Positions 1 through 64,000 of a DNA stretch of 64,000 bases are shown one piece after another. How positions within the stretch are numbered: the stretch's first letter is position 1; each line of letters starts with the position of its first letter. The translations under genes and the position numbers were made by a program. This DNA comes from Natronorubrum halalkaliphilum (GTDB lineage: Archaea; Halobacteriota; Halobacteria; Halobacteriales; Natrialbaceae): assembly GCF_009834785.1 (NCBI RefSeq), contig NZ_WUYX01000027.1, positions 25,403 through 89,402 of the forward strand, read 5' to 3'. Under the pieces are notes generated by a model, which ran no database searches, had not been told where the DNA came from, and was given only the letters and a program-made list of their open reading frames with translations.

Positions 1-2402
1 GCCGCAACGGGGAGCGTCAACGAGAACGTCGCCCCCTCGCCCGGTTCGCTTTCGACCCAGATCTCGCCGCCGTGGCGCTCGACGATCCGCTCACAGAGCG
101 CGAGCCCGATCCCGGTCCCGTCGTACTCCTCGCGGCTGTGGAGCCGATCGAAGACCGTGAACACGCGGTCTTGATCCTCGGGATCGATCCCGATACCGTC
201 GTCGCGGACCGAAATCACCCACTCCCGGCCCCGCTTCGTCGCGTCGACGTAAACCCGGGGTGGTTCGTCGCCGCTGTAGGTGATCGCGTTCGAGAGCAAG
301 TTCTGGAACACCTGCCGCAACTGACTGGCGTCACCCTGAATGCGGGGGAGCTCCGCGACCGTGATTTCGGCCTCGCTCTCGTCGATCTGGAGCTGTAGAT
401 CCGCCAGCACGTCCTCGAAGACCGTCTCGAGTTCCATCGGCTCGAACGGATCGCCTCGGGTTTCGACTCTGGAGTACTCCAGCAGGCCGTCGATCATCTC
501 GCGCATCCGATCGGCGCCGTCGACGGCGTATGCGAGGAACTCCTCGCCGTCCGAATCGAGGGTGTCGTCGTACCGATCCTCCAGCAGTTTGAGGTAGCTC
601 GTGACCATTCGCAGCGGTTCCTGGAGGTCGTGGGAGGCCGCGTAGGCGAACTGCTCTAACCGCTCGTTCGACGCCTCGAGCGCTCGTTCGCGCTGTTCTC
701 GCTCGAGTTCGTACGTGACCCACTGAGACATCAGGTGATGGAAGGTTCGTTCGGCGTCCGAGAACTCCCGGTCTCGCGAGTCCGACGAGACGAAAAAGAA
801 CGTCCGATCGGGCTCGTTCTCGAGTTCGATTCGCGTGCCCAGATACGTTTCGACGCCGAACTCCTCGTAGGCGACGCTGTTCCCGAACCCGTCGCGTTCG
901 GGTGCAGTGATGCCGGCCGTCGGCTCGCCGTCGACGACCGACCGACAGTACGTCTCCGAGAGCGGGGCCTGTGCACCGGGCGCGAGGTGTTCGTGGTCGT
1001 CGCTTACGGCCTCCACTTCGAACGAGTCGGTCGCCGGATCGATCCGGGCCAGGCCACCCAGTTCGAGATCGAGCCGCTCACAGCCCAGGTCGAACATCGC
1101 CTGTAGCTTTTCCTCGAACGATCGATCGGGGTCTGCTGCGATCGTATACAGCGTTTGCTGGTGGTGTTCCTGTTTGTCCTGCTCGAGCTGATAGGTAACC
1201 CATTGGCCCATCAGGCGGTGGAACGTCCGTTCTTCGTCCGTGAACGGCTCGTCCCGTTGTTCTGACGAGACGAAGAAGAACGTCCGATCGGTTCCGCCGT
1301 CGATCTCCATGTAGGTGCCGAGATACGTTCGTATCCCGTACTCGCTGTAGATGGTGATATCGTCGTACCCGTCCTTTCGAGGATCGGAAACGCTTTCGGT
1401 CGCCTTGATCTCGGTGGCAGCAGTGCAGTAGGTCTCCGAGAGCGGGAGCTCGACACCGGGCGTAAAATGATCGTGGTCGTCGCTGACGTACTCGATTTCG
1501 AACCAGTCCTCGTCGGGATCGACGCGCGCCATCGCGCCGAGTTCGAGACCGAACCGTTCACAACCCAGTTCGAAGAGGTCGTCCAGTTTCTCTTCGAAGG
1601 AACTGTCGGGATCGCCCGTGATTTCGTTCTGCCGCTGGAGATGCTCGCGGTGTTCTTGCAGTTCGGTACGGGCTTCGGTGCGGTCCAGCAGCGTCCCCAT
1701 CATCCGGTCGATTTCGCGGTCCGGCTGGTCGGGACCGAAGAACTCCTCGGGCGGCGTGTAGTAGAAGTTCTGGCAAACCGTGTTGTCGTAGACCAGATGC
1801 GGGTGGGTCTTAATGATATCTCGAAGGATCTCCGCGGAGAACTGCTCGCGGTTGTACTGACAGAGCGCGATTCCGTTCGCGTTCGGGAGGAGTTGGTTGA
1901 GTTTGCCCTCGTACTCGATGAGTTCCTCGAGGGGCGGATCGTCGCCGAACACCCACGTCATCTCGCCGGTAATTCGGAGTCCCTCGTACTCCGCCGCCGC
2001 CTCGTCGATGATATCCGCGAGGAACGCGATCATGTCGTCGGGGTCGAAATCCCCGTTACGGAGGTAAGAATCCTGTGCGGTGTACATGACGAGCGCACCG
2101 GACTCGAGCGCCTCGTCCACGTCGACGTCTCCGTCTCGCAGCGCCTCGAGTATCTCTTCCGTATCGTTTTCGTCGGCGATATAGACGCATCGCTCCCCGC
2201 GTTCGAGCCCCTTTCTGATGTACGGAATCGCCGTCGCGAACTGTTCGGCCTGACTCTCGTAGATGAGCGCGAGGTGGTCGTAGGATTCGTGGTCGGCTAC
2301 TCCTTCGACGGGGCCGGGAAACTCAGAACTCGTCCGAAGCGCTTCGAGGCCGGTTTCGAGCCCGAGCACGTCCGCTTCGGTGGGGTGTATCAGTTGACTC
2401 AT
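1..2402 (-). CDS. MEDS/GAF/GAF sensor histidine kinase, C-terminus cut by window edge
   Basis: Signal-transducing histidine kinase, 800 complete codons from the ATG at 2402; the last residues lie outside the window. Residues ~40-200 resemble the MEDS sensory domain (LALIYESQAEQF, then a conserved VYIADEN). Two GAF-like domains follow (~255-400 and ~410-555) that are clear duplicates of each other, both containing PLSETYC and RTFFFVSS. A HisKA domain has its phospho-acceptor His near residue 590 (SHDLQEP). The HATPase has N-box QNLLSNAITY (~702), G1 DDGIGI (~733) and G2 GTGIGLAL (~766). No membrane segment was seen, so it is probably cytoplasmic and senses a small ligand or redox state. The ligand and the cognate regulator cannot be told from the sequence. 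Confidence 0.9.
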   Translation of the reverse strand, partial: MSQLIHPTEADVLGLETGLEALRTSSEFPGPVEGVADHESYDHLALIYESQAEQFATAIPYIRKGLERGERCVYIADENDTEEILEALRDGDVDVDEALESGALVMYTAQDSYLRNGDFDPDDMIAFLADIIDEAAAEYEGLRITGEMTWVFGDDPPLEELIEYEGKLNQLLPNANGIALCQYNREQFSAEILRDIIKTHPHLVYDNTVCQNFYYTPPEEFFGPDQPDREIDRMMGTLLDRTEARTELQEHREHLQRQNEITGDPDSSFEEKLDDLFELGCERFGLELGAMARVDPDEDWFEIEYVSDDHDHFTPGVELPLSETYCTAATEIKATESVSDPRKDGYDDITIYSEYGIRTYLGTYMEIDGGTDRTFFFVSSEQRDEPFTDEERTFHRLMGQWVTYQLEQDKQEHHQQTLYTIAADPDRSFEEKLQAMFDLGCERLDLELGGLARIDPATDSFEVEAVSDDHEHLAPGAQAPLSETYCRSVVDGEPTAGITAPERDGFGNSVAYEEFGVETYLGTRIELENEPDRTFFFVSSDSRDREFSDAERTFHHLMSQWVTYELEREQRERALEASNERLEQFAYAASHDLQEPLRMVTSYLKLLEDRYDDTLDSDGEEFLAYAVDGADRMREMIDGLLEYSRVETRGDPFEPMELETVFEDVLADLQLQIDESEAEITVAELPRIQGDASQLRQVFQNLLSNAITYSGDEPPRVYVDATKRGREWVISVRDDGIGIDPEDQDRVFTVFDRLHSREEYDGTGIGLALCERIVERHGGEIWVESEPGEGATFSLTLPVA

Positions 2403-2670
2403 AGGGTTTTCGAGAGGGCAGTCGGCGGCTCTCCGGATCGGAGCCGCGGTATAACTCGAAATAAATCGGTGTAAATTGCACCCGGAAAGCCGTCACGGCG
2501 ACGGTGTACCCGCAGCCGGCTGCCCCTTCGTCGGTATCCCGTAAGATCGGATACAGAGGGATAAAGACGCCGGTCGAATACCGGTCAGAAGCCGCGACAT
2601 AGCGTCTCAGTGCATTTTCGCCGGGTCGAGATGTATCATCGACGCTGATATGGATCTCGGTCGATTCACG
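2403..2670. other. intergenic region with kinase promoter and hairpin
   Basis: No gene was recognised here. The histidine kinase promoter should lie at the left end, read on the minus strand; an A/T-rich patch at about 2452-2478 is the likely TATA region. An imperfect hairpin CCGGT-cgaat-ACCGG lies near 2567-2581, downstream of the phytoene synthase stop. It could end that transcript, but no T-tract follows it. Confidence 0.4.
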
Positions 2671-3621
2671 CTACTGCGTCGGCACGCGGCCGCCGTGACC
2701 GGGACCGAGATGATCCGTCTCGAGCGCGGGAACGGCGGAGACGCGCTGGAAGACGGCTTCGGGGTCGCGGTTCCAGTGCCAGTGCCAGCGGGTCTTCGCG
2801 AGACACCACAGTTTCCGCGTCGGCGAGAGCGACGGCTCCCGGGTTAACACGTCGTACTCTTGGTCGCGAATGACGGTGTGGTGTTCCGCGTAGAGAACGG
2901 CTGCGAGCAGAACGGGCAGCTGGCAGTCCTTTGGCAGGTACCGAATCCCGGCGACGCCCTCCCGGTAGAGCGCTTCCGTTCGCTTGAGTTCCGAAGCCAT
3001 AGCCGTCGCGAACGACTCCGAGTACTCGAGGCGTTCGATCTGTTCGGCCGAGACGCCGTGTGCGCGGAGCGTCTTCCGCGGCAGGTAGATCCGATCGCGC
3101 TCGAGAACGTCTTCGCGAACGTCGCGAAGGAAGTTCGTCATCTGGAAGGCCTCCCCGAGTTTGACCGCGTGCGGAAGCGCCGCCTCCCGATCGTCGGGAT
3201 CCATGATCGCGGTCATCATCACGCCGACCGCGGCCGCCGAGCCGCGCATGTAGGTCTCGAGATCCGAGTACGTCTCGTAGCGGGAGGTGTCGATATCGGA
3301 CTGCATGGCGTCGACGAACGAGTCGATTTCGGCGTCGGCGATATCGTACTCTCGACGGAGTTCGTCGAACGCCTCGAGGACCGGCCCGTCGGGTTCGGTT
3401 TCGCCGAGGGCCCGTGCGCGAAGCGCCTCGAGTTCGGCCCGCTGTTCGTCGGGAGGAACACCGTCGGCATCGTCGACGACCTCGTCGGCGATCCGGAAGA
3501 ACGCGTAGAGGACGTGTGTCGCGTGGCGAACGCGTTCCGGGAGGAATTTGGTCGCGAGATAGAACGTCTTACCGGTTCGCTTCTGGATGGCCTTGCCTGC
3601 GTCGATGTGTTCCTGTTGCAT
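2671..3621 (-). CDS. crtB: phytoene/squalene synthase (CrtB-type)
   Basis: Head-to-head prenyl synthase, expected to condense two geranylgeranyl diphosphates to phytoene, the first step towards C40/C50 carotenoids (bacterioruberin, retinal). It has 316 residues, usual for the family. The first Asp-rich motif DEVVDD is at 46-51 and the second, NFLRDVREDVLERDRIYLP, at 163-181; both bind Mg-diphosphate. The Bat-like regulator ends 64 bp upstream on the same strand, so the two may be co-transcribed. A regulator with the bacterio-opsin-activator HTH next to crtB recalls the bop/bat/crtB1 clusters of other haloarchaea. No bop or brp is present here. Squalene synthase is the main alternative, and the haloarchaeal context favours phytoene. 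Confidence 0.88.
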   Translation of the reverse strand: MQQEHIDAGKAIQKRTGKTFYLATKFLPERVRHATHVLYAFFRIADEVVDDADGVPPDEQRAELEALRARALGETEPDGPVLEAFDELRREYDIADAEIDSFVDAMQSDIDTSRYETYSDLETYMRGSAAAVGVMMTAIMDPDDREAALPHAVKLGEAFQMTNFLRDVREDVLERDRIYLPRKTLRAHGVSAEQIERLEYSESFATAMASELKRTEALYREGVAGIRYLPKDCQLPVLLAAVLYAEHHTVIRDQEYDVLTREPSLSPTRKLWCLAKTRWHWHWNRDPEAVFQRVSAVPALETDHLGPGHGGRVPTQ

Positions 3622-3685
3622 TCTCTTTCTCGTACCCTGTACCGATGGGGGGATGTTACGAATACGACAAGTGCGTATAAAATAG

Positions 3686-5359
3686 CTATCCCTTACTAGG
3701 CGGGTCCCCGTCGAATAATTCGTCGAGAAGTTTCCGCTCTGCGGTCCGGAGGTGCTGGTGGAACGTCGATCGAGAGATATCCATCGACTCGGCGAGATCG
3801 TCGCCGGAGACGTTGCGCGGCCACTCGAAGTAGTCGGCGTAGTAGGCCTTCCGGAGCGCCGTGAGTTGGCGATCGGTGAGCGTCGACTCCAGTTGCGCCG
3901 CGATATCCTGTCGGGTTCGCATCGGCTGTTCGGTCTCGTGATAGCTGAGCAGTTCGACGACGTCGTATCGCTCCTCGAGGAGGTTGTACACCGACCGTGC
4001 GGACTGGCCGTTCGGAAGGTCGACGGTGAGATCGACGGTAGCGTCGGTGAGCGCCGATCGGCGATCGGCTTCCGCCCCTCCGACGCCGGCGTCGAACCGG
4101 CGAATCGCGCCCCCGTGCTCGGAGAGCGCGGTCAAAACATCGTCTGCGACGGCGACCTCGAGGAGCGTCCCCTCGTCGTACGTCGACAGGATCGTGGTCT
4201 CCGTCACCCCGTCGAGATCGTCCGTCGACGGACCGTCCTCGACGACGCGATCGGCGTGGAAAAACGCGAGCGGCGTGCCGTCGCTGCGGTGTGTCAGCCC
4301 TCTGTACGTCAGCGTCGCCTCGAGTTCGGCCGCCAGCGCGGCGACGAACAGCGACGAGTCCTGGATCGCCACCTCGAGTTCGACGACGCCGTCGGCCGTG
4401 AGCATCCGTCTGGCCTCGATCGCGTTCATCGCGGTCGCGATCGTTCCGGCGAGCGACTCGAGGACAGTCAGTTCCCGGTCGGTAAAGGCGTCCGCCGTCT
4501 CCGCGAACAGGATGAGCACGCCGTACGTAACGTCGCCGTAGACCAGCGGCAACGCCGCAACGGACCGGAACGTCTCGGAAGCGTCCGTCGGCAACCAGTC
4601 GTCGGCCTGATCGGACGTGTCGAGGTCCTGTACGACCTGTGGCTCGCCCGTCTCGAGTGTGTGAGCGACGGGGTGGCTATCGTCCGAGTCGAGCACGATA
4701 TCGTTATCGTCGTTCTCGAGGGGCAGACCACCGCCACTGGCCCACTCTACTGACGAGAGTCGGCGGGTGGTAACGTCGGCCCGGCCGATACCGGCGAGGA
4801 CGTAAGGCTCGGTCTCGGCGAGACGCGCACAAACGCGCCGTTCGATCTCGTCGCGCGTCGTCGCGCTGACGACGGCGTCGGTAACGTCCCGGATGAGACC
4901 GTCGATCCGATCGAGGACGTGCTCGAGTGCGCGGTGTTCCTCGCGAAGTTCCGCGGCGGTTTCCTCCACGGCGATTTCGGCTACCTTTCGCTCCGTGATC
5001 TCGAGGTGGATGACGGAGACGCGAACCTCGCCGTCGACGGTGAACCGACTCGCTCGCATCAGGAACCACTGCTTTCGCTCGGGCGAGTGACACGGGTACT
5101 CCATCGCAAACGTCTCCTGCTCGTCCGCGATGACGGCCTCGATGCCCTCGATAGCGCGGCTGGCGTGTTCGTCGTCGTCTTCGTCCATCTCGGCGGTCGC
5201 GATGTAGTTGACGCCGAGGTGGTCTTCGCGGTGGTCGTCCGGGCCGAACTCGCGCCACGACCGGTTGGTCAATAAGATTTCGCCGTCGCCGTCGAGTACG
5301 GCGACGGTAATCGGAAGCGTCTCGAGCGTTGCCTCCGCGAGTGCGGTCCCGGTTGCCAT
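3686..5359 (-). CDS. Bat-like regulator (PAS, GAF, bacterio-opsin activator HTH)
   Basis: Cytoplasmic one-component regulator of 557 residues. An N-terminal PAS domain (~8-130, with LPITVAVLDGDGEILLTNRSW) is followed by a coiled linker and a GAF domain (~165-320). A central region typical of Bat proteins comes next, then a C-terminal HTH_10 DNA-binding domain starting at about 495 (LTDRQLTALRKAYYADYFEW, then SGDDLAESMDISRSTFHQHL). In Halobacterium, Bat activates bop, brp and crtB1 in response to light and oxygen. This protein sits directly upstream of crtB on the same strand, so carotenoid or retinal control is the best guess. Haloarchaea have many HTH_10 paralogues, so the target is inferred only from position. 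Confidence 0.85.
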   Translation of the reverse strand: MATGTALAEATLETLPITVAVLDGDGEILLTNRSWREFGPDDHREDHLGVNYIATAEMDEDDDEHASRAIEGIEAVIADEQETFAMEYPCHSPERKQWFLMRASRFTVDGEVRVSVIHLEITERKVAEIAVEETAAELREEHRALEHVLDRIDGLIRDVTDAVVSATTRDEIERRVCARLAETEPYVLAGIGRADVTTRRLSSVEWASGGGLPLENDDNDIVLDSDDSHPVAHTLETGEPQVVQDLDTSDQADDWLPTDASETFRSVAALPLVYGDVTYGVLILFAETADAFTDRELTVLESLAGTIATAMNAIEARRMLTADGVVELEVAIQDSSLFVAALAAELEATLTYRGLTHRSDGTPLAFFHADRVVEDGPSTDDLDGVTETTILSTYDEGTLLEVAVADDVLTALSEHGGAIRRFDAGVGGAEADRRSALTDATVDLTVDLPNGQSARSVYNLLEERYDVVELLSYHETEQPMRTRQDIAAQLESTLTDRQLTALRKAYYADYFEWPRNVSGDDLAESMDISRSTFHQHLRTAERKLLDELFDGDPPSKG

Positions 5360-5470
5360 CGGCTACTGCTTCGCGCTTGAGCCTCATAACGAAACTGGCA
5401 TCCTCTCGTCGATGGTATCACGATCAGTCCCGGTGACTCGCGCGGACTTCGGGAACAGCGATCGCGAAGC

Positions 5471-6748
5471 CTACTCCTCGAGTAACTCCTCGGCCAACAT
5501 CGGAATGAACGTCCCGATGTCGGTGACCATGCCGATGGCCTGTGCACTGCCGCGATCGAGCAACTGGGTGACCGTGGCGGGGTTGATGTCGACGCAGACA
5601 GTCTTGGTGGTCGAGGGCAGGCAGTTCCCGACGGCGACGGAGTGCAACAGCGTCGAGAGCATCAGGACGAGGTCGGCCTCCTGGGCCTGCTCGCGGATCG
5701 CGCTCTGGGCCTCGATCGAGTCGGTGATCGTGTCCGGCAGCGGGCCGTCGTCGCGGATCGAGCCCGCCAGCACGTAGGGAACGTCGTTTTCAACGCATTC
5801 GTACATCACGCCCTCATCGACGATCCCCTCGTCGACGGCCGCCGGAATCCCGCCGACGCGAACGATCTCGCTGATCGTGTAGATGTGGTGTTTGTGGCCC
5901 TTCCGAGGGTGCTCGAGGCTCTCCGTATCGACGCCCAGCGAGGTGCCGTAGAGGTCTCGCTCGAGGTCGTGGACGGCGAACCCATTGCCGGCGCTCAGCC
6001 CGTCAATGTAGCCCGTACGGACGAGGTCCGCGAGCGCGTCCCGCCCGCCGGAGTGGACGATCGCCGGTCCGCAGACGACGAGCACGTTGCCGTCGTTCTC
6101 GCGAACCTCGCGCATCTCGTCGGCGATTTCCTCGATCAGCGACGCCGAGGGTCGCTCGCTCGAGACGCCGCCCTGCATGAACCCGAAGGAGCCGCCGCCG
6201 TTTCGCGGCCGTTCGGGCGGTTCGACTCTGATCCCGGTTTCGCCGGTGACGACGAGGTCGCCCTTCTCGACGGCGTTGAGGACCTTCGTGTACACACGGG
6301 TGCTGTCACCGTCCTCGTTCTCGTCGGCGTCGCCGACTCGCTGCGGGTCCTCCTGACCCGCTCGTTCGACGATCAGCGCACAGTCCATCTCCACGTCCTC
6401 GACCTCGACGTACTCGCCGTCGACGCGGACGTAGGTCGGGTGATTCGTCGTCGAGTAGAAGTCCACGGGCACGACCCCGTCTTCGGGTGCCGCCTCCAGC
6501 GTCGCGTCGCGAGGATCGGCGACGGTCGCTCCCTGCTGGTTGAGTTCGTGCAGGATCGCCCGCAGTTCCTCCTCGGTGTCTGCCATCACCCGCATCCGAC
6601 AGTAGGTCTCGGCGTGCTTGTGGCGACCGACCTCGAACTCCTCGACTTCGAACTCGCCGCCCATGTCCATCACGACCCCGAAACACATGCCCATCGTCCC
6701 CGAGTCGATAATGTGGCCCTCGAGTTCGACGGTTCGCGAAACTGTCAT
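5471..6748 (-). CDS. TIGR00300-type ornithine cyclodeaminase / LOR-SDH domain protein
   Basis: This 425-residue protein matches the archaeal family once called LOR/SDH bifunctional domain (TIGR00300). Members in methanogens and the C-terminal half of cyanobacterial AgrE convert ornithine to proline with loss of ammonia, using NAD. Visible landmarks are the N-terminal conserved stretch ELEGHIIDSGTMGMCFG, GNVLVVCGPAIVHSGGRDAL, and the C-terminal Rossmann-like VCVDINPATVTQLLDRG. The ATG at 6748 is followed by the expected family N-terminus. The gene stands alone, with no arginine or proline genes beside it. Assignment to ornithine cyclodeaminase rests on family knowledge, and substrate specificity in haloarchaea is not proven by the sequence. 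Confidence 0.82.
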   Translation of the reverse strand: MTVSRTVELEGHIIDSGTMGMCFGVVMDMGGEFEVEEFEVGRHKHAETYCRMRVMADTEEELRAILHELNQQGATVADPRDATLEAAPEDGVVPVDFYSTTNHPTYVRVDGEYVEVEDVEMDCALIVERAGQEDPQRVGDADENEDGDSTRVYTKVLNAVEKGDLVVTGETGIRVEPPERPRNGGGSFGFMQGGVSSERPSASLIEEIADEMREVRENDGNVLVVCGPAIVHSGGRDALADLVRTGYIDGLSAGNGFAVHDLERDLYGTSLGVDTESLEHPRKGHKHHIYTISEIVRVGGIPAAVDEGIVDEGVMYECVENDVPYVLAGSIRDDGPLPDTITDSIEAQSAIREQAQEADLVLMLSTLLHSVAVGNCLPSTTKTVCVDINPATVTQLLDRGSAQAIGMVTDIGTFIPMLAEELLEE

Positions 6749-7083
6749 TGGTCACCGATTGGCGACCGGGGACCGTGAATGTGTGCGTTCTGGACCCCGT
6801 CGATTTCGTTCGTGCGTTGTGGCTGCTATCGAGACTGTCGACCGCTCGATCATCAACGATCCACAGCTTGAAATCGGCGACGCCGACCATCGGTGACCCG
6901 TATCTCGCAACCGGTGACTACGATCACTCGCCACCGTAACCAATTGCCGTTCCTCATTCATCGCCCCGACGTCTCGACGACCGACAATCCGCCACAGAAC
7001 GCTTGAGAAGACTGTTCAGTGGGAACGATGGTTGCGTCAACACTTTTGTACACGTCCGTCGACAGCCTCGACGGAGATCAGGC
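6749..7083. repeat. intergenic region with degenerate 7-bp-period repeats
   Basis: This divergent intergenic region holds no recognisable gene. It has weak heptameric periodicity: ggtcacc, gattggc, gaccggg and gaccgtg run consecutively at 6750-6777, and cggtgac at 6891 recurs exactly 21 bp later at 6912. An inverted pair GGTCACCGAT (6750-6759) and ATCGGTGACC (6889-6898) also spans it. Promoters of both flanking genes must be here. Confidence 0.45.
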
Positions 7084-7659
7084 GTGTCGGAACACACTAC
7101 TACACCGAAGACGGTCGAGCTATGGATCCGCTCGTTCGCACCCGCGAGCGCAGGCCCAACCCAAGAACGCGCCCTCGAGCGCCTCGACGACCTCGAGTCG
7201 AACGCGCAAATCGAGTCGGTCGAGGTCGGCGTCTGGGGGAAAGAAGTCGAACGAACGGACCGCACAACGCGAATTCCACAGCTACAACGGATCGAAACCC
7301 GACTCGAGGCGTTCGAGTCGTGGGCGGCTCGCACCGGACGACGACTTGAGCCGTTCTTCCGGAACACGCACATCGAATCGTCGATTACCGGCGAGTGTCA
7401 CGACGTCTGGCGGCTGCCGACGGTCGCGCTCGCGGAGTTCGACGAAAACGACGACCTCCTCCACGTCGCGCCGTGTCATCACGGCGAGGGGACGACCGAC
7501 GTTTCGGACCGTATCGACGCGCTCGTCGGCGATTCCGAGGAAACAACGTTCACCGTCGATGAGGAGGACCAGCCCGATGATGTAGCTGACCGTCCCTCGA
7601 ATCGGATGACGAATTTTAGTCGGGTCTCGATCGAACCGTCGCCGTCCCGTTCCGATTGA
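7084..7659 (+). CDS. haloarchaeal conserved protein with predicted HTH-like fold
   Basis: A 191-residue acidic protein. I chose the GTG at 7084 because the recognisable conserved part begins just after it (TVELWIRSFAPASAGPTQERA). Upstream codons in the same frame read as low-complexity Arg-rich sequence. Many haloarchaea carry paralogues with a similar opening (LRSFAP, ER...L) annotated as HTH-domain or hypothetical proteins. The region ~25-60 alternates helix-forming residues, and a Cys-His pair occurs late (APCHHGEG). No enzyme motif is visible. The C-terminal 30 residues look disordered. Function is unknown; a small regulator is possible. Confidence 0.6.
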   Translation: MSEHTTTPKTVELWIRSFAPASAGPTQERALERLDDLESNAQIESVEVGVWGKEVERTDRTTRIPQLQRIETRLEAFESWAARTGRRLEPFFRNTHIESSITGECHDVWRLPTVALAEFDENDDLLHVAPCHHGEGTTDVSDRIDALVGDSEETTFTVDEEDQPDDVADRPSNRMTNFSRVSIEPSPSRSD

Positions 7660-8095
7660 CGGTCGCGGCCGTGAGTTCGTCGTCGAATTGCCGCGACGAC
7701 CGGTACTCGCGATACAGTTTCAGCAAAGACAAGGTCGTATCTAACACGGACAACTCGTAACCGGTCCTGCTTATCGAACCGCAGCGATCCTATCGGAGTC
7801 GATAGATATTCTTCGCGGCGCGCAAGATACGAAACGCCTAGCCAGCGGATACGAGGAAATGGTTATAAGCGATAGAGACGTGAAGTCGCTCGTCGAAAGT
7901 AGCGCTGTGTCAAAATGGGAAAGACTCCGTCTCAAAATTGAGGAGGTCCGAAACTCGACCCGGCGGGTCGACCTTTTCGATCACATCATTCAGTCAGGAT
8001 AGAGTCGATGTTGGTAAAATATCCTCATTTCGCGGTCGGTTATAAGACAATCGTAGCATGTACTATTATATTGTAGTATCCATATCTCCAAACGA
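7660..8095. other. AT-richer intergenic region before the membrane kinase
   Basis: GC content falls visibly here compared with neighbouring DNA. The region contains one small open frame (7859-8002, listed separately) and an AT-rich promoter-like stretch around 8040-8085 (ttataagac, tactattatattgtag) just before the kinase ATG at 8096. Nothing else was recognised. The compositional shift continues into the kinase gene and suggests that this patch arrived by transfer or recombination. Confidence 0.45.
7859..8002 (+). CDS. possible 47-residue small protein
   Basis: ATG at 7859 preceded by GAGGAA, a plausible ribosome-binding site, and ending at TAG 8000-8002. The product is 47 residues and mostly charged and helical, with the core WERLRLKIEEVRNSTRRVDL predicted to form an amphipathic helix. 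Codon choice is less GC-biased than in the neighbours, like the kinase that follows. No family was recognised. It may be a genuine small protein, an antitoxin-like or regulatory peptide, or the remnant of a longer gene. Support is limited to the frame, the ribosome-binding site and the protein-like composition. Confidence 0.35.
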   Translation: MVISDRDVKSLVESSAVSKWERLRLKIEEVRNSTRRVDLFDHIIQSG

Positions 8096-9790
8096 ATGGG
8101 TCAGCTCGCTCAGTCGATGGTGCTTTTGATGTTCATCTCTGTTGTTCCCATCATCGGCGTTGCGGGCTACGCACTTCGTAATCGGAACAAACCCGGTGCT
8201 CGTGGTTTTTTGCTCTGTTTGATCGGCATGATCGGTTGGTCCATAATGCTTATTTTCGTGACGTGGCCGTCTCCGGTACTGCCGGTGCATCTCAATCTCG
8301 GGGGACGATTCTTTTTCCAGTTAATCGTCGCGTTCGGATGGGCGCTTCTCGTGTGGGAGTATATTCAGCGTGACAGCATTCGTCTCTCCCCATTCTTGAT
8401 CGCGGTGACCATGATCGTCCCCGCGGTTACACTTGCGCTGGCGGTGACCAATCCGGCACATCATCTCGTCATCCTTCCTGAAACGCCGGACAATCCTGTT
8501 GGAATCAGCGAGTTCGTCCTCGGACCGTGGTATTTTGTCCACGTCTGTTTTGCTATCCTTCTGGTGATGTTACCGGTCGGGTTGTTGCTCGCAGATTTCC
8601 GAGGGGCACACGGTCAACATCGCAATCAGATTCTGCTGTTGCTTGCTGGATGGGTCGTCGGTGTCCCGGGCGCGTTACAGACGCATCTGCTTCGAAACAT
8701 TGAGACGATTCCGCTATACGTCGACTTGACGCCAGTCACCTTTCTTATCACGTCGCTTCTATGGGGACTCGCCCTGTATCGGTATCAGTTGTTCAGTCTC
8801 GTCCCCGTGAGTCGCCAGACGATTATCGAAACGATGTCTGACCCGGTCGTGAGTGTCGACAGCAGCGGGATAGTTGTCGACGCGAACCCCCCGGCACAGC
8901 AGCTGTTAGGGACCGGCGGCGACATAGTTGGGAGGCCGTTCGACGATATTTGTGAACGGTTTCCCGCACTGTCCACCCACCAGACGGGTCTTCAACACCA
9001 GACCGAACTAACGTTCGGAACGGAGGATGGGGAACGTCACTTTCTCCTCGACGTGCGCCAAATCAAACTCGGTAGCTTGACGAACGGATCGGTGCTCGTC
9101 TTTCGAGAGGTTACCGAACTTCGTGAACGCGAACGGGAACTCGAGCTACTGAAAGAAATTTTTTCTCGGGTGTTCAGACACAATATCCGGAATCGCCTCA
9201 CGACTATCGACGGATACGCGAGCGTGATCGAGAACCGAGACGAGGCCAACAAGTACGACGAGGAACTGACGCGCATCAAGAAAGACAGCGCTCAACTGCT
9301 TGCACACAGTGAGAAGGCAACCGAGCTGAGTAAGCTGATCGATTCTGCATCCGAACTGGAGCAATTTGATCTGGCGGAACTCGTTGGTGAGTACACCCAG
9401 GCGATTGACGCAGACGAGTCGGCAACGGTGACGACCGATCTCGAAGACGGCGTGCTCGTGCAGTGTCACCCGCTCGTCGGCGAGGCAGTGGGTGAGCTGT
9501 TTGACAACGCACTCAGACACCACGACAGAGAGAACATTCAGCTCCGGGTGTGCATCGAAGCCAACGAAAAACACGGCATCTTGTGGGTCGAAGACGACGG
9601 CCCGGGTATCGAATTAGGTGAAATAAAGCCTTTGAACAGTCGCTCAGAAACGACTCTCACACACGGCTCTGGCGTGGGTCTCTGGTTAGTCGATATGGCC
9701 GCCCTCAAATCCGGCGGCTCGTTCAGCCTGACCGATTCCCCCGAACTTGGCGGAACGCGGGCCGAACTCAAGTTCCCGCTTACGACGTAA
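8096..9790 (+). CDS. membrane sensor histidine kinase (7TM, PAS, HATPase)
   Basis: A 564-residue sensor kinase. About seven hydrophobic helices occupy residues 1-220 (for example VLLMFISVVPIIGVAGYAL and ILLLLAGWVVGVPGAL), matching the N-terminal 7TM sensory region of haloarchaeal kinases. A PAS domain follows (~240-340, SDPVVSVDSSGIVVDANPPA), then a DHp-like helix with His in FRHNIRNRLTTIDGYA (~361) and a HATPase with N-box ELFDNALRHH, G1 VEDDGPGIE and G2 GSGVGLWLV. The sequence is AT-richer than its surroundings. The signal is unknown, and no dedicated response regulator lies beside it, which is common in haloarchaea. The ATG at 8096 sits right after an AT-rich promoter-like region. Confidence 0.9.
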   Translation: MGQLAQSMVLLMFISVVPIIGVAGYALRNRNKPGARGFLLCLIGMIGWSIMLIFVTWPSPVLPVHLNLGGRFFFQLIVAFGWALLVWEYIQRDSIRLSPFLIAVTMIVPAVTLALAVTNPAHHLVILPETPDNPVGISEFVLGPWYFVHVCFAILLVMLPVGLLLADFRGAHGQHRNQILLLLAGWVVGVPGALQTHLLRNIETIPLYVDLTPVTFLITSLLWGLALYRYQLFSLVPVSRQTIIETMSDPVVSVDSSGIVVDANPPAQQLLGTGGDIVGRPFDDICERFPALSTHQTGLQHQTELTFGTEDGERHFLLDVRQIKLGSLTNGSVLVFREVTELRERERELELLKEIFSRVFRHNIRNRLTTIDGYASVIENRDEANKYDEELTRIKKDSAQLLAHSEKATELSKLIDSASELEQFDLAELVGEYTQAIDADESATVTTDLEDGVLVQCHPLVGEAVGELFDNALRHHDRENIQLRVCIEANEKHGILWVEDDGPGIELGEIKPLNSRSETTLTHGSGVGLWLVDMAALKSGGSFSLTDSPELGGTRAELKFPLTT

Positions 9791-10104
9791 GAACGGACGC
9801 TCTGGATCTCGCACTCCGTTTTTTCAAACCCCAGAAATACGAAGATGCCCATCACACGGGGATCCCCCGCACCGTCCAGCGTGATCCTCTCGAGTGAAAG
9901 TGAAACGGAAAACACTCCTCCCCCTCCCTACGGGTGGGTCGTCGACCCGTTCGCTCTCTGCGGTCGATCGGGGTTGGTACACCCTCCCTTGCCTGTACTG
10001 GCCGTGAAATCGGTAGCCATCCGACTCGGGACACCGATCGGCATTCGTGACTGTCAGGAACGACGTGAACAACACCTATGAGATAGGCTAACACACAAAC
10101 TACT
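9791..10104. other. intergenic region with T-tract and hairpin
   Basis: No gene was recognised. A T-tract (cgttttttc) at about 9818-9826 is a likely transcription stop for the kinase. A hairpin ACGGGT-gggtcgtcg-ACCCGT sits near 9939-9959. The promoter of the following small zinc-finger gene must lie in the last ~50 bp. Confidence 0.4.
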
Positions 10105-10266
10105 ATGGTGAGCGAATCAGTCAGCCTCGGCCAATCGCGGTGTCGCAACTGCGGATTCGAAGCCCCCGGCGGCGACGACGCCTGGCTCCGGATCGACGTC
10201 CCGAAACTGGGCCGCATGACCCAGTGCCCCGACTGCAACAGCACGGACGTGATCACCAGTCGATAG
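10105..10266 (+). CDS. small CPxCG-type zinc finger protein
   Basis: A 53-residue protein with two Cys pairs, CRNCG (13-17) and CPDCN (41-45), which should form one zinc knuckle or ribbon. The middle reads AWLRIDVPKLGRMTQ. Haloarchaea encode many such one-domain zinc proteins of 40-70 residues, some affecting biofilm, swarming or stress. The exact role of this one is unknown. It lies 51 bp upstream of msrB on the same strand and could be co-expressed. The ATG at 10105 gives the family-typical short N-terminus. Confidence 0.8.
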   Translation: MVSESVSLGQSRCRNCGFEAPGGDDAWLRIDVPKLGRMTQCPDCNSTDVITSR

Positions 10267-10317
10267 CATCGGTTGCCCGCAGACAGACTCTTGGGGCTCT
10301 CCGCTCTAGTACGGCGT

Positions 10318-10749
10318 ATGGAACACGAAGCGGACGATCAGGTTCACGAAGACGATTCCGACAGCGAACTGCCCTCGAGCGACAGCGAGTGGCGGTCGGA
10401 ACTGAGCGACGAGGAGTATCGGATCCTGCGCGAGGCCGGAACCGAACCGCCGTTCAGCGGCGAGTACGTCGACCACAAGGACGACGGCAGCTACGTCTGT
10501 GCCGGCTGTGGCGCCGAACTGTTCGACTCCGAGACGAAGTTCGATTCCGGCTGTGGCTGGCCCAGTTTCTACGACGTCGACGACGGCCGCGTCGAGACGC
10601 GACAGGACAACAGCCACGGTATGCAGCGGACCGAAGTCGTGTGCGAAAACTGCGGCGGCCACCTCGGCCACGTCTTCGAGGACGGCCCCGAACCGACGGG
10701 CCAACGCTACTGTATCAATTCGGCGGCACTGGATTTCGACGACGAATAG
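10318..10749 (+). CDS. msrB: peptide-methionine (R)-S-oxide reductase MsrB
   Basis: Repairs the R-epimer of methionine sulfoxide in oxidised proteins. It has 143 residues. Four zinc-binding cysteines are visible as CAGCG (~61-65) and CENCG (~109-113). The catalytic Cys lies in the signature RYCINSAAL near residue 132, and [12 protein letters not shown] is the family core. The ATG at 10318 was preferred over an in-frame upstream start because it begins a typical acidic haloarchaeal leader (MEHEADDQ) close to the domain. No MsrA is fused or adjacent. It is probably cytoplasmic and part of general oxidative stress defence. Confidence 0.95.
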
Positions 10750-10813
10750 CATCGAAACGACCGACGCGAGTGCAGGCACCACCCTTTTCGACGCAACCGA
10801 CTCACCATCGCCC

Positions 10814-11020
10814 ATGTCCAACGAACGACCATCCGCCGAAGAACTGCGACAGGGAGTCACTGTCGAAATCGTCCAGGGCGATCAGGACGTCCAGTCCGAA
10901 GATCAGGAGCCGCTCGTTGGCGAGGTCGCGACGATCTACGGCGACGAACCCGAGGGGCCGCAGGTCGAACTGAAAAACGGCGTCGTCGGTCACGTCCAGT
11001 CGGTCGTCCGCGACGAATAA
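10814..11020 (+). CDS. YwbE family protein (DUF2196)
   Basis: A 68-residue protein matching the YwbE/DUF2196 family (LRQGVTVEIVQGDQDVQS, then GVVGHVQSVV), a small beta-barrel-like fold of unknown function found across bacteria and haloarchaea. The ATG at 10814 places the family core at residue 11. It follows msrB by 64 bp on the same strand; the two may be transcribed together, but no functional link is established. Confidence 0.85.
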   Translation: MSNERPSAEELRQGVTVEIVQGDQDVQSEDQEPLVGEVATIYGDEPEGPQVELKNGVVGHVQSVVRDE

Positions 11021-11148
11021 CGCACTCGCACGGTCCGATCGAACCGATACGACGCTCCGTTCTTTTCGCCGCGAATCGCCGGATGCCGTCTCCGTCACCT
11101 GCTGCGTGCCGGCCAAAGCGATTTCCGACCCGTCGTCGATATCCGGAC

Positions 11149-12000
11149 ATGGCCGAGAGCCGCCTCTCGCTCGTTCGTGACGTCGCCGCGGTCGCTCGCG
11201 AGCGCCAGATCAGCGTCAAGTCCGCGGGCCTGGCCTACCACGGCTTCAACACGCTCGTCCCCCTGGTCATCCTCGCGCTCGTCGGTATCACGCTCGTCGA
11301 CGCCCTCGAGCCGCTGGTGGCCGCCCTCGAGTCGGCGACCGGCCTCGAGGGGATGGTGACCGACGGCGGACTCGAGGAGTTGGCCGGGAACGGTGCGGAT
11401 CGAATGCGGGCCGCCTTGCTGGCATTGATCATCCTTCTGTGGAGTGCGGTTCGCCTTTTTCAGGCGGTTAATAGTGCGTTTACGGACGTCTACGGCTCGC
11501 GAAAGAAGGAGTCGTACGTCAACACGGCCGCGACGGTGACGCTCGTCACGGCCGTCGATGTCGTGCTCGTGACGGCGACGGTCGCAGTCGGCGTCGCACT
11601 GGTCAGCGTGGTCGGAATCAGCCTCTCGGTGCTGGTCGGTGGCGTCTGGGCCACGGCCGCCAGCGCGGTTCTCCTCGCCGGCCTCCTGCTGGCCGTCTTC
11701 ATTCCGATGTACTACCTCTTTCCCCAGCCGGACGTCTCGGTCGGGGAGGTACTCCCCGGAACGGCGTTCGCTGCGCTCTCCTGGACCGTACTGGCCGTCG
11801 GCTTTCGCATCTACGTCGCGACGTCCGAAAGCATCGCCCTGTTCGGAATCGCCGGCGCCGTCCTCATCATCCTCACCTGGGTCTATCTCGGCGGCCTCTG
11901 TCTCCTGCTGGGTGCGGTGTTGAACGCCGTCCTCGCGGGCCGCGTCGATCCCGAGGACGGCTGGGTACCGATGCGCGAGGTCTGGAAGAAGTACGCCTGA
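11149..12000 (+). CDS. YihY/BrkB family membrane protein
   Basis: An integral membrane protein of 283 residues with about six hydrophobic helices (for example LVPLVILALVGITLV, LVTAVDVVLVTATVAVGVAL, LFGIAGAVLIILTWVYLGG). The opening SLVRDVAAVARERQISVKSA...AYHGFNTLVPL and the loop YYLFPQPDVS fit the YihY (formerly ribonuclease BN, BrkB) family. The old RNase annotation is wrong for this family; its members are membrane proteins of uncertain, possibly transport-related, function. The ATG at 11149 was preferred to an upstream in-frame start because the conserved N-terminal helix begins there. Confidence 0.88.
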   Translation: MAESRLSLVRDVAAVARERQISVKSAGLAYHGFNTLVPLVILALVGITLVDALEPLVAALESATGLEGMVTDGGLEELAGNGADRMRAALLALIILLWSAVRLFQAVNSAFTDVYGSRKKESYVNTAATVTLVTAVDVVLVTATVAVGVALVSVVGISLSVLVGGVWATAASAVLLAGLLLAVFIPMYYLFPQPDVSVGEVLPGTAFAALSWTVLAVGFRIYVATSESIALFGIAGAVLIILTWVYLGGLCLLLGAVLNAVLAGRVDPEDGWVPMREVWKKYA

Positions 12001-12056
12001 CAAACGGTTTCGGCGTTCTTCGCCTCCGGTGGACGCGCTCGAATCCGGCCCGCGAC

Positions 12057-12128
12057 GGGCTCATAGAGGGGACTCCAGAAAGCGAGGAAAAGCGATGCTT
12101 TCTATCACTGTGGGCTCATAGAGGGGAC
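12057..12128 (+). repeat. 17-bp direct repeat flanking a hairpin, next to a regulator start
   Basis: The 17-mer gggctcatagaggggac occurs at 12057-12073 and again at 12112-12128, 55 bp apart. Between the copies lies an inverted repeat AGAAAGC...GCTTTCT (~12076-12102). The second copy ends two bases before the ATG at 12131, so its GAGGGG could act as ribosome-binding site and the first copy as a duplicate of it. It may be a leader control element or a local duplication. Confidence 0.6.
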
Positions 12129-12130
12129 GA

Positions 12131-15100
12131 ATGGTTTCCGAACGGACCGACGACGAAACCCGTCTCCTCGTCGTCGCCCCCGACGAGTTGCGGCCGACCG
12201 TGGAGGGGACGCTTCGCTCGAGTCTTCGCGAGACCGTCGGCGACGAACCGGTTACGGTGTCGACTGCAGCCGAAGCCCTCGAGACCCTCGCGGACCGTCG
12301 ATTCGACTGCGTACTAACGCCTCACCGACTGCCGGACGCGGACCTGACCGGCCTCGATCTTCTCGAGCGGATTCGCGAGCGCGAGTCGGAGTGCCCCGTG
12401 GTGCTCGCGCCGGGCGAGGACGGCGACGAGTCGCTCGCAGGCGAGGCCGTCGCCGCGGGCGTGACGGAGTACGTTCCCGGAGCGCGGAGCGACGATTCGC
12501 TTACAGCAGCGCTCGAGCGCGCGATCGAGACGGGACGAGACCGTCGAGACCGCCGAGAACGCCGAGAACGGGCCCGCCAGTTCAGCGCGATTTTCGACGA
12601 TCCGGAGACCTACTCGTGGGTGGCTACGCCCGACGGCCGCATCCGGCGGACCAACGAAACCGCCCGCGAGTCGATCGCTGCGGGCGAATCGGAGATCCGC
12701 GATCACCCGCTCTCGGAGCTGTCGTGGTGGAGTCAGTTCGAAGACGGCGAGTCGGTGATCCGAGACGCGATCGATCGGGCGGCGGACGGCAACGTCGCCC
12801 ACAGGGAGTTGGTGCGGGGGCAGACCGACGGCGACGACGAAAGCGCGACCGAACCGCGGACGCTCGAGGTGACGATCCGGCCGGTTCGTAACGAGTCCGG
12901 TGCCGTCGTCTCCCTGCTCGCCCAGGCGACCGACGTCACCGAACGGGCTCGACTCGAGGCGGAGCTCCGCGAATCCGAGGCGCTCCACCGGGTGACGCTC
13001 AACAACATGACCGACACGGTCCTCATCACGGACGACGACGGGGCGTTCACCTACGTCTGTCCGAACGTCAACTTCATCTTCGGCTACAGCGACGACGAGA
13101 TCCACGAGATGGGGACGATCGAGGACCTGCTCGGTCCGGGGCTCTTCGACCGCGAGGAACTCGCGGAAGACGGCGTGCTGACCAACATCGAATGTACGGC
13201 GACGGACAAGGCGGGGCGGGAACACACGCTGTTAGTCAACGTCCGGGAGGTCTCGATTCAGGGCGGTACGACGCTCTACAGCTGCCGGGACATCACGAAG
13301 CGGAAACGTCGGGAAGAGGCGTTGACGGCGCTCCACCAGACCGCTCGGGAGCTGCTGTACGCCGAGACCGATCGCGAGATAGCAAACGCTGTCGTCGAGG
13401 ACGCGACAGACGTTCTCGACCTCGAGGCGACCGCGGCCTACCTGTTCGACACCGACGAAAACGTACTGCAGCCGGCCGCCCGCTCGTCGGGTCTGGCCGA
13501 ACTCCACGGGCCGCTGTCGCCCCAGCGGGCCGGTACGAGGAGCATTCCGGGTGACGTCTTCGTCGAGCGGGAGAGTCGGTTCTTCGCGAACGTCCGCGAT
13601 TCGCCGAGGCTCTCGAACCCGACGACTGGGCTCCGGAGCGCCGCGTTCGTTCCGCTGGGAGACCACGGCGTCTTCCTGGCGGGCTCAGCGGACGAAGACG
13701 CGTTCGACGAGGTCGCTCGAGAACTGACCGACCTGCTTGCGGCCACGGCCGAAGCAGCCCTCGACCGCGTCGAACGCGAACGGACGCTCCGCGAACGGGA
13801 TCGCGAACTCAAGCGCCGAAACCGCCAGCTTACTCGGCTCAATCGGATCAACGAGATTATCCGCGAAATCGATCAGGCGCTGGTTCAGGCCGAGACACGC
13901 GAGGAGATCGAGCGCGCGGTCTGCGAGCGACTCACGACCGCCGACCGGTTTTCTTTCGCCTGGATCGGCTCGGCCGACACCGGCGGCGAACGCCTCGAAT
14001 CTCGGGCTCACGGCGGAGCGGATCGGGGACAGGACTACCTCGACGGCGTCTCGCTCTCGCTCGAGGGCCCGGCGACGGAGCCGGCGGTCAGGACGGCGAT
14101 CGACCGCGAGGTGACCGTCGTTCCCAACGTCGTCGACGGGCTTCACGATCGCGAGCAGTCCTGGCGCAAGGAGGCGCTGACGCGCGAGTACCAGTCAATC
14201 ATCAGCGTTCCGCTCTCCTACGACGAGTTTACCTACGGCGTGTTGGCCGTCTACGCCGACCGCCCCGAGGCGTTCGACGAGGTCACCCGGACCGTCCTCG
14301 AGGAACTCGGTGAGACCATCGCCTCCGCGATCGCTGCCGTCGAGCGCAAGAGTGCGCTCCTCTCGGACGCGAGTACGCGACTCGAGTTCGACGTGCGAGA
14401 CGAGAACTTCGTCTTTACCCGGCTCGCCCGGCGAGCCGACTGCGCCGTCTCGTTCGACGGTGGCGTTCGCCAGCACGAGGACGGGGCGTCGGTGTTCGCC
14501 ACGGTCGAGGGAGCGTCGCCCTCGGACATCGCGACGGCCGCTGCGGATCTCGTCACCGTCGAGGACGTGCAGGTCATCCGCGGCGAGGAGGGCGAAAGCG
14601 ATGGTGATGATGAAGGGAACGACGACGTGGATGGAAACGCAGACGGCGACGACGGCGAGGCGAGCACCACCGGCGGAACGGTACTGTTGGAGCTCTCGCG
14701 ACCGTTTCTCGCGCTTCGGCTGGCCGACCACGGGGTCATCCTGCGCAGCGTCGAAGCGACGCCGGAGGGGGCGGACGTCGTCGTCGACGTGCCGCGCAGC
14801 GTCGACGCCAGAGGGAGCGCAGACGTCGTCTCGACGACCTTCTCGGACGTCGAGCTTCGGTCGAAGCGAAGCGTCGATCGGACCACGCCCCGGGACCTCC
14901 GTTCGGAGCTTCTCGACCGCCTCACCGACCGCCAGCTCGAGGTCGTCCAACTGGCCTACTACGGCGGCTACTTCGAGTCGCCCCGGGAGCGGTCGGGCGA
15001 AGAGGTCGCGGAGACGCTCGGCATCTCGGCCGCCGCTTTCTACCGGCACAACCGGACGGTACAGCGAAAACTCCTCTCGCTGCTGTTCGACGAGCTCGGT

Positions 15101-15133
15101 GTTCCGGCAAATACGACCCCGATGGTTGAATAA
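12131..15133 (+). CDS. large pseudo-receiver/PAS/GAF/Bat-HTH regulator
   Basis: A 1000-residue cytoplasmic regulator. Residues ~8-135 look like a receiver domain, but the expected phospho-acceptor Asp position reads CVLTPHRLP, so it is probably not phosphorylated in the normal way. Two PAS-like domains follow (~150-265 and ~275-395), then GAF domains at ~400-545 and ~575-735. The Bat-type region and C-terminal HTH_10 (LTDRQLEVVQLAYYGGYFES, EEVAETLGISAAAFYRH) occupy ~740-995. An acidic low-complexity insert (ESDGDDEGNDDVDGNADGDD) lies near 825. It should integrate several small-molecule or redox inputs and bind DNA. Targets are unknown. The direct-repeat leader is immediately upstream. Confidence 0.85.
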   Translation: MVSERTDDETRLLVVAPDELRPTVEGTLRSSLRETVGDEPVTVSTAAEALETLADRRFDCVLTPHRLPDADLTGLDLLERIRERESECPVVLAPGEDGDESLAGEAVAAGVTEYVPGARSDDSLTAALERAIETGRDRRDRRERRERARQFSAIFDDPETYSWVATPDGRIRRTNETARESIAAGESEIRDHPLSELSWWSQFEDGESVIRDAIDRAADGNVAHRELVRGQTDGDDESATEPRTLEVTIRPVRNESGAVVSLLAQATDVTERARLEAELRESEALHRVTLNNMTDTVLITDDDGAFTYVCPNVNFIFGYSDDEIHEMGTIEDLLGPGLFDREELAEDGVLTNIECTATDKAGREHTLLVNVREVSIQGGTTLYSCRDITKRKRREEALTALHQTARELLYAETDREIANAVVEDATDVLDLEATAAYLFDTDENVLQPAARSSGLAELHGPLSPQRAGTRSIPGDVFVERESRFFANVRDSPRLSNPTTGLRSAAFVPLGDHGVFLAGSADEDAFDEVARELTDLLAATAEAALDRVERERTLRERDRELKRRNRQLTRLNRINEIIREIDQALVQAETREEIERAVCERLTTADRFSFAWIGSADTGGERLESRAHGGADRGQDYLDGVSLSLEGPATEPAVRTAIDREVTVVPNVVDGLHDREQSWRKEALTREYQSIISVPLSYDEFTYGVLAVYADRPEAFDEVTRTVLEELGETIASAIAAVERKSALLSDASTRLEFDVRDENFVFTRLARRADCAVSFDGGVRQHEDGASVFATVEGASPSDIATAAADLVTVEDVQVIRGEEGESDGDDEGNDDVDGNADGDDGEASTTGGTVLLELSRPFLALRLADHGVILRSVEATPEGADVVVDVPRSVDARGSADVVSTTFSDVELRSKRSVDRTTPRDLRSELLDRLTDRQLEVVQLAYYGGYFESPRERSGEEVAETLGISAAAFYRHNRTVQRKLLSLLFDELGVPANTTPMVE

Positions 15134-15242
15134 TGAACCCCTCCCGTTCTGCGGGGGTGACTATCTAGCGAATACCTTCAACCTAATATCCCTATTATTC
15201 CTAAATGCACTGAGCGCCGCGATCCCCGATACTGATACTACC

Positions 15243-15383
15243 ATGAAAGACGTCCAACTCGATCCCGACGAAGAATCGACCTACGAGTGCTTCGGTTGCG
15301 GGACTGTCGTACGCGCGGCGGCCCCCGGCGCGTGTCCGGACTGCGGAGCGAATATGCGAAACCGCCAGACACCGATCGAATAA
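15243..15383 (+). CDS. rubrerythrin-like zinc ribbon mini-protein
   Basis: A 46-residue protein with CFGCG (16-20) and CPDCG (31-35), a one-knuckle zinc ribbon like the C-terminal domain of rubrerythrin. Its stop codon is separated from the glutamate dehydrogenase ATG by one base, so the two are almost certainly translated from one mRNA. Small ribbons of this sort (haloarchaeal DUF7129-like) often precede metabolic genes in haloarchaea. Whether it binds or regulates the dehydrogenase is unknown. Confidence 0.8.
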
Positions 15384-15384
15384 C

Positions 15385-16686
15385 ATGGCTTCGTCTCACC
15401 GGTCAGCACCCACGACGGAGCAACGGGAATCGGCGGACTCGGAGCCCGAAAGCGCACTCGAGACCGCGCGACGACAACTCAGCCGCGCTGCGACCCATAT
15501 CGATATCGACGACGCTGCGCTCGAGCGACTCAAACATCCGGCGAAAGTCCACGAGGTCTCCGTCCCGCTCGAACGCGATGACGGCACGGTCGAGGTTTTT
15601 ACGGGATACAGAGCCCAACACGACAGCGTCCGCGGACCCTACAAGGGCGGACTCCGCTATCATCCCGAGGTCACGCGCGACGAGTGCGTCGGCCTGTCGA
15701 TGTGGATGACCTGGAAGTGCGCCGTGATGGACCTCCCCTTCGGCGGCGCGAAAGGGGGTATCGTCGTCGATCCGAAGTCACTGACTGACGACGAGAAAGA
15801 GCGACTCACCCGCCGGTTTACCCAGGAGATCCGCGACGCGATCGGTCCGACCAAAGACATCCCCGCGCCCGACATGGGTACCGATCCGGCGACGATGGCC
15901 TGGATCATGGACGCCTACAGCATGCAGGAAGGCGAGACCATCCCCGGCGTCGTCACCGGCAAACCGCCCGTCGTCGGCGGCAGCTACGGCCGCGAGGAAG
16001 CCCCTGGCCGAAGCGTTGCCATCATCACGCGCGAGACCTGCGATTACTACGATTACCCGCTTTCCGAGACGACCGTCGCCGTGCAGGGATTCGGCAGCGT
16101 CGGCGCTAACGCGGCCCGCCTGCTCGAGGAGTGGGGTGCCACCGTCGTCGCGATCAGCGACGTCAACGGCGCGGTCTACGATCCCGACGGGATCGACGTC
16201 GCTTCGGTCCCCTCCCACGACACCGAACCCGAAGCGGTGACCCAGAACGCCGGCGGGACGCAGCTCTCGAACGCAGAGTTGCTCGAACTCGATGTCGACG
16301 TCCTCGTGCCGGCCGCGGTCGGCAACGTCATCACCGAAGACAACGCGGACGCCATTGCGGCTGACATCGTGGTCGAGGGGGCGAACGGCCCGACGACGTT
16401 CGCCGGCGATGCGATCCTCGATGAACGCGGCATCCACGTCATTCCGGATATTCTCGCTAACGCCGGCGGCGTGACCGTGAGCTACTTCGAGTGGCTCCAG
16501 GATATCAACCGCCGAAAGTGGAGCCTCGAGCGCGTCCACGGGGAACTCGAGACCGAGATGACCGAGGCCTGGTCGGCCCTGCGAGACGAGGTCGAAGAAC
16601 GGAACGTAAGCTGGCGCGACGCGGCCTACATCGTCGCGCTGTCGCGAGTCGGCGAGGCCCACGAGGCTCGCGGCCTGTGGCCCTGA
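15385..16686 (+). CDS. gdhB: glutamate dehydrogenase (Glu/Leu/Phe/Val family)
   Basis: Interconverts glutamate and 2-oxoglutarate plus ammonium with NAD(P). The 433 residues include a short disordered acidic N-terminus (1-35). The substrate-binding core has [11 protein letters not shown] (~88-98), with the catalytic Lys in PFGGAKGGI (~117). The Rossmann domain has [10 protein letters not shown] (~232-241), and [17 protein letters not shown] is near 360. It lies one base downstream of the zinc-ribbon gene. The symbol follows common haloarchaeal usage; the cofactor preference cannot be read with certainty. Confidence 0.93.
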
Positions 16687-16772
16687 TCGGCCGTCGTTCG
16701 GTTCCGTTTTTCCGCTTCCGAAGCTAGCGCAGGCCACCGTTTGAAGACCGTCGAGCCCGAATCTCGGGGAGA

Positions 16773-17525
16773 ATGTCCGCCCAGGGATCCATCACCTTCG
16801 TTCCGAGCGTGCACTTCTCGCCGACACACCGCCGTCGCGTCCGGCGGACGATTCGCGAGGAGGAGCCGGATATCGTCGCCGTCGAATTGGACGAGCGCCG
16901 GTACGACCGTATCGAGAAACACGGCAGACAGAGTCCCGCAGAACTGCTTCGGGAGCTGCCGCCAGCGACGGCAGCCGCCTACACCGTCCTGCGGACGATT
17001 CAGCGGACGGTCGTCCGGTTGTACGGGCTCGACCCCAGCCAAACCGACATGGAGGTGGCCGTCGAGACTGCGGCCGAACTGAACGTCGACATCGCGCTCA
17101 TCGACGATCCGATCGCGGAGACCGTCAACGCGCTCGCATCCCGCGTCGGCCCCGAACTGATCCCGAAACTGTTCGCCCGCGCCCAGCGGATGGGGCCCGA
17201 GCAGCAGGCCGCCCAATTCGAGCTCATGACGCTCCCGTTCGAAGACGTCACCAGCGGCGAGGACGTCCAGCCGGTCATCGAACAGATGCGGTCGCTCCTT
17301 CCGGAACTCACCGACGTGATGATCGATCGCCGCGACCGAGCCATGGCCGCGCGACTCCACGCGCTCCGCGCTGCGGGCCACGACGTCGTCGCGGTCATCG
17401 GCGCGGGCCACCACCTCGGTATTCAGCGGACGCTCGACGACCTCGAGTCCCGTCCCGCCGACGAAACCGTCGACGTGCCGATCCGATCGTCGTCCCGGAG
17501 CGTCACTCGCATTCCGATCGACTGA
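16773..17525 (+). CDS. TraB/PrgY domain protein
   Basis: A 250-residue protein of the TraB/PrgY/GumN (Tiki-like) superfamily. Diagnostic elements are the N-terminal VPSVHFSP (GxxH-type strand), VAVELDERRYDRI (the Glu-Arg pair) and the C-terminal VIGAGHHLGI. In Enterococcus, PrgY/TraB acts on pheromone peptides, and related folds are metalloproteases. The archaeal function is unknown. Many archaeal homologues carry C-terminal membrane helices; this one has none and ends soon after the GAGHH motif. It is therefore a short cytoplasmic version. It is convergent with the phosphoribosyltransferase gene. Confidence 0.85.
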   Translation: MSAQGSITFVPSVHFSPTHRRRVRRTIREEEPDIVAVELDERRYDRIEKHGRQSPAELLRELPPATAAAYTVLRTIQRTVVRLYGLDPSQTDMEVAVETAAELNVDIALIDDPIAETVNALASRVGPELIPKLFARAQRMGPEQQAAQFELMTLPFEDVTSGEDVQPVIEQMRSLLPELTDVMIDRRDRAMAARLHALRAAGHDVVAVIGAGHHLGIQRTLDDLESRPADETVDVPIRSSSRSVTRIPID

Positions 17526-17607
17526 CGAGGTCCACGAAGGCCGTTCGATCGACTGAATCGGAACCCTCCTCGGCCCCGTCTCCGGGTAGCACTCGACCGC
17601 CTGTCGG

Positions 17608-18231
17608 TCACCGCTCTAAGTACTCGATCGCCTCGTCGTCGGTTACCTGCCCGAACGCCCGGTAGAACTGGCCGACCGCACGGAACGACTGTGGCGTTCG
17701 AAGGGCGATGACCTCGTCCGCTTCCGACTCGAGGTCGTCGATACCGCGTGGCGAGCCGACCGGAACGGCGAGCGCGACGAACGTCCCGCCGCCCGCCTGG
17801 ACCTGCCGGAGACAGGCTCTCGCGGTTGCGCCAGTCGCGACGCCGTCGTCGACGACCACCACGCGCTTGCCGTCGAGATCCGGCAGGCCCGGCGTCTCTC
17901 GGTATCTATCGGCCTTCTCGCTGGCGTTTTCGGCTTCGTCCTCCCGGACCGCCTCGAGGTAGTCATCCTCGACGTCGAGCCGATCGATCAATGCCTCGTT
18001 GTACCAGGCACTGCCGTCGCTGGCGACCGCGCCGAGGGCCAGTTCGGGGTTCTCCGGCGCGCCCATCTTCCGGGCGACGACGACGTCGAGGTCGGCGTCC
18101 AGCGCGTCGGCGACCGGGCGTGCGACGGGTAAGGCACCGCGAGGAATCCCGAGGACGAGGTCGGCCTCGAAATCCCGTCGCTCGAGTTCGGCAGCGAGCC
18201 GTTCGCCGGCGTCGGTTCTGTCGTCGAACAT
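17608..18231 (-). CDS. phosphoribosyltransferase family protein
   Basis: A 207-residue type I phosphoribosyltransferase fold. The PRPP-binding loop reads VVVVDDGVATGAT (~123-135), and the N-terminal part contains LVLGIPRGALPVA and VARKMGAPENPELALGAVA, typical of the ComF/dienelactone-associated phosphoribosyltransferase group. The substrate is not identifiable; such genes are often annotated simply as phosphoribosyltransferase. The ATG at 18231 begins MFDDRTDAGERLA, a standard family start. It is divergent from the following sugar-kinase-like gene. Confidence 0.85.
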   Translation of the reverse strand: MFDDRTDAGERLAAELERRDFEADLVLGIPRGALPVARPVADALDADLDVVVARKMGAPENPELALGAVASDGSAWYNEALIDRLDVEDDYLEAVREDEAENASEKADRYRETPGLPDLDGKRVVVVDDGVATGATARACLRQVQAGGGTFVALAVPVGSPRGIDDLESEADEVIALRTPQSFRAVGQFYRAFGQVTDDEAIEYLER

Positions 18232-18374
18232 GGGTCTCGAACGAACTACGACGGCCAGGCCCTATGTCTTGTCGTGGCAGACGATGGGTGTGGGATGCCG
18301 GTCGGTACGGACGTCGAAAACCTCCCGGGACACGCCTGCCGAACGCCTACTTGTCGCCGTTCGGGATAGGGGAT

Positions 18375-19151
18375 ATGGGACGCCTTCAGCGGACGCTCTC
18401 GAATATTTCGGAGGAAACCGGCACCGACAACGGCCGCGTCGGCATCGTCGCCGGCGCGATCGAGTATCCGAACCAGCCCGCACTCGTCGGCCGGTCGTCG
18501 CTCCGGACCGGCTCGGATCACGTTCGGGCGTTCGTGGCCGATCCGATCTACGAAATCGTCGCGAGCCACGAACCGAACTTGCTCGTAGACCGCTACGCGG
18601 GCGAACAGTTCGAGGAGAGCGCCGTCGAACGCACCCGCGAGATGAGCGAGTGGGCCGACGCCCTCGTGATCGGTCCCGGACTCGTCGACGCCGATGAAGA
18701 CGCCGTGCGCGAGGCGATCGATACCGTCGAGATCCCCACCGTCGTCGACGCGCTCGCAATCGAACCGGCGCTCGAGGCCGACCTCTCGAACGCGGTGCTC
18801 ACGCCGAGCAGCAAGGAGGACGATGCGATTCAGGAGAAATACGGCTCCCTCGAAACCTTCACGACGGAAACGGATGCGGTCATTACGTTGACCGGTGACG
18901 TCGACGAAATCGTCGCCGACGGCGAGCGGGAACTGAACGAGACGGGAACGTCGGCGCTGACGGTCGCCGGAACGGGCGATACGATGGCCGGAATCATCGC
19001 GTCGCTGCTCGGTCAGGGGATGGAGCGCTACGAAGCGGCCGAACTGGGTGCGTGGATCCTCGGCAAGAGCGGCGAACTGGCGACGGCCGAGTACGGCCCG
19101 GGCGTTCTCGCGACCGACGTGATCGACTGCATCCCGAATACGATCCGGTAG
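18375..19151 (+). CDS. YjeF C-terminal-like (NAD(P)HX dehydratase/sugar kinase fold) protein
   Basis: A 258-residue ribokinase-like protein resembling the ADP/ATP-dependent NAD(P)H-hydrate dehydratase domain of YjeF. VIGPGLVDADEDAV (~95), VVDALAIEPAL, LTPSSKE and the C-terminal TVAGTGDTMAGIIASLLGQG (~198-217, anion hole plus GTGD catalytic motif) are visible. The epimerase half is absent, and a full-length YjeF may exist elsewhere. It could therefore repair damaged nicotinamide cofactors or phosphorylate a small metabolite. The ATG at 18375 gives a compact N-terminus; an upstream in-frame extension is Arg-rich and not protein-like. Confidence 0.78.
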   Translation: MGRLQRTLSNISEETGTDNGRVGIVAGAIEYPNQPALVGRSSLRTGSDHVRAFVADPIYEIVASHEPNLLVDRYAGEQFEESAVERTREMSEWADALVIGPGLVDADEDAVREAIDTVEIPTVVDALAIEPALEADLSNAVLTPSSKEDDAIQEKYGSLETFTTETDAVITLTGDVDEIVADGERELNETGTSALTVAGTGDTMAGIIASLLGQGMERYEAAELGAWILGKSGELATAEYGPGVLATDVIDCIPNTIR

Positions 19152-19256
19152 CAGTCGCCGTCGCAGCGCCGTTCGTCAACCGTGACACGAGGGCGACGCC
19201 GAGTCGATATCGCCGGGGAAACCGGTATCAATCGCGTTCCCGTCACTGCCTAGCAC

Positions 19257-19940
19257 ATGCCCGCCTCGACCGGCGACTCCGCCCGAAATCGGCACGGCCA
19301 CGAGCACGACGTCGACCATCCTATCTTCGCCGCGCTTTACGATCTACTCCCGCAATCGTTCCTGTTCGCACCCCATCGCGAGTATCTCACACGCGCGCTC
19401 TCGGGACGCGTTCTCGAACTCGGCTGTGGTACCGGCGACATGTTCCCATTTGTCGTCGACGGGGCCGGCGAGGACCTCGAGTATCACGCTATCGAGCCGG
19501 ATCCGAACATGCGCAAACGGGCCGCACGAACCGCTCGAGAGACTGGTCTCGAGGTCGATATCCGAGACGCTCGCGCCGAGTCGTTGCCCTATCCCGACGA
19601 CAGCTTCGACGTCGTCGTCGCCGGAATCGTCTTCTGTACCGTTCAGGATCCCGACGCCGCGCTCGAGGAAGTCGTCCGAGTGTTGAAGCCGGACGGCGAG
19701 TTTCGGTTTCTCGAGCACGTTCACGCGGACGGGTGGCGCGGGACCGGACAGGATCTGCTCAACCCCCTCTGGAAGCGTACGGCGGGCGGGTGTCAGCTCA
19801 CGCGGGAGACGGTTCCGCGGTTCGTCGGCCACGAGGCGCTGGCGGTCGACGAAATCGACCGACTCGACTTCGGAATCTTCCCGGCGACGCCGTTCGTTCG
19901 CGGCACGTTGCGGCGGCGTCGAGACGGAATGCTTGAATAA
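19257..19940 (+). CDS. class I SAM-dependent methyltransferase
   Basis: A 227-residue methyltransferase of the UbiE/Methyltransf_11 type. Motif I is VLELGCGTGD (~52-61), the acidic end of strand 2 is AIEPDPN, and motif II/III is SFDVVVAGIVFCTVQDP. The C-terminal LKPDGEFRFLEHVHADG fits family members acting on small molecules or lipids, including methyltransferase-like 7 relatives. An HGHEHD stretch near the N-terminus is His-rich but short. No neighbouring pathway gene indicates the substrate. Confidence 0.85.
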   Translation: MPASTGDSARNRHGHEHDVDHPIFAALYDLLPQSFLFAPHREYLTRALSGRVLELGCGTGDMFPFVVDGAGEDLEYHAIEPDPNMRKRAARTARETGLEVDIRDARAESLPYPDDSFDVVVAGIVFCTVQDPDAALEEVVRVLKPDGEFRFLEHVHADGWRGTGQDLLNPLWKRTAGGCQLTRETVPRFVGHEALAVDEIDRLDFGIFPATPFVRGTLRRRRDGMLE

Positions 19941-20102
19941 CGCGACTAACTCGAATAACCCGTATCGCACGGATACCGCTGATCTCGAGTCCGCTTCTCC
20001 CCGGTCCGTCCTCTCGAGCCGAGACTGACGATCGCGGTCCCACGCCCACACCCGGAGTCTGCAGGTGGAACCGTTTCCCGCACGTCCCTTCAAAGGGGAT
20101 AT

Positions 20103-20390
20103 ATGTCCGAACCGGATCGAGAGCCAACGGAGAAGCCCACAACCTCGAAGCAGGAGGCCGAGGAGGAGGGGCAGTGGATGGCCCGCAACTGGATCGGGAT
20201 CGCCGTCGTCTCGATACTGTCGCTCCTGTTGCTCGTCGTCGCGATGATGCAGTTCACCGGCGTCATGGACGTCTTCGCACCGATCGCGGAGACCGAAACT
20301 CAGCAGTGGGGCGTCTTCTTCGCCCTCGCGGTCGCCCTGATTATCCTCGCCGGCTGGAGCTGGAAGGCGATTGCGGACAGCGACCGGTAG
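20103..20390 (+). CDS. small two-helix membrane protein, unknown function
   Basis: A 95-residue protein. A charged N-terminus (~1-25) is followed by one hydrophobic helix (IGIAVVSILSLLLLVVAMM) and a second (VFFALAVALIILAGWSW), joined by a short acidic loop. It resembles many haloarchaeal hypothetical membrane proteins, and no function can be assigned. The ATG at 20103 is the only good start. A heptameric repeat array follows its stop. Confidence 0.65.
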   Translation: MSEPDREPTEKPTTSKQEAEEEGQWMARNWIGIAVVSILSLLLLVVAMMQFTGVMDVFAPIAETETQQWGVFFALAVALIILAGWSWKAIADSDR

Positions 20391-20415
20391 GCTGACCGAC
20401 GGCGTCGGAGCGTTC

Positions 20416-20443
20416 AGACGACGGACGACGGACGACCGACAAC
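20416..20443. repeat. 7-bp tandem repeat array (ggacgac type)
   Basis: Four consecutive heptamers, agacgac, ggacgac, ggacgac and cgacaac, lie in the convergent intergenic region. They belong to a set of intergenic 7-bp-period arrays seen at several places in this window. Confidence 0.7.
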
Positions 20444-20573
20444 CAACCATCGATCGCTTCGGATCGTGGGCGACTCGAGAAACCGATCTCGCTTTCACCG
20501 TTTTCATCGAACGTACCGATCGGTAACAGCGCTCGTAACACGCCTGTATTCGCCTCCCCTGCCGTCTTCGGGA

Positions 20574-21410
20574 CTACTGTCCGCTCGCCTCGAGCACTTC
20601 TCGGTCCCGGACCCACGCATCGGTACCGAACTTCCGGTCCGCGAGGTCGCTGGCGGCCTCGAGTTCCCCGTCTCGCCACGCCGCTTCCTCGGCGTCACAC
20701 CACTCACCTAACGCCGTTGCGAGCGCGTCGACGGCCTCTGTACGGTCGATTCCGACTTCCTCGCGGATGCTCGTCACCCGGTCGGTGAACGTCTCTCGTT
20801 CGAGGTTCGCGTCGAACACGCCGACGTGGTGGGCCGGCTCGAGATCGTAGCTTATCGAGCCGTGCTGGATGACGACGTCGCGCTGGCGATACTGGGCGTT
20901 GCCGCTGATCTTCTTCGCGTCCTCGCCGGCGCTCGCGGGTGCGACGACGTCGTGGGCCGGATTGATATCGCGCAGGTAGCAGGAGGGCTGGTAGATCGAG
21001 GACTGTTCGACGCTCGCGAAGTCAGCGTCGACGCCCATCCGGCGGAGTCCCTCGAGGATCGGCTGACAGAACAGTTCGTAGCAGTCCATCAGATTGCCGG
21101 GGACTTCCTCGGCCGGCGCGACGATCGAATACGAAATGTCGGCGTACCGATCGTGATAGATCCCGCCGCCGCCGGTCTGTCGTCTCGTGACGTCGATCCC
21201 CTCTCGGTCGCAGTAGTCCCAGTCGACCGTCTCGGCGTCCTGTCGATACCCCAGCGAGAGCGTGCTCGGCTCCCACGAGTAGACGCGGACGGTTCGCAGG
21301 TCGTCCTCGAGAGCCGTCCGTGCGGCTATTTCTTCGATGGCCATCTGTGTCGCCCCGTCGCGGGGGTCGTCCCGAATCAGCCGCCATTCGCGGTCGGCGA
21401 GGTCGCTCAT
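20574..21410 (-). CDS. lplA: lipoate-protein ligase A family (biotin/lipoate ligase fold)
   Basis: A 278-residue ligase expected to attach lipoate (or octanoate) to 2-oxoacid dehydrogenase E2 or GcvH lysines. Family features are YSWEPSTLSLGYRQD (~41-55), RRQTGGGGIYHD (the RRxxGGG loop that binds the acyl chain) and AKKISGNAQYRQRDVVIQHGS (catalytic Lys region). The start was placed at ATG 21410 (MSDLADREWRLI) rather than seven codons upstream, since the recognisable domain begins at once. Archaeal LplA sometimes needs a separate C-terminal partner (LplB); no such gene is adjacent. Confidence 0.88.
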   Translation of the reverse strand: MSDLADREWRLIRDDPRDGATQMAIEEIAARTALEDDLRTVRVYSWEPSTLSLGYRQDAETVDWDYCDREGIDVTRRQTGGGGIYHDRYADISYSIVAPAEEVPGNLMDCYELFCQPILEGLRRMGVDADFASVEQSSIYQPSCYLRDINPAHDVVAPASAGEDAKKISGNAQYRQRDVVIQHGSISYDLEPAHHVGVFDANLERETFTDRVTSIREEVGIDRTEAVDALATALGEWCDAEEAAWRDGELEAASDLADRKFGTDAWVRDREVLEASGQ

Positions 21411-22002
21411 ACCCGTTCGATCGCCGGCCACTGTGTTAGGGATTGCGACGGCGGGCTATACGTGGTGACCGCGATTTCGGGTGGCCGTTGTTGGGACTGC
21501 TGCCGTTTGTTCGGGTGGGGCCGCAACGGGCCCTGAGATGCATCGGCACATCGGTCCCAGATCATCCGTGGACCGAGAGTCGCGAGGATCGGATCGGTTC
21601 GATCGACGATGAGCGTCGGGAAGCAGTCGACTATCGACTGAGGTGGGGGAGCGGGCACCAACGTATTACGAACGCGAGCGGGGAACACCTTCGATCCCCG
21701 CGTCCGAGAAACCGAAACTCGCCGAAAGCAGCGTCGAGTGGGCGCCACTTACAGCGATCCCGGACCCAATCGAATCGATCCGAAGGCGGTATCGGTCTGA
21801 TTGTAGGGTATCTCGAGTGACAGAATCGGGATTCACTATCGCAACATATGATTTACTCGTGACGCGATTGGCGCTTGTAGTCTCCGGAGCATCACTGGCT
21901 ACGGCAGTTGAAACGATAGAAACCGTCGGTTTCCGGTTTCGGACTGCACTGGCTGCACTCGCACGTCACGACGTTTTTACGTACACACCGGCTATCCCGC
22001 CT
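21411..22002. other. 592-bp divergent intergenic region, no gene recognised
   Basis: The region separates lplA (minus) from rio2 (plus). Open frames exist on both strands but read as Arg/Pro-rich shadow sequence and show no family. Visible elements are a small hairpin GAAACC-gtc-GGTTTC (~21926-21940) and the T-rich stretch cgtttttacg (~21972-21981) about 25-30 nt before the rio2 ATG, a likely TATA box for a leaderless transcript. The length is unusual for this gene-dense DNA and may hide an RNA or a decayed gene. Confidence 0.4.
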
Positions 22003-22911
22003 ATGGTTCGGAACGTTGCCGGTCTTCTGCCGGAACTCGAGGAAGAAGACTTCTATCTCCTCTCGGGTGTCGAACAGGGGATGCGGTTCTCGGAGTGGGT
22101 CCAGCGGGAGAAACTCCCGAAGTTCTCCAGTCTCACCGAAGAGGAGGTCGACTACCGACTCGAGCGCTGTCTCAAGCGCGGGTTGGTCGAGAAGAAGACG
22201 ATCCAGTACGAGGGGTACACCCTCCAGTTCGAGGGGTACGATATCCTCGCCCTGCGAGCCCTCGTCGAGCAGGACACGATCAGCGAGTTCGGCTCGCCGC
22301 TTGGCGTCGGCAAGGAGAGCGACGTCTACGAGGTTCGTTCCTACAAACCGCTCGCGCTGAAGTACCACCGCGAAGGCTACACGAACTTCCGGGAGGTCCA
22401 CAAGGAACGCGATTACACCTCGGACAACGACCACGTCTCCTGGATGTACACCGCACGGAAAGCCGCCGAACGGGAACACGGGATCCTCGAGGAGCTCTAC
22501 CCGGACGTTTCGGTACCGCGCCCGATCGGACAGAACCGCCACGCTATCGTCATGGAAAAGATGGACGGCGTCGAACTGTCCCAGACGAGACTCGAGGACG
22601 AACAGATACTGGGCGTCCTCGACCTGCTCGTTTCCGAGATCGCACGCGCGTACGAACACGGGTACGTCCACGCGGACATGAGCGAGTACAACGTCTTCGT
22701 CAGCGAAGACGGAATCAAGATTTTCGACTGGCCCCAGGCCGTTCCGACGGATCACGAGAACGCGAGCGAGTTCCTCCGACGTGATCTGACGAACATCATC
22801 GGCTACTTCCGTCGCAAGTACCCCCAGCACATCCCGGACGACATCGAGAGCGACGACGTTGCGGAGTCGATCGCCGCGAATTCCTTCGAGACCGTGACCG
22901 ATACCGTATAG
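22003..22911 (+). CDS. rio2: RIO2-type serine/threonine protein kinase
   Basis: An archaeal Rio2 kinase/ATPase of 302 residues that acts in late small-subunit ribosome maturation. An N-terminal winged-helix domain (~1-85) precedes the RIO domain. The latter has the glycine loop SPLGVGKESDVYEV (~97-110), invariant Lys in PLALKYHREG, catalytic HADMSEYNVFV (~223-233) and metal-binding IFDWPQAV (~240-247). The ATG at 22003 starts MVRNVAGLLPELEEEDFYLL, the normal family N-terminus; longer in-frame extensions are not conserved-looking. It is probably leaderless, with a T-rich box ~25-30 nt upstream. Confidence 0.93.
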   Translation: MVRNVAGLLPELEEEDFYLLSGVEQGMRFSEWVQREKLPKFSSLTEEEVDYRLERCLKRGLVEKKTIQYEGYTLQFEGYDILALRALVEQDTISEFGSPLGVGKESDVYEVRSYKPLALKYHREGYTNFREVHKERDYTSDNDHVSWMYTARKAAEREHGILEELYPDVSVPRPIGQNRHAIVMEKMDGVELSQTRLEDEQILGVLDLLVSEIARAYEHGYVHADMSEYNVFVSEDGIKIFDWPQAVPTDHENASEFLRRDLTNIIGYFRRKYPQHIPDDIESDDVAESIAANSFETVTDTV

Positions 22912-22994
22912 AAACGGGTCGGCAGTCAAAATTTGTGGTCGGTGGTACGGTACAGTCTTCCGAGTGTTTCGAGGGACAGCCAACAGCGGCCGTC

Positions 22995-23726
22995 TCACGC
23001 CGGCGTTCCGGCAACTCCCGGTTGTGGCTCCGTTTCGGGTGGGTGCTCGAGCGCGGTCAGTTGATCGTACGCGCGGGCGGTCGTCGCGATGGTGTAGACC
23101 GTGACGATCGCAGTTCCGATCTGGGTAAGTGCGACGCCGATAGCGCCGCCGATCAGGAGCGCCGGCAGTCCGACGACGGCGGTGACGGCCAGGCCGATGG
23201 CGATGACGGCGACGCCGAGTCCGAACAGTCGGATTCGACTGCCCTTCGTCAGTTCCCAGCTACTTCGGAACGCCGCGACGAAGTTCTGGTCTTCGACCGC
23301 GACGAACACGCTCCAGTAGTAGAGGGTGACGAGGACGAACAGACCCGGAACGAGCAAGAGAGCGCTTCCGGCGACGACGAGGAGGACGAAGACGACGCTC
23401 CCCACGAAGGCGTTGAGGGTGGCCAGTCCGATGTTGTGTCGCAGGAACTCACGGGGAATGGTCTCTCGCTCGTCGGAGGCGAACGTTCGGAGCGCGACGA
23501 TCGCGGCGACGAGCGTTGCAATCGAAATCGCGATCGAGAGGAGTCCGGTGACGACGTCGATCAATCCGAGCGTCGGTGCCGTCCCCGTAGTGGGGCCGAG
23601 GTTGGTGGGTGTAACGAAGGCACCCAGGAGTGCGAGGACGGCAAACGCGGCGACGAAGAGCAGCCCGTTTCGCTCGCGAGTGCGGTCGAATCCGTCAGTC
23701 ATTGCGTCGATGATGTGAAAGACCAT
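22995..23726 (-). CDS. haloarchaeal multi-pass membrane protein
   Basis: A 243-residue protein with about five or six membrane helices (for example LLFVAAFAVLALLGAFVT, LLSIAISIATLVAAIVAL, VFVLLVVAGSALLLVPGLFVLV, LFGLGVAVIAIGLAVTAVVG). The motif FVAVEDQNFVAAFRSSWELTKG between helices recalls the glycerophosphodiester-phosphodiesterase membrane domain type of haloarchaeal hypothetical proteins. No catalytic residues are visible. The ATG at 23726 (MVFHIIDAMTDGFDR) was preferred to an upstream in-frame start with a Cys/Arg-rich tail. Confidence 0.7.
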   Translation of the reverse strand: MVFHIIDAMTDGFDRTRERNGLLFVAAFAVLALLGAFVTPTNLGPTTGTAPTLGLIDVVTGLLSIAISIATLVAAIVALRTFASDERETIPREFLRHNIGLATLNAFVGSVVFVLLVVAGSALLLVPGLFVLVTLYYWSVFVAVEDQNFVAAFRSSWELTKGSRIRLFGLGVAVIAIGLAVTAVVGLPALLIGGAIGVALTQIGTAIVTVYTIATTARAYDQLTALEHPPETEPQPGVAGTPA

Positions 23727-24140
23727 AGGGGTAGTACGCGCTCCGAGTAGATATCTGTAGCACCGGCTACATGTGTCTATGTTGCTGACGATCACACCGG
23801 CGAGATGGTCTGCCTGCTGGGTTTGGATCCGTAACTACCGTTGGCTGGTTGTGGTGATAAATGAATTATCACAATATAAAATGGCAGCGCAGTACAGAAC
23901 TATCTTGTCGCCGAGTTAGCCCTGTTCCTCGAGGAAATTTCGAGGCAATGTCGAGCGACGTTTTGATGCACCCTTATGACCAAGTCGATCCACAGCACAA
24001 CAGCGTCAAATTTCGTTTCATCCACAATTCACGCGGCTGTGTTACCATCTTTGGGCGAATATATCGAATTGCGTCACTCTTCGAAATCTATAGGTTGAGA
24101 AGGGCGAGTGCCTCGGGGCTTGACCCCGAGGTGCTTCACG
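23727..24140. other. AT-rich region with two hairpins, possible mobile-element relic
   Basis: GC content is clearly lower than in flanking DNA. One hairpin, GTGATAA-atgaa-TTATCAC, lies at 23854-23872 and a second, CCTCGGGG-cttga-CCCCGAGG, at 24111-24131. An open plus-strand frame across 23861-24241 has no recognisable family and looks non-functional. Hairpins at both ends of a short AT-rich segment would fit a degraded IS200/IS605-type element or a derived MITE. The right hairpin could equally be the terminator of the minus-strand zinc-finger gene that ends at 24141. Confidence 0.4.
24111..24131 (-). terminator. strong hairpin after the C2H2 gene
   Basis: An eight-base stem CCTCGGGG/CCCCGAGG with a five-base loop begins ten bases past the C2H2 stop codon. 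It has no long T-tract, so it is either an archaeal-type terminator or processing hairpin, or the terminal hairpin of a decayed IS605-like element. Confidence 0.5.
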
Positions 24141-24293
24141 TCAGTGGTTTTGATGGATGTGGTCTCGAAGTTCGTCTACTTCATCGAATTGGTCGTTACA
24201 CTCCGCACAAGTGTTGTGGTGCAGTGCGACGTGTTGCGTAACGCCGGCGGCTGACTGGAACTCCGCGTCGCAGTCGGAACAGGAGTATGCCAT
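24141..24293 (-). CDS. small C2H2-type zinc finger protein
   Basis: A 50-residue protein with two zinc-finger-like units. The first is C5-x2-C8 with H21 and H25/H26 (QHVALHH); the second is CAEC (29-32) followed by DHIHQNH at the C-terminus. This is the classical CxxC...HxxxH pattern, common as mini-proteins in haloarchaea. A strong hairpin (24111-24131) follows its stop codon and may terminate it. It sits just downstream of, and on the same strand as, the uS14-paralogue operon. Function is unknown; nucleic-acid binding or metal buffering are possible. The start is ATG 24293. Confidence 0.75.
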   Translation of the reverse strand: MAYSCSDCDAEFQSAAGVTQHVALHHNTCAECNDQFDEVDELRDHIHQNH

Positions 24294-24476
24294 AGCAATA
24301 ACAACTGAGGGACTCTGCTATTAAAGCAGTTACTAGGACCTTGCTACTGGCAGTGACCAATCTTTAATAATACTGGTGCCAGGAGTCGTACCGCAGATTC
24401 GTTCTTTCAACGGCGCGTGAGAGTCTACCAAGGGTCGTCCTACTCTCGTCCCGGCGTTCGAACCGTCAGTAATCGG

Positions 24477-24674
24477 TCAGTCGTACTTCCGAAAACCCAT
24501 ATCGCGGGCCATCTCCCGAAACGACTGTCGACAGAGCCAGATGTCGTACTTCCCGATCAACCCCTGTTCTCGGCCAGTGTCTCTGCAGACGCGTTCGTTT
24601 CCGGTTCGTCCGTCGTTCGGAATGGCCGTGTCGGTTGTTTCGTCCGCGGAGTCCGTCGATGGGCCACCGGTCAT
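24477..24674 (-). CDS. uS14 ribosomal protein paralogue with incomplete zinc site
   Basis: A 65-residue small-subunit protein uS14. The conserved core [19 protein letters not shown], then [13 protein letters not shown], is unmistakable. Archaeal zinc-type uS14 has CxxC...CxxC; here the positions read VCRDTG and LCRQSF, so the second and fourth cysteines are Thr and Ser and zinc is unlikely to bind normally. The N-terminal 27 residues are an acidic disordered extension. The ATG overlaps the stop of the HEAT-like gene (ATGA), at the end of an operon headed by a G3E GTPase. Zinc-free paralogues of uS14 and other ribosomal proteins are known zinc-sparing replacements in bacteria, and the same logic is inferred here. 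The main rps14 of the spc operon is not in this window. Confidence 0.85.
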
Positions 24675-24928
24675 GCCAACTCTCTTGCCCGCCGTCTCAG
24701 TGACGGTTCGATCGTCGTGTCCTCTGAGAGTTCCTCGAGAACGGTGGTGGCGTTGCAGTCGGCTAACCCGTTGAGTGCGTGCCGACGGAACTCGCCGCGG
24801 AGGCCGCCCATTTGGACGAGAACTCCGAGGTTCGTGGCCTCGCCCGCTCGGGCGAGTGCATCGATCGCTTCGTAGCGTTGAGCTGGTGAAACGTTCTTCT
24901 TGACCGCTGTTTGGAATTTTGTTGACAT
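24671..24928 (-). CDS. HEAT-like repeat small protein
   Basis: An 85-residue all-helical protein resembling one to two HEAT repeats ([20 protein letters not shown], then [20 protein letters not shown], then LRRRARELA). The ATG at 24928 is 11 bp after the DUF7511-like stop, and its own stop overlaps the uS14-paralogue start by four bases, so the pair is translationally coupled. HEAT-type helical hairpins usually mediate protein contact, and coupling suggests it handles or accompanies the uS14 paralogue, for example in assembly. No metal-binding cluster is visible (one Cys only). Confidence 0.65.
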
Positions 24929-24939
24929 TGTTTAATGGG

Positions 24940-25152
24940 TTATCGTGCGTCTTCGAGCGTACAATACGAACCTTCTCGAGCCGAGATCCACGCCGTTACC
25001 AGCGAATCCTCCGATGCGATCGAGTAGATCGTACAGAGATCCGGCTCCGAATCGGTCGGTTCGACGATCGCGAGACACTCCGGGGCCGGCTGCTTGACGG
25101 CCGGCGGTGATCCCGCCTCGGTCACGTCGTCGTTCGAGTCCTGGCGAGTCAA
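24940..25152 (-). CDS. DUF7511-like small haloarchaeal protein
   Basis: A 70-residue protein whose second half ([20 protein letters not shown], then [16 protein letters not shown]) matches my memory of the haloarchaeal DUF7511 family. The first 25 residues are disordered. The only start that fits is TTG at 25152, overlapping the TGA stop of the G3E GTPase gene (TTGA), so translation is probably coupled to it. Three Cys residues occur at about 26, 40 and 64. Function is unknown; its place inside the G3E/uS14 operon suggests a role in the same metal or translation response. Confidence 0.65.
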
Positions 25153-26423
25153 TCTGCGATTCCGATCTCTTCTTGACCGTCGTGTTCGGTTTCTCCTGGC
25201 TCATCCTCTTCGACCTCGTCTAACTCTTCGAACGTCGGGAAGCGGTCGTCGAAGGCCCCCCAGTCGGCGTCCATCTCCTCGTCGGTGAGCAGACAGAGTT
25301 CGAGGTGATTTCGGATCGACTCGTGGTCCATCTCGGTTCCGATGACGACCAGTCGCGTTCCGCGATCACCCCACTCGTCGTCCCAGGCCTCCTCGAGTTC
25401 CGGATAGGCCTCGAACTGCTCCTTGCGTTCCTCGGGCGGGAGGGCTGCGATCCAGTTCCCGGCGGGTGCGACACGGATCGACCGCCCGGCAACGTTCAGC
25501 ATGAGGGCCATCTCTTCCCGACCAGCGAGCCAGAAGTGGCCTTTCGATCGGACGACGTTCTCCGGGAACTCGTCGAGCAGTTCGGCAAAGCGCTCCGGGT
25601 GGAACGGACGTTTTGCCTTGAACACGAACGATGTGACACCGTGTTCTTCTTCGGCCGATTCGTGGGGCTCCTGAAGTTCTTGCATCCAGCCGGCCGATCG
25701 GCTCGCGTCCTCGAAATCGAACCGACCGGTGTCGATGATGTCGTCAGGATCGATCCGGCCGTGCGTCGTCCGAACGATCTCGGCTCGCGGTTGTAGCGTC
25801 TCGAGCGTCGCTTCGATCTCGGCGAGCGTCGCCTCGTCGACGAGGTCACACTTGTTCAACAGGAGAACGTCGCAGAACTCCACCTGGTCGACGAGTAGAT
25901 CACCGAGGTGTTTCTTCGTCCCGTCGTCGTCGAGAATCTCGTCCGACTGCATCGCCTCGTTGAACTGGTGAGCGTCGACGACCGTCACGGTCGTATCGAG
26001 ATGACAGCCCTCGAGTGGCTCGATGCCCGTCTCCTCGTAGAACTCGGTGGGATCGAGATCCGATTGGTCGAACCCGAGCGTGAGCGTCTGTGCGACGGGG
26101 AGCGGTTCGGCGACGCCCGTCGACTCGACGACAATTGCGTCGAACTTCCGATCTTGGGTGAGTCCGCCAATTGCATCGAGCAGATCACCGCGCAGTTCAC
26201 AGCAGATACAGCCGTTCGAGAGTTCGACCAGCTCCTCCTCGTCCGCAGAAATGTCGGACGATTCGGCGACGAGGTCCGCGTCGACGTTCACCTCGCCCAT
26301 ATCGTTGACGAGCACGGCGAGATCTCGATCGCCGCTTTCGCGCAGCAGATGGTTGAGTGTGGTTGTCTTCCCGGCACCGAGCGTCCCGGAAAGTACCGTC
26401 ACGGGGATCGTCTTCTCTTCCAT
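25149..26423 (-). CDS. G3E family GTPase, CobW/COG0523 metallochaperone type
   Basis: A 424-residue GTPase of the CobW/ZNG1 subfamily. Walker A is GTLGAGKTT (~14-22), the metal-binding CxCC motif is NGCICCELRGD (~69-79), the guanine-specificity motif is LLLNKCDLVDE, and a CobW C-terminal domain runs from ~255 to ~375 (FVFKAKRPFHPERFAELLDE). The last 40 residues are very acidic. COG0523 proteins deliver Zn or Co to client proteins, and many are induced by zinc shortage. It heads a tight four-gene operon ending with a zinc-site-deficient uS14 paralogue, which favours a zinc-limitation role. A promoter-like AT element lies 24-40 nt upstream of ATG 26423. Confidence 0.9.
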   Translation of the reverse strand: MEEKTIPVTVLSGTLGAGKTTTLNHLLRESGDRDLAVLVNDMGEVNVDADLVAESSDISADEEELVELSNGCICCELRGDLLDAIGGLTQDRKFDAIVVESTGVAEPLPVAQTLTLGFDQSDLDPTEFYEETGIEPLEGCHLDTTVTVVDAHQFNEAMQSDEILDDDGTKKHLGDLLVDQVEFCDVLLLNKCDLVDEATLAEIEATLETLQPRAEIVRTTHGRIDPDDIIDTGRFDFEDASRSAGWMQELQEPHESAEEEHGVTSFVFKAKRPFHPERFAELLDEFPENVVRSKGHFWLAGREEMALMLNVAGRSIRVAPAGNWIAALPPEERKEQFEAYPELEEAWDDEWGDRGTRLVVIGTEMDHESIRNHLELCLLTDEEMDADWGAFDDRFPTFEELDEVEEDEPGETEHDGQEEIGIAD

Positions 26424-26525
26424 GTGTTACCAACCTGGCCTCCCTAGGTAATATAGGTTATTATCTACCCCAAAGTTTTTATTAACTCTCGGCGTCGTCT
26501 TCGAACACTGGCAGGATGGTTTCCG
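26424..26525. promoter_or_regulatory. divergent promoter region with repeated and palindromic AT elements
   Basis: It serves the G3E operon (minus) and the first flavoprotein (plus). TAATA-taggt-TATTA (26449-26463) is an inverted repeat that also forms a direct repeat TAGGTAATA/TAGGTTATTA. It coincides with the expected TATA position, about 29 nt before the GTPase ATG. CAAAGTTTTTATT at 26471-26483 differs by one base from a stretch in front of the P-loop gene (29925-29937). These are candidate operators for a shared metal-responsive repressor; the regulator is not identified. Confidence 0.55.
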
Positions 26526-27794
26526 ATGACGACACACGATTCAACCCAACAATTCGGCTGTACTATCATTGGCGGCGGAATCCACGGCACGTACCTGGCT
26601 CAGCGTCTGTTCGAAGATGCTTCGTTCGATAAATCTGACGTTTGTATCCTCGATCCGCACGACCGATTGCTGGCATCGTTTCGTGAGAAGGCCAGGGCCT
26701 GCGGTATGGAGGCGCTCCGATCCACGTTCGTTCACCATGTTGGAACCGAACCGTTCGGACTCGAGAGTTTCGCCGAAGCGAACGGTCGCGAGGACGAACT
26801 CGTTCCGACGGTGGATTATCCCGATCGGCCCTCTCTCGATCTCTTTCTGGACCATTCGGCGTACGTAATCGACCGGAAGGATCTCGAATCCCTGCATCGC
26901 CGGGCCGCTGTCGACGCCATTCACGAACTCCCCAACGAGACAGGGTTTCGGCTCGAGACGACAGCTGGACCCGTCGATACCGACCACTGCGTTCTGGCGA
27001 TCGGTCACGGCGGTCGCTACCGACGGCCGGACTGGGCACGCGATCTCGACGGCGTCGAGCACGTCTGGGGCGGCTTCGATCCCGACGCGTCGGTCGATCG
27101 AACCATCGTTGTCGGCGGCGGCATTACGGCCGCACAACTCGCGTGTGAGTTGAGCGAAACGCAGTCGGTGGGCCTGCTCTCACGGCATCCGTTCGAGTGG
27201 GAGGTGTCCGAGGCGGATCCGCCGTGGATCAACTGGTCGCACGTCGAAGACACCCTCCACAGCTATCCATCGGGGTCGAGCGAGCGATTCGAGACGATTT
27301 CGGAGGCCAGAAACACCGCGACAATTCCGCCGTACCTCTATCCCGAACTCGAGGATCGGATCGACGAAGGCACAGTCACGCTCGCACAGGGAGCGGTCGA
27401 GTCGGCGACGAACGAAGACGGATCGGTCCAACTCTCTCTGGAGCACGGGTTACAATTACTCGGCGACCGGGTCGTCCTCGCGACGGGATTCGAACCGGTG
27501 TTCGACCATCCGTTTGTCGATCGAATCGTGGAGGAACTCGAACTGACCCGCGGCTATCGAGGGATGCCCGTTCTCGATGACGACACGCTCGCTTGGCAGC
27601 GCGACGACGGCCGGTTCGTTCCGCTGTATGTGTCCGGGGCTCTCGCCCTCGAGACGGTCGGCCCGTACGCGCCCAACATTCCGGGTGCCAGACGAGCCGG
27701 TGACCGGATTACGGCCGCCATCACGCAACGCCGTCGTCGTATCAAGGCCGACGGGACGGAGGAATCCGTGTCCGGAACGGGTGCGTCCGATTGA
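26526..27794 (+). CDS. FAD/NAD(P)-binding oxidoreductase, paralogue 1
   Basis: A 422-residue flavoprotein with two dinucleotide-binding Rossmann motifs: TIIGGGIHGTYLAQRL (~13-28) for FAD, and IVVGGGITAAQLACEL (~196-211) for NAD(P). A late VLATGFEPVFDHPF is the typical ATG-type third motif. The layout resembles SidA/IucD N-hydroxylases and related flavin monooxygenases, but no siderophore genes are nearby. A paralogue (27834-29087) converges on it from the right. Both share CGM...R...VHH and GREDEL blocks. The promoter is shared with the G3E GTPase, which suggests a role in metal-limitation metabolism, possibly making or modifying a metal ligand. The substrate is unknown. Confidence 0.78.
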   Translation: MTTHDSTQQFGCTIIGGGIHGTYLAQRLFEDASFDKSDVCILDPHDRLLASFREKARACGMEALRSTFVHHVGTEPFGLESFAEANGREDELVPTVDYPDRPSLDLFLDHSAYVIDRKDLESLHRRAAVDAIHELPNETGFRLETTAGPVDTDHCVLAIGHGGRYRRPDWARDLDGVEHVWGGFDPDASVDRTIVVGGGITAAQLACELSETQSVGLLSRHPFEWEVSEADPPWINWSHVEDTLHSYPSGSSERFETISEARNTATIPPYLYPELEDRIDEGTVTLAQGAVESATNEDGSVQLSLEHGLQLLGDRVVLATGFEPVFDHPFVDRIVEELELTRGYRGMPVLDDDTLAWQRDDGRFVPLYVSGALALETVGPYAPNIPGARRAGDRITAAITQRRRRIKADGTEESVSGTGASD

Positions 27795-27833
27795 CTCGCG
27801 TCAGTGACCTGACGACGAACGTGGCGGTCCCGG

Positions 27834-29087
27834 TCACGGTTTCGGTTCAGATGTTGCGGCTCCGAGTTCGGCCTCGAGGGACCTGACGATGAGCGTTCCC
27901 GCTCTCCTGGCTCCGATTACGTTTCGGGCGAACGGCCCGAGGACCTGCTGTGCGGCGACGCCAGAAACCGCGATGCGCGAGAGCGTTCCATCCCGACGCA
28001 GCCACCGGAGGGTATCGTCGTCCAGAACCGGTGCCCCACGATAGCCGGTCTGCAGGGTCGAGTGCTGGTGGAGTTGGCGAAACAGGGCTCCGCCGTAGGG
28101 TGACCCGAAGCCGGTCGCACAGACGAGTTTGTCGAGACAGAACGCGCTCCCGTCGCGACAGGTGACGACGACCGTGCCGCCAGCTTCGGTCGCGACCGTG
28201 ATCTCCGATCGTTCGAGGTCAACGTGGCCGTTCTCGAGCGCCCGCTGTAATCGGCGAAACACGTACGGTGGCATGGTGCCATCGTATCGGGCTTCGGCCA
28301 CCAGTTCCTCACGAGCACGCGACGCCGGCGGGTGTGCGTGGAGCGTTTCGATGGCCCCTCCGAAATGCATCCAATCGGTACTCGCCTCGAGTGTCTCCAC
28401 GCGAAACGGACTTCTGGCAAACAGCATCACGTCCCGCCCCGGTAGTTGGCCGAGGGTCGTGGCCAGTTGGGCGGCGGTGATGGCTCCGCCAACGATGCCA
28501 ACGGACGATGTCTCGCCGATTGCGTCGGGGTCGAACCCCGGTTCCCAGACGTGAGTTACCGGCTCCGTCGAGACCAGTTCGATCGCCCACGTCGGATACG
28601 TAAAAGAGCGGCCGTGACCGACGGCGAGGAGACACCACCGGGTAGAGAGACGATCTTGCGTGGTTTCGATCTCGACGGTGTGTCGACACTCTTTGATTTC
28701 GGTGGCTCGAGCATCCACGTGGGCTGATTCGAGACTGTATCGATCGCAGACCCACTTCGCGTGGTCGAAGAACAGCGACACCGTCGGTCGCGCTGCACCG
28801 ACCGTCGTCGAACGGAGTTCGTCCTCGCGCCCGCGTTCTCGAGCGAAATCCCTGAGCGAGAACGGGTCGGTAGCGACGTGGTGGACAAGCGGCGATCTGA
28901 ACTCGGTCATCCCACACTGACGACACGTTCGGCGAAACGACTCGAGGAGTCCAGCCGGATCGACAATGCGCAACTCACCTAGATCGATCAGCCCACTTTC
29001 AAGCAGGCGAACGGCCAGATGAACGCCGTGGACGCCGCCGCCGACGATCGTAACCAGGGGGTCAGTATCCGTCCCCGTCATCACCAT
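27834..29087 (-). CDS. FAD/NAD(P)-binding oxidoreductase, paralogue 2
   Basis: A 417-residue flavoprotein similar along its whole length to the convergent neighbour: TIVGGGVHGVHLAVRL (~13-28), VGIVGGAITAAQLATTL (~192-208) and VCATGFGSPYGGALF. Shared blocks include CGM...FRSPLVHHV and GREDEL. It follows the P-loop gene by 62 bp on the same strand, so the two probably form an operon. Having two diverged copies beside a metallochaperone suggests two related reactions or a heteromeric enzyme. The activity is not assignable. The start is ATG 29087; a second Met two codons on is possible. Confidence 0.76.
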   Translation of the reverse strand: MVMTGTDTDPLVTIVGGGVHGVHLAVRLLESGLIDLGELRIVDPAGLLESFRRTCRQCGMTEFRSPLVHHVATDPFSLRDFARERGREDELRSTTVGAARPTVSLFFDHAKWVCDRYSLESAHVDARATEIKECRHTVEIETTQDRLSTRWCLLAVGHGRSFTYPTWAIELVSTEPVTHVWEPGFDPDAIGETSSVGIVGGAITAAQLATTLGQLPGRDVMLFARSPFRVETLEASTDWMHFGGAIETLHAHPPASRAREELVAEARYDGTMPPYVFRRLQRALENGHVDLERSEITVATEAGGTVVVTCRDGSAFCLDKLVCATGFGSPYGGALFRQLHQHSTLQTGYRGAPVLDDDTLRWLRRDGTLSRIAVSGVAAQQVLGPFARNVIGARRAGTLIVRSLEAELGAATSEPKP

Positions 29088-29149
29088 CTGCGGATCCGTC
29101 GGCGATGGAACTGCATCCGCCTCGAGAGGAGACGACTGTCATCTTCCAT

Positions 29150-29893
29150 TCAGGGCAGTTGCCGGCGTGCCAGCACGTGTCCGTCGTGATTGTGGCAATT
29201 ACACTCGAAATAGGCTGCCGTGTAGCCAGCCGCTCCGAACGAATCGATGAGCGAATCCGCCTTCTCTCGGTCCTCGAGTTCGGTGTTGACGATCGACTGG
29301 TTGCCGCGCTCGAGGGCCTCGAGTGCTCGCTTCGGCTCCTGTCGCTCCGACTGGAGCGCTTCGATGAGTATCGCTTCGACGGCCCGCGCTGAAAGCTCGG
29401 GGACGCATCCGTTGCCAATCGCCGTCGAGATACGCTCCTTCTCGTAGAAATACTCCGCGAGGGTCGGTCCGTCGAACGTTCGAAGGCGATCTCTCGCCAA
29501 TTCGTCGAACCGGTTTACAACGAGGAAACACTCGACATCGTGCTGACTAGCGCACCGCTCGTATCTTAAGGCGCTCTCGAGGGTTTCGGGCGTTGTGACG
29601 ACGAACACCGTATCCAGCCGTTCGGCTCGTGCCCCGATTGCTTCCACACCCGGCGGACAGTCTTCGACCGCCCATTCGATCCCGAGTGCGTCGTCGGTAC
29701 TCGCCTCGCGGCTTGGTACCAGCTCCGTCGCCTCTCCGGTAACCTCTACACGTGTTCGCTCTGCTAGTCGAGCCGCGACGAGCGCGGCGACCGTCGTCTT
29801 GCCGACGTTCGGATCGCCGGCGAATGCGATACGACGCGTCACAGACTCGCGCTCGTTTTCATGGCCCCTGCGTTGGGTTAGCTTCGTCGTCAC
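29150..29893 (-). CDS. SIMIBI-type P-loop NTPase with Cys/His-rich C-terminal tail
   Basis: A 247-residue protein if started at GTG 29893; a second GTG 17 codons in (VTRRIAFAGDPNVGKTT) is also credible. Walker A is GDPNVGKT (~26-33), and VVNRFDEL resembles the NKxD base-recognition strand. The fold recalls CooC/MinD/ArsA metallochaperone ATPases, but the loop lacks the deviant second Lys. Near the C-terminus is ECNCHNHDGH (230-239), with two Cys and three His in ten residues, a good candidate metal site. It is followed by flavoprotein paralogue 2. I infer a nucleotide-driven metal-delivery role parallel to the G3E GTPase 3 kb away. Confidence 0.7.
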   Translation of the reverse strand: MTTKLTQRRGHENERESVTRRIAFAGDPNVGKTTVAALVAARLAERTRVEVTGEATELVPSREASTDDALGIEWAVEDCPPGVEAIGARAERLDTVFVVTTPETLESALRYERCASQHDVECFLVVNRFDELARDRLRTFDGPTLAEYFYEKERISTAIGNGCVPELSARAVEAILIEALQSERQEPKRALEALERGNQSIVNTELEDREKADSLIDSFGAAGYTAAYFECNCHNHDGHVLARRQLP

Positions 29894-29960
29894 AGCTATT
29901 GCTATCCAAACAACCAGAGATAATCAAAGTTGTTATTTCTACTTTGAGTTTTAATAACAG
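29894..29960 (-). promoter_or_regulatory. promoter of the P-loop/flavoprotein unit with inverted repeat
   Basis: An AT-rich stretch with the inverted repeat CAAAGT-tgttatttct-ACTTTG (29925-29946), 32-53 nt upstream of GTG 29893. The left half CAAAGTTGTTATT matches 12 of 13 bases of 26471-26483 in the divergent G3E/flavoprotein promoter. A further gTTATTAAAA-like stretch (minus strand) near 29949-29957 is a possible BRE/TATA. It is a candidate co-regulatory site for the metal-sparing locus. Confidence 0.5.
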
Positions 29961-30130
29961 TTGCCGTGTAGGGGAAAAGCAGCAAGACGACTACGTCGAG
30001 TCGACGACCCGCTACGGCTGTTCGAGCGGTGATCGAGCGAACGTCGTCTGCGTCACGAACGTCGCTTTTCGCGCGGCCACGCTTACCCGGAGTTCGAAGC
30101 CCTTATACTCGAGAGTTGGATAGATCAGGT

Positions 30131-30255
30131 AGACTCGCTGCGTCGCGGGCGACAGCGGGCACCTGTTCGGCACGTTGCCACCACAGGTCGGGATGTGATC
30201 CGCGGGGCGTAGCCCCGGTCGGGATTGAACCAGGAAACGCCCGCGGGTGAATACA
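30131..30255 (+). ncRNA. structured 5' leader of the eL15 mRNA
   Basis: A TATA-like ttata at 30103-30107 puts the transcript start near 30131. The leader can form an outer stem CGCGGGCG (30144-30151) with CGCCCGCG (30238-30245). This encloses hairpin ACCTGT/ACAGGT (30161-30166 with 30183-30188, containing GGCA-cgt-TGCC) and hairpin CGGGGC-gta-GCCCCG (30203-30217). Together they form a three-way junction. The start codon follows the outer stem by ten bases, so folding could control access to it. It may be an autoregulatory site for a ribosomal protein; an H/ACA-like RNA (ACA just before the ATG) is a less likely reading. Confidence 0.5.
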
Positions 30256-30846
30256 ATGGCAAAAAGCTTCTATTCCCACATCAAGGACGCATGGAAAGAC
30301 CCCGACGACGGTAAGCTCGGGGAGCTGCAGTGGCAGCGAAAACAGGAATGGCGAAAACAGGGCGCAATCGAACGCATCGAGCGCCCCACCCGCCTCGACA
30401 AGGCACGCGAACTCGGCTACAAGGCCAAACAGGGAATCATCGTGACCCGGGTCTCGGTCCGTAAAGGGACCGCCCGGAAGCAGCGACACAAGGCCGGCCG
30501 CCGAACGAAGCGCCAGGGTGTCAACCGCATCGGACGGCGCAAGAACATCCAGCGCATCGGCGAGGAGCGCGTCTCCCGAAAGTACCCAAACCTGCGGGTG
30601 CTCAACAGTTACTGGGTCGGTGAAGACGGCTCGCAGAAGTGGTTCGAAGTGATTCTGGTAGATCCGAACCACCCGGCGATCCAGAACGACGACGATCTCA
30701 ACTGGATCTGCGACAGCGCACACCAGAACCGCGCGTTCCGTGGCCTCACCAACGCTGGCAAGGCCAACCGCGGTCTCAACAACCGCGGCAAGGGTGCGGA
30801 GAAGGTCCGACCGTCGAACAACGGCGGTCAAGGCCGAGCCAAGTAA
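30256..30846 (+). CDS. rpl15e: 50S ribosomal protein eL15
   Basis: A large-subunit protein of the archaeal/eukaryotic L15e family, 196 residues. The opening AKSFYSHIKDAWKDPDDGKL, the basic central region VSVRKGTARKQRHKAGRRTK and SYWVGEDGSQKWFEVILVDP are diagnostic. The C-terminal tail GKGAEKVRPSNNGGQGRAK is Gly/Arg-rich. Unlike most proteins here it is basic, as expected for an rRNA-binding protein. The ATG at 30256 begins the normal family N-terminus; a GTG nine bases upstream is in frame but less likely. The long structured leader before it is unusual for a haloarchaeal gene. Confidence 0.97.
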   Translation: MAKSFYSHIKDAWKDPDDGKLGELQWQRKQEWRKQGAIERIERPTRLDKARELGYKAKQGIIVTRVSVRKGTARKQRHKAGRRTKRQGVNRIGRRKNIQRIGEERVSRKYPNLRVLNSYWVGEDGSQKWFEVILVDPNHPAIQNDDDLNWICDSAHQNRAFRGLTNAGKANRGLNNRGKGAEKVRPSNNGGQGRAK

Positions 30847-31078
30847 CGGTCGCGCAGTCGCGCAATCGCGCTTCGCGGTCGATTTCACACTCGATTTTTT
30901 GAACCCGAGACCGAGCACTCGTCAGCGACGGGAACGGGTTCGGCCGGATTCGGCACGTATCTGCAGCCGGTAGACGGACGCAGTCGTCGGATTCGACCGC
31001 GGTAGTGTCAGCAAGCGTGTACGATGTCGGCGGGAACGAGGCCGGACGCTTATTTGAGCGTCCGTCGTAGGCACGACT

Positions 31079-31513
31079 ATGCCGGAACACGTTCTCGTTC
31101 CCGTCGACGACTCGGATCGATCAACGCAAGCACTCGACTTCGCTTGCAAGGAGTACCCGAACGCTCGTATTACGGCGTTGAACGTCCTTGATCCCGGCGA
31201 TTTCTACGCCGCAACGGGTATCGAAGGCGGGGCGATGGCGAACTACGATCAGATTCAGGAACACCACGAAAACCGAGCCGAAGAACTCCTGAAACAAGCG
31301 CGCGAACGGGCCGCCGAGCACGGGGTCGAAATCGAGACGGAACACGTCGTCGGCGGCATCTCGCGATCGATCGTCAACTACGCAGAGGAGCACGGCGTCG
31401 ACCACATCGCGATCGGTAGCCACGGCCGCACGGGCGCAAGCCGCATTCTGCTCGGGAGCGTCGCCGAAACGGTGGCCCGACGCTCCCCCGTTCCGGTGAC
31501 GATCGTTCGATAA
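31079..31513 (+). CDS. universal stress protein (UspA family)
   Basis: A 144-residue cytoplasmic Usp domain. The N-terminal strand HVLVPVDDSDRSTQAL and the C-terminal ATP-binding signature GSHGRTGASRILLGSVAETV (G-2x-G-9x-GS) are complete, so nucleotide binding is likely. Haloarchaea have dozens of paralogues with mostly unknown individual roles. It stands alone with its own promoter region. Confidence 0.93.
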   Translation: MPEHVLVPVDDSDRSTQALDFACKEYPNARITALNVLDPGDFYAATGIEGGAMANYDQIQEHHENRAEELLKQARERAAEHGVEIETEHVVGGISRSIVNYAEEHGVDHIAIGSHGRTGASRILLGSVAETVARRSPVPVTIVR

Positions 31514-31654
31514 CTATCGGCTACGGTCGACGACGCTGCTCTCGTACCGATACTCCGACAAACGGTTCGCTTCTCGAAACCCGTAGCGATGTCTATAGTG
31601 CACACACGAGAACACATACCAACGGTTAGGTCGGGGCACTCACTCGTGACAGCT

Positions 31655-32083
31655 ATGAGCGATTCCGAGACCCGTATCGCACTCGTCTGTGTCCAGAACG
31701 CCGGTCGAAGCCAGATGGCGACCGCCTACGCCGAGCGCGAACGCGAGGCGCGCGACCTCTCCGATGTGGTCGTGATCCACTCCGGCGGAACTCACCCCGC
31801 CGATGCCGTCCACGACGTCGTCCGCGAGGCGATGGCCGAAGTCGGGATCGATCTTTCCGATTGCGAGCCTCGAGCGATCGCCACGGAAACCCTCGAATCC
31901 AGTGACTACGTCGCGACGATGGGGTGTTCGACGCTGGAGCTCGAGGCTGAAACCGACGTTCGAGACTGGGACCTTCCGGATCCGCACGGGGAAGCCCTCG
32001 AGACGGTCCACGAGATCCGGGAAGACGTAAAAGCGCGCGTCGAGGCACTGTTCGACGAAATCGAGGCGGAGCGGACCGACTGA
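31655..32083 (+). CDS. low-molecular-weight phosphatase / arsenate reductase family
   Basis: A 142-residue protein of the LMW tyrosine phosphatase/ArsC fold. The phosphate loop CVQNAGRSQ starts at Cys12 (CX5R), and the general-acid loop WDLPDPHG is near 109. A possible redox Cys (MGCSTLELE) lies at about 89, as in thioredoxin-coupled arsenate reductases. No arsR, acr3 or arsenite-pump gene is adjacent, so arsenate reduction is only one possibility; protein phosphatase activity is the alternative. The ATG at 31655 gives the usual N-terminus directly before the P-loop strand. Confidence 0.85.
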   Translation: MSDSETRIALVCVQNAGRSQMATAYAEREREARDLSDVVVIHSGGTHPADAVHDVVREAMAEVGIDLSDCEPRAIATETLESSDYVATMGCSTLELEAETDVRDWDLPDPHGEALETVHEIREDVKARVEALFDEIEAERTD

Positions 32084-32155
32084 GTTAGCTCGAGGGCGCG
32101 AGATATCGCTGTCCGTTGGGGACAGTACCGGCAAAAAGTGGGCGAAAACCGGGAC

Positions 32156-32605
32156 TTAGGCCGACACGGTCTGTCCGTCTCGCTCGGATTCGGACGAGCG
32201 AACGTCCAGATCGGCTCGGAGCGCTTCGATCGCGTCCTCGGGGTCCGTTTCGGAGTCGAAAACGCGGTCGAAGCCCATTTCGCGGAAGTGCCTTCGGGTT
32301 TCCTCGAAGTCGTCCTGTCCGACGGCGAGGTTGCCGCCGATGTAGGTCGTGACGTCCTCGAGGTCGGCGTCTGCAACCGCCTGGTGGAATCCCTGACAGT
32401 CCTGTTTGGCGTGACCGTAGAGCGAGGAAACGAGTACGGCCTCGGCGTCGTGAGCGGTTGCGGCGTCGACGAACTCGTCCTGGGAGCTCTGCACTCCGAG
32501 ATTGACGACGTCGAAGCCGGCTTCCTCCAGCGCCTGTTCCAGAATGGTGATCCCGACGACATGGGCGTCGGACCCGATCACGCCGAGGATGACTGACTTC
32601 GTCAT
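32156..32605 (-). CDS. mamA: methylaspartate mutase small (B12-binding) subunit
   Basis: The cobalamin-binding S subunit of glutamate mutase, 149 residues. The B12 signature is GSDAHVVG (DxHxxG, D13-G18), followed by GVQSSQDEF and VSSLYGHAKQDCQGF, plus the GGN loop YIGGNLAVG. With the large subunit MamB it converts glutamate to 3-methylaspartate in the haloarchaeal methylaspartate cycle for acetyl-CoA assimilation. Neither mamB nor methylaspartate ammonia-lyase is adjacent here. The ATG at 32605 was preferred to an upstream in-frame start. A TATA-like box and a 14-bp palindrome lie just upstream. Confidence 0.9.
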   Translation of the reverse strand: MTKSVILGVIGSDAHVVGITILEQALEEAGFDVVNLGVQSSQDEFVDAATAHDAEAVLVSSLYGHAKQDCQGFHQAVADADLEDVTTYIGGNLAVGQDDFEETRRHFREMGFDRVFDSETDPEDAIEALRADLDVRSSESERDGQTVSA

Positions 32606-32644
32606 GGTCGTACCACCACCAACTGCGGGAAGCACAATAAACCT

Positions 32645-32658
32645 AATGATTAATCATT
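32645..32658 (-). promoter_or_regulatory. 14-bp palindrome at the mamA promoter
   Basis: AATGATTAATCATT is a perfect palindrome 40-53 nt upstream of the mamA ATG. A TATA-like tttatt (minus strand, ~32636-32641) lies between it and the start, so the palindrome sits at the BRE position, where a bound protein would block or recruit transcription factor B. It is the only obvious element in the 319-bp region 32606-32924, which otherwise holds no gene. Confidence 0.5.
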
Positions 32659-32924
32659 TGGTAGCCGTTCACACGGGGCTCGTTTCGGCTCTTCGTCGCC
32701 GATCGCGGACTGAGTGGCTGTTCGCCGGTAGATCAACGGCTCACGACGTACTTTCGGAGATTCGCAAAGAGCGGTCTGCTACTGATCGTTCGGGACCTGG
32801 AGACAGTCAGTGTTGTCAACCGATCGTTATCGGTGAGTGTGAGCGCGTCGGCCAGCAGCTCTCGCGTAACCACAGAAACGCCGATGCGCGCCCAAGACGG
32901 CCGTGTATCGGGCAATCGGATCAG

Positions 32925-33635
32925 TCAGACTGTCGTAAGCGCGCCAATCGGCGCGTCGGTTCGCCCTCGTGCGCGCTGGATGCCGTCCTCGCCCGCGGCG
33001 ATGAGCGCGAAGACTCCCGCGACCTCGGCGTCGGCCGTCTCCACGATATCGAGCAGGAGTTCCTGCGTCTCGCCCGACCGGATAAGGTCGTCGACGACGA
33101 GCACGGACTCACCCTCGTCGATGGCCGACTCGGGCAGATAGTACGTGAGTTCGATCCCCGACTGGAGTCGTTCTCGGGCTTCGATGAACTCCTCGACGGC
33201 GGTCTCCTTGCGCTTTTTCGCGTAGGCACACCGAGTCCCGTAGTAACTCGCGAGCGACGCGGCGAGCGTGATCCCGTCCGTGGCAGCGGTAAGGACCACG
33301 TCGGGCCGATCGAACTCGAACCCGTTCGCCACGACCGGCGCGACCAGGTCGAGAAACGGCTGATCGAAGACGGCCGAACTGTTGTCGACGTACCCCTCGT
33401 CGTCGACTCGAATGCGGGCCTCGAGTTCCGTTCCCAGCGCCTCTCGGCCGAGGTCCTCGACGACTTCGCGCGCCCGGTCGGTTCCCGGAAGGACGTGCCC
33501 ATTGACGTAGCGGTTGAGGTCGCCCGCCGGCAGGCCCGTCGTTTCGGCGAGTTCGTCGTAGGTTCGCGTCTCTTTTAACATTCGCAACACGTCGACGGCC
33601 CGCAACTGGAGGGCCGCCTTCTCGGCTCGGTTCAT
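32925..33635 (-). CDS. gfcR: GfcR-type HTH-phosphoribosyltransferase transcriptional regulator
   Basis: A 236-residue protein with an N-terminal HTH (~8-65, TRTYDELAETTGLPAGDLNR) fused to a PyrE-like phosphoribosyltransferase domain (PRPP loop VLVVDDLIRSGETQ, ~187-200). In Haloferax, GfcR regulates glucose and fructose catabolic genes; older annotation calls the family PyrE2. A true pyrE lies at 38927-39454, which supports the regulatory reading here. The start is ATG 33635 (MNRAEKAALQLRAV). A perfect palindrome TTTCGATCGAAA at 33667-33678 sits 32-43 nt upstream and may be an autoregulatory site. Confidence 0.88.
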   Translation of the reverse strand: MNRAEKAALQLRAVDVLRMLKETRTYDELAETTGLPAGDLNRYVNGHVLPGTDRAREVVEDLGREALGTELEARIRVDDEGYVDNSSAVFDQPFLDLVAPVVANGFEFDRPDVVLTAATDGITLAASLASYYGTRCAYAKKRKETAVEEFIEARERLQSGIELTYYLPESAIDEGESVLVVDDLIRSGETQELLLDIVETADAEVAGVFALIAAGEDGIQRARGRTDAPIGALTTV

Positions 33636-34020
33636 ACAGATATGCACGATTCCGTAACCATGGGTATTTCGATCGAAAATCTACACTGAATCTGCACGAA
33701 CATGGCAGATTCGCTCGCCACGATCAGAGCCCGGACTCGCGACACGAAACCTACCATCTGTCCGTTCGCTTTTCACGTCCGTAGCACTCGACCAACCGTC
33801 GCATGATTCGCGCCTGCGCCTTCTGGAGCAGCGTCGCGATCGTACTCGAGGCGTAGGCCAACTTGGCGACGGTATGGACATCGGCCGGTCGAGGGGATTT
33901 TGAAGTAGCCGGCCGCCGCCGCGGCCGCGCCGGCCTCGGGGTGCCGATCAGTGCGGTCGCCGCCCAGCGGCGCGCGTCGTCGATAGAGAAAACGGACCGT
34001 CGGCGGTCGCCCGCCGTCGA
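33636..34020. other. intergenic region with gfcR promoter palindrome
   Basis: It holds the gfcR promoter, including the perfect palindrome TTTCGATCGAAA at 33667-33678. On the minus strand a short protein-like frame ends at a TAG near 33756 (tail RRLVECYGREKRTDRW), but it has no convincing start codon or family, so I do not call it a gene. It could be the remnant of a small gene between thrS and gfcR. Confidence 0.4.
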
Positions 34021-35976
34021 TCAGTCCTGGAGGAAGTCCGGCTCGGTGCGCTGCTCTTCGACTTCGTTCTCGAGGTGGTTACGGAACGCCTCGATCTCGA
34101 CGTCGTACTCCTGGTCCTCGAAGCGGTCGCGCACGGAGATATTCCCGTCGTCTTCCTCGTTGTCGCCGACGATGATCTGGTAGGGGACCCGATCGTCGTG
34201 GGCCGCGCGGATCTTGCGCTCTAACGTGGAGTCGCGGTCGTCGACCTCGACGCGGAAGTCGTCGAACTCGTTTGCAACCTGGTAGGCGTAGCCGAGGTTG
34301 TTGTCCGAAATCGGGAGTACGCGGACCTGCTCGGGCGCGAGCCACAGCGGGAAGCGACCCTCGTAGTGCTCGATGAGCATCATGAAGAACCGCTCGTAGC
34401 TGCCGTAGAGCGCACGGTGGATCATCACCGGCTCGTGCTCTTCGTTGTCTTCGCCCACGTAGCTCAGGTCGAAGCGGTCGGGCATGTTGAAGTCCAGTTG
34501 GACCGTCGGGCCGTCCCACGAGCGACCGATGGCGTCCTCGAACGCGAAGTCGATCTTCGGCCCGTAGAAGGCGCCGTCGCCCTCCTCTACCTCGTACTCG
34601 AGGTTGCGTTTCTCGAGGACGTTCTCGAGTTGCTCCTCCGCGTGCTCCCAGATCTCGTCGCTCCCGACCGATTTCTCGGGACGCGTGGCCAGGGCCATCT
34701 CGTACTCGAGGTCGAACGTCTCCAAGACGTCCGTGATCATGTCCATGATCTCCTCGACCTCCTGTTCGATCTGGTCGGGCCGGATGAACAGGTGGCCGTC
34801 GTCGATCGTAAAGGCCCAGACGCGCGAGAGGCCGGAGAGTTCGCCGCGCTGTTCTTTCCGGTACACCTTGCCGTTCTCGGCGTACCGAATCGGCAGATCA
34901 CGATACGACCAGGACTGGTCCTGAAAGATGGCTGCGTGGCCGGGGCAGTTCATCGGCTTCAGGCCGAACTCGTCGTCGCCGACGTCGAAGATGAACATGT
35001 CGTCGGCGTAGTTCTGGTAGTGACCCGAGCGGTGCCAGAGATCAGTCTTGAAGACGTGGGGCGTCTCGACGTAGTCATAGCCCGCGTCCTGATTGAGGTC
35101 CTCGACGAAGTCCTCGAGTTCCTTCAGGACGGTCTTCCCCGGCGGGTGATACAGCGGCAGTCCGGGGCCGGTGACGTCCTGAATCGAGAACAGGTTCATC
35201 TCGTTCCCGATTCGGCGGTGGTCGCGCTTCTCGGCTTCCTGCTTGCGCTCTAAGAACGCCTCGAGGTCGCTCTCGTCCTCGAACGCGGTGCCGTAGATCC
35301 GCGTCTGCATCGTGTTTTCTTCGTCGCCGCGCCAGTAGGCGCCGGCGATCTCCAGGAGTTCGACGGCACCGATCTCACCCGTCGAATCGACGTGTGGGCC
35401 GGCACAGAGGTCCTCCCACTCACCCTGTTTGTAGAAGCTCACGGTGTCGGTTTCGTCCGCGAACTCCTCGAGGAGTTCGAGCTTGTACGGCTCGTCGGAC
35501 AGCCGCTCCTCGGCCTCCTCGATGGAGACGTCCTCGCGCTCGATATCGTAGTCCTCGGCGACGATGGCCTCGATCTCCTCCTCGAGGTCGGCGAGATCCT
35601 CTTCGTCGATATCGAGGTTGTCGAAGTCGTAGTAGAAGCCCTCGTCCGTCGGCGGGCCGATGGCGAGTTTGACCTCGTCCTCGTCGTACAGTCGTTCGAC
35701 GGCCTGGGCGAGACAGTGGGAAGCCGAGTGACGCATGACCTCGAGGTACTCGTCGCTGCCGTCGGTGACGATTTCGAGGCCGACGCCGTCGTAGACGGGC
35801 TGTTCCTTGGCGACGAGTTCGCCGTCGAGTTTGCCAGCGACCGTGTCGCGGCCGAGACCGGGGCCGATCTCGTAGGCGCAGTCTTCGACCGTCGCGTCGG
35901 GAGCGACCTCGAGTTCGGATCCGTCCGGCAGTACGACGACTAGCTGTTCCTGTGACTGGGGATCTGATTCTGACAT
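34021..35976 (-). CDS. thrS: threonyl-tRNA synthetase, bacterial-type
   Basis: Charges tRNA-Thr. It has 651 residues with the full bacterial layout. A TGS domain (~10-70) is followed by the tRNA-SAD editing domain with HSASH (~83-87) and [13 protein letters not shown] (~190). The class II catalytic core has motif 2 [20 protein letters not shown] (~369-388), motif 3 near [21 protein letters not shown], and zinc/substrate Cys in [13 protein letters not shown] (~338). The anticodon-binding domain runs from ~545 to 635. Most archaea have a different N-terminal editing domain; the bacterial-type enzyme is known in haloarchaea. A hexamer repeat abuts the start codon, and a structured leader lies upstream. 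Confidence 0.96.
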
Positions 35977-36006
35977 GGGTATGGGTGTGGGTGTGGGTAT
36001 CGGTAT
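35977..36006 (-). repeat. 6-bp tandem repeat touching the thrS start codon
   Basis: Five hexamers on the plus strand, gggtat, gggtgt, gggtgt, gggtat and cggtat, directly follow the minus-strand ATG of thrS (35974-35976). In the mRNA this is an unstructured C/A-rich run immediately 5' of the start. Copy-number change here would move the start relative to the leader hairpins. Confidence 0.75.
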
Positions 36007-36079
36007 TGATGCGAGTGTAGCTGTGGCTGCATCTGTTCGGTGAACTTCACACAGAAGTTCGGTCGGGCGTCCGCCTCGG

Positions 36080-36170
36080 CCGCTCGGCTGTGGTTCGGCG
36101 CCGGCACAGCGAGCGGTAGGTGTGGATTAGAAGCGGGCGAAAGCCCCTGTAAAGCGGACACCTACCATCG
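36080..36170 (-). ncRNA. structured leader of thrS with two overlapping hairpins
   Basis: A TATA-like element read on the minus strand at ~36195-36203 implies a 5' leader of nearly 200 nt. Stem A pairs 36158-36166 with 36115-36123 (ACACCTACC/GGTAGGTGT) and contains GGGC-tttc-GCCC. Stem B pairs 36110-36116 plus 36105-36109 with 36080-36086 plus 36088-36092, 12 bp with one bulged base and a GC-rich loop. The two stems compete for bases 36115-36116, so alternative folds are possible. Threonyl-tRNA-like autoregulation, as in bacterial thrS, is an inference. Confidence 0.5.
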
Positions 36171-36348
36171 TGGCTCCGAATTGTCTCGAGCGGGATAAAA
36201 GCCTTCTGATGGTGTGCGACGGCGATCGCTCTCGACCCTGCGGATCGTCCCAAGCGAGATCCGTTGAGGTAACGCGTCGGCGCCCCGAACCGTTGTTGCG
36301 CCCGTCGCTACCGATACTCGTTTTGCGTTACACCGAACACGATACCGT

Positions 36349-37050
36349 ATGACCGAGAGGGTCGTGCTGTTCGATCTCGACGACACGCTCTATCCGTACC
36401 CGCCGTGCAAGGCGGCGGGGATCGACGCGGCTCGAGCGACCGCCCTCGATCTGGGCTACGATCTCGATCGGGATGCGTTCGAGGCGTTCTACCAGTCGGG
36501 CCGCCGGGAAGTCAAGCGCGAACTCGCCGGAACGGCCGCGACCCACGAGCGCTTTCTGTACTTCAAGCGCGCACTCGAGGAGCGGATCGGCGAACCCAGA
36601 GTCGGGGACGTGCTGGCGCTCGGCGAGGCGTTCTGGGAGGCCTACCTCGACGAGATGGAGCTTTTCGATGGCGTCGCGGAGACCCTCGAGACGCTGCGAG
36701 AGAACGACGTCGCGGTCGGCATCGTCACGAACCTCACGACGCGGATCCAGCTCCGGAAGGTGGACCAACTCGGCCTCGAGGACCACATCGATCTGCTGCT
36801 CACGTCCGAGGAGACGGGCCGGGAGAAGCCGGGCTCGGTCATGTTCACGCTGGCGCTGTCGCGGCTCGAGTCGCGACCGTCGGAGGCGGTGATGGTCGGC
36901 GACAACGTCGAGGCGGACATCGTCGGCGCGAACGCGGTGGGCCTCGAGACGGTGCTCTGGAACGCCGACCCCGATACCCCGCTGGAGGGGCGGCGGAAGC
37001 CCGACCACAGAATAGATGCATTCGGCGATCTAACGGGGATCGTACTGTGA
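36349..37050 (+). CDS. HAD family hydrolase
   Basis: A 233-residue haloacid-dehalogenase-type phosphatase. Motif I is [10 protein letters not shown] (8-17; nucleophile Asp and acid Asp), motif II VTNLTTR (~124), motif III Lys in GREKPGS (~162) and motif [14 protein letters not shown] (~184). The helical cap at ~20-95 makes it subfamily I. The substrate is unknown. Its TGA overlaps the GTG start of the class II aldolase gene (GTGA), so the two act from one mRNA, possibly sequentially on a sugar phosphate. Confidence 0.9.
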
Positions 37051-37688
37051 TCCTCGAGAGCCAGCGACGACAGGTGGTCGAGCACGCGCCGGACCTCGCC
37101 GCGCTGACGCCCGGTCGGACGGGCAATCTGAGCGTCCGCGAGGGCACTACCGGCGACGCGTTTGCGGTGACGCCGACCGGCGTTCCCTACGACAGTTTCG
37201 ACGCGGAGGACGTCCCGGTCGTCGGCGTCGACGGCGAGCGCCGCAACGGGAAGATGGCCCCGAGCAGCGAGGTCCCGATGCACGCCGCGATCTACCGGCG
37301 GGAGGACGTCGGCGCCATCGTCCACACCCACTCGCCGTGGTCGACGGCCATGGCAGTCGCTCACCAGCCCTTGCCGCCGATCCACTACATGATCGTCGCC
37401 GTCGGGAAGTCGGTCCCGGTCGCCGAGTACGCCCCCTACGGCACCGACGAACTGGCCGCGAACATCGTGTCTTCGATGGACGAGGCTGACGCCACCGCCA
37501 CGTTCGTCGAGAACCACGGACTGGTCGTCACCGCACCCGATCTGGAGACCGCCCTCGAGAACACCCACCACGTCGAGAGCCTCGCGCGATTGTACCTGCA
37601 GACCACCGCGGCCGGACTCGAGCCAGAAACGCTGTCGGACGAGCAGTTAGAGACGGTGCTCGAGCAGTTCGAATCGTACGGACAGTAG
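37047..37688 (+). CDS. class II aldolase/adducin family protein (fuculose-phosphate aldolase-like)
   Basis: A 213-residue zinc aldolase. The start is GTG 37047, overlapping the HAD stop by four bases; the next residues [19 protein letters not shown] fit the family opening. [10 protein letters not shown], the catalytic acidic [13 protein letters not shown] (~72-84) and the zinc-binding histidines in VHTHSPWS (~92) and FVENHGLVV (~153) are present. Relatives cleave fuculose- or ribulose-1-phosphate or related sugar acids. Translational coupling to a HAD phosphatase suggests a sugar-phosphate salvage or scission route; the substrate is unknown. Confidence 0.87.
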
Positions 37689-37711
37689 ACGCCGGAAACC
37701 GACTCTCGAGA

Positions 37712-38806
37712 TTACGGTTCGTCGAACTCGTCCTCGAATCGGAAGACCCCGTTTCGCTGGATTATCTCGCCATCGACCTCGATTCGCGACGCCTCGCTCA
37801 TATCCACGAGCATGTCCGCGTGGACTGCGCTCTCGTTGAACGGGCGGTCGTCGGGAACGCACTCCGCCATCGCGTTCCCCAGCGCGATGTGGACGGTCTC
37901 GCCCATCTTTTCGTCGAACAGGATATTGTCGGTAACCCGGTCGATACCGCGGTTCATTCCGACACCGAACTCACCGACACGGCGCGCGCCCGCGTCGGTT
38001 TCGAGCAAACTCGCCAATACGGCTTCGTTTCGGCCGGCGGCGTAATCGACGACCTCGCCGTCCTCGAACTCGAGTCGAACGTCACGTATCTCCCGACTGT
38101 TTCGGTACAGCGGCTGGTCGAACGCGATCTCGCCCTCGACCGAGTCCGGGACCGGTGACGTGGCGACCTCTCCGGCGGGCATGTTCTTCTTTCCGGCGTC
38201 GTTAATCACTCCCATGCCCGTCACGGAGAGCCGAAGGTCGGTGGTCTCTCCCGAAACGATCCGAACGGTATCGGCGGCGTCGAGAACGTCCGCCAGTTGC
38301 CGCTGGAACTCGCGTTGAGCGCTCCAGTCGCGATCGATCGCATCGTAGACGTACTCGGCCCACGCGTCGGTACTCATCTCCGCTTGCTGGGCGCCGGCGG
38401 GCGTGGGATGCTGGGTGATGACCCAGCGCGTCTCGAGGCGCTCCTCGAGAATCGGTTGCTTTGCACGGCTCGCAGCGCGCCCTTTGGCCGGATCGACGTC
38501 GCTGCTTTCGGCCCGGTTGCGGGCCGCCTTGATGAGGATAACGACGTCCGTCTCTTTCATCGCCGCGAGCCTGTCGTCTTTCGTTCGATAGTCCGTATGC
38601 TCCATCTCACGAGCGTACGCACGGTTGGCTCGCCGGTGTACCCACTCGGTCGTCGGCCGCGCCCCTCGTTCGCCGATCCGTTCGTACAGCGCGACGACGA
38701 GGTCTTCGGCCGGGGTCGGCGCTCGGATCAGCACGTTGTCCTCGGGGCCGATCTCGGTGCAGTAGTCGACGAGAATTTCGGCGTGTCGCCTGATGCGATC
38801 GTTCAT
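37712..38806 (-). CDS. M29-type aminopeptidase family protein
   Basis: A 364-residue member of the thermophilic aminopeptidase (M29, AmpS/PepS) family. Landmarks are the N-terminal VDYCTEIGPEDNVLIRAPT, the metal-site Glu regions SVEGEIAFDQPLY (~222) and RVGEFGVGMNRGI (~284), and the C-terminal HADMLVDMS with an acidic metal ligand. The family removes N-terminal residues from peptides using Zn or Co. The start is ATG 38806 (MNDRIRRHAEILVDYC); the upstream in-frame extension is Arg/Ser-rich and unlikely. It lies downstream of pyrE on the same strand, but 120 bp apart and probably with its own promoter. Confidence 0.88.
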   Translation of the reverse strand: MNDRIRRHAEILVDYCTEIGPEDNVLIRAPTPAEDLVVALYERIGERGARPTTEWVHRRANRAYAREMEHTDYRTKDDRLAAMKETDVVILIKAARNRAESSDVDPAKGRAASRAKQPILEERLETRWVITQHPTPAGAQQAEMSTDAWAEYVYDAIDRDWSAQREFQRQLADVLDAADTVRIVSGETTDLRLSVTGMGVINDAGKKNMPAGEVATSPVPDSVEGEIAFDQPLYRNSREIRDVRLEFEDGEVVDYAAGRNEAVLASLLETDAGARRVGEFGVGMNRGIDRVTDNILFDEKMGETVHIALGNAMAECVPDDRPFNESAVHADMLVDMSEASRIEVDGEIIQRNGVFRFEDEFDEP

Positions 38807-38926
38807 ATAATCAGTAGACAGTACCCTCTTAATTACGTCGGCCAACCGCAGCGAAAGTGAAACTGAACGTAAACGTAAATCTGATGCGAATCGCACGCCG
38901 GAACCAGTAGACCGTCGAGCCTGTCG

Positions 38927-39454
38927 TCAGTCTCGATCTGCCAACAACTCGCTCGCCGTCACCAGTGACTCCATCTCCACGTCGGCGTCTTCGACGTTCT
39001 CGCGGCCGCCCTCCTCGCGGTCGACGACGACCAGCGCACGGTCGACGGTCGCGCCGGCGTCTCGGAGCGCCTCGATGGCGTCGACCAGGCTCGTCCCCGT
39101 GGTGACGATGTCCTCGAGGACGACCACTTCTTCGCCGTCTTCGAGTCGTCCTTCGACCAGGTTCGAAGTGCCGTAGTCCTTGCGCTGTTTGCGCGCGATG
39201 ACGTAGGGGACGCCGGCCGCGACGCTCGTTGCGGCCGCCAGCGGGACGCCGCCGAGGGCGACGCCGCCGAGTTTATCCCCCGGGGAGACGCGTTCGGCGA
39301 AGGCGCCGGCGATGGTCTCGAGACAGTCCGGGTCGGTCTCGAAGAGGTACTTGTCGACGTAGTACTCGCTGGTGCCGCCGTGGGAAAGTTCGAACTCGCC
39401 GAACTCGACGGCCTCCGCGTCGCGAAGGGCGCCGATGAGCGCGTCGGTTGTCAT
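38927..39454 (-). CDS. pyrE: orotate phosphoribosyltransferase
   Basis: A pyrimidine biosynthesis enzyme converting orotate plus PRPP to OMP. It has 175 residues, normal for archaeal PyrE. The N-terminal [20 protein letters not shown] binds orotate, [15 protein letters not shown] is the mobile catalytic loop, and [18 protein letters not shown] (~109-126) is the PRPP loop. No other pyrimidine genes are beside it. The gfcR gene 5.3 kb away encodes the related HTH fusion paralogue, so the two should not be confused. Confidence 0.93.
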
Positions 39455-39640
39455 GCTCGAAGAGCCGTCCCGGACCGAAATAAGCGGTGTGAAACGTGAC
39501 GAGACGACACCGAGTACGTTGGCAGCGTCCCCGAACCAGCGCTAACGGAATAACGGCACCGGAAATGGGTGGTGGACGCCGTTCTCTTGTGTCTATCGGT
39601 GGACGTACACTTTTGTTCTCTGCAATGAATGTAGTGAGAT

Positions 39641-40621
39641 ATGACACCATCTCGCGCACCCGAGCCGCATCCCGGCGTCAAGCGATTTCTCGAGCGATAC
39701 GCTTCGCTCGATACCCCGTCGTTCGACGAGGTTTCGGCCGAGGAAGCCCGCCGACTGTTCGATCAGATGCATGCCGGTGGCGAACCCGTGATCGACCTCG
39801 AGTCGGTTCAGGACCGGACCATCGACGGCCCGAACGGTGCCGTTCCGATTCGGATCTACGAGCCGGGCACCGGTCCCGGTTCCGACGCTGCCGGCGACGA
39901 CCGGCCGCTGCTCTGTTACTTCCACGGCGGCGGCTGGGTCATCGGCAGCATCGACACGCACGACGATACCTGCCGGAAACTCGCCGTCGGATCGGGCTAT
40001 CCCGTCGTCAGCGTCGACTACCGGCTCGCACCCGAACACCCGTTTCCGGCGGGTCTAGAGGACTGCTATGCCGCCATCGAGTGGGCCGCGGACGCGGCTC
40101 CCGCCCTGAACGCAGACTCCGACCGACTCGTCGTCGCGGGCGACAGCGCCGGCGGAAATCTGGCGGCGGCGGCGGCGCTGCTCGCTCGCGATCGGAACGG
40201 TCCTGAAATCGCCTATCAGCTGTTGATCTATCCTGAAACGGGCGATGCGACCGCGACGGACTCGTACGCCGAAAACGACGAAGACTACTTGCTGACCACC
40301 GCCGACATGGCCTGGTGTCGGGACCACTACTTCGCTCGTGAGATCGATCGGGGAAACATCTACGCACTGCCGCGACTGGCGGACGACCTCTCAGGGCTGC
40401 CGCCGGCGACGGTCATGACGGCCGGTTTCGATCCGCTTCGGGACGACGGCTACGCCTACGCCAGGCGACTCGAAGACGACGGCGTTCCGGTTACGTACCG
40501 CAACTACGACGACATGATCCACGGCTTCTTCGGGATGATCTCGGATCCGGTGAACCTCGATCGCGCTCACGCGGCCCACGAGGACGCCGTCGGGGATCTG
40601 CAGCGAGCGCTCGAGCGATGA
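39641..40621 (+). CDS. alpha/beta hydrolase, hormone-sensitive lipase family
   Basis: A 326-residue esterase/lipase. The oxyanion motif is HGGGW (~94-98), the nucleophile elbow GDSAGG (~167-172), the acid DPLRDDG (~262) and the His in MIHGFFGM (~294), so the catalytic triad is complete. SVDYRLAPEHPFPAG is typical of family IV (HSL) esterases. No signal peptide was seen, so it is probably cytoplasmic and acts on short acyl esters. A 7-bp repeat array begins at its stop codon. Confidence 0.92.
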   Translation: MTPSRAPEPHPGVKRFLERYASLDTPSFDEVSAEEARRLFDQMHAGGEPVIDLESVQDRTIDGPNGAVPIRIYEPGTGPGSDAAGDDRPLLCYFHGGGWVIGSIDTHDDTCRKLAVGSGYPVVSVDYRLAPEHPFPAGLEDCYAAIEWAADAAPALNADSDRLVVAGDSAGGNLAAAAALLARDRNGPEIAYQLLIYPETGDATATDSYAENDEDYLLTTADMAWCRDHYFAREIDRGNIYALPRLADDLSGLPPATVMTAGFDPLRDDGYAYARRLEDDGVPVTYRNYDDMIHGFFGMISDPVNLDRAHAAHEDAVGDLQRALER

Positions 40622-40640
40622 GCGTTGAGCGATGAGATCG
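40613..40640. repeat. 7-bp tandem repeat array (gagcgat type)
   Basis: gagcgat, gagcgtt, gagcgat and gagatcg run in series across the stop codon of the hydrolase gene. This is the same 7-bp period as at other intergenic sites of the window, and it extends into the last codons of a gene here. Confidence 0.65.
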
Positions 40641-40655
40641 GATCAACCGATCCGG

Positions 40656-41210
40656 TCACCGCTCGAGGATATCCCTCCCTGTCCCGTCGGAGTCGAACGT
40701 CTCGGTCGCGTCGTTCCCGTCGGTAACCGTCACGCGCACTTCGTCCGGATTCCACGATTCGGCCGTCCGGATCAACCGTCCCTGCGGCGCCAGATCGTCG
40801 GTTCTGCCACGTCGTCGAATACAGACGTAACAGTGGACGCGATGGTCCTCGCGGACGACGTGGGTGACCCTGGCGGCCGTGGACTGGCTCGAGGTGCCGA
40901 CGACGAGTCCGACGAGGACCGATTCGTCGAAGTCGGTGTCGTCGATAAACGCTCGTTCGGCCGACTCGAGTTCGACGTCTCGCTGGGCCGTAAACTCCTC
41001 GGGTGGGTCGAACCGTTCGGTGTGGGCCGGTTCCGTCGCCAGTATCGTTCCTGGGTAGCTCCACCACCGCCCTACCGACGAGTACCGTCGCGTCTCGAAC
41101 TCGAGCCGATCCGTGCGAAACGCGGGCCGAGAGCACAGCGTCGGAAGGGAGGCGGTACAGCCGGCGAGCGACGCGAGCCCGGCCGTCGCGAGGAGATCCC
41201 GGCGGCGCAT
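40656..41210 (-). CDS. Tat-exported lipoprotein, unknown function
   Basis: A 184-residue protein with the N-terminus MRRRDLLATAGLASLAGC, a short twin-arginine signal (RRRD) ending in a lipobox with Cys18, the usual form of haloarchaeal lipoproteins. The mature part contains RWWSYPGTILA near 50, an acidic body and a CYVCIRRRGR stretch. It should be anchored on the outer face of the membrane. No family or ligand was recognised. It is divergent from aglM. Confidence 0.78.
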   Translation of the reverse strand: MRRRDLLATAGLASLAGCTASLPTLCSRPAFRTDRLEFETRRYSSVGRWWSYPGTILATEPAHTERFDPPEEFTAQRDVELESAERAFIDDTDFDESVLVGLVVGTSSQSTAARVTHVVREDHRVHCYVCIRRRGRTDDLAPQGRLIRTAESWNPDEVRVTVTDGNDATETFDSDGTGRDILER

Positions 41211-41238
41211 ACTGGTTCTACTGTCATCGGGGGAATAA

Positions 41239-41266
41239 GTCTTCAGTCTTCAGCCTTCAATCTTCT
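41239..41266. repeat. 7-bp tandem repeat array (gtcttca type)
   Basis: gtcttca, gtcttca, gccttca and atcttct run in series in the divergent region between the lipoprotein gene and aglM. It is another member of the 7-bp-period intergenic repeats in this window. Confidence 0.7.
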
Positions 41267-41391
41267 ACGGCCGCTCGGGCGCTGCGTCTGCAGTCGTTTG
41301 TCCGTCGCTGGCAGTCAGTCGCCACGTGGGGCCCTCGACGTCCCGACTCGAACCCAAAACTATCTAACGACCGCCGGGCGTCAAAGTGGGT

Positions 41392-42687
41392 ATGAACGTC
41401 TCTATCATCGGCAGCGGCTACGTCGGCACCACGATCGCCGCCTGCCTCGCGGATCTCGGCCACGACGTGATCAACGTCGAAATCGACGAGGGGATCGTCG
41501 AGACGATCAACGCCGGAGAGGCCCCGATCCACGAATCAGGGCTCGCGGAACGCATCGCCGAACACGCCGGAACGACCCTCAGGGCGACAACCGACTACGC
41601 CGCGGTTCGGGACACCGACGTCACCCTTCTCTGTCTCCCGACCCCCCAGTCCGAGGACGGCAGTCTCGATCTGGCGATCATGCAGGCGGGCGCCGAGTCG
41701 CTCGGCCGGGCGCTCGCCGACAAAGACGGCGATCACCTCGTCGTCGTCAAGAGCACGGTCCTTCCCGGCACCACCGAAGACGTCGTCGGGCCGATCCTCG
41801 AGGACGAATCCGGCAAACGGATCGGCGAGGACCTCTCGCTCGCGATGAACCCCGAGTTCCTCCGGATGGGCACCGCCGTCGAGGACTTCCTCGAGCCGGA
41901 CAAGGTCGTCGTCGGCGCGACGAACGAGAGTGCCGCGAGCACCCTGCGCGAGCTCTACGCCCCGATCCTCGACCGGGACGACACCGACCTCGTCGAGACG
42001 GATATCCGCGAGGCCGAACTCATCAAGTACGCCAACAACGCCTTCCTCGCGTCGAAGGTCTCGCTGGTCAACGAACTGGGCAACATCGCCAAGGAGTACG
42101 GCGCGGACGCCTACGAGGTGCTCGAGGCCGTCGGCCTCGACGGCCGCATCTCCGAACGCTTCATGCGCTCCGGCCTCGGCTGGGGCGGCTCCTGTTTCCC
42201 GAAAGACGTCGACGCGCTGCGCGCCGGGGCTCGAGAGCAGGGGTACGATCCCGCCCTACTCGACGCCGTCGTCGCGGTCAACGACGCCCAGCCTCGCCGG
42301 CTGGTCGACCTGCTCGAAACTCACGTCTCGCTCGAGGGGGCTCGCATTGCGGTGCTCGGCCTTTCGTTCAAGCCCGGTACCGACGACATCCGCAAGTCGC
42401 GTGCGCTCGACGTTCTCGAACACCTCGAGGCCCGCGGCGCACACCCCGTCGCCTACGATCCGGTCGCGATCGAAAACGTCCGCGAGAGCCGCCCGGACCT
42501 CGAGGTTGAGTACGCCGAATCGGCGGCCGAGGCGCTCGAGGAAGCTGACGGTGCGGTCGTCGCAACCGGCTGGCCCGAGTTCGACGATCTCGCGTTCGAC
42601 GGGATGGCTCGACGGATCGTCGTCGACGGCCGCCGAATCAGTGTCGACGAAGCCGACCTGGAGGTCTACGAGGGGCTCACCTGGTAA
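41392..42687 (+). CDS. aglM: UDP-glucose 6-dehydrogenase AglM
   Basis: A nucleotide-sugar dehydrogenase of 431 residues making UDP-glucuronate for the N-glycan of S-layer and other surface proteins. The NAD-binding motif SIIGSGYVGTTIAACL is at 4-19. The central domain has KYANNAFLASKVSLVNEL (~205), the catalytic Cys is in GGSCFPKDVDAL (~263-266), and GLSFKPGTDDIRKSRA is in the C-terminal domain (~322). It is directly upstream of aglJ on the same strand. GDP-mannose dehydrogenase is the family alternative; the pairing with aglJ favours AglM. The ATG at 41392 was preferred to GTG six bases upstream. Confidence 0.9.
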   Translation: MNVSIIGSGYVGTTIAACLADLGHDVINVEIDEGIVETINAGEAPIHESGLAERIAEHAGTTLRATTDYAAVRDTDVTLLCLPTPQSEDGSLDLAIMQAGAESLGRALADKDGDHLVVVKSTVLPGTTEDVVGPILEDESGKRIGEDLSLAMNPEFLRMGTAVEDFLEPDKVVVGATNESAASTLRELYAPILDRDDTDLVETDIREAELIKYANNAFLASKVSLVNELGNIAKEYGADAYEVLEAVGLDGRISERFMRSGLGWGGSCFPKDVDALRAGAREQGYDPALLDAVVAVNDAQPRRLVDLLETHVSLEGARIAVLGLSFKPGTDDIRKSRALDVLEHLEARGAHPVAYDPVAIENVRESRPDLEVEYAESAAEALEEADGAVVATGWPEFDDLAFDGMARRIVVDGRRISVDEADLEVYEGLTW

Positions 42688-42783
42688 GTTCGCGTGACGG
42701 TTCACGCGGGCTGCAAATCGGCTCATAAATCGGCCACTGGTCAATCAGTAGTCTTTTGCGCTCACGGCGGGGAATGCCTGCCG

Positions 42784-43803
42784 ATGGAAGATGACGCGGT
42801 TCTCGCGGATTCGAATATTGCGGTCGGTGACGGCGAGGTTATCGCCATGAGCCGTGAGACGCGCGAGATTGCTGCCGACGAGGTCTGTGTCCTCATTCCG
42901 ACGCTCAACGAGGGGGCGACGATCGGTAGTGTCATCGACGGCTTTTACGAAGCGGGCTATACGAACGTTTTCGTCGTCGACGGCGACTCGGACGACGATA
43001 CGTGCGAGGTTGCCCGGGAGCGCGGTGCACACGTCCTCGTCCAGTCGGGCAGCGGAAAGGGACAGGCCGTCCGCGAAGCGCTCGAGTACATCAACGTCCC
43101 CTACGTGTTGATGGTCGACGGCGACGGCACCTACGACCCGGCCGACGCGGACCGGATGCTCGAGCCCCTTTCACGAGGGTACGAGCACGTGATCGGCAAC
43201 CGGTTTGCGAACATGGACGACGACGCGATGAAGGCGTTGAACGGCTTCGGTAACCGAATGATCAACAAGTCGTTCCGGTTCATTCACGGTGCCGACTACG
43301 ACGATATTCTCTCGGGGTACCGAGCGTTTACCGTCGACTCGTTCGAACGGTTTTCGCTCGACTCGGACGGCTTTACGATCGAAACCGAACTCGCCGTCGA
43401 GTGTGTCAAACACGGGATCGACACCACGGTCGTCCCGATCAGCTATCGCGCCCGACCCGACGAGTCGGAGACGAACCTGCATCCGCTCAAAGACGGCGGC
43501 ACGATCGTCCTTGCGCTGTACTCACTTGCCAAAACCAACAACCCACTGTTTTACTTCGGGAGCCTCGGTATCGGCGGCATTCTCTCGGGAGGCGTCATCG
43601 CGACGTACGTCCTCTGGCAGTGGTTCCAACACGGTGTGGGCCACGAAATCATGGCGATGGCCTCCGCGGCCGCCATCCTGTTGGGCGTTCAGTTGCTCAT
43701 GTTCGGCGTCCTCTCGGATATGCTCGTCACGCTTCACCGCGAGCAACGACGCCGTCTCGAGCAGATCACACGCGAGACGCAGGACCGAGACGACGACCCG
43801 TAG
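42784..43803 (+). CDS. aglJ: dolichyl-phosphate hexosyltransferase AglJ
   Basis: A GT2 glycosyltransferase that adds the first hexose of the haloarchaeal N-glycan to dolichol phosphate. It has 339 residues from ATG 42784; ATG 42847 is a credible shorter start. The GT-A core has CVLIPTLNEGATIGSVIDGF (~34-53), VDGDSDDDT and the metal-binding MVDGDGTYDP (DxD-type, ~108). Then come GNRFANMDDDAMKALNGFGN and SYRARPDESETNLHP. Two C-terminal membrane helices (~250-320) anchor it at the cytoplasmic face. It lies 96 bp after aglM, so the pair forms a small N-glycosylation module. Confidence 0.9.
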   Translation: MEDDAVLADSNIAVGDGEVIAMSRETREIAADEVCVLIPTLNEGATIGSVIDGFYEAGYTNVFVVDGDSDDDTCEVARERGAHVLVQSGSGKGQAVREALEYINVPYVLMVDGDGTYDPADADRMLEPLSRGYEHVIGNRFANMDDDAMKALNGFGNRMINKSFRFIHGADYDDILSGYRAFTVDSFERFSLDSDGFTIETELAVECVKHGIDTTVVPISYRARPDESETNLHPLKDGGTIVLALYSLAKTNNPLFYFGSLGIGGILSGGVIATYVLWQWFQHGVGHEIMAMASAAAILLGVQLLMFGVLSDMLVTLHREQRRRLEQITRETQDRDDDP

Positions 43804-43814
43804 TGGATCGGGGA

Positions 43815-44144
43815 TCAGAACGGGAGCATCGATCGCACTTGCTGGAAGACGCCGCCGGAGTTGTTCCGTCGGTACTCTTCGAACGGTTCGTGCAGTGCGT
43901 TGAGCAGTTCCTGGCGGGATCGAAACTCCGTCGCGTCGATTTCTGCGAGCATCTCACCGAGTGCGACGTTGTTCCCGTGGACGTCGTAGGGTATCTGTTC
44001 GTGACCGAGTTCGGCCGCGACGTCGTCTTTCGACGCTGGAAACGAGAGATCAGCGTGCTTGAGACGGGCGTCGACGGCGGCGATGCCGAATTCGACACTC
44101 TCGGGTTCGTCGTCGTCTCCGCTCGAGGGTGGCCGGACTCCCAT
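43815..44144 (-). CDS. DUF5789 family haloarchaeal protein
   Basis: A 109-residue acidic protein. VEFGIAAVDARLKHADLSFP, DDVAAELGHEQIPYDVHGN and FRSRQELLNALHEPF resemble the haloarchaeal DUF5789 family, whose role is unknown. The ATG at 44144 (MGVRPPSSGDDDEP) was preferred to a TTG nine codons upstream. It is convergent with aglJ, with only 11 bp between the stops. Confidence 0.75.
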   Translation of the reverse strand: MGVRPPSSGDDDEPESVEFGIAAVDARLKHADLSFPASKDDVAAELGHEQIPYDVHGNNVALGEMLAEIDATEFRSRQELLNALHEPFEEYRRNNSGGVFQQVRSMLPF

Positions 44145-44245
44145 ACCGATCAGTACGATGTCCGATAGCAAAACCGCTACGAAGACGGGCCGGGATTCGT
44201 ACTGGTGAGATGCGATAGTGGAAATCCATCATTTTCTTGAACCGT

Positions 44246-44299
44246 GCCGTCATCCCGTGGCGAAGCCACGCCGTCATCCCCTGACAAACCCACGCCGTC
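44246..44299. repeat. 24-bp imperfect tandem repeat upstream of a CopG-like gene
   Basis: Two 24-bp units start at 44246 and 44270, both opening gccgtcatccc and ending cac, with a third partial gccgtc at 44294. The first unit contains hairpin GTGGC-gaa-GCCAC. The array ends ~35 bp before the CopG-like ATG and lies in a divergent region, so it could affect expression of either neighbour. Confidence 0.7.
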
Positions 44300-44334
44300 G
44301 ACACTCCTTTGACGCCGGCGACGGAGTATCGCGT

Positions 44335-44544
44335 ATGACCGAATACACGACGGTTTCGATACCGAAGGATCTCGCCGACCGCGTCGAGGACACGATCGAA
44401 GGAACCAGCTTCCAGAGCACGAGCGACCTCACTCGGTTCCTCCTTCGGAGCATCGTCATCCAGCACCAGAAGCGAGGCGAACTCACCGAAGCCGAGTTCG
44501 AGGAGATCACCGAACAGCTTCGCGGACTGGGCTACCTCGAGTAG
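44335..44544 (+). CDS. CopG/RHH-like small DNA-binding protein
   Basis: A 69-residue protein with a ribbon-helix-helix-like pattern: beta strand TEYTTVSIPKDLADRVEDTI, then SFQSTSDLTRFLLRSIVIQH, and an acidic C-terminal helix. Near-identical proteins are widespread in haloarchaea. They probably dimerise and bind DNA, but targets are unknown. No toxin gene follows, so it is not obviously an antitoxin. The start is ATG 44335 after the tandem repeats. Confidence 0.8.
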   Translation: MTEYTTVSIPKDLADRVEDTIEGTSFQSTSDLTRFLLRSIVIQHQKRGELTEAEFEEITEQLRGLGYLE

Positions 44545-44686
44545 AGCCTGCTACGGACCGCCGTACCGAGTTACCGGTACAACCACGGACGGCTGTGGGT
44601 GCGCCGGTGCAGACTACGGGGGGCCGTCTGAGGCGGCGGGCACGAGGCCGGAGTCACAGGCGCTCCTCGAGGGTATCGACCATGGT

Positions 44687-44742
44687 GACCGGTTCCCGGT
44701 CTCGAGTCGCGGAGCCCGGTATCCCGGTTCCCGGTTCGGTCG
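44687..44742. repeat. 7-bp tandem repeat array (tcccggt type)
   Basis: Heptamers run gaccggt, tcccggt, ctcgagt, cgcggag, cccggta, tcccggt, tcccggt, tcggtcg. Three of the units are exact tcccggt. It occupies the middle of a 285-bp region (44545-44829) that contains no recognisable gene. Confidence 0.65.
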
Positions 44743-44829
44743 CGCGAGCGGTCGTGTCGACTCCCGATGTTCGACGGCGTTCACCCGAACGTCTGCCGAC
44801 TTCCAGTCTCCCCGCTGCTCATCCTCCGG

Positions 44830-45255
44830 TCACCCGGACAACGACTGGTCCGGCGGTTTGGCGTCGATAACCTCGAGGGGCTGGCGCTCGCCCCGCCGGT
44901 CGAAGGCGGCGAACGACTCCTCGTCGAGTTCCCAGGGCGGGACGGCGACGAAGATCACTTCCGCGAGGTCGTCTCGTTTCGTCACCTCGAGTTCCCGGAC
45001 GGGGTGAGAAACGAACTGCCCCTGGGCCTGCCGGGCGGGCGTCGAGAGATCGACGCCGAAGACGGCGTTGACTGCGTTGCCGGGGTCGGGAAGGAAAAAG
45101 TCCGTAAAGACCGGCGTCTGGAACGGAAGTTCGTCCGCGGCCCCCTCGAGTTCGCCCGCGGGAGTGACCGAGACGCCCGTGGTCACGCGATCGGGGTCGG
45201 CGTCGCTGGCCAGATCGATCAGGACATCGACGAGCGCGCGCGTGATGTAGACCAC
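44830..45255 (-). CDS. conserved haloarchaeal protein, unknown function
   Basis: A 141-residue acidic protein from GTG 45255. It opens with VYITRALVDVLIDLASDADP, which is reminiscent of the first helix of JAB/MPN domains, but the JAMM metal motif (HxHP...SxxD) is missing, so peptidase activity is not supported. Other notable stretches are VFTDFFLPDPGNAVNAVFGV and FVAVPPWELDEESFAAFDRR. I believe homologues are common in haloarchaea as hypothetical proteins. No partner gene is evident. Confidence 0.65.
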   Translation of the reverse strand: MVYITRALVDVLIDLASDADPDRVTTGVSVTPAGELEGAADELPFQTPVFTDFFLPDPGNAVNAVFGVDLSTPARQAQGQFVSHPVRELEVTKRDDLAEVIFVAVPPWELDEESFAAFDRRGERQPLEVIDAKPPDQSLSG

Positions 45256-45325
45256 TATCGGTGGATTACGGCCGGAACGTAGTTAGTTGTATGCCACGCT
45301 GTCACCGTCTGCATCTCGTCGGGCG

Positions 45326-46009
45326 TTAGACCGGAAGTAGCTCCCGAACCATCCCCGCGTACAGCCGCGGCGCGCGTCGACGCGATTTCGCGAGAGTCTC
45401 CTCGAGGACCGCCGCAGCGTCGGTCGTGACGCCGGGGCCGTGGCCGACGAGGATCCGTTCGGGGGCGAAGTCGCCGAACACCGCCCGCGGGGGCACGGGT
45501 CGCCGCATCGGATGGACGCCGAGGCGTTCGTTTCCGGCGAGAAAGTACGGCGCCGTCCCGAACGATTCGGGCACGATGAGGGTGGCGTCTGCGGGGTTGT
45601 ATAGCGCGACCTCCTTCCAGAAGCGGTTGTCGACGACGGTCCAGGCCTGTAGCCCGGTTTCCGAGAGTTCGTCGGTAAAGCGGGCGACCGGGGCGTCGAT
45701 CTCTTCGGTGACGCCCTCGAAGATTCGCGGCAAGTAGACCGGAACGTTGTGTCGGTTCGCAACGGCGGCGGCGTCGCGCTTGTGCCGATCGAGCAGGACG
45801 GCGACGCCGGCGACGTCGCCGAATTCGGCGAGTAGCTCGTCGAGCCCCTCGGCGTCGACGGGGTCGAAGACCCAGACCTCGCCGTCGATTTCGAGGGCGT
45901 GGCTCGCCCGTTGCATCCGTTCGTCCGGGTGAGCGATCCAGCCGACGCCGCCGTCGAAGCGGTCGATCTCGAGAAAATCGGTTGCGGTCTCGTCAACGCG
46001 GAAGGTCAT
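45326..46009 (-). CDS. degenerate metallo-beta-lactamase-like protein
   Basis: A 227-residue protein with the strand order of an MBL fold (WIAHPDERMQRASHALEIDG, VWVFDPVDAEGLDELL, ERILVGHGPGV). The zinc motif HxHxDH is absent: the expected place reads VLLDRHKRDAAAVANRH. Late GHGPGV resembles the last MBL histidine. It may have lost hydrolase activity or use a different metal arrangement. No functional neighbour was found. Confidence 0.6.
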   Translation of the reverse strand: MTFRVDETATDFLEIDRFDGGVGWIAHPDERMQRASHALEIDGEVWVFDPVDAEGLDELLAEFGDVAGVAVLLDRHKRDAAAVANRHNVPVYLPRIFEGVTEEIDAPVARFTDELSETGLQAWTVVDNRFWKEVALYNPADATLIVPESFGTAPYFLAGNERLGVHPMRRPVPPRAVFGDFAPERILVGHGPGVTTDAAAVLEETLAKSRRRAPRLYAGMVRELLPV

Positions 46010-46124
46010 ACCGGGACACTACGGCCGTTTCATCCATAAACGTGCGTGCACGCCGTTCGACGAAGTGCCGACTGTGATTCGCGTCGGCGACGCTTCTATG
46101 TCCCTTCCGCAAGTACGTTCGGCC

Positions 46125-46808
46125 ATGCTCACTGGGCTGTCCCGACTCGCACTCGAAGCCAAGTATCTCGATTCCGCGCGGACGTTTTACGAGGAGGTAC
46201 TGGGGATGACCGTCAGCGAGCAGCGGGACGGCGAACTGGTGTTCGAAGCGGGCGAGACCGATCTCGTTCTGCGTCGGCCGGACAGCCTCCCCCGGGGCGG
46301 GCTTCACACCCACTACGCGTTCTCGATTCCGAGCCAGGAGTACGACGACTGGTGGGATCGCTTGAGCGAGGACCACGACCTCGAGGAAGCACAGTTCGGC
46401 CCCGTGAAATCGCTCTACCTGTACGATCCCGACGGCAACTGCGTCGAACTCGGTCAACAGGACGTCGAGGGCCCGGGGATCGACGGAATATTCGAGATCG
46501 TCCTCGAGGTCGAGGCCCTCGAGCCGGCCGAATCGTTCTACGCCGACCTCGGGTTCGAGACGGTCGATACGGGCGAGGATCGCAAGCGCGTCCGCATGAA
46601 CGGGCCGATGGCGCTCGAACTTTGGGAGCCCCACCTGGGCATCGCCGACGCCCGCGGTGGTGTTCACGTCGATATCGGATTCGAAGTCGAGGAGCCAAGG
46701 CGGGCGCTCGAGGCGGTAGCTGATCGCGTTCGGTCGGTGGAGGAGGAAACGGACGAGCGAGTGGTCGTCCGGGATCCGGATGGTCACTTCCTGACGTTTA
46801 CCGCGTGA
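46125..46808 (+). CDS. VOC family protein (glyoxalase/extradiol dioxygenase fold)
   Basis: A 227-residue protein made of two vicinal-oxygen-chelate modules: residues ~5-115 (ALEAKYLDSARTFYEEVLGM, then LYLYDPDGNCVELGQ) and ~125-227 (VLEVEALEPAESFYADLGFE, then VVVRDPDGHFLTFTA). Catechol-2,3-dioxygenase (CatE-like) or glyoxalase activity is typical of the fold. Candidate metal ligands are His in GLHTHYAF and Glu in CVELGQ, but the set is not clearly complete. The ATG at 46125 opens the first module directly. The substrate is unknown. Confidence 0.83.
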   Translation: MLTGLSRLALEAKYLDSARTFYEEVLGMTVSEQRDGELVFEAGETDLVLRRPDSLPRGGLHTHYAFSIPSQEYDDWWDRLSEDHDLEEAQFGPVKSLYLYDPDGNCVELGQQDVEGPGIDGIFEIVLEVEALEPAESFYADLGFETVDTGEDRKRVRMNGPMALELWEPHLGIADARGGVHVDIGFEVEEPRRALEAVADRVRSVEEETDERVVVRDPDGHFLTFTA

Positions 46809-46913
46809 ACTCCTGATTTTCACCGCGTAAACTCGCCGTTGGGAACCTCAGTTCCGCTCACCTGCAAGCTTGCTATTTATGCACTCCTGCGCTGTTCTCA
46901 CTGACGGTCACCT

Positions 46914-47411
46914 ACGAGCATCGACTCAACTGAAGACCTCTTTGTATCCGGACTCAAGCACGCCTACTACACCGAACAGCGACTCGTCGACGCGCTCGAG
47001 GAGCTCGAGCAAACCTCCTCGAACGAGGAACTGCGGTCGGGGTTCGCCGAACACCGCGAGGAGACCGAGGTGCATATCGACCGCATCGAGCAGGTGTTCG
47101 AGCATCTCGACGCGGACGCCGAAGCCGAGGAAAACCCCGTCGTCGAGGGGATGATCGAGGCCCACGAGGAGTTCATGGGCAAAGACCCCGGCGACGAGGC
47201 CTGCGACCGATTCAACATCGCCGCCGGCCAGAAGTCCGAACACTACGAGATCGCCACCTACGGCAATCTCATTCCGATGGCCGACCAGCTCGGGATGGAC
47301 GACGCCGCCGACACGTTAGAGGAGACGCTTCGGGAAGAGCAGGACGAACTCGACACGCTCTCGGAGATGGGCGAAGCGTTCGACTACGGCAAGTTGGAAG
47401 CCTCGGGGTAG
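46914..47411 (+). CDS. ferritin-like DUF892 (YciE) protein with no standard start codon
   Basis: A four-helix bundle of the YciE/DUF892 type. The N-terminal family sequence SIDSTEDLFVSGLKHAYYTE is intact and is followed by LEELEQTSSNEELRSGFAEH, EETEVHIDRIEQVFEHL and EHYEIATYGNLIPMADQLG. The codon where ATG is expected (before SIDSTEDL) reads ACG at 46914-46916; no ATG or GTG precedes the first helix in this frame. The next usable start is GTG 47070, which would delete helix 1. A TATA-like tatttat at 46874-46880 fits a leaderless start near the ACG. Either ACG initiates, the gene has lost its start, or there is a base error. Confidence 0.7.
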   Translation, partial: TSIDSTEDLFVSGLKHAYYTEQRLVDALEELEQTSSNEELRSGFAEHREETEVHIDRIEQVFEHLDADAEAEENPVVEGMIEAHEEFMGKDPGDEACDRFNIAAGQKSEHYEIATYGNLIPMADQLGMDDAADTLEETLREEQDELDTLSEMGEAFDYGKLEASG

Positions 47412-47497
47412 CACGACACCGAGGCAGTGTCCGCCGCCTCCGCGTTATTTGACGGGTTCACACCTCGCAGCTGCGCGGCGATCGGTATTCTGTAGCC

Positions 47498-47541
47498 ACT
47501 CGAGTCGCATCGAACTCGAGTAGTTGTGGGGCGACTCGAGT
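47498..47541. terminator. 11-bp inverted repeat between DUF892 and DUF5779 genes
   Basis: ACTCGAGTCGC (47498-47508) pairs with GCGACTCGAGT (47531-47541), with a 22-base loop that contains another CTCGAG. It lies between convergent genes and could end either transcript. Confidence 0.4.
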
Positions 47542-47594
47542 TCGGGTCGTCGGAGTGACGCGATCCGTCTCCAACGTGGTCGCCAGCTATAACC

Positions 47595-47640
47595 GATCAC
47601 CAAGCGACCACCGGTCACCGACTACTGACTACCTATCACC
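47595..47640. repeat. 7-bp-period repeat array (tcaccga/ctaccta type)
   Basis: Consecutive heptamers ccaccgg, tcaccga, ctactga, ctaccta and tcaccta, with looser copies to the left, end against the stop codon of the DUF5779 gene (47640). Confidence 0.6.
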
Positions 47641-47930
47641 TACAAACGATCCGTGCTCACGTCCACGCCCGGCGGCGTCACGAGCAGGAAGCCGCGGAAG
47701 TGGACGAGATTCCCGCCGGACTCTCTGATATCGCGGGCGAAGCCGGCGGCCAGTTCGTTGACGTCGCCGTCGACGTTGAGGACGAGTACGTTTCCGTTCG
47801 AGATCGATTCGAGCCACTCGTCGGCCGGCGTCGTTCCGTCGAGAACACCGAGGACGATGCTCCCCTCGATGTCGAGTTCTTCGTCGATGTGCTCCTCGAC
47901 GGTTCGAAGGTCGAGGTCGAAATCGCTCAT
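47640..47930 (-). CDS. DUF5779 family haloarchaeal protein
   Basis: A 96-residue protein. SDFDLDLRTVEEHIDEELDI, VLGVLDGTTPADEWLESISN and GNLVHFRGFLLVTPPGVDVS match my memory of the haloarchaeal DUF5779 family. It is single-domain and soluble with no catalytic motif visible. Function is unknown. A block of four strong hairpins lies just upstream, between it and the ferritin-like gene. Confidence 0.78.
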   Translation of the reverse strand: MSDFDLDLRTVEEHIDEELDIEGSIVLGVLDGTTPADEWLESISNGNVLVLNVDGDVNELAAGFARDIRESGGNLVHFRGFLLVTPPGVDVSTDRL

Positions 47931-47986
47931 ACCGGGTGGGTCGAACCGGGGCGAGAAAAACGTTCGGCTCCGAACTTTTGCGCTGC

Positions 47987-48116
47987 GGGCCAGCAGAGCT
48001 GGCCCTCGGCAAAATCTCGAGAGAGCAAAGCTCTCTCGGACCTCGCGGGAGCTACGCTCCCGCTTAGCTTCGATGAAAAGCCTGCGTCACCCCCTCAGCC
48101 GCGCCGTTGGCGCGGC
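47987..48116. repeat. array of four perfect hairpins with three-base loops
   Basis: GGGCCAGC-aga-GCTGGCCC (47987-48005), CGAGAGAGC-aaa-GCTCTCTCG (48018-48038), GCGGGAGC-tac-GCTCCCGC (48045-48063) and GCCGCGCC-gtt-GGCGCGGC (48098-48116) follow each other. The stems are perfect but unrelated in sequence, so they look like an evolved RNA or DNA structure, not copies of one repeat. No protein-coding frame was recognised across 47931-48190. Confidence 0.7.
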
Positions 48117-48190
48117 CTCGAGGGTTCCTCGGCCCGCTCGCTCACTTCGTTCGCTCGCGGCGTTACATCTGAATCCCACCCGCGCAACGA

Positions 48191-48646
48191 CTAGTCCTGC
48201 GGGAACTCCTTCTGAAAGCCGCGGAACTCGGTGTGGTGGGCCTCCTCGTCCGCGAGGATCGTCACCGCGACGTCTTCGGTGACGGGATCGTTCGCTTCCG
48301 AAGCGGCCTCGTGGAGCGCCCGGTAGGTCTCGATCGCGTCGTCCTCGGCCTCGAGGACGCCCTCGATGACCGACTGGACGTCCGTCGTGTCCTCGGGCGG
48401 CTGGAGACTCGACTGCGTGGCCTCGAACGCCTCCGATCCCGGTGGCGATTCGTCGAGTTGCTTCAGGCGCTCGCCGAGCATGCGCGCGTGCTCGAGTTCC
48501 TCCTGGACGTCTTCCTCGAGGCTCGTTTTCACCTCTTCGGCGTGGACGCCGTCGAGGACGATCGCGTTGGTCTGGTAGTTCATCACGGTCTCGAGTTCGT
48601 CGATGTAGGCCTCGGTGAGGAGGTCGGTGATCTCGTCGGTCGTCAT
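48191..48646 (-). CDS. ferritin-like di-iron protein
   Basis: A 151-residue four-helix protein. Iron-ligand type residues occur as ELETVMNYQ (~16), LEEDVQEELEHARMLGERL (ExxH, ~48-55), LEAEDDAIETYRAL (~100) and ILADEEAHHTEF (ExxH, ~134). It resembles haloarchaeal ferritin/rubrerythrin-like proteins annotated as ferritin-like domain. It may store iron or scavenge peroxide. The start is ATG 48646, the only one that begins directly before helix 1. An unrelated DUF892 ferritin-like gene lies 0.8 kb away. Confidence 0.82.
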   Translation of the reverse strand: MTTDEITDLLTEAYIDELETVMNYQTNAIVLDGVHAEEVKTSLEEDVQEELEHARMLGERLKQLDESPPGSEAFEATQSSLQPPEDTTDVQSVIEGVLEAEDDAIETYRALHEAASEANDPVTEDVAVTILADEEAHHTEFRGFQKEFPQD

Positions 48647-48809
48647 GCCGGGAGATACTACCTCGAGTGGCAAAACGCTGTTACAGGCGGGTGCATGATC
48701 CGGCGGTACTCGCATCGTCCCGTCCGGTGGCCGCGCTATCAGCGCGAGCGAACGCGCGTCCGACGCACCGACGCCGTACACTCTTGTCGGTCCCGGCCGA
48801 ACACCACCC

Positions 48810-49403
48810 ATGCGCGAACTCGACGACACCGACCTCGAGATCCTCGAGTTGCTCACCGAGGACGCTCGACGGCCGTACAAGGAGATCGCCGACAACGTCG
48901 GCCTGACGCCGCCCGCCGTCTCGGATCGGATCTCCCGGCTCGAAGAACAGGGGATCATTCAGGGGTTTACGGTCGACATCGACCGGGAGAAACTCCGGGG
49001 TGACGTGTCCGTACTGGTCGAACTCGACCCGAGACCGGACGCGGTCGACGAGGTGTACGCCACCGTCGCCGACCTGCCGGGCGTCGACACCGTTGCCGAG
49101 GGGATGGACGGCCGCGTTATCGTTCGCGCGACGCTTCCCGACGCGAGTGCGCGCTCGTGGCTGGAGTCCGAACTTGACCTCGCATTGCTGTCCAGGTACG
49201 ACGTGACGCTGCTCGCGCGGTCCGACCGCACCGCCGGACTCTCCGCCCAGGGATTCTCGCTCGAGTGTGTCGTCTGCGGGAAACGGGTTACCGGCGACGG
49301 CGTTACGGCGACGGTCGACGGCGAGGTGAAGACGTTCTGCTGTCCGTCCTGTGAAGATCGGTATATCAGCGAGTACGAGTCGCATCGGGAGGCGCTCGAG
49401 TAG
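48810..49403 (+). CDS. Lrp/AsnC-type regulator with C-terminal TRASH metal-sensing domain
   Basis: A 197-residue regulator. An N-terminal AsnC HTH (2-50, LDDTDLEILELLTEDARRPY, GLTPPAVSDRI) and a divergent RAM-like middle (~55-145) are followed by a TRASH domain (~152-190). The latter has CVVCGKRV and FCCPSCEDRY, Cys positions suited to binding Cu or another soft metal. In other archaea such proteins control copper pumps and chaperones. No copA or copZ is adjacent here, so the targets must be elsewhere. The gene is divergent from the ferritin-like gene. Confidence 0.87.
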   Translation: MRELDDTDLEILELLTEDARRPYKEIADNVGLTPPAVSDRISRLEEQGIIQGFTVDIDREKLRGDVSVLVELDPRPDAVDEVYATVADLPGVDTVAEGMDGRVIVRATLPDASARSWLESELDLALLSRYDVTLLARSDRTAGLSAQGFSLECVVCGKRVTGDGVTATVDGEVKTFCCPSCEDRYISEYESHREALE

Positions 49404-49863
49404 CGGGGATGCGATCGCGATGCCGATCGAAGCGTAACTGCGTAATTCTGCCTCTGCCTCCGGGGCACTGGCCCGCCTCGTCTTTCTTTCCCACCACGCC
49501 CGACGCCGTAGACTGACCGCGCGCCGGCACCCCATCGACCGAAGATAAACAAATAGGCATCGTATCGAGGGATTGGAACACGTTCCGGAATATGCCGTCC
49601 TATCCGAAGTCAAATTCTGCCCAAACGTCCATTCGGACCGCGCGCCAGCGCTCCACCCGGTCGCTCAAGCACTGAATCGGGGTAACTCGAGCGCTACCCC
49701 GCACGTGTCTCGGAACGAGAACGGTATGATAATAGGAACTATGAACGCATATTAGGACGTTGATGTCGTGCGGTTTTCCGACCGCCTCAAATGTATGAGA
49801 CTTCGTGACATATCAGGAGTTAGTCACGACTGCGTCAGGTTTATATACGACGTCGCGCCTCGG
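49404..49863. other. 460-bp region before the leucine operon
   Basis: No gene was recognised. Visible elements are a GGAAC-ac-GTTCC inverted repeat near 49574, a hairpin CGGGGTA...TACCCCG at 49678-49701, and a strong TATA box TTTATATA at 49840-49847 that should drive leuA. The right part is AT-richer. The size allows a regulatory RNA, but none could be named. Confidence 0.45.
49840..49847 (+). promoter_or_regulatory. TATA box of the leu/ilv operon
   Basis: TTTATATA lies about 31 nt before ATG 49875 and only about 20 nt before ATG 49864. Haloarchaeal TATA boxes centre ~27 nt upstream of the transcript start, so a leaderless message would begin at or just before 49875. This supports that codon as the true leuA start despite the frame problem. 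Confidence 0.6.
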
Positions 49864-51117
49864 ATGCAGATACAATGTCTTCACCAGACAACCCGTCCTC
49901 TGACAACAGTCAGGGGGGTCGAGTTCTTCCAGGGCACGTTAGATTCCACTGACGAAATAGAGTCAGCACGTGTTTTCGATACGACCCTCCGGGACGGCGA
50001 ACAGTCGCCCGGGACTTCGTTCTCCTACGACGATAAACGGCAGATCGCGTCCATTCTGGACGAGATGGGAACTCACGTCATCGAGGCGGGGTTCCCCGTC
50101 AACTCCGACGCGGAGTTCGAGGCCGTTCGCGATATTGCATCGGCAACTCAGACGACGACCTGCGGGTTAGCCCGCGTCGTCGATGCGGACATCGAGGCCG
50201 CACTGGACTCCGGTGTCGAGATGGTGCACACCTTCGTCAGCACCAGCGACGTCCAGATCGAGGACTCCATGCATGCAACGCGGGACGAAGTCGTACAGCG
50301 CGCAGTCGACTCGGTCGAACGCGTCAAAGAGACGGGAACGACCTGCATGTTCTCGCCGATGGACGCGACGCGAACCGACGAGCAGTTCCTGATCGACGTG
50401 ATCGAAGCGGTCACCGAGGCAGGCGTCGACTGGATCAACGTTCCGGACACCTGTGGCGTCGCCACACCGACCCGGTTCAAGGCACTGATCGAGAAGGTTC
50501 GTGCCCACACCGACGCGCGGATCGACGTCCACACGCACGACGACTTCGGACTGGCCACCGCGAACGCGCTGGCCGGCATCGAAGCGGGTGCCGATCAGGC
50601 CCAGGTTTCGGTCAACTCCATCGGCGAGCGGGCCGGCAACGCCGCCTACGAGGAGTACGTGATGGCCGTCGAGTCGCTCTACCAGACCGACACGGGGATC
50701 GACACGACCCGGATCGCGGAACTGTCCGAAATCGTCGAAGAGAAAAGCGCCATGGAGACGCCGGGCAACAAGCCCATCGTCGGTGCGAACGCCTTCTCCC
50801 ACGAGAGCGGCATCCACGCCGCCGGCGTGATCGAAAACTCCGACACCTTCGAACCTGGCGTCATGACTCCGGAGATGGTCGGCGCCGAGCGCCAACTTGT
50901 CATGGGGAAACACACCGGCACGCACTCCGTTCGGGAACGCCTGCGCGAGCGCGGGTACGATCCGACCGACGAACAGGTGTCGGCGGTCACCCGACGCGTC
51001 AAAGACTACGGCGCGGAGAAGCGCCGGGTCACGGTCGACGTCCTAGAGCGCTTCGCCGAAGCGGCCGGCGTCGAACGCCAGCGCGAACGCGAGGAAGAGG
51101 AGGAGGTGCACGTCTAA
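49864..51117 (+). CDS. leuA: 2-isopropylmalate synthase LeuA (short form), apparent N-terminal frameshift
   Basis: Condenses acetyl-CoA and 2-oxoisovalerate, the first leucine-specific step. Catalytic features are VFDTTLRDGEQSPGTSF, VHTHDDFGLATANALAG (HxH metal ligands) and SHESGIHAAGV. The C-terminal LeuA dimer/feedback domain is missing, and the protein ends in an acidic tail. A second frame from ATG 49875 reads SSPDNPSSDNSQGGR and stops 25 codons later; removing one G from the six-G run 49913-49918 would join it exactly to VEFFQGTLDS. So the real start is probably 49875, with a one-base indel, slippage or sequence error at the G-run. The coordinates given use the uninterrupted frame. A citramalate synthase role cannot be fully excluded. 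Confidence 0.85.
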   Translation: MQIQCLHQTTRPLTTVRGVEFFQGTLDSTDEIESARVFDTTLRDGEQSPGTSFSYDDKRQIASILDEMGTHVIEAGFPVNSDAEFEAVRDIASATQTTTCGLARVVDADIEAALDSGVEMVHTFVSTSDVQIEDSMHATRDEVVQRAVDSVERVKETGTTCMFSPMDATRTDEQFLIDVIEAVTEAGVDWINVPDTCGVATPTRFKALIEKVRAHTDARIDVHTHDDFGLATANALAGIEAGADQAQVSVNSIGERAGNAAYEEYVMAVESLYQTDTGIDTTRIAELSEIVEEKSAMETPGNKPIVGANAFSHESGIHAAGVIENSDTFEPGVMTPEMVGAERQLVMGKHTGTHSVRERLRERGYDPTDEQVSAVTRRVKDYGAEKRRVTVDVLERFAEAAGVERQREREEEEEVHV

Positions 51118-51217
51118 GCGATGTCCTCCCTGTTTGCTTCCGTCCGCGAGCCCCTGCTGTGGCGCTCGAGTCTCACGACTCGCAAGAATTGCATCACTTG
51201 CAAGACTCGCAAAGGTT

Positions 51218-51334
51218 ATGACCCTCGAGGCGCCTACGTCATCAATAATGACGACCCGCGCTTCGCTGTTGGCCCGGCCGGCCGCGGACAACAGCAGCGC
51301 GTTCGCTCCGATTCGTATTGTAGGGGCCAACTAG
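51218..51334 (+). CDS. possible leader peptide upstream of ilvB
   Basis: A 38-codon frame from ATG 51218 (or 28 codons from ATG 51248), ending at TAG 51332-51334. The C-terminal part reads SLLARPAADNSSAFAPIRIV, with some Leu/Ile/Val but no run of them. The stop codon lies inside hairpin AGGGGC-caacta-GCCCCT (51322-51339), the geometry expected if ribosome position controls folding. A chance ORF is the alternative. No archaeal precedent is claimed. Confidence 0.3.
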   Translation: MTLEAPTSSIMTTRASLLARPAADNSSAFAPIRIVGAN

Positions 51335-51339
51335 CCCCT
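51322..51339 (+). terminator. hairpin overlapping the leader-ORF stop codon
   Basis: Six-base stem AGGGGC/GCCCCT with loop caacta that contains part of the TAG stop. It lies 131 bp before the ilvB start. It could act as a terminator or processing site within the leu/ilv operon. Confidence 0.4.
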
Positions 51340-51470
51340 CACACAGCACCTTCTCATTATCGACCCGAATTCGTCGCATCGCTTCCACAGCGACACGCAA
51401 TCCACCAGATGACACCACACCAAACACCCCGTACACCAACAGAACGCCGTACTCCGGCGGGAGGTAATCG

Positions 51471-53297
51471 ATGAGCGAACGTGCAGCAAAGGTTACACCG
51501 GCCGAATCGGACGAACAGGACGACGACCAGATCGCGGACAGCGCGGTCCCGGACGCGGCCACCGAAGCTGAGACCGACGCCGATACGACGGCGGAACCGA
51601 CGCCCGAGCCCGTCACGAACGGTGCCGAAGCCGTCGTTCGCGCCCTCGAGAACGCCGGCGTCGAGTACGCCTTCGGCGTGCAAGGCGGCGCGATCATGCC
51701 CGTCTACGACGCGCTGTACGACTCCGATATCTACCACGTGACGATGGCCCACGAGCAGGGCGCGGCCCACGCGGCCGACGCCTACGGCATCGTCTCGGGC
51801 GAGCCAGGTATCTGCCTGGCCACGTCCGGACCGGGCGCGACCAACCTCGTCACCGGCATCGCGGACGCCGACATGGACTCGGATCCGCTCGTCGCCCTGA
51901 CGGGCCAGGTGCCGACGGAGTTCGTCGGCAACGACGCGTTCCAGGAGACCGACACGACCGGCGTCACGACGCCGGTCACGAAGGATAATACCTTCTCGAG
52001 CGATCCGGACCGCGTCGGCAGCGACGTCAGCGAGGCGTTCGCGCTCGCCCGCGAGGGACGACCCGGACCGACCCTGGTCGACCTGCCGAAAGACATCACG
52101 AAATCCGAGACGGACCGCGAACCCGACGAGCCGAACGTGCCCGACACCTACACCGTCCAGGAGCGGGCCGATCCGGCGATCGTCGACGCCGCGGCCGAGC
52201 GGATCGAGAACGCCGACCGACCGGTCATGCTGCTCGGTGGCGGCGTCATCAAGGGCGAGGCCAGCGAGGCTTGTCGCGAGTTCGCGATCGAACACGAGAT
52301 TCCGGTCGTGACGACCATGCCGGGCATCGGGTCGTTCCCGGAGAATCACGAGCTCTCGATGGAGATGGCCGGCATGCACGGCACCGGCTACGCTAACATG
52401 GCGATCACCCACTGCGACACCATGCTGGCGATCGGGACCCGATTCGACGACCGCCTGACCGGCGGGATCGAGACCTTCGCGCCAGATGCGGAGGTCATTC
52501 ACGTCGACATCGACCCCGCGGAAATCAGCAAGAACATCCACGCGGACTATCCGCTCGTCGGCGACGCCGAGACGGTCGTCGAGCAACTGCGCGAGGCGGT
52601 CGACGCCTCGCCGGAAGCCAAGAAGTGGCGCGCACAGTGCCAGCAGTGGAAGTCCGACTATTCGATGGCCTACGACGCGCCCGAGGACGAGCCGGTCCAG
52701 CCGGAGTTCGTCGTCGAGGCGTTAGACGAGGCCACCGCCGACGACACCATCGTCACGACCGGCGTCGGCCAACACCAGATGTGGGCCTGCCAGTACTGGA
52801 CCTACACCGAGCCCCGCACGTGGGTCTCGAGTCACGGTCTCGGGACGATGGGGTACGGACTCCCGGCGGCGATCGGCGCGCGACTCGCGGCCGACGACGA
52901 CCAGGACGTCGTCTGTATCGACGGCGACGGCTCGTTCCTGATGACGCTACAGGGGCTGTCCGTGGCCGTCCGCGAGAACTTAGACATCACCGTCGCCGTG
53001 CTCAACAACGAGTACATCGGGATGGTTCGACAGTGGCAGGACGCGTTCTTCGAGGGGCGTCACTCCGCGTCGAACTACAACTGGATGCCCGAGTTCGACA
53101 AACTCGCTGAGGCCTTCGGGGCGAGGGGCTTTCGCATCGACGGCTACGACGAGGTCGCCGACACGATCGAAGACGCCATCGCCTACGACGGCCCGTCCGT
53201 GATCGACGTCCACATCGATCCGGAGGCGAACGTCTATCCGATGGTGCCAAGCGGCGGCGACAACGGCCAGTTCGCGCTGGCGGAGGACCAGCTATGA
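51471..53297 (+). CDS. ilvB: acetolactate synthase large subunit
   Basis: A ThDP enzyme making acetolactate or acetohydroxybutyrate for valine, leucine and isoleucine. The 608 residues include an acidic disordered N-terminus (1-48). The PYR domain has FGVQGGAIMPVYDAL and the catalytic Glu in MAHEQGAAHAADAYG (~94). The central domain has VMLLGGGVI. The PP domain has the ThDP-Mg motif GDGSFLMTLQGLSVAVRENL (~485-504) followed by VLNNEYIGMVRQWQ. Its ATGA overlaps ilvN. GGAGGT precedes the start. Confidence 0.96.
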   Translation: MSERAAKVTPAESDEQDDDQIADSAVPDAATEAETDADTTAEPTPEPVTNGAEAVVRALENAGVEYAFGVQGGAIMPVYDALYDSDIYHVTMAHEQGAAHAADAYGIVSGEPGICLATSGPGATNLVTGIADADMDSDPLVALTGQVPTEFVGNDAFQETDTTGVTTPVTKDNTFSSDPDRVGSDVSEAFALAREGRPGPTLVDLPKDITKSETDREPDEPNVPDTYTVQERADPAIVDAAAERIENADRPVMLLGGGVIKGEASEACREFAIEHEIPVVTTMPGIGSFPENHELSMEMAGMHGTGYANMAITHCDTMLAIGTRFDDRLTGGIETFAPDAEVIHVDIDPAEISKNIHADYPLVGDAETVVEQLREAVDASPEAKKWRAQCQQWKSDYSMAYDAPEDEPVQPEFVVEALDEATADDTIVTTGVGQHQMWACQYWTYTEPRTWVSSHGLGTMGYGLPAAIGARLAADDDQDVVCIDGDGSFLMTLQGLSVAVRENLDITVAVLNNEYIGMVRQWQDAFFEGRHSASNYNWMPEFDKLAEAFGARGFRIDGYDEVADTIEDAIAYDGPSVIDVHIDPEANVYPMVPSGGDNGQFALAEDQL

Positions 53298-53980
53298 AAC
53301 GAGGGCTGGACGGTCCCGCCCCCGAGGAGCGACCGACCCCGCAGGGCCGGCGCAACAAGCAGGGCATTCGCATCGACCCCGAGGTCGAAGCGACCCACGA
53401 ACCCCGACGGACCGTCATCTCGGCGCTGGTCGAACACGAACCCGGCGTGCTCTCGGACGTCTCGGGACTGTTCTCGAGACGGCAGTTCAACATCGAGAGC
53501 CTGACGGTCGGACCGACGAACGACGACGACCGCGCCCGGATCACCGTCGTCGTCGAGGAGCCCGACCCCGGTATCGACCAGATCAAGAAACAGCTCCGGA
53601 AGCTGGTGCCGGTCATCTCGGTTCGGGAACTCGAGCCCGACGCGATGCGCCGAGAGCTGGCGCTCGTGAAAGTCGAGGCCGAGCGACCCGATCAGGTCGC
53701 CGCCGTCGCGGAGATGTACGACGGGAACACCGTCGACTCGTGCCCGGAGACGGCGACGATCGAGGTGACGGGTGCTCGCCAGAAGATCGAGGCCGCGATC
53801 GAGACTTTCAGCCAGTTCGGCATTCGGGAGATTTCCCGGACCGGGACGACGGCCCTCGCCCGCGGCACGGATGAGACGGCCGCGTCTCACTCGGTCGGAT
53901 CACCGGCCGCCGCGGAGGAACCGCCCGCCGACACGGCGAACCACCAGCAGACATACACTCACTCAACAGACGATGACTGA
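53294..53980 (+). CDS. ilvN: acetolactate synthase small (regulatory) subunit
   Basis: A 228-residue regulatory partner of IlvB. After a 35-residue disordered lead comes an ACT domain (~40-110, [20 protein letters not shown]) that should bind valine, and an IlvN C-terminal domain (~125-190). The last 30 residues are low-complexity. It overlaps ilvB by four bases and ilvC by eight, showing tight translational coupling and fixed stoichiometry. Confidence 0.95.
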
Positions 53981-55028
53981 CGAATTCAACACCGAAATCT
54001 ACTACGACGACGACGCAGACGAATCGTACCTCGCGAACACGACGGTAGCCGTCCTGGGCTACGGCAGCCAGGGCCACGCCCACGCGCTCAATCTCCACGA
54101 CAGCGGGGTCGACGTGGTCGTCGGTCTGCGGGAGAGTTCATCTTCGCGCGCGGCGGCGAAAGAGGACGGACTCGAGGTTGCGACCCCGGTCGAAGCGGCG
54201 GCCCGGGCCGAGGTTATCTCCGTGCTGGTCCCGGATACGGTCCAGCCGGACGTCTTCGAGCAGATCAAACCGGAACTCGAGGAGGGTGACACGCTGCAGT
54301 TCGCCCATGGATTCAACATCCACTTCAACCAGATCCAGCCCCCTGAGAACGTGGACGTGACGATGATCGCACCGAAGTCCCCGGGCCACCTGGTCCGCCG
54401 GAACTACGAGAACGACCAGGGGACGCCGGGACTGCTGGCGATCTATCAGGACTACACCGGCGACGCGAAGGGACGCGCGCTGGCCTACGGGAAGGGCATC
54501 GGCTGTACGCGCGCCGGCGTCGTCGAAACGACGTTCCGCGAGGAGACCGAAACGGACCTCTTCGGCGAACAGGCCGTCCTCTGTGGCGGCATCGCCGAAC
54601 TGATCAAAGTCGGCTACGAGACGCTGGTCGATGCGGGCTACAGCCCCGAGATGGCCTACTTCGAGTGTATGAACGAGATGAAGCTCATCGTCGACCTCAT
54701 GTACGAGGGCGGGCTGGGCGCGATGTGGGATTCCGTCTCGGATACCGCCGAGTACGGTGGTCTCACTCGCGGGGACGACGTGGTCGACGACCGGGTCCGG
54801 GAGAACATGGAAGAGGTTCTCGAGCAGGTCCAAAACGGCGAGTTCGCGACCGAGTGGATCGCCGAGAACCAGGCGAACCGACCCGTCTACACGCAGCTCA
54901 ACCAGGCCGAAAAGAACCACGAGATCGAGGACGTCGGCGAACGCCTGCGCGACCTGTTCGCGTGGGAGGAAGGCCAGACGGAACAGGAGGACGAGGACGA
55001 AGAACAAACCCGCGTTCAAGCGGACTGA
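53973..55028 (+). CDS. ilvC: ketol-acid reductoisomerase
   Basis: Isomerises and reduces acetolactate with NAD(P)H. It has 351 residues, class I length. The Rossmann motif is [20 protein letters not shown] (~27-46), with [10 protein letters not shown] in the cofactor-phosphate loop. The catalytic domain has Mg ligands in [17 protein letters not shown] and [18 protein letters not shown]. The C-terminus ends in an acidic tail ([15 protein letters not shown]). The ATG at 53973 begins eight bases before the end of ilvN. Confidence 0.96.
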
Positions 55029-55041
55029 GAGGTGACCAACA

Positions 55042-55416
55042 ATGACACAAGAGACGAACGACCGTACCGACCGCACCAACCGCACCACTGACCGACGAAC
55101 GATCGGCGAAATCGATCACACGAACCCCTACACGGGGGAGACGGCTGGACAGCTGTTCAGCCGCGGCCCGATCGTCGTGACCGACGGCGGCGACCCGAAT
55201 AGCACGACCCGAGCCACGACGGACGGGGATGCCGATGTCGATGTCGATACCGAGTCCGAAGAGCCGACGACGGATTCGACCGACCGACCCGGCGAGGACG
55301 GATCGATGAAATCCGTCGATCATACGCCGCCGAACCAGGCCGAGGACGCAAACGCCGTCTTCGAGCGCGGCAGCGAACACGAACAGGCCACGGTGACGCC
55401 CGAGGACGAGGAATGA
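55042..55416 (+). CDS. uncharacterised operon protein with duplicated DHT-P-FxRG motif
   Basis: A 124-residue, very acidic and mostly disordered protein between ilvC and leuC. It contains two copies of a ~20-residue motif: [20 protein letters not shown] (~24-43) and [20 protein letters not shown] (~92-111), sharing D-H-T, P, E, A and F-x-R-G. The GAGGTGA upstream is a good ribosome-binding site, and its stop overlaps the leuC start (ATGA), so it is translated with the pathway enzymes. I recall an unnamed gene at this place in other haloarchaeal leu operons. It may be a scaffold or assembly peptide; function is unknown. Confidence 0.7.
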
Positions 55417-56834
55417 GCGAGGGCACACTGTACGACAAGGTCTGGGACCGACACAAGGTCACGACGCTGCCCACCGGACAGGATCAGCTGTTCGTCGGCC
55501 TCCACCTCATCCACGAGGTGACGAGTCCACAGGCGTTCGGGATGCTCCGCGAGCGCGACCTCGAGGTCGCCTTTCCGGAACTGACCCACGCGACGGTCGA
55601 CCACATCGTGCCGACCGCCGACCAGTCCCGACCGTACGCGGAAGACGCCGCCGAAGAGATGATGACGGAACTCGAGGACAACGTCCGGGAGGCAGGCATC
55701 GAGTTTTCGGATCCGAACTCCGGCGACCAGGGGATCGTCCACGTCATCGGTCCGGAGCAGGGGATCACCCAGCCCGGGAAGACGATCGTCTGTGGCGACT
55801 CTCACACCTCGACTCACGGCGCGTTCGGCGCGCTCGCGTTCGGGATCGGCACCAGCCAGATCCGAGACGTACTCGCGACGGGCACGCTCGCGTTCGAGAA
55901 ACAGAAGGTTCGCAAGATCCAGGTCGACGGCGAACTCGGCGAGGGCGTCGAGGCGAAGGACGTCATCCTCGAGATCATTCGCCGACTCGGCACCGAAGGC
56001 GGCGTCGGCTACGTCTACGAGTACGCCGGCGAGGCCATCGAGAACCTCGGCATGGAAGGCCGGATGTCGATCTGTAACATGTCCATCGAAGGCGGCGCTC
56101 GCGCGGGCTACGTCAACCCGGACGAGACCACCTACGAGTGGATGAAGGAGACGGACTACTTCCGGGACAATCCCGAGAAGTTCGACGAACTCAAACCGTA
56201 CTGGGAGTCGATCCGCTCCGACGCGGACGCCGAGTACGACGACGTGGTCACGATCGACGCGAACGAACTCGAGCCGGTCGTCACCTGGGGCACCACGCCC
56301 GGACAGGGGATCGGCATCGCGGAGGAGATTCCGGCACCCGAGGACCTCCCCGAGGACAAACGGGACACCGCCCGGCGCGCCCAGGAGCACATGCGCGTCG
56401 ACCCTGGGGAGACGATGGACGGCTACGAGATCGACGTCACGTTCCTCGGCTCCTGTACGAACGCCCGCCTGCCGGATCTGCGACGTGCGGCGGAGATCGT
56501 CCAGGGCCGCCAGGTTCACGACGACGTCCGCGCGATGGTCGTCCCCGGCAGCCAGCGCGTCCAGGAGGCCGCGGAGGCCGAAGGCCTCAAAGACATCTTC
56601 GAAGACGCCGGCTTCGACTGGCGAAACGCCGGCTGTTCGATGTGTCTCGGTATGAACGAAGACCAACTCGAGGGCGACGAGGCCTGCGCTTCCTCCTCGA
56701 ACCGGAACTTCGTCGGCCGGCAGGGGAGCAAGGACGGGCGCACCATCCTGATGAACCCGCAGATGGTCGCCGCGGCGGCGATCACCGGGGAAGTGACTGA
56801 CGTGCGCGAATTGAAGGAGGTGACGACCGCATGA
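55413..56834 (+). CDS. leuC: 3-isopropylmalate dehydratase large subunit
   Basis: Aconitase-family hydro-lyase subunit of 473 residues, isomerising 2- to 3-isopropylmalate with LeuD. The three [4Fe-4S] cysteines are visible: [14 protein letters not shown] (~348) and [15 protein letters not shown] (~409 and 412). HIVPTADQ and [19 protein letters not shown] form the active-site region. The start overlaps the preceding orf and the stop overlaps leuD (ATGA at 56831-56834). Confidence 0.96.
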
Positions 56835-57487
56835 TCCGGGAGGTCCGAACCGACGGCGGTGAGGTCGAGATTCCGGAAGTCGATTCCGTCTCCGGTTCGG
56901 GCGTCCCGATTCGGGGCAACGATATCGACACCGACCAGATCATCCCGGCACGGTTCATGAAGGTTGTCACCTTCGACGGGTTAGGCGAGTTCGCGTTCTT
57001 CGACCTGCGGTTCGATGACGACGACAACCAGAAGGAGCATCCGTTCAACGAAGACCGATTCCAGGATTCGTCGGTGATGGTTGTCAACAGCAACTTCGGC
57101 TGTGGCTCCTCGCGCGAGCACGCCCCTCAGGCGCTGATGCGCTGGGGGATCGACGCGGTGATCGGCGAGAGCTTCGCCGAGATTTTCGCGGGGAACTGTC
57201 TGGCCCTCGGTATTCCGACCGTCACTGCTGACAGCGAGACGATTCAGGAACTCCAGGAGTGGGTCGACGCGAACCCCGACGGCGACATCGACATCGACGT
57301 CGACGCAGAAACCGTCACATACGGCGACACCACCGTCGACGTCACCGTCGACGAGGCCCAGCGCAAGGCCTTGGTCGAGGGCGTTTGGGACACGACGGCG
57401 CTGATGAAGTCAAACGCGGGCGAAGTGCGGAAGAAGGCGGAAGAACTGCCGTACGTCGACGACGCGGCGATTCCCGACGCCGAGTAG
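56831..57487 (+). CDS. leuD: 3-isopropylmalate dehydratase small subunit
   Basis: A 218-residue swivel domain. [20 protein letters not shown] and [20 protein letters not shown] are the family signatures. A strong SD, GGAGGTGA, ends ten bases before the start, inside leuC. The N-terminus has an extra ~25 residues compared with short archaeal LeuD. The operon continuity breaks after this gene: the next gene has different composition. Confidence 0.95.
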
Positions 57488-57655
57488 GCTCGAGTCGACG
57501 ACCTCGAAACCGAGCGAATCGGCGGTTTGTTTTCCATCTGTCGCTTTTGTGTCGCACTTTGTTGCTCTCATACCGTGAATTGTAAAGGTACTCGCCTACA
57601 TTCTGGAAGGACTAACTGTTAAGCCCCCGGTCGGAATCCCTGTCTAATAGAGACC

Positions 57656-58420
57656 GTGACTCAGTATAATCCCACCCACACTCTCATTGTGAGCTATCCA
57701 ATAGAGGGTACGCCACGTCATGATGCAATACTATTCAAGGCCATCCAGGCCGCGTCGTCCTCCACAGACCAGCTAGTTCTATTGATCGAGACAGAGACGG
57801 TTATTGACGACTACCCTTCAGTCATTCAACAGTTAGATGATAGGATTTCACGAACCGGTCACACTGATGCTGTGAGATACGAAGCAGACGTGTCTACTAG
57901 TTCACTAGAAGCGATCCAGTCACTTCTGGAGATGACTGGGACTGCTCGTGTTTACGGCGTGAGGAACGTCGAACTTGTACGTGACGCAGAAACGTGTCTT
58001 CGATACGTTCCTGAGCACGAAAAGTTCACGATTAGTGATACATCGTCTACTGGAATTGTCAACGCTGTTCAGAACGCCATCAACGGTGAACCGGCAGTGG
58101 TTCTTCCGAACCGTCCAATAGCGGAGTGGGAAGATACCGGTGTGGACTGTAGCATCTCTCCACCGTCCCTCTGTCTTGGAAACGTTTGCCACGACCTCTC
58201 TCGACTCGCATCGGTTGAACCGTGTCCAGAACAATTGGTAATCGAACTACACTGGTACGAGTCGGAGCAAGGTCGAATCGGAAAGGCAATCGGTTGGATT
58301 TCTTCGCGGACCGGCCTGTCACGACCAGACACACTCCATTTCGAATCGACAGCAGAGTTCTCCGACGTTGAAGAGGGTCTCCAAGCGGTGACATCCGAGA
58401 TCGGGCAAGAAACACTCTGA
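57656..58420 (+). CDS. AT-richer orphan gene inserted between leuD and leuB
   Basis: A 254-residue protein from GTG 57656. Codon use is markedly less GC-biased than in leuD or leuB, and the upstream 150 bp is also AT-rich. The N-terminal half (HTLIVSYPIEGTPRHDAILF, QLVLLIETETVIDDYPSVI) looks like an alpha/beta fold of alternating strands and helices. No membrane helix or catalytic motif was recognised. Foreign composition inside a conserved operon indicates recent acquisition. A role in amino-acid metabolism is not implied. Confidence 0.65.
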   Translation: MTQYNPTHTLIVSYPIEGTPRHDAILFKAIQAASSSTDQLVLLIETETVIDDYPSVIQQLDDRISRTGHTDAVRYEADVSTSSLEAIQSLLEMTGTARVYGVRNVELVRDAETCLRYVPEHEKFTISDTSSTGIVNAVQNAINGEPAVVLPNRPIAEWEDTGVDCSISPPSLCLGNVCHDLSRLASVEPCPEQLVIELHWYESEQGRIGKAIGWISSRTGLSRPDTLHFESTAEFSDVEEGLQAVTSEIGQETL

Positions 58421-58423
58421 CTC

Positions 58424-58649
58424 CGATCCCGTCTTGTTCGCAGAACTCGGCGAGGTCCTGCTCGAACCGGCACGGACTGGGTCCGACGCGGCCACGCTTG
58501 AGACGCCGCCGCTCGCGCCCTTTGGTCCCCTCGTCGCCACGAACGGCGACCACCGCGTTCCGCTGTGGCACGACGACTACGAGACGACCGACCGCATCGT
58601 CCTCGAGGACGGCGACCCGACCGTGACCGGTGGGTATCACCACGTGTGA
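58424..58649 (+). pseudogene. remnant C-terminal fragment of a high-GC gene
   Basis: Directly after the orphan gene, a high-GC, haloarchaeal-looking frame resumes (DPVLFAELGEVLLEPARTGS ... VLEDGDPTVTGGYHHV) and ends at TGA 58647-58649. It has no ATG or GTG start; TTG 58434 is the only possible one. It looks like the tail of a gene whose front was replaced by the AT-rich insertion, although a short genuine protein cannot be excluded. Confidence 0.5.
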
Positions 58650-58721
58650 ACGGGCGACGACGCCGGCCACATATCGTACGAAACCGAACGGTTTTCCAGC
58701 CCCGCTGCGTCCGGTGAGACA

Positions 58722-59705
58722 ATGACTCACGAAATCGCCGTCATTCCGGGCGACGGAATCGGACAGGAAGTTATCCCCGCCGCGGTCGAGGTCCTCGAGG
58801 CCCTCGACATCGACTTCGAGTTCGTCGAAGCGGACGCGGGCGACGCCGTCCTCGAGGAGACGGGCGAGGCGCTGCCACAGGAGACGTACGACCTCGCGGC
58901 GTCGGCCGACGCGACGCTGTTCGGGGCTGCCGGCGACAGCGCGGCGGACGTCATTCTGCCGCTTCGGGAGGCCGTCGGCTCGTTCGTCAACATTCGGCCC
59001 GCGAAGGCCTATCCGGGGATCGACGCCGTGCGTCCCGAGACGGATCTGGTCTTCCTCCGCGAGAACACCGAAGGCGTCTACGCCGGTCTTGAGGATCGAC
59101 TGACCCAGGACGTTTCGACGCTCACCCGCGTCGTCACCGAGTCGGCCTCGGAAACCCTCGCCGAGTTCGCCTGCGACTACGTTTCGGACGCCGACGACCA
59201 CGACGGGTTCACGATCGTTCACAAGGCAAACGTCATGCGCGAGACGGACGGCCTGTTCCGCGACACCGTCAAATCGGTCGCCGACGACCGCGGCGTCGAC
59301 ACCGACGAGGTGCTGATGGACGCCTTCGCGACGCGGGTCTGTCTCGAGCCCGAGCAGTTCGACGTCGTCGCGTGTCCGAACCTCGCCGGCGACGTCCTCT
59401 CGGATCTGGCCGCGGGCCTCGTCGGCGGCCTCGGGCTCTTGCCAAGCGCCAACGTCGGCCCGGAACGCGCCCTGTTCGAACCCGTCCACGGCACCGCACC
59501 CGATATCGCCGGCGAGGGCATCGCGAACCCCGCGGCGACGATCATCTCGGCGGCCATGCTGCTCGAGTACCTCGGATACGAAGACGAAAGCGAGAGGGTC
59601 AACGAGGCCGTCGAGGTGACGCTCGAGGAAGGGCCGCGAACCGCGGATCTGGGCGGTGACGCCTCGACCGAGGACGTGCCCGAGGCGATCATCGAGCGGC
59701 TGTAG
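58722..59705 (+). CDS. leuB: 3-isopropylmalate dehydrogenase
   Basis: Oxidative decarboxylation of 3-isopropylmalate with NAD. It has 327 residues. The N-terminal [35 protein letters not shown], the catalytic Lys in [16 protein letters not shown], the Mg-site [18 protein letters not shown] and [19 protein letters not shown] are all present. Isocitrate or homoisocitrate dehydrogenase paralogues share the fold; operon position makes leuB the clear choice. An AT-rich insertion separates it from leuD. Confidence 0.94.
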
Positions 59706-59770
59706 TTCGCTTCGTTTTCCGTCGGTGTGTGGTCGACTATCCCCGTGCCGGGTATCGGTGGAGTCTCAAG

Positions 59771-59812
59771 TCTCGAATCTCGAACCTCGAACCTCGAACG
59801 CCGAATCTCGCA
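59771..59812. repeat. 7-bp tandem repeat array (tctcgaa type)
   Basis: tctcgaa, tctcgaa, cctcgaa, cctcgaa, cgccgaa and tctcgca run in perfect register between leuB and the hydrolase gene. It is the longest and cleanest of the window's 7-bp-period arrays. Confidence 0.8.
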
Positions 59813-59864
59813 CACCGTCCGTGCCGGCCGGAAAATTAACACGGACCGCGTGGTATCGCCGGCC

Positions 59865-60953
59865 ATGACTCGCACTCGAGACGACACCCTCGCCGGCATC
59901 CGATCACGAACCGTCGACACCGACCGCCTCGAGACGCATTACCTCGAGACGGATGATGAGACCCGGGAGGGAGATGCTGACGGGACGGTCGTCTTCGTTC
60001 ACGGCAACGTCTCGTCGTCCCGGTTTTTCGAAGACGTGATGGTGGACCTCCCGGCCGGCTATCGCGCCATCGCGCCGGACCTGCGAGGGTACGGCGATTC
60101 GGAGACGAAACCCGTCGACGCGACGAACGGGTTGGGTGATTTCGAGGCCGACCTTCGTGCGCTGATCGCCGAACTCGACGGGACCGACCCGCTCACGCTC
60201 GTCGGCTGGTCGAACGGTGGCGGGGTCGTGATGCGATACGCGATCGACAACCCCGACGCGGTCGATTCGCTCGTGCTGATCAACCCTCTCTCACCGTACG
60301 GCTTCGGAGGGACGAAAGACGAGGAGGGGACGCCCTGTTTCGACGACTACGCCGGCTCCGGCGGCGGACTCGGCAACGACGAGTTCGTGGGCGGACTCGC
60401 GGATCGCGACCGCAGCGAGGGCGGGCAGGCATCGCCCCGAAAGATCCTGCGAACCTACTACGTCGACCCCACCCACGAGTTCGACGAGGAGCGCGAGGAA
60501 TCGTACCTGACGGGGATGCTCGACACCGAAACCGGCGACGAGAACTATCCGGGTGACTCGATGCCGAGCGAGAACTGGCCCGGCGTTGCGCCCGGCGAAC
60601 ACGGCGTGAACAACGCCGTCTCGCCGAAGTACTGTTCGCTCGAGGAGATCACCGAGATCGACCCGGACGCAAAACCGCCCGTGCTCTGGATCCGTGGCGA
60701 CTCCGACCAGATCGTCTCCAACGAGTCGTTCTTCGACGTCGGAACGCTCGGTCGAATGGGCGAAGTTCCGGGCTGGCCCGGCGAGGACGTCTTCCCGCCC
60801 CAGCCGATGGTCGACCAGACCCGCGCGGTCCTCGAAGCGTACGCGGATTCCGGCGGCGAGTTCGAGGAGGTCGTCTTCGGTAATACCGGCCACACGCCAC
60901 ACCTCGAGGTCCCGGGGGACTTCCTCGACGAACTCGAGGGGGTTCTCGAGTAA
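59865..60953 (+). CDS. alpha/beta hydrolase fold protein
   Basis: A 362-residue hydrolase. The oxyanion region is VVFVHGNVSSSRFF, the nucleophile elbow is LVGWSNGGGV, where Ser is in a GWSNGG context (~128), the acid is likely in WIRGDSDQIVS and the His in FGNTGHTPHLEVP (~344). The central insertion (~165-275) with HGVNNAVSPKYCS forms the cap. Relatives act as esterases, epoxide hydrolases or haloperoxidase-like enzymes; the substrate is unknown. The ATG at 59865 follows the repeat array. Confidence 0.87.
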   Translation: MTRTRDDTLAGIRSRTVDTDRLETHYLETDDETREGDADGTVVFVHGNVSSSRFFEDVMVDLPAGYRAIAPDLRGYGDSETKPVDATNGLGDFEADLRALIAELDGTDPLTLVGWSNGGGVVMRYAIDNPDAVDSLVLINPLSPYGFGGTKDEEGTPCFDDYAGSGGGLGNDEFVGGLADRDRSEGGQASPRKILRTYYVDPTHEFDEEREESYLTGMLDTETGDENYPGDSMPSENWPGVAPGEHGVNNAVSPKYCSLEEITEIDPDAKPPVLWIRGDSDQIVSNESFFDVGTLGRMGEVPGWPGEDVFPPQPMVDQTRAVLEAYADSGGEFEEVVFGNTGHTPHLEVPGDFLDELEGVLE

Positions 60954-60973
60954 GCGACGCTCGAGTCCGGCGC

Positions 60974-61786
60974 TCAGACGACGTCCAGATCCGCTCGGTC
61001 GGCACCCGCGAGTTCGACCAGCGCGTCGGCCTCGAGGAGGTGACAGTCGCCGGGCACGACGAGCAGGTGTAACGGATCGCCGAACTTTCGTTCGGCGAGG
61101 TCGCCCATCGGCGCGGCTTCGACGAGCGGGTCCGGACTGCCGGCGCGGGCGACGACGACGCCAACGAGGTCCGGATACTCCTCGGCGAGGAGTTCGGCAC
61201 CGGTGTCGGCGGTCATGTACTCCTCGAGCGTTTCGTCCGTCTCGAGGCGATTCGTCGCGGCTTCGTTGTCCACCTTGATATCGAGATAGACCACGGTGTG
61301 CAGGCCGTCCTCGCGGTTGGCGTCGATGGTCTCCGTCACGCTCGCCGGGAGTCCGTCGGCTCCGTGGGCGTAGGGGAACGGAAGCGTCGTCGCTTTGCCG
61401 AAACGGTAGTTCTGGAGGCCGGTGAGGGCGCTGGTCGCCGTCTGAGCGGTGACGCCGTGGATCACGCGCGTCTCGATGCCGCGCTCGTGGGCCCGCAGTC
61501 GGAGGTCGACGTGGGTGGTCGAAATCATCGTATCGCCGGCGGTCAGGAAGGCGACATCCTCGCTCTCGGCGGCTGTAAGGATGTCCTCGGGGTGTTGTTC
61601 GACGCCCGCGCGATCGCGGACCTCGATATCGATATCGTGGGTGTCCTCGAGGTCGTCGACGGTCGTTCCGATCAGCGTGCTGGTGTAGAACTCGGCGTAA
61701 GCGCGGTCGGCGTTCCGGAGAGTCTCCCGTCCCTCGACAGTGATCGACCGCTCGTCGTAGAGACCGAGACCGATGAAGGTGAGCAT
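60974..61786 (-). CDS. dph5: diphthine synthase Dph5
   Basis: A SAM-dependent methyltransferase that trimethylates the modified His of elongation factor 2 on the way to diphthamide. It has 270 residues, usual for archaeal Dph5. Landmarks are MLTFIGLGLYDERSITVEG at the start, VAFLTAGDTMISTTHVDLRL (~81-100), IHGVTAQTATSALTGLQNYR and GKATTLPFPY. The start is ATG 61786. It is convergent with the hydrolase gene. Confidence 0.95.
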   Translation of the reverse strand: MLTFIGLGLYDERSITVEGRETLRNADRAYAEFYTSTLIGTTVDDLEDTHDIDIEVRDRAGVEQHPEDILTAAESEDVAFLTAGDTMISTTHVDLRLRAHERGIETRVIHGVTAQTATSALTGLQNYRFGKATTLPFPYAHGADGLPASVTETIDANREDGLHTVVYLDIKVDNEAATNRLETDETLEEYMTADTGAELLAEEYPDLVGVVVARAGSPDPLVEAAPMGDLAERKFGDPLHLLVVPGDCHLLEADALVELAGADRADLDVV

Positions 61787-61926
61787 GGGAATGGTAGTTC
61801 GAGACGTCGCTATAAGGTTTCGAGTCAACTCCGGCGAGTGGGAGTTGCGGTGGATCCCCCATTCACCGCTGCTATCGGGTGGTCGCGATAGCGGAATCGG
61901 ATACACAACGTTTTCTGTTGATCGAG

Positions 61927-61944
61927 AGTTAGACTAGTCTAACT
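61927..61944 (+). promoter_or_regulatory. 18-bp palindromic operator at the metal-regulator promoter
   Basis: AGTTAGACTAGTCTAACT is a perfect palindrome touching the TATA stretch aactatatatatac (61941-61954), 53 nt before the regulator ATG. The core TTAGACTAGTCTAA recurs upstream of the ABC transporter (62719-62732). This is the expected arrangement for a DtxR/SirR-type repressor controlling itself and its transporter. Confidence 0.8.
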
Positions 61945-61996
61945 ATATATATACTTCCGGAAAACGTATTTAGTGCCCTGATCAAACTCACGGACG

Positions 61997-62668
61997 ATGG
62001 ATCTCAGTCCGATCGCGGAGGACTACCTCAAAACGATTTATCATCTCGAGGACGAGAACGGCCGTCCCGTCCGTACGGGCGATATCAGTACGGCACTCGA
62101 CGTAACCTCGCCCACCGTGACGAGTATGCTCGACTCGCTCGACGAGCGTGAACTCGTCGACTACACGCCCTACAAGGGCGTCGAACTGACCGATCGCGGC
62201 ACGGAAACCGTCCTGCAACTTGTCAGAAACCACCGATTGTTAGAGACGTTTCTGATGGAGCATCTCGACTACTCGTGGTCGGCGGTCCACGACGAGGCCG
62301 ACTGTCTCGAGCACTACGTCAGCGACGAGTTTACGCGACGACTCGCGACGTTTCTCGGTGAACCGGTGACGGATCCACACGGCGATCTCATCCCCGATTC
62401 GGACCTGAAGATGCCCGAGAAGTCGCCGTATACAGCGCTCACCGAGTACGAACCCGGTGATACGGTGACTGTCGAGCAGGTACCACATCGAGATCCGGAC
62501 GTTCGCGACTATCTGTCTCGACACCGAATCGGTCCGGGAACGCAACTCGTTGTCGACGAGGTGTCGTCTATTGATCTGGTGACTGTCGTCCCGTCAACCA
62601 CGGAGACGTCCGTTGCGTTACCGACCCACGTCGCACGCCGTATCGGCGCTCGAGTCGTCACGAAGTAG
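61997..62668 (+). CDS. sirR: SirR/DtxR family metal-dependent transcriptional regulator
   Basis: A 223-residue metalloregulator. An N-terminal winged HTH (~5-65, AEDYLKTIYHLEDENGRPVR, SPTVTSMLDSLDERELV) is followed by a dimerisation/metal-binding domain (~66-140) with HRLLETFLMEHLDYSW, ending ADCLEHYVSDEF, the His/Glu/Cys set of DtxR-type sites. A C-terminal SH3-like FeoA domain runs from ~150 to 220 (LTEYEPGDTVTVEQVPHRDP). It should bind DNA when loaded with Mn, Fe or Zn. It lies next to a Zn/Mn-type ABC transporter with the same palindrome in its promoter. The symbol is by family only. Confidence 0.9.
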   Translation: MDLSPIAEDYLKTIYHLEDENGRPVRTGDISTALDVTSPTVTSMLDSLDERELVDYTPYKGVELTDRGTETVLQLVRNHRLLETFLMEHLDYSWSAVHDEADCLEHYVSDEFTRRLATFLGEPVTDPHGDLIPDSDLKMPEKSPYTALTEYEPGDTVTVEQVPHRDPDVRDYLSRHRIGPGTQLVVDEVSSIDLVTVVPSTTETSVALPTHVARRIGARVVTK

Positions 62669-62716
62669 TGTCACGGCATTGTACGGAAGATCTCACTGAC
62701 GAGATCCTCGGAACTG

Positions 62717-62734
62717 AATTAGACTAGTCTAATT
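62717..62734 (+). promoter_or_regulatory. 18-bp palindromic operator at the metal ABC transporter promoter
   Basis: AATTAGACTAGTCTAATT is a perfect palindrome immediately before the AT-rich TATA region aattaatttatttta, about 50 nt before the substrate-binding protein ATG. It shares the 14-base core TTAGACTAGTCTAA with the regulator's own promoter. Confidence 0.8.
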
Positions 62735-62782
62735 AATTTATTTTAGTCATAAAACTCTTATACTGCCTACCGAAAGATATCG

Positions 62783-63763
62783 ATGATGACAGAGGATTCG
62801 AGACGACGTACTGATGCACTATCACGCAGAGATTTTACCCTCCTGAGCGGTGGGGCACTCGTCACTGGGCTGGCCGGTTGTCTCAGCGGCGACGATGATC
62901 CGGAACTCGACGTCGGCAGGAACACCGTCATTGCGTCGATGCCGGCGCTTTGGGATTTCACCCGGCAGATTGTGGGCGAAGAGGAAACACTCGAATCGTT
63001 CGACATCGTCCCCGTCGGTGAACACGGCCACGACTGGAATCCCGAACCGGCGACGGTCGAAGACATCGATCACGCCGGCGGATTCGTCTATATGCGCGAT
63101 TTCGCTGCGTGGCAGGACGACGCTGCCGAACAGCTCGAAGCGGACGATGATATACACGTGATCGATGCCTCCGAGGGGATCGAATTCTTCGATAGCCCCG
63201 CCGAAGACAACGACGAACACTGGTGGATGGATCCGGTCTACTGTCAGCGTGGCGTCGACAATATCGCCGACGGGATCGTCGATATGGATCCCGACAACGA
63301 AGCGTACTACCGGGACAACGCGGAAGCGTTCAACGAGGAACTCCAGGAACTGCACGGGGAGATGCAGGACGTCGTCGATCGAGCAGCGCTCGACACGATC
63401 GTCGTCGCGACGCACGACTCCTTCCAGTGGTGGTACCAACAGTACGATATCCAGGTTGAGTCACCCGTCGGAACCTCGCCGGACGACTCGGCGAGTCCTG
63501 ACGAGGTCGAGGAAATCGAAGGCCTCATGGACGAACGAGGCATCGAACACGTCCTCTACGACGTGGGCGAACCGGCACAGCTCGCCGAGTCGCTGGCCGA
63601 GGAGACGGACGCCGAGATACTACCGCTCACACCGGTTGAGACACAGATCGATGGTGCCCCTGAACTCGACACTGGAATCTCGATGGAGCCGGACTGGGGC
63701 TACATGGATCACTTCTACGAAATCAACCTCCCGTCGCTCGAAACGGCCTTACAGGCCGAATAA
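62783..63763 (+). CDS. metal ABC transporter substrate-binding lipoprotein (ZnuA/TroA type)
   Basis: A 326-residue binding protein. A Tat-type lipoprotein signal, [19 protein letters not shown], ends at Cys34. The cluster A-1 fold has [20 protein letters not shown], metal-ligand His in [14 protein letters not shown] (~83-85), [13 protein letters not shown] (~147), [14 protein letters not shown] (~211) and a late acidic ligand near DTGIS or PDWGYMDH. A His-rich loop typical of Zn-specific ZnuA is lacking, so Mn, Fe or Zn are all possible. It is probably the first gene of a transporter operon and is controlled by the neighbouring SirR-type repressor. Confidence 0.9.
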
Positions 63764-63819
63764 GATTCGGAGCACTACAATCACATAACGACAGTACCCC
63801 TTCGATAACCACAATTATA

Positions 63820-64000
63820 ATGACACCTGCTATTTCCGTCGAGAACGTTAGCTTCGCCTACGGTTACCACCCAGTGCTGAGAGATGTTTCCATGTCGATC
63901 GAGGACGGTGAGTTTCTGGGGTTGGTCGGCCCGAACGGATCGGGCAAGACGACGCTGTTGGAGATCATGCTCGGATTACAGTCGCCGGACTCCGGCCGCG
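63820..64000 (+). CDS. metal ABC transporter ATP-binding protein, 3' part outside window
   Basis: The first 60 codons of an ABC ATPase: [20 protein letters not shown] and Walker [11 protein letters not shown] at ~40-49. It follows the substrate-binding protein by 56 bp on the same strand, so it should energise the same importer (ZnuC/MntB-like). The gene runs off the window edge. Confidence 0.92.

Follow-up and report, generated by a model that had tools for sequence, protein, structure and literature searches.

CooC and HypB are NTPase metallochaperones whose metal sites are separate from the nucleotide yet coupled to it (PMC9164220). CooC carries a deviant Walker A motif, KGGxGK, with a conserved lysine (PMC9164220). 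Given this separation and coupling, a metal site that has moved elsewhere on such a scaffold is plausible. Among the COG0523 proteins, a subset is tied to zinc homeostasis (PMC2770081). Here we describe a short NTPase gene that lies close to a COG0523 gene in a 64,000-nucleotide stretch of the Natronorubrum halalkaliphilum genome (the window), and that encodes a Cys/His cluster at the end of the protein rather than within it. The invariance of this cluster, together with neighbouring genes for zinc or nickel import and delivery, suggests that the NTPase is probably a new metal-delivery helper that acts under metal scarcity.

An NTPase gene at a CobW locus

The gene order in the window is HEAT(-), CobW(-), flavoprotein A(+), flavoprotein B(-), NTPase(-), with the following features.

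24671..24928, (-): small HEAT-repeat-like protein; weak Pfam HEAT_2 match, below cut-off
25149..26423, (-): CobW/COG0523 GTPase, ZigA-like, with GCICC motif; Pfam cobW 9e-48
26447..26465, (-): second copy of the 19-bp element, GATAATAACCTATATTACC, in the divergent CobW/flavoprotein A promoter
26526..27794, (+): flavoprotein A, FAD/NAD(P)-binding (NAD_binding_9), divergent from CobW
27834..29087, (-): flavoprotein B, FAD/NAD(P)-binding (NAD_binding_9), 43% identical to A, directly downstream of the NTPase gene
29150..29893, (-): P-loop NTPase of the SIMIBI type, 247 aa from a GTG start, carrying the Cys/His module at its C-terminus
29150..29326, (-): the C-terminal module, residues 190-247, predicted beta-alpha-beta-beta, with CNCHNHDGH (231-239) in the last hairpin loop
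29919..29937, (-): 19-bp dyad-like element, AATAACAACTTTGATTATC, 25 nt upstream of the NTPase start

The window CobW matches the NCBIfam ZigA model at 1.4e-126 (422 bits, under the curated cut-off of 600). No close solved structure was found for flavoproteins A and B. ARAGORN places a tRNA-Gly (TCC) at 27474-27564 (-), antisense within flavoprotein A, which is possibly a false positive.

The NTPase has the P-loop GDPNVGKTT and ends in ...AYFECNCHNHDGHVLARRQLP. Its GTG start aligns with those of close homologs, which share the AT-rich element ahead of it. Relative to the homolog at locus L057, divergence at codon positions 1, 2 and 3 is 0.23, 0.15 and 0.39. Together with tail residues that remain invariant across 21 sequences whose identity falls to 35%, the faster third-position divergence indicates that this open reading frame is a real gene.

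A narrow haloarchaeal family with an invariant tail

No Pfam or NCBIfam model matched the NTPase at cut-off, the best matches spanning the P-loop only, and the literature searched, whose coverage was incomplete, held no description of the family; the protein thus falls within no described non-metal family, an assignment that would have spoken against the metal-related role proposed in the preliminary description. A scan of genome contigs with the single sequence gave no match, and a profile scan proved effective. Class-wide, we found matches in 22 of 391 genomes, the weakest three being P-loop or CooC/MinD-like proteins and not members. When 84,980 species genomes were scanned with profiles, full-length relatives were found in haloarchaeal records only, plus one contig that is probably mis-binned. 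The genera concerned are Natronococcus, Natrarchaeobius, Natrialba, Natronocalculus, Halorubrum, Halorientalis, Halovenus and Halonotius, with several MAGs in addition. Locus L058 (SLLM01000153.1), labelled as an Ectothiorhodospiraceae MAG, carries a haloarchaeal NTPase locus near-identical to L057 and is probably mis-binned. A wider distribution was rejected: hits in Chloroflexota and elsewhere cover the P-loop part only, and of the phylum-wide profile hits beyond Halobacteria, the ones inspected proved to be CooC-like ATPases rather than family members. Judged by its sequence, the NTPase is a member of a narrow, unnamed haloarchaeal family.

The gene is also prone to decay. It is broken or truncated in L005, L018, L019, L020 and L021, and in L044 the N-terminus of the NTPase is fused to the C-terminus of HEAT, an arrangement that a deletion explains best. 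Its rarity in the genomes of the class and its decay in several relatives indicate that the gene is accessory and often lost.

We aligned 21 family members, the window protein included, with identities to the latter down to 35%. Ten residues are invariant (21/21): G31, T33, D78, C231, N232, C233, H236, G238, H239 and A242. The Walker A lysine K32 is kept in 19 of the 21 and replaced by Arg in L076 and L077. These two proteins (L076 5867-6604 and L077 8950-9690) are divergent Halococcaceae members that have GxGR at Walker A and keep the full CNCRCH tail. The terminal CxCHxH pattern noted in the preliminary description proved to be the window's own variant, CNCHNHDGH, of a tail that usually reads CNCRCHDGH; the tail itself is present and invariant as a Cys/His cluster, and all intact homologs keep it (21/21 aligned). 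Four members have another residue at the third Cys of the tail: N (the window), Y (L074), F (L070) and G (L068). Because this Cys is not invariant, the minimal invariant set is C-x-C-x-x-H-x-G-H, found as a terminal CNCxxHxGH in 21/21. One of the two patterns used in the 84,980-genome scan was the tail itself; independent whole-protein searches agree with that scan, the tail being kept in every full-length match.

When residues 190-247 were predicted alone (pLDDT 92), the Cys/His stretch sat between the final two strands. The best structural match of this module is the SirA/TusA-like 3hz7 (Z 7.2, 55 residues, 2.1 A), at a level that common arrangements also reach, and Foldseek with the module returned nothing below E 0.001. 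No free-standing copy of the module occurs among 80 relatives.

Probable descent from CooC-type ATPases

An AlphaFold2 model of the NTPase built from the 21 sequences (pLDDT 81, pTM 0.81) has CooC1 (3kje) as its top VIA-align match, with Z 14.8 and 3.2 A over 155 residues. MinD, the DPOR/nitrogenase (NifH-like) Fe proteins and ParA follow within about 1 Z, and HypB scores Z 13.2. As all of the top matches are SIMIBI proteins, the predicted fold makes the SIMIBI class secure but not the order inside it; the SIMIBI-like nature first suggested by the P-loop GDPNVGKTT was thereby borne out. EF-Tu, which came first by Foldseek E-value, was set aside, since the DALI-like Z ranking puts CooC1 and MinD first and the sequence profiles concur.

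Placement within the SIMIBI class is better settled by sequence profiles than by structural ranking. Comparison by hhalign with four CooC-like archaeal ATPases gave 98.4% probability over NTPase residues 18-167. In that alignment the NTPase lacks some 80 residues that the CooC-like proteins have, and with them the GCxC metal motif as well as the aspartates of switch I. The signature lysine at the second position of the deviant Walker A (KGGxGK) is absent in 21/21; the P-loop forms of the family include GDPxVGKT, GPEGxGKT and GERxVGKT. Going beyond the preliminary description, we conclude from these profile alignments that the NTPase is a shortened CooC-type ATPase that lacks both the metal site and the signature lysine of CooC. 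Membership in the CobW/G3E group was rejected, as there is no Pfam cobW match and no CxCC, and hhalign gave 1.2%, covering the P-loop only. L025 8944-9888 (-) encodes a haloarchaeal CooC-like ATPase that has the GCxC motif and whose N-terminal stretch (MCDACGRHGDGNSHDG...) is rich in Cys and His.

Association with metal import and delivery genes

Among 26 loci with an intact NTPase gene, a CobW/ZigA-type gene is found no more than about 10 kb away in 21, an importer of the NikA+NikB type is present in 10, and ZnuA or ZnuB in 7; flank lengths differ, so that these counts are lower bounds. Each of the 26 has at least one CobW, Nik-type or Znu gene, or the flavoprotein. The 4.56-Mb genome of the window organism has four CobW loci, so a gene picked at random would have one within 10 kb in about 2% of cases. 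NikR-like regulators adjoin the NTPase in some loci, and the NikA match near the NTPase falls well under the NikA cut-off.

The arrangement varies by lineage: Natrialbaceae have HEAT-CobW/flavoproteins, Halorientalis, Halovenus and others have CobW-HEAT-NTPase-Nik genes, and Halorubrum vacuolatum has Znu genes-NTPase-NikR-CobW-CobW. The association of the NTPase with metal genes is therefore not one inherited block. A CobW-HEAT-NTPase operon is found in L040, L069, L070, L072 and L075, where the HEAT stop and the NTPase start overlap as ATGA, an overlap that looks as in a translationally coupled operon. A homolog of flavoprotein A comes after znuB in L038, L040, L043 and L069. A thioredoxin-reductase-like flavoprotein (L034 10559-11374, L031 8244-9071) regularly follows the NikABCDE-type genes near the NTPase.

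The 19-bp element occupies the same position before homologous NTPase genes. A pattern written from the NTPase and CobW/flavoprotein A promoter sites matches the 4.56-Mb genome exactly at three places: its two source sites and, as the only match outside them, a site that immediately precedes a decayed CobW copy (contig C6, L151 7018-7400). A first-order Markov simulation of 7.5 Mb gave no match, and exact copies occur in several relatives, where they sit in promoters of the NTPase or of CobW/flavoprotein. When as many as two mismatches are allowed, the genome yields 18 hits versus 15 for a backward control; since this is little better than the control, we claim no weaker sites. The NikR-like proteins are candidate regulators of the element.

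Proposed function

The preliminary description had proposed a new nucleotide-dependent metal chaperone, an idea that is supported in part, by the SIMIBI class, the invariant tail and a strong metal-gene context that extends beyond a single flavoprotein. We consider it somewhat better than an even call that this haloarchaea-specific, CooC-derived SIMIBI NTPase serves as a metallochaperone in a metal-shortage regulon, with zinc the most likely metal and nickel or cobalt the alternative. What we infer is that the tail binds metal, that the nucleotide gates this site, that the ion is exchanged with CobW or a client, and that the metal is zinc. When metal is scarce, a regulator would release the 19-bp element, and the importers would then carry metal into the cell. 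The NTPase tail would take up one ion with its two Cys and two His, often with the third Cys as well; the nucleotide state of the P-loop domain would open or close this site; and the partner CobW GTPase or a client enzyme would receive the ion or supply it. Turnover of NTP may not be required, since in L076 and L077 the Walker A lysine is substituted by Arg. Counting against a metallochaperone are the missing switch I Asp segment of CooC and the rare, accessory nature of the gene.

Nik-type and Znu-type genes are both present, and the locus could instead be one for nickel or cobalt, with a protein that inserts Ni like CooC or HypB; this account differs from the one above in the metal alone. 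The NikABCDE-like transporter and NikR-like regulators beside the NTPase favour it, as does CooC1 as the nearest fold. However, ZnuA/ZnuB lie near the NTPase in seven loci, the CobW partners are closest to the ZigA model, the NikA match is far under its cut-off, and no Ni enzyme maturation gene was recognised in a general typing of the neighbours. We regard nickel or cobalt insertion as rather unlikely, if the most serious of the alternatives.

A set of two Cys and two His within a hairpin loop is typical structural zinc geometry. The tail might thus merely stabilise the C-terminal module, which is confidently predicted as a small compact domain, in a protein that plays a different part in the metal regulon, such as scaffolding or regulating the importer or CobW, and the dispensability of the third Cys in four members agrees with this. 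Yet a site that requires zinc would seem counter-productive in a protein apparently made under zinc shortage, and metal genes or the flavoprotein surround the NTPase in every locus; we judge a purely structural site unlikely. Less likely still, in our estimation, is a degenerate NTPase that senses metal, and perhaps nucleotide, without NTP turnover and acts as a metal-status switch on CobW or transport. The absence of both the deviant Walker A lysine and the switch I segment would fit such a protein, as would the GxGR of L076 and L077, but G31, T33 and D78 do not vary and 19/21 retain K32, which indicates that selection maintains nucleotide binding in most of the family.

More tentatively than the metallochaperone role itself, we suggest a possible new class of NTPase metallochaperone, for which we put the chance at short of even: a CooC-type protein that would have lost the internal site and the lysine, gained a C-terminal CxCxCHxGH, and come to work in series with CobW/ZigA in haloarchaeal zinc shortage. 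If true, this would add a second kind of NTPase beside COG0523 to zinc-shortage responses, provide a case of a metal site relocated on the CooC scaffold, and offer a testable entry into the control of metal shortage in haloarchaea; the three-site promoter element makes the metal regulon directly testable. To our knowledge, few clients of COG0523 proteins have been identified, and a partner that shares CobW's operon would help to find more.

Comparison with known systems

The NTPase resembles CooC, a P-loop ATPase of the MinD/BioD class that inserts Ni for CO dehydrogenase, in its P-loop, its fold, the D-x-x-x-G segment behind the third strand and the subsequent strands and helices. Unlike CooC, it has neither the signature lysine nor the internal GCxC motif, and it carries the extra C-terminal Cys/His module. 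No cooS (CO dehydrogenase) gene was recognised in the general typing of neighbour genes. Like COG0523/CobW proteins such as ZigA, it is a SIMIBI metal-linked NTPase of putative zinc regulons, with CobW as its genomic partner, but it lacks the CobW domain, the CxCC motif and CobW_C. With the G3E GTPases HypB and UreG it shares the fold and the proposed nucleotide-gated delivery of metal; in contrast to them, it has no N-terminal Cys/His site, and NKxD is replaced by NRFxE or TRF/THF. Its C-terminal module differs from TusA/SirA in the absence of the CPxP motif. By the motifs that define those proteins, the NTPase is not a CooC, a CobW or a HypB, but it probably works like one.
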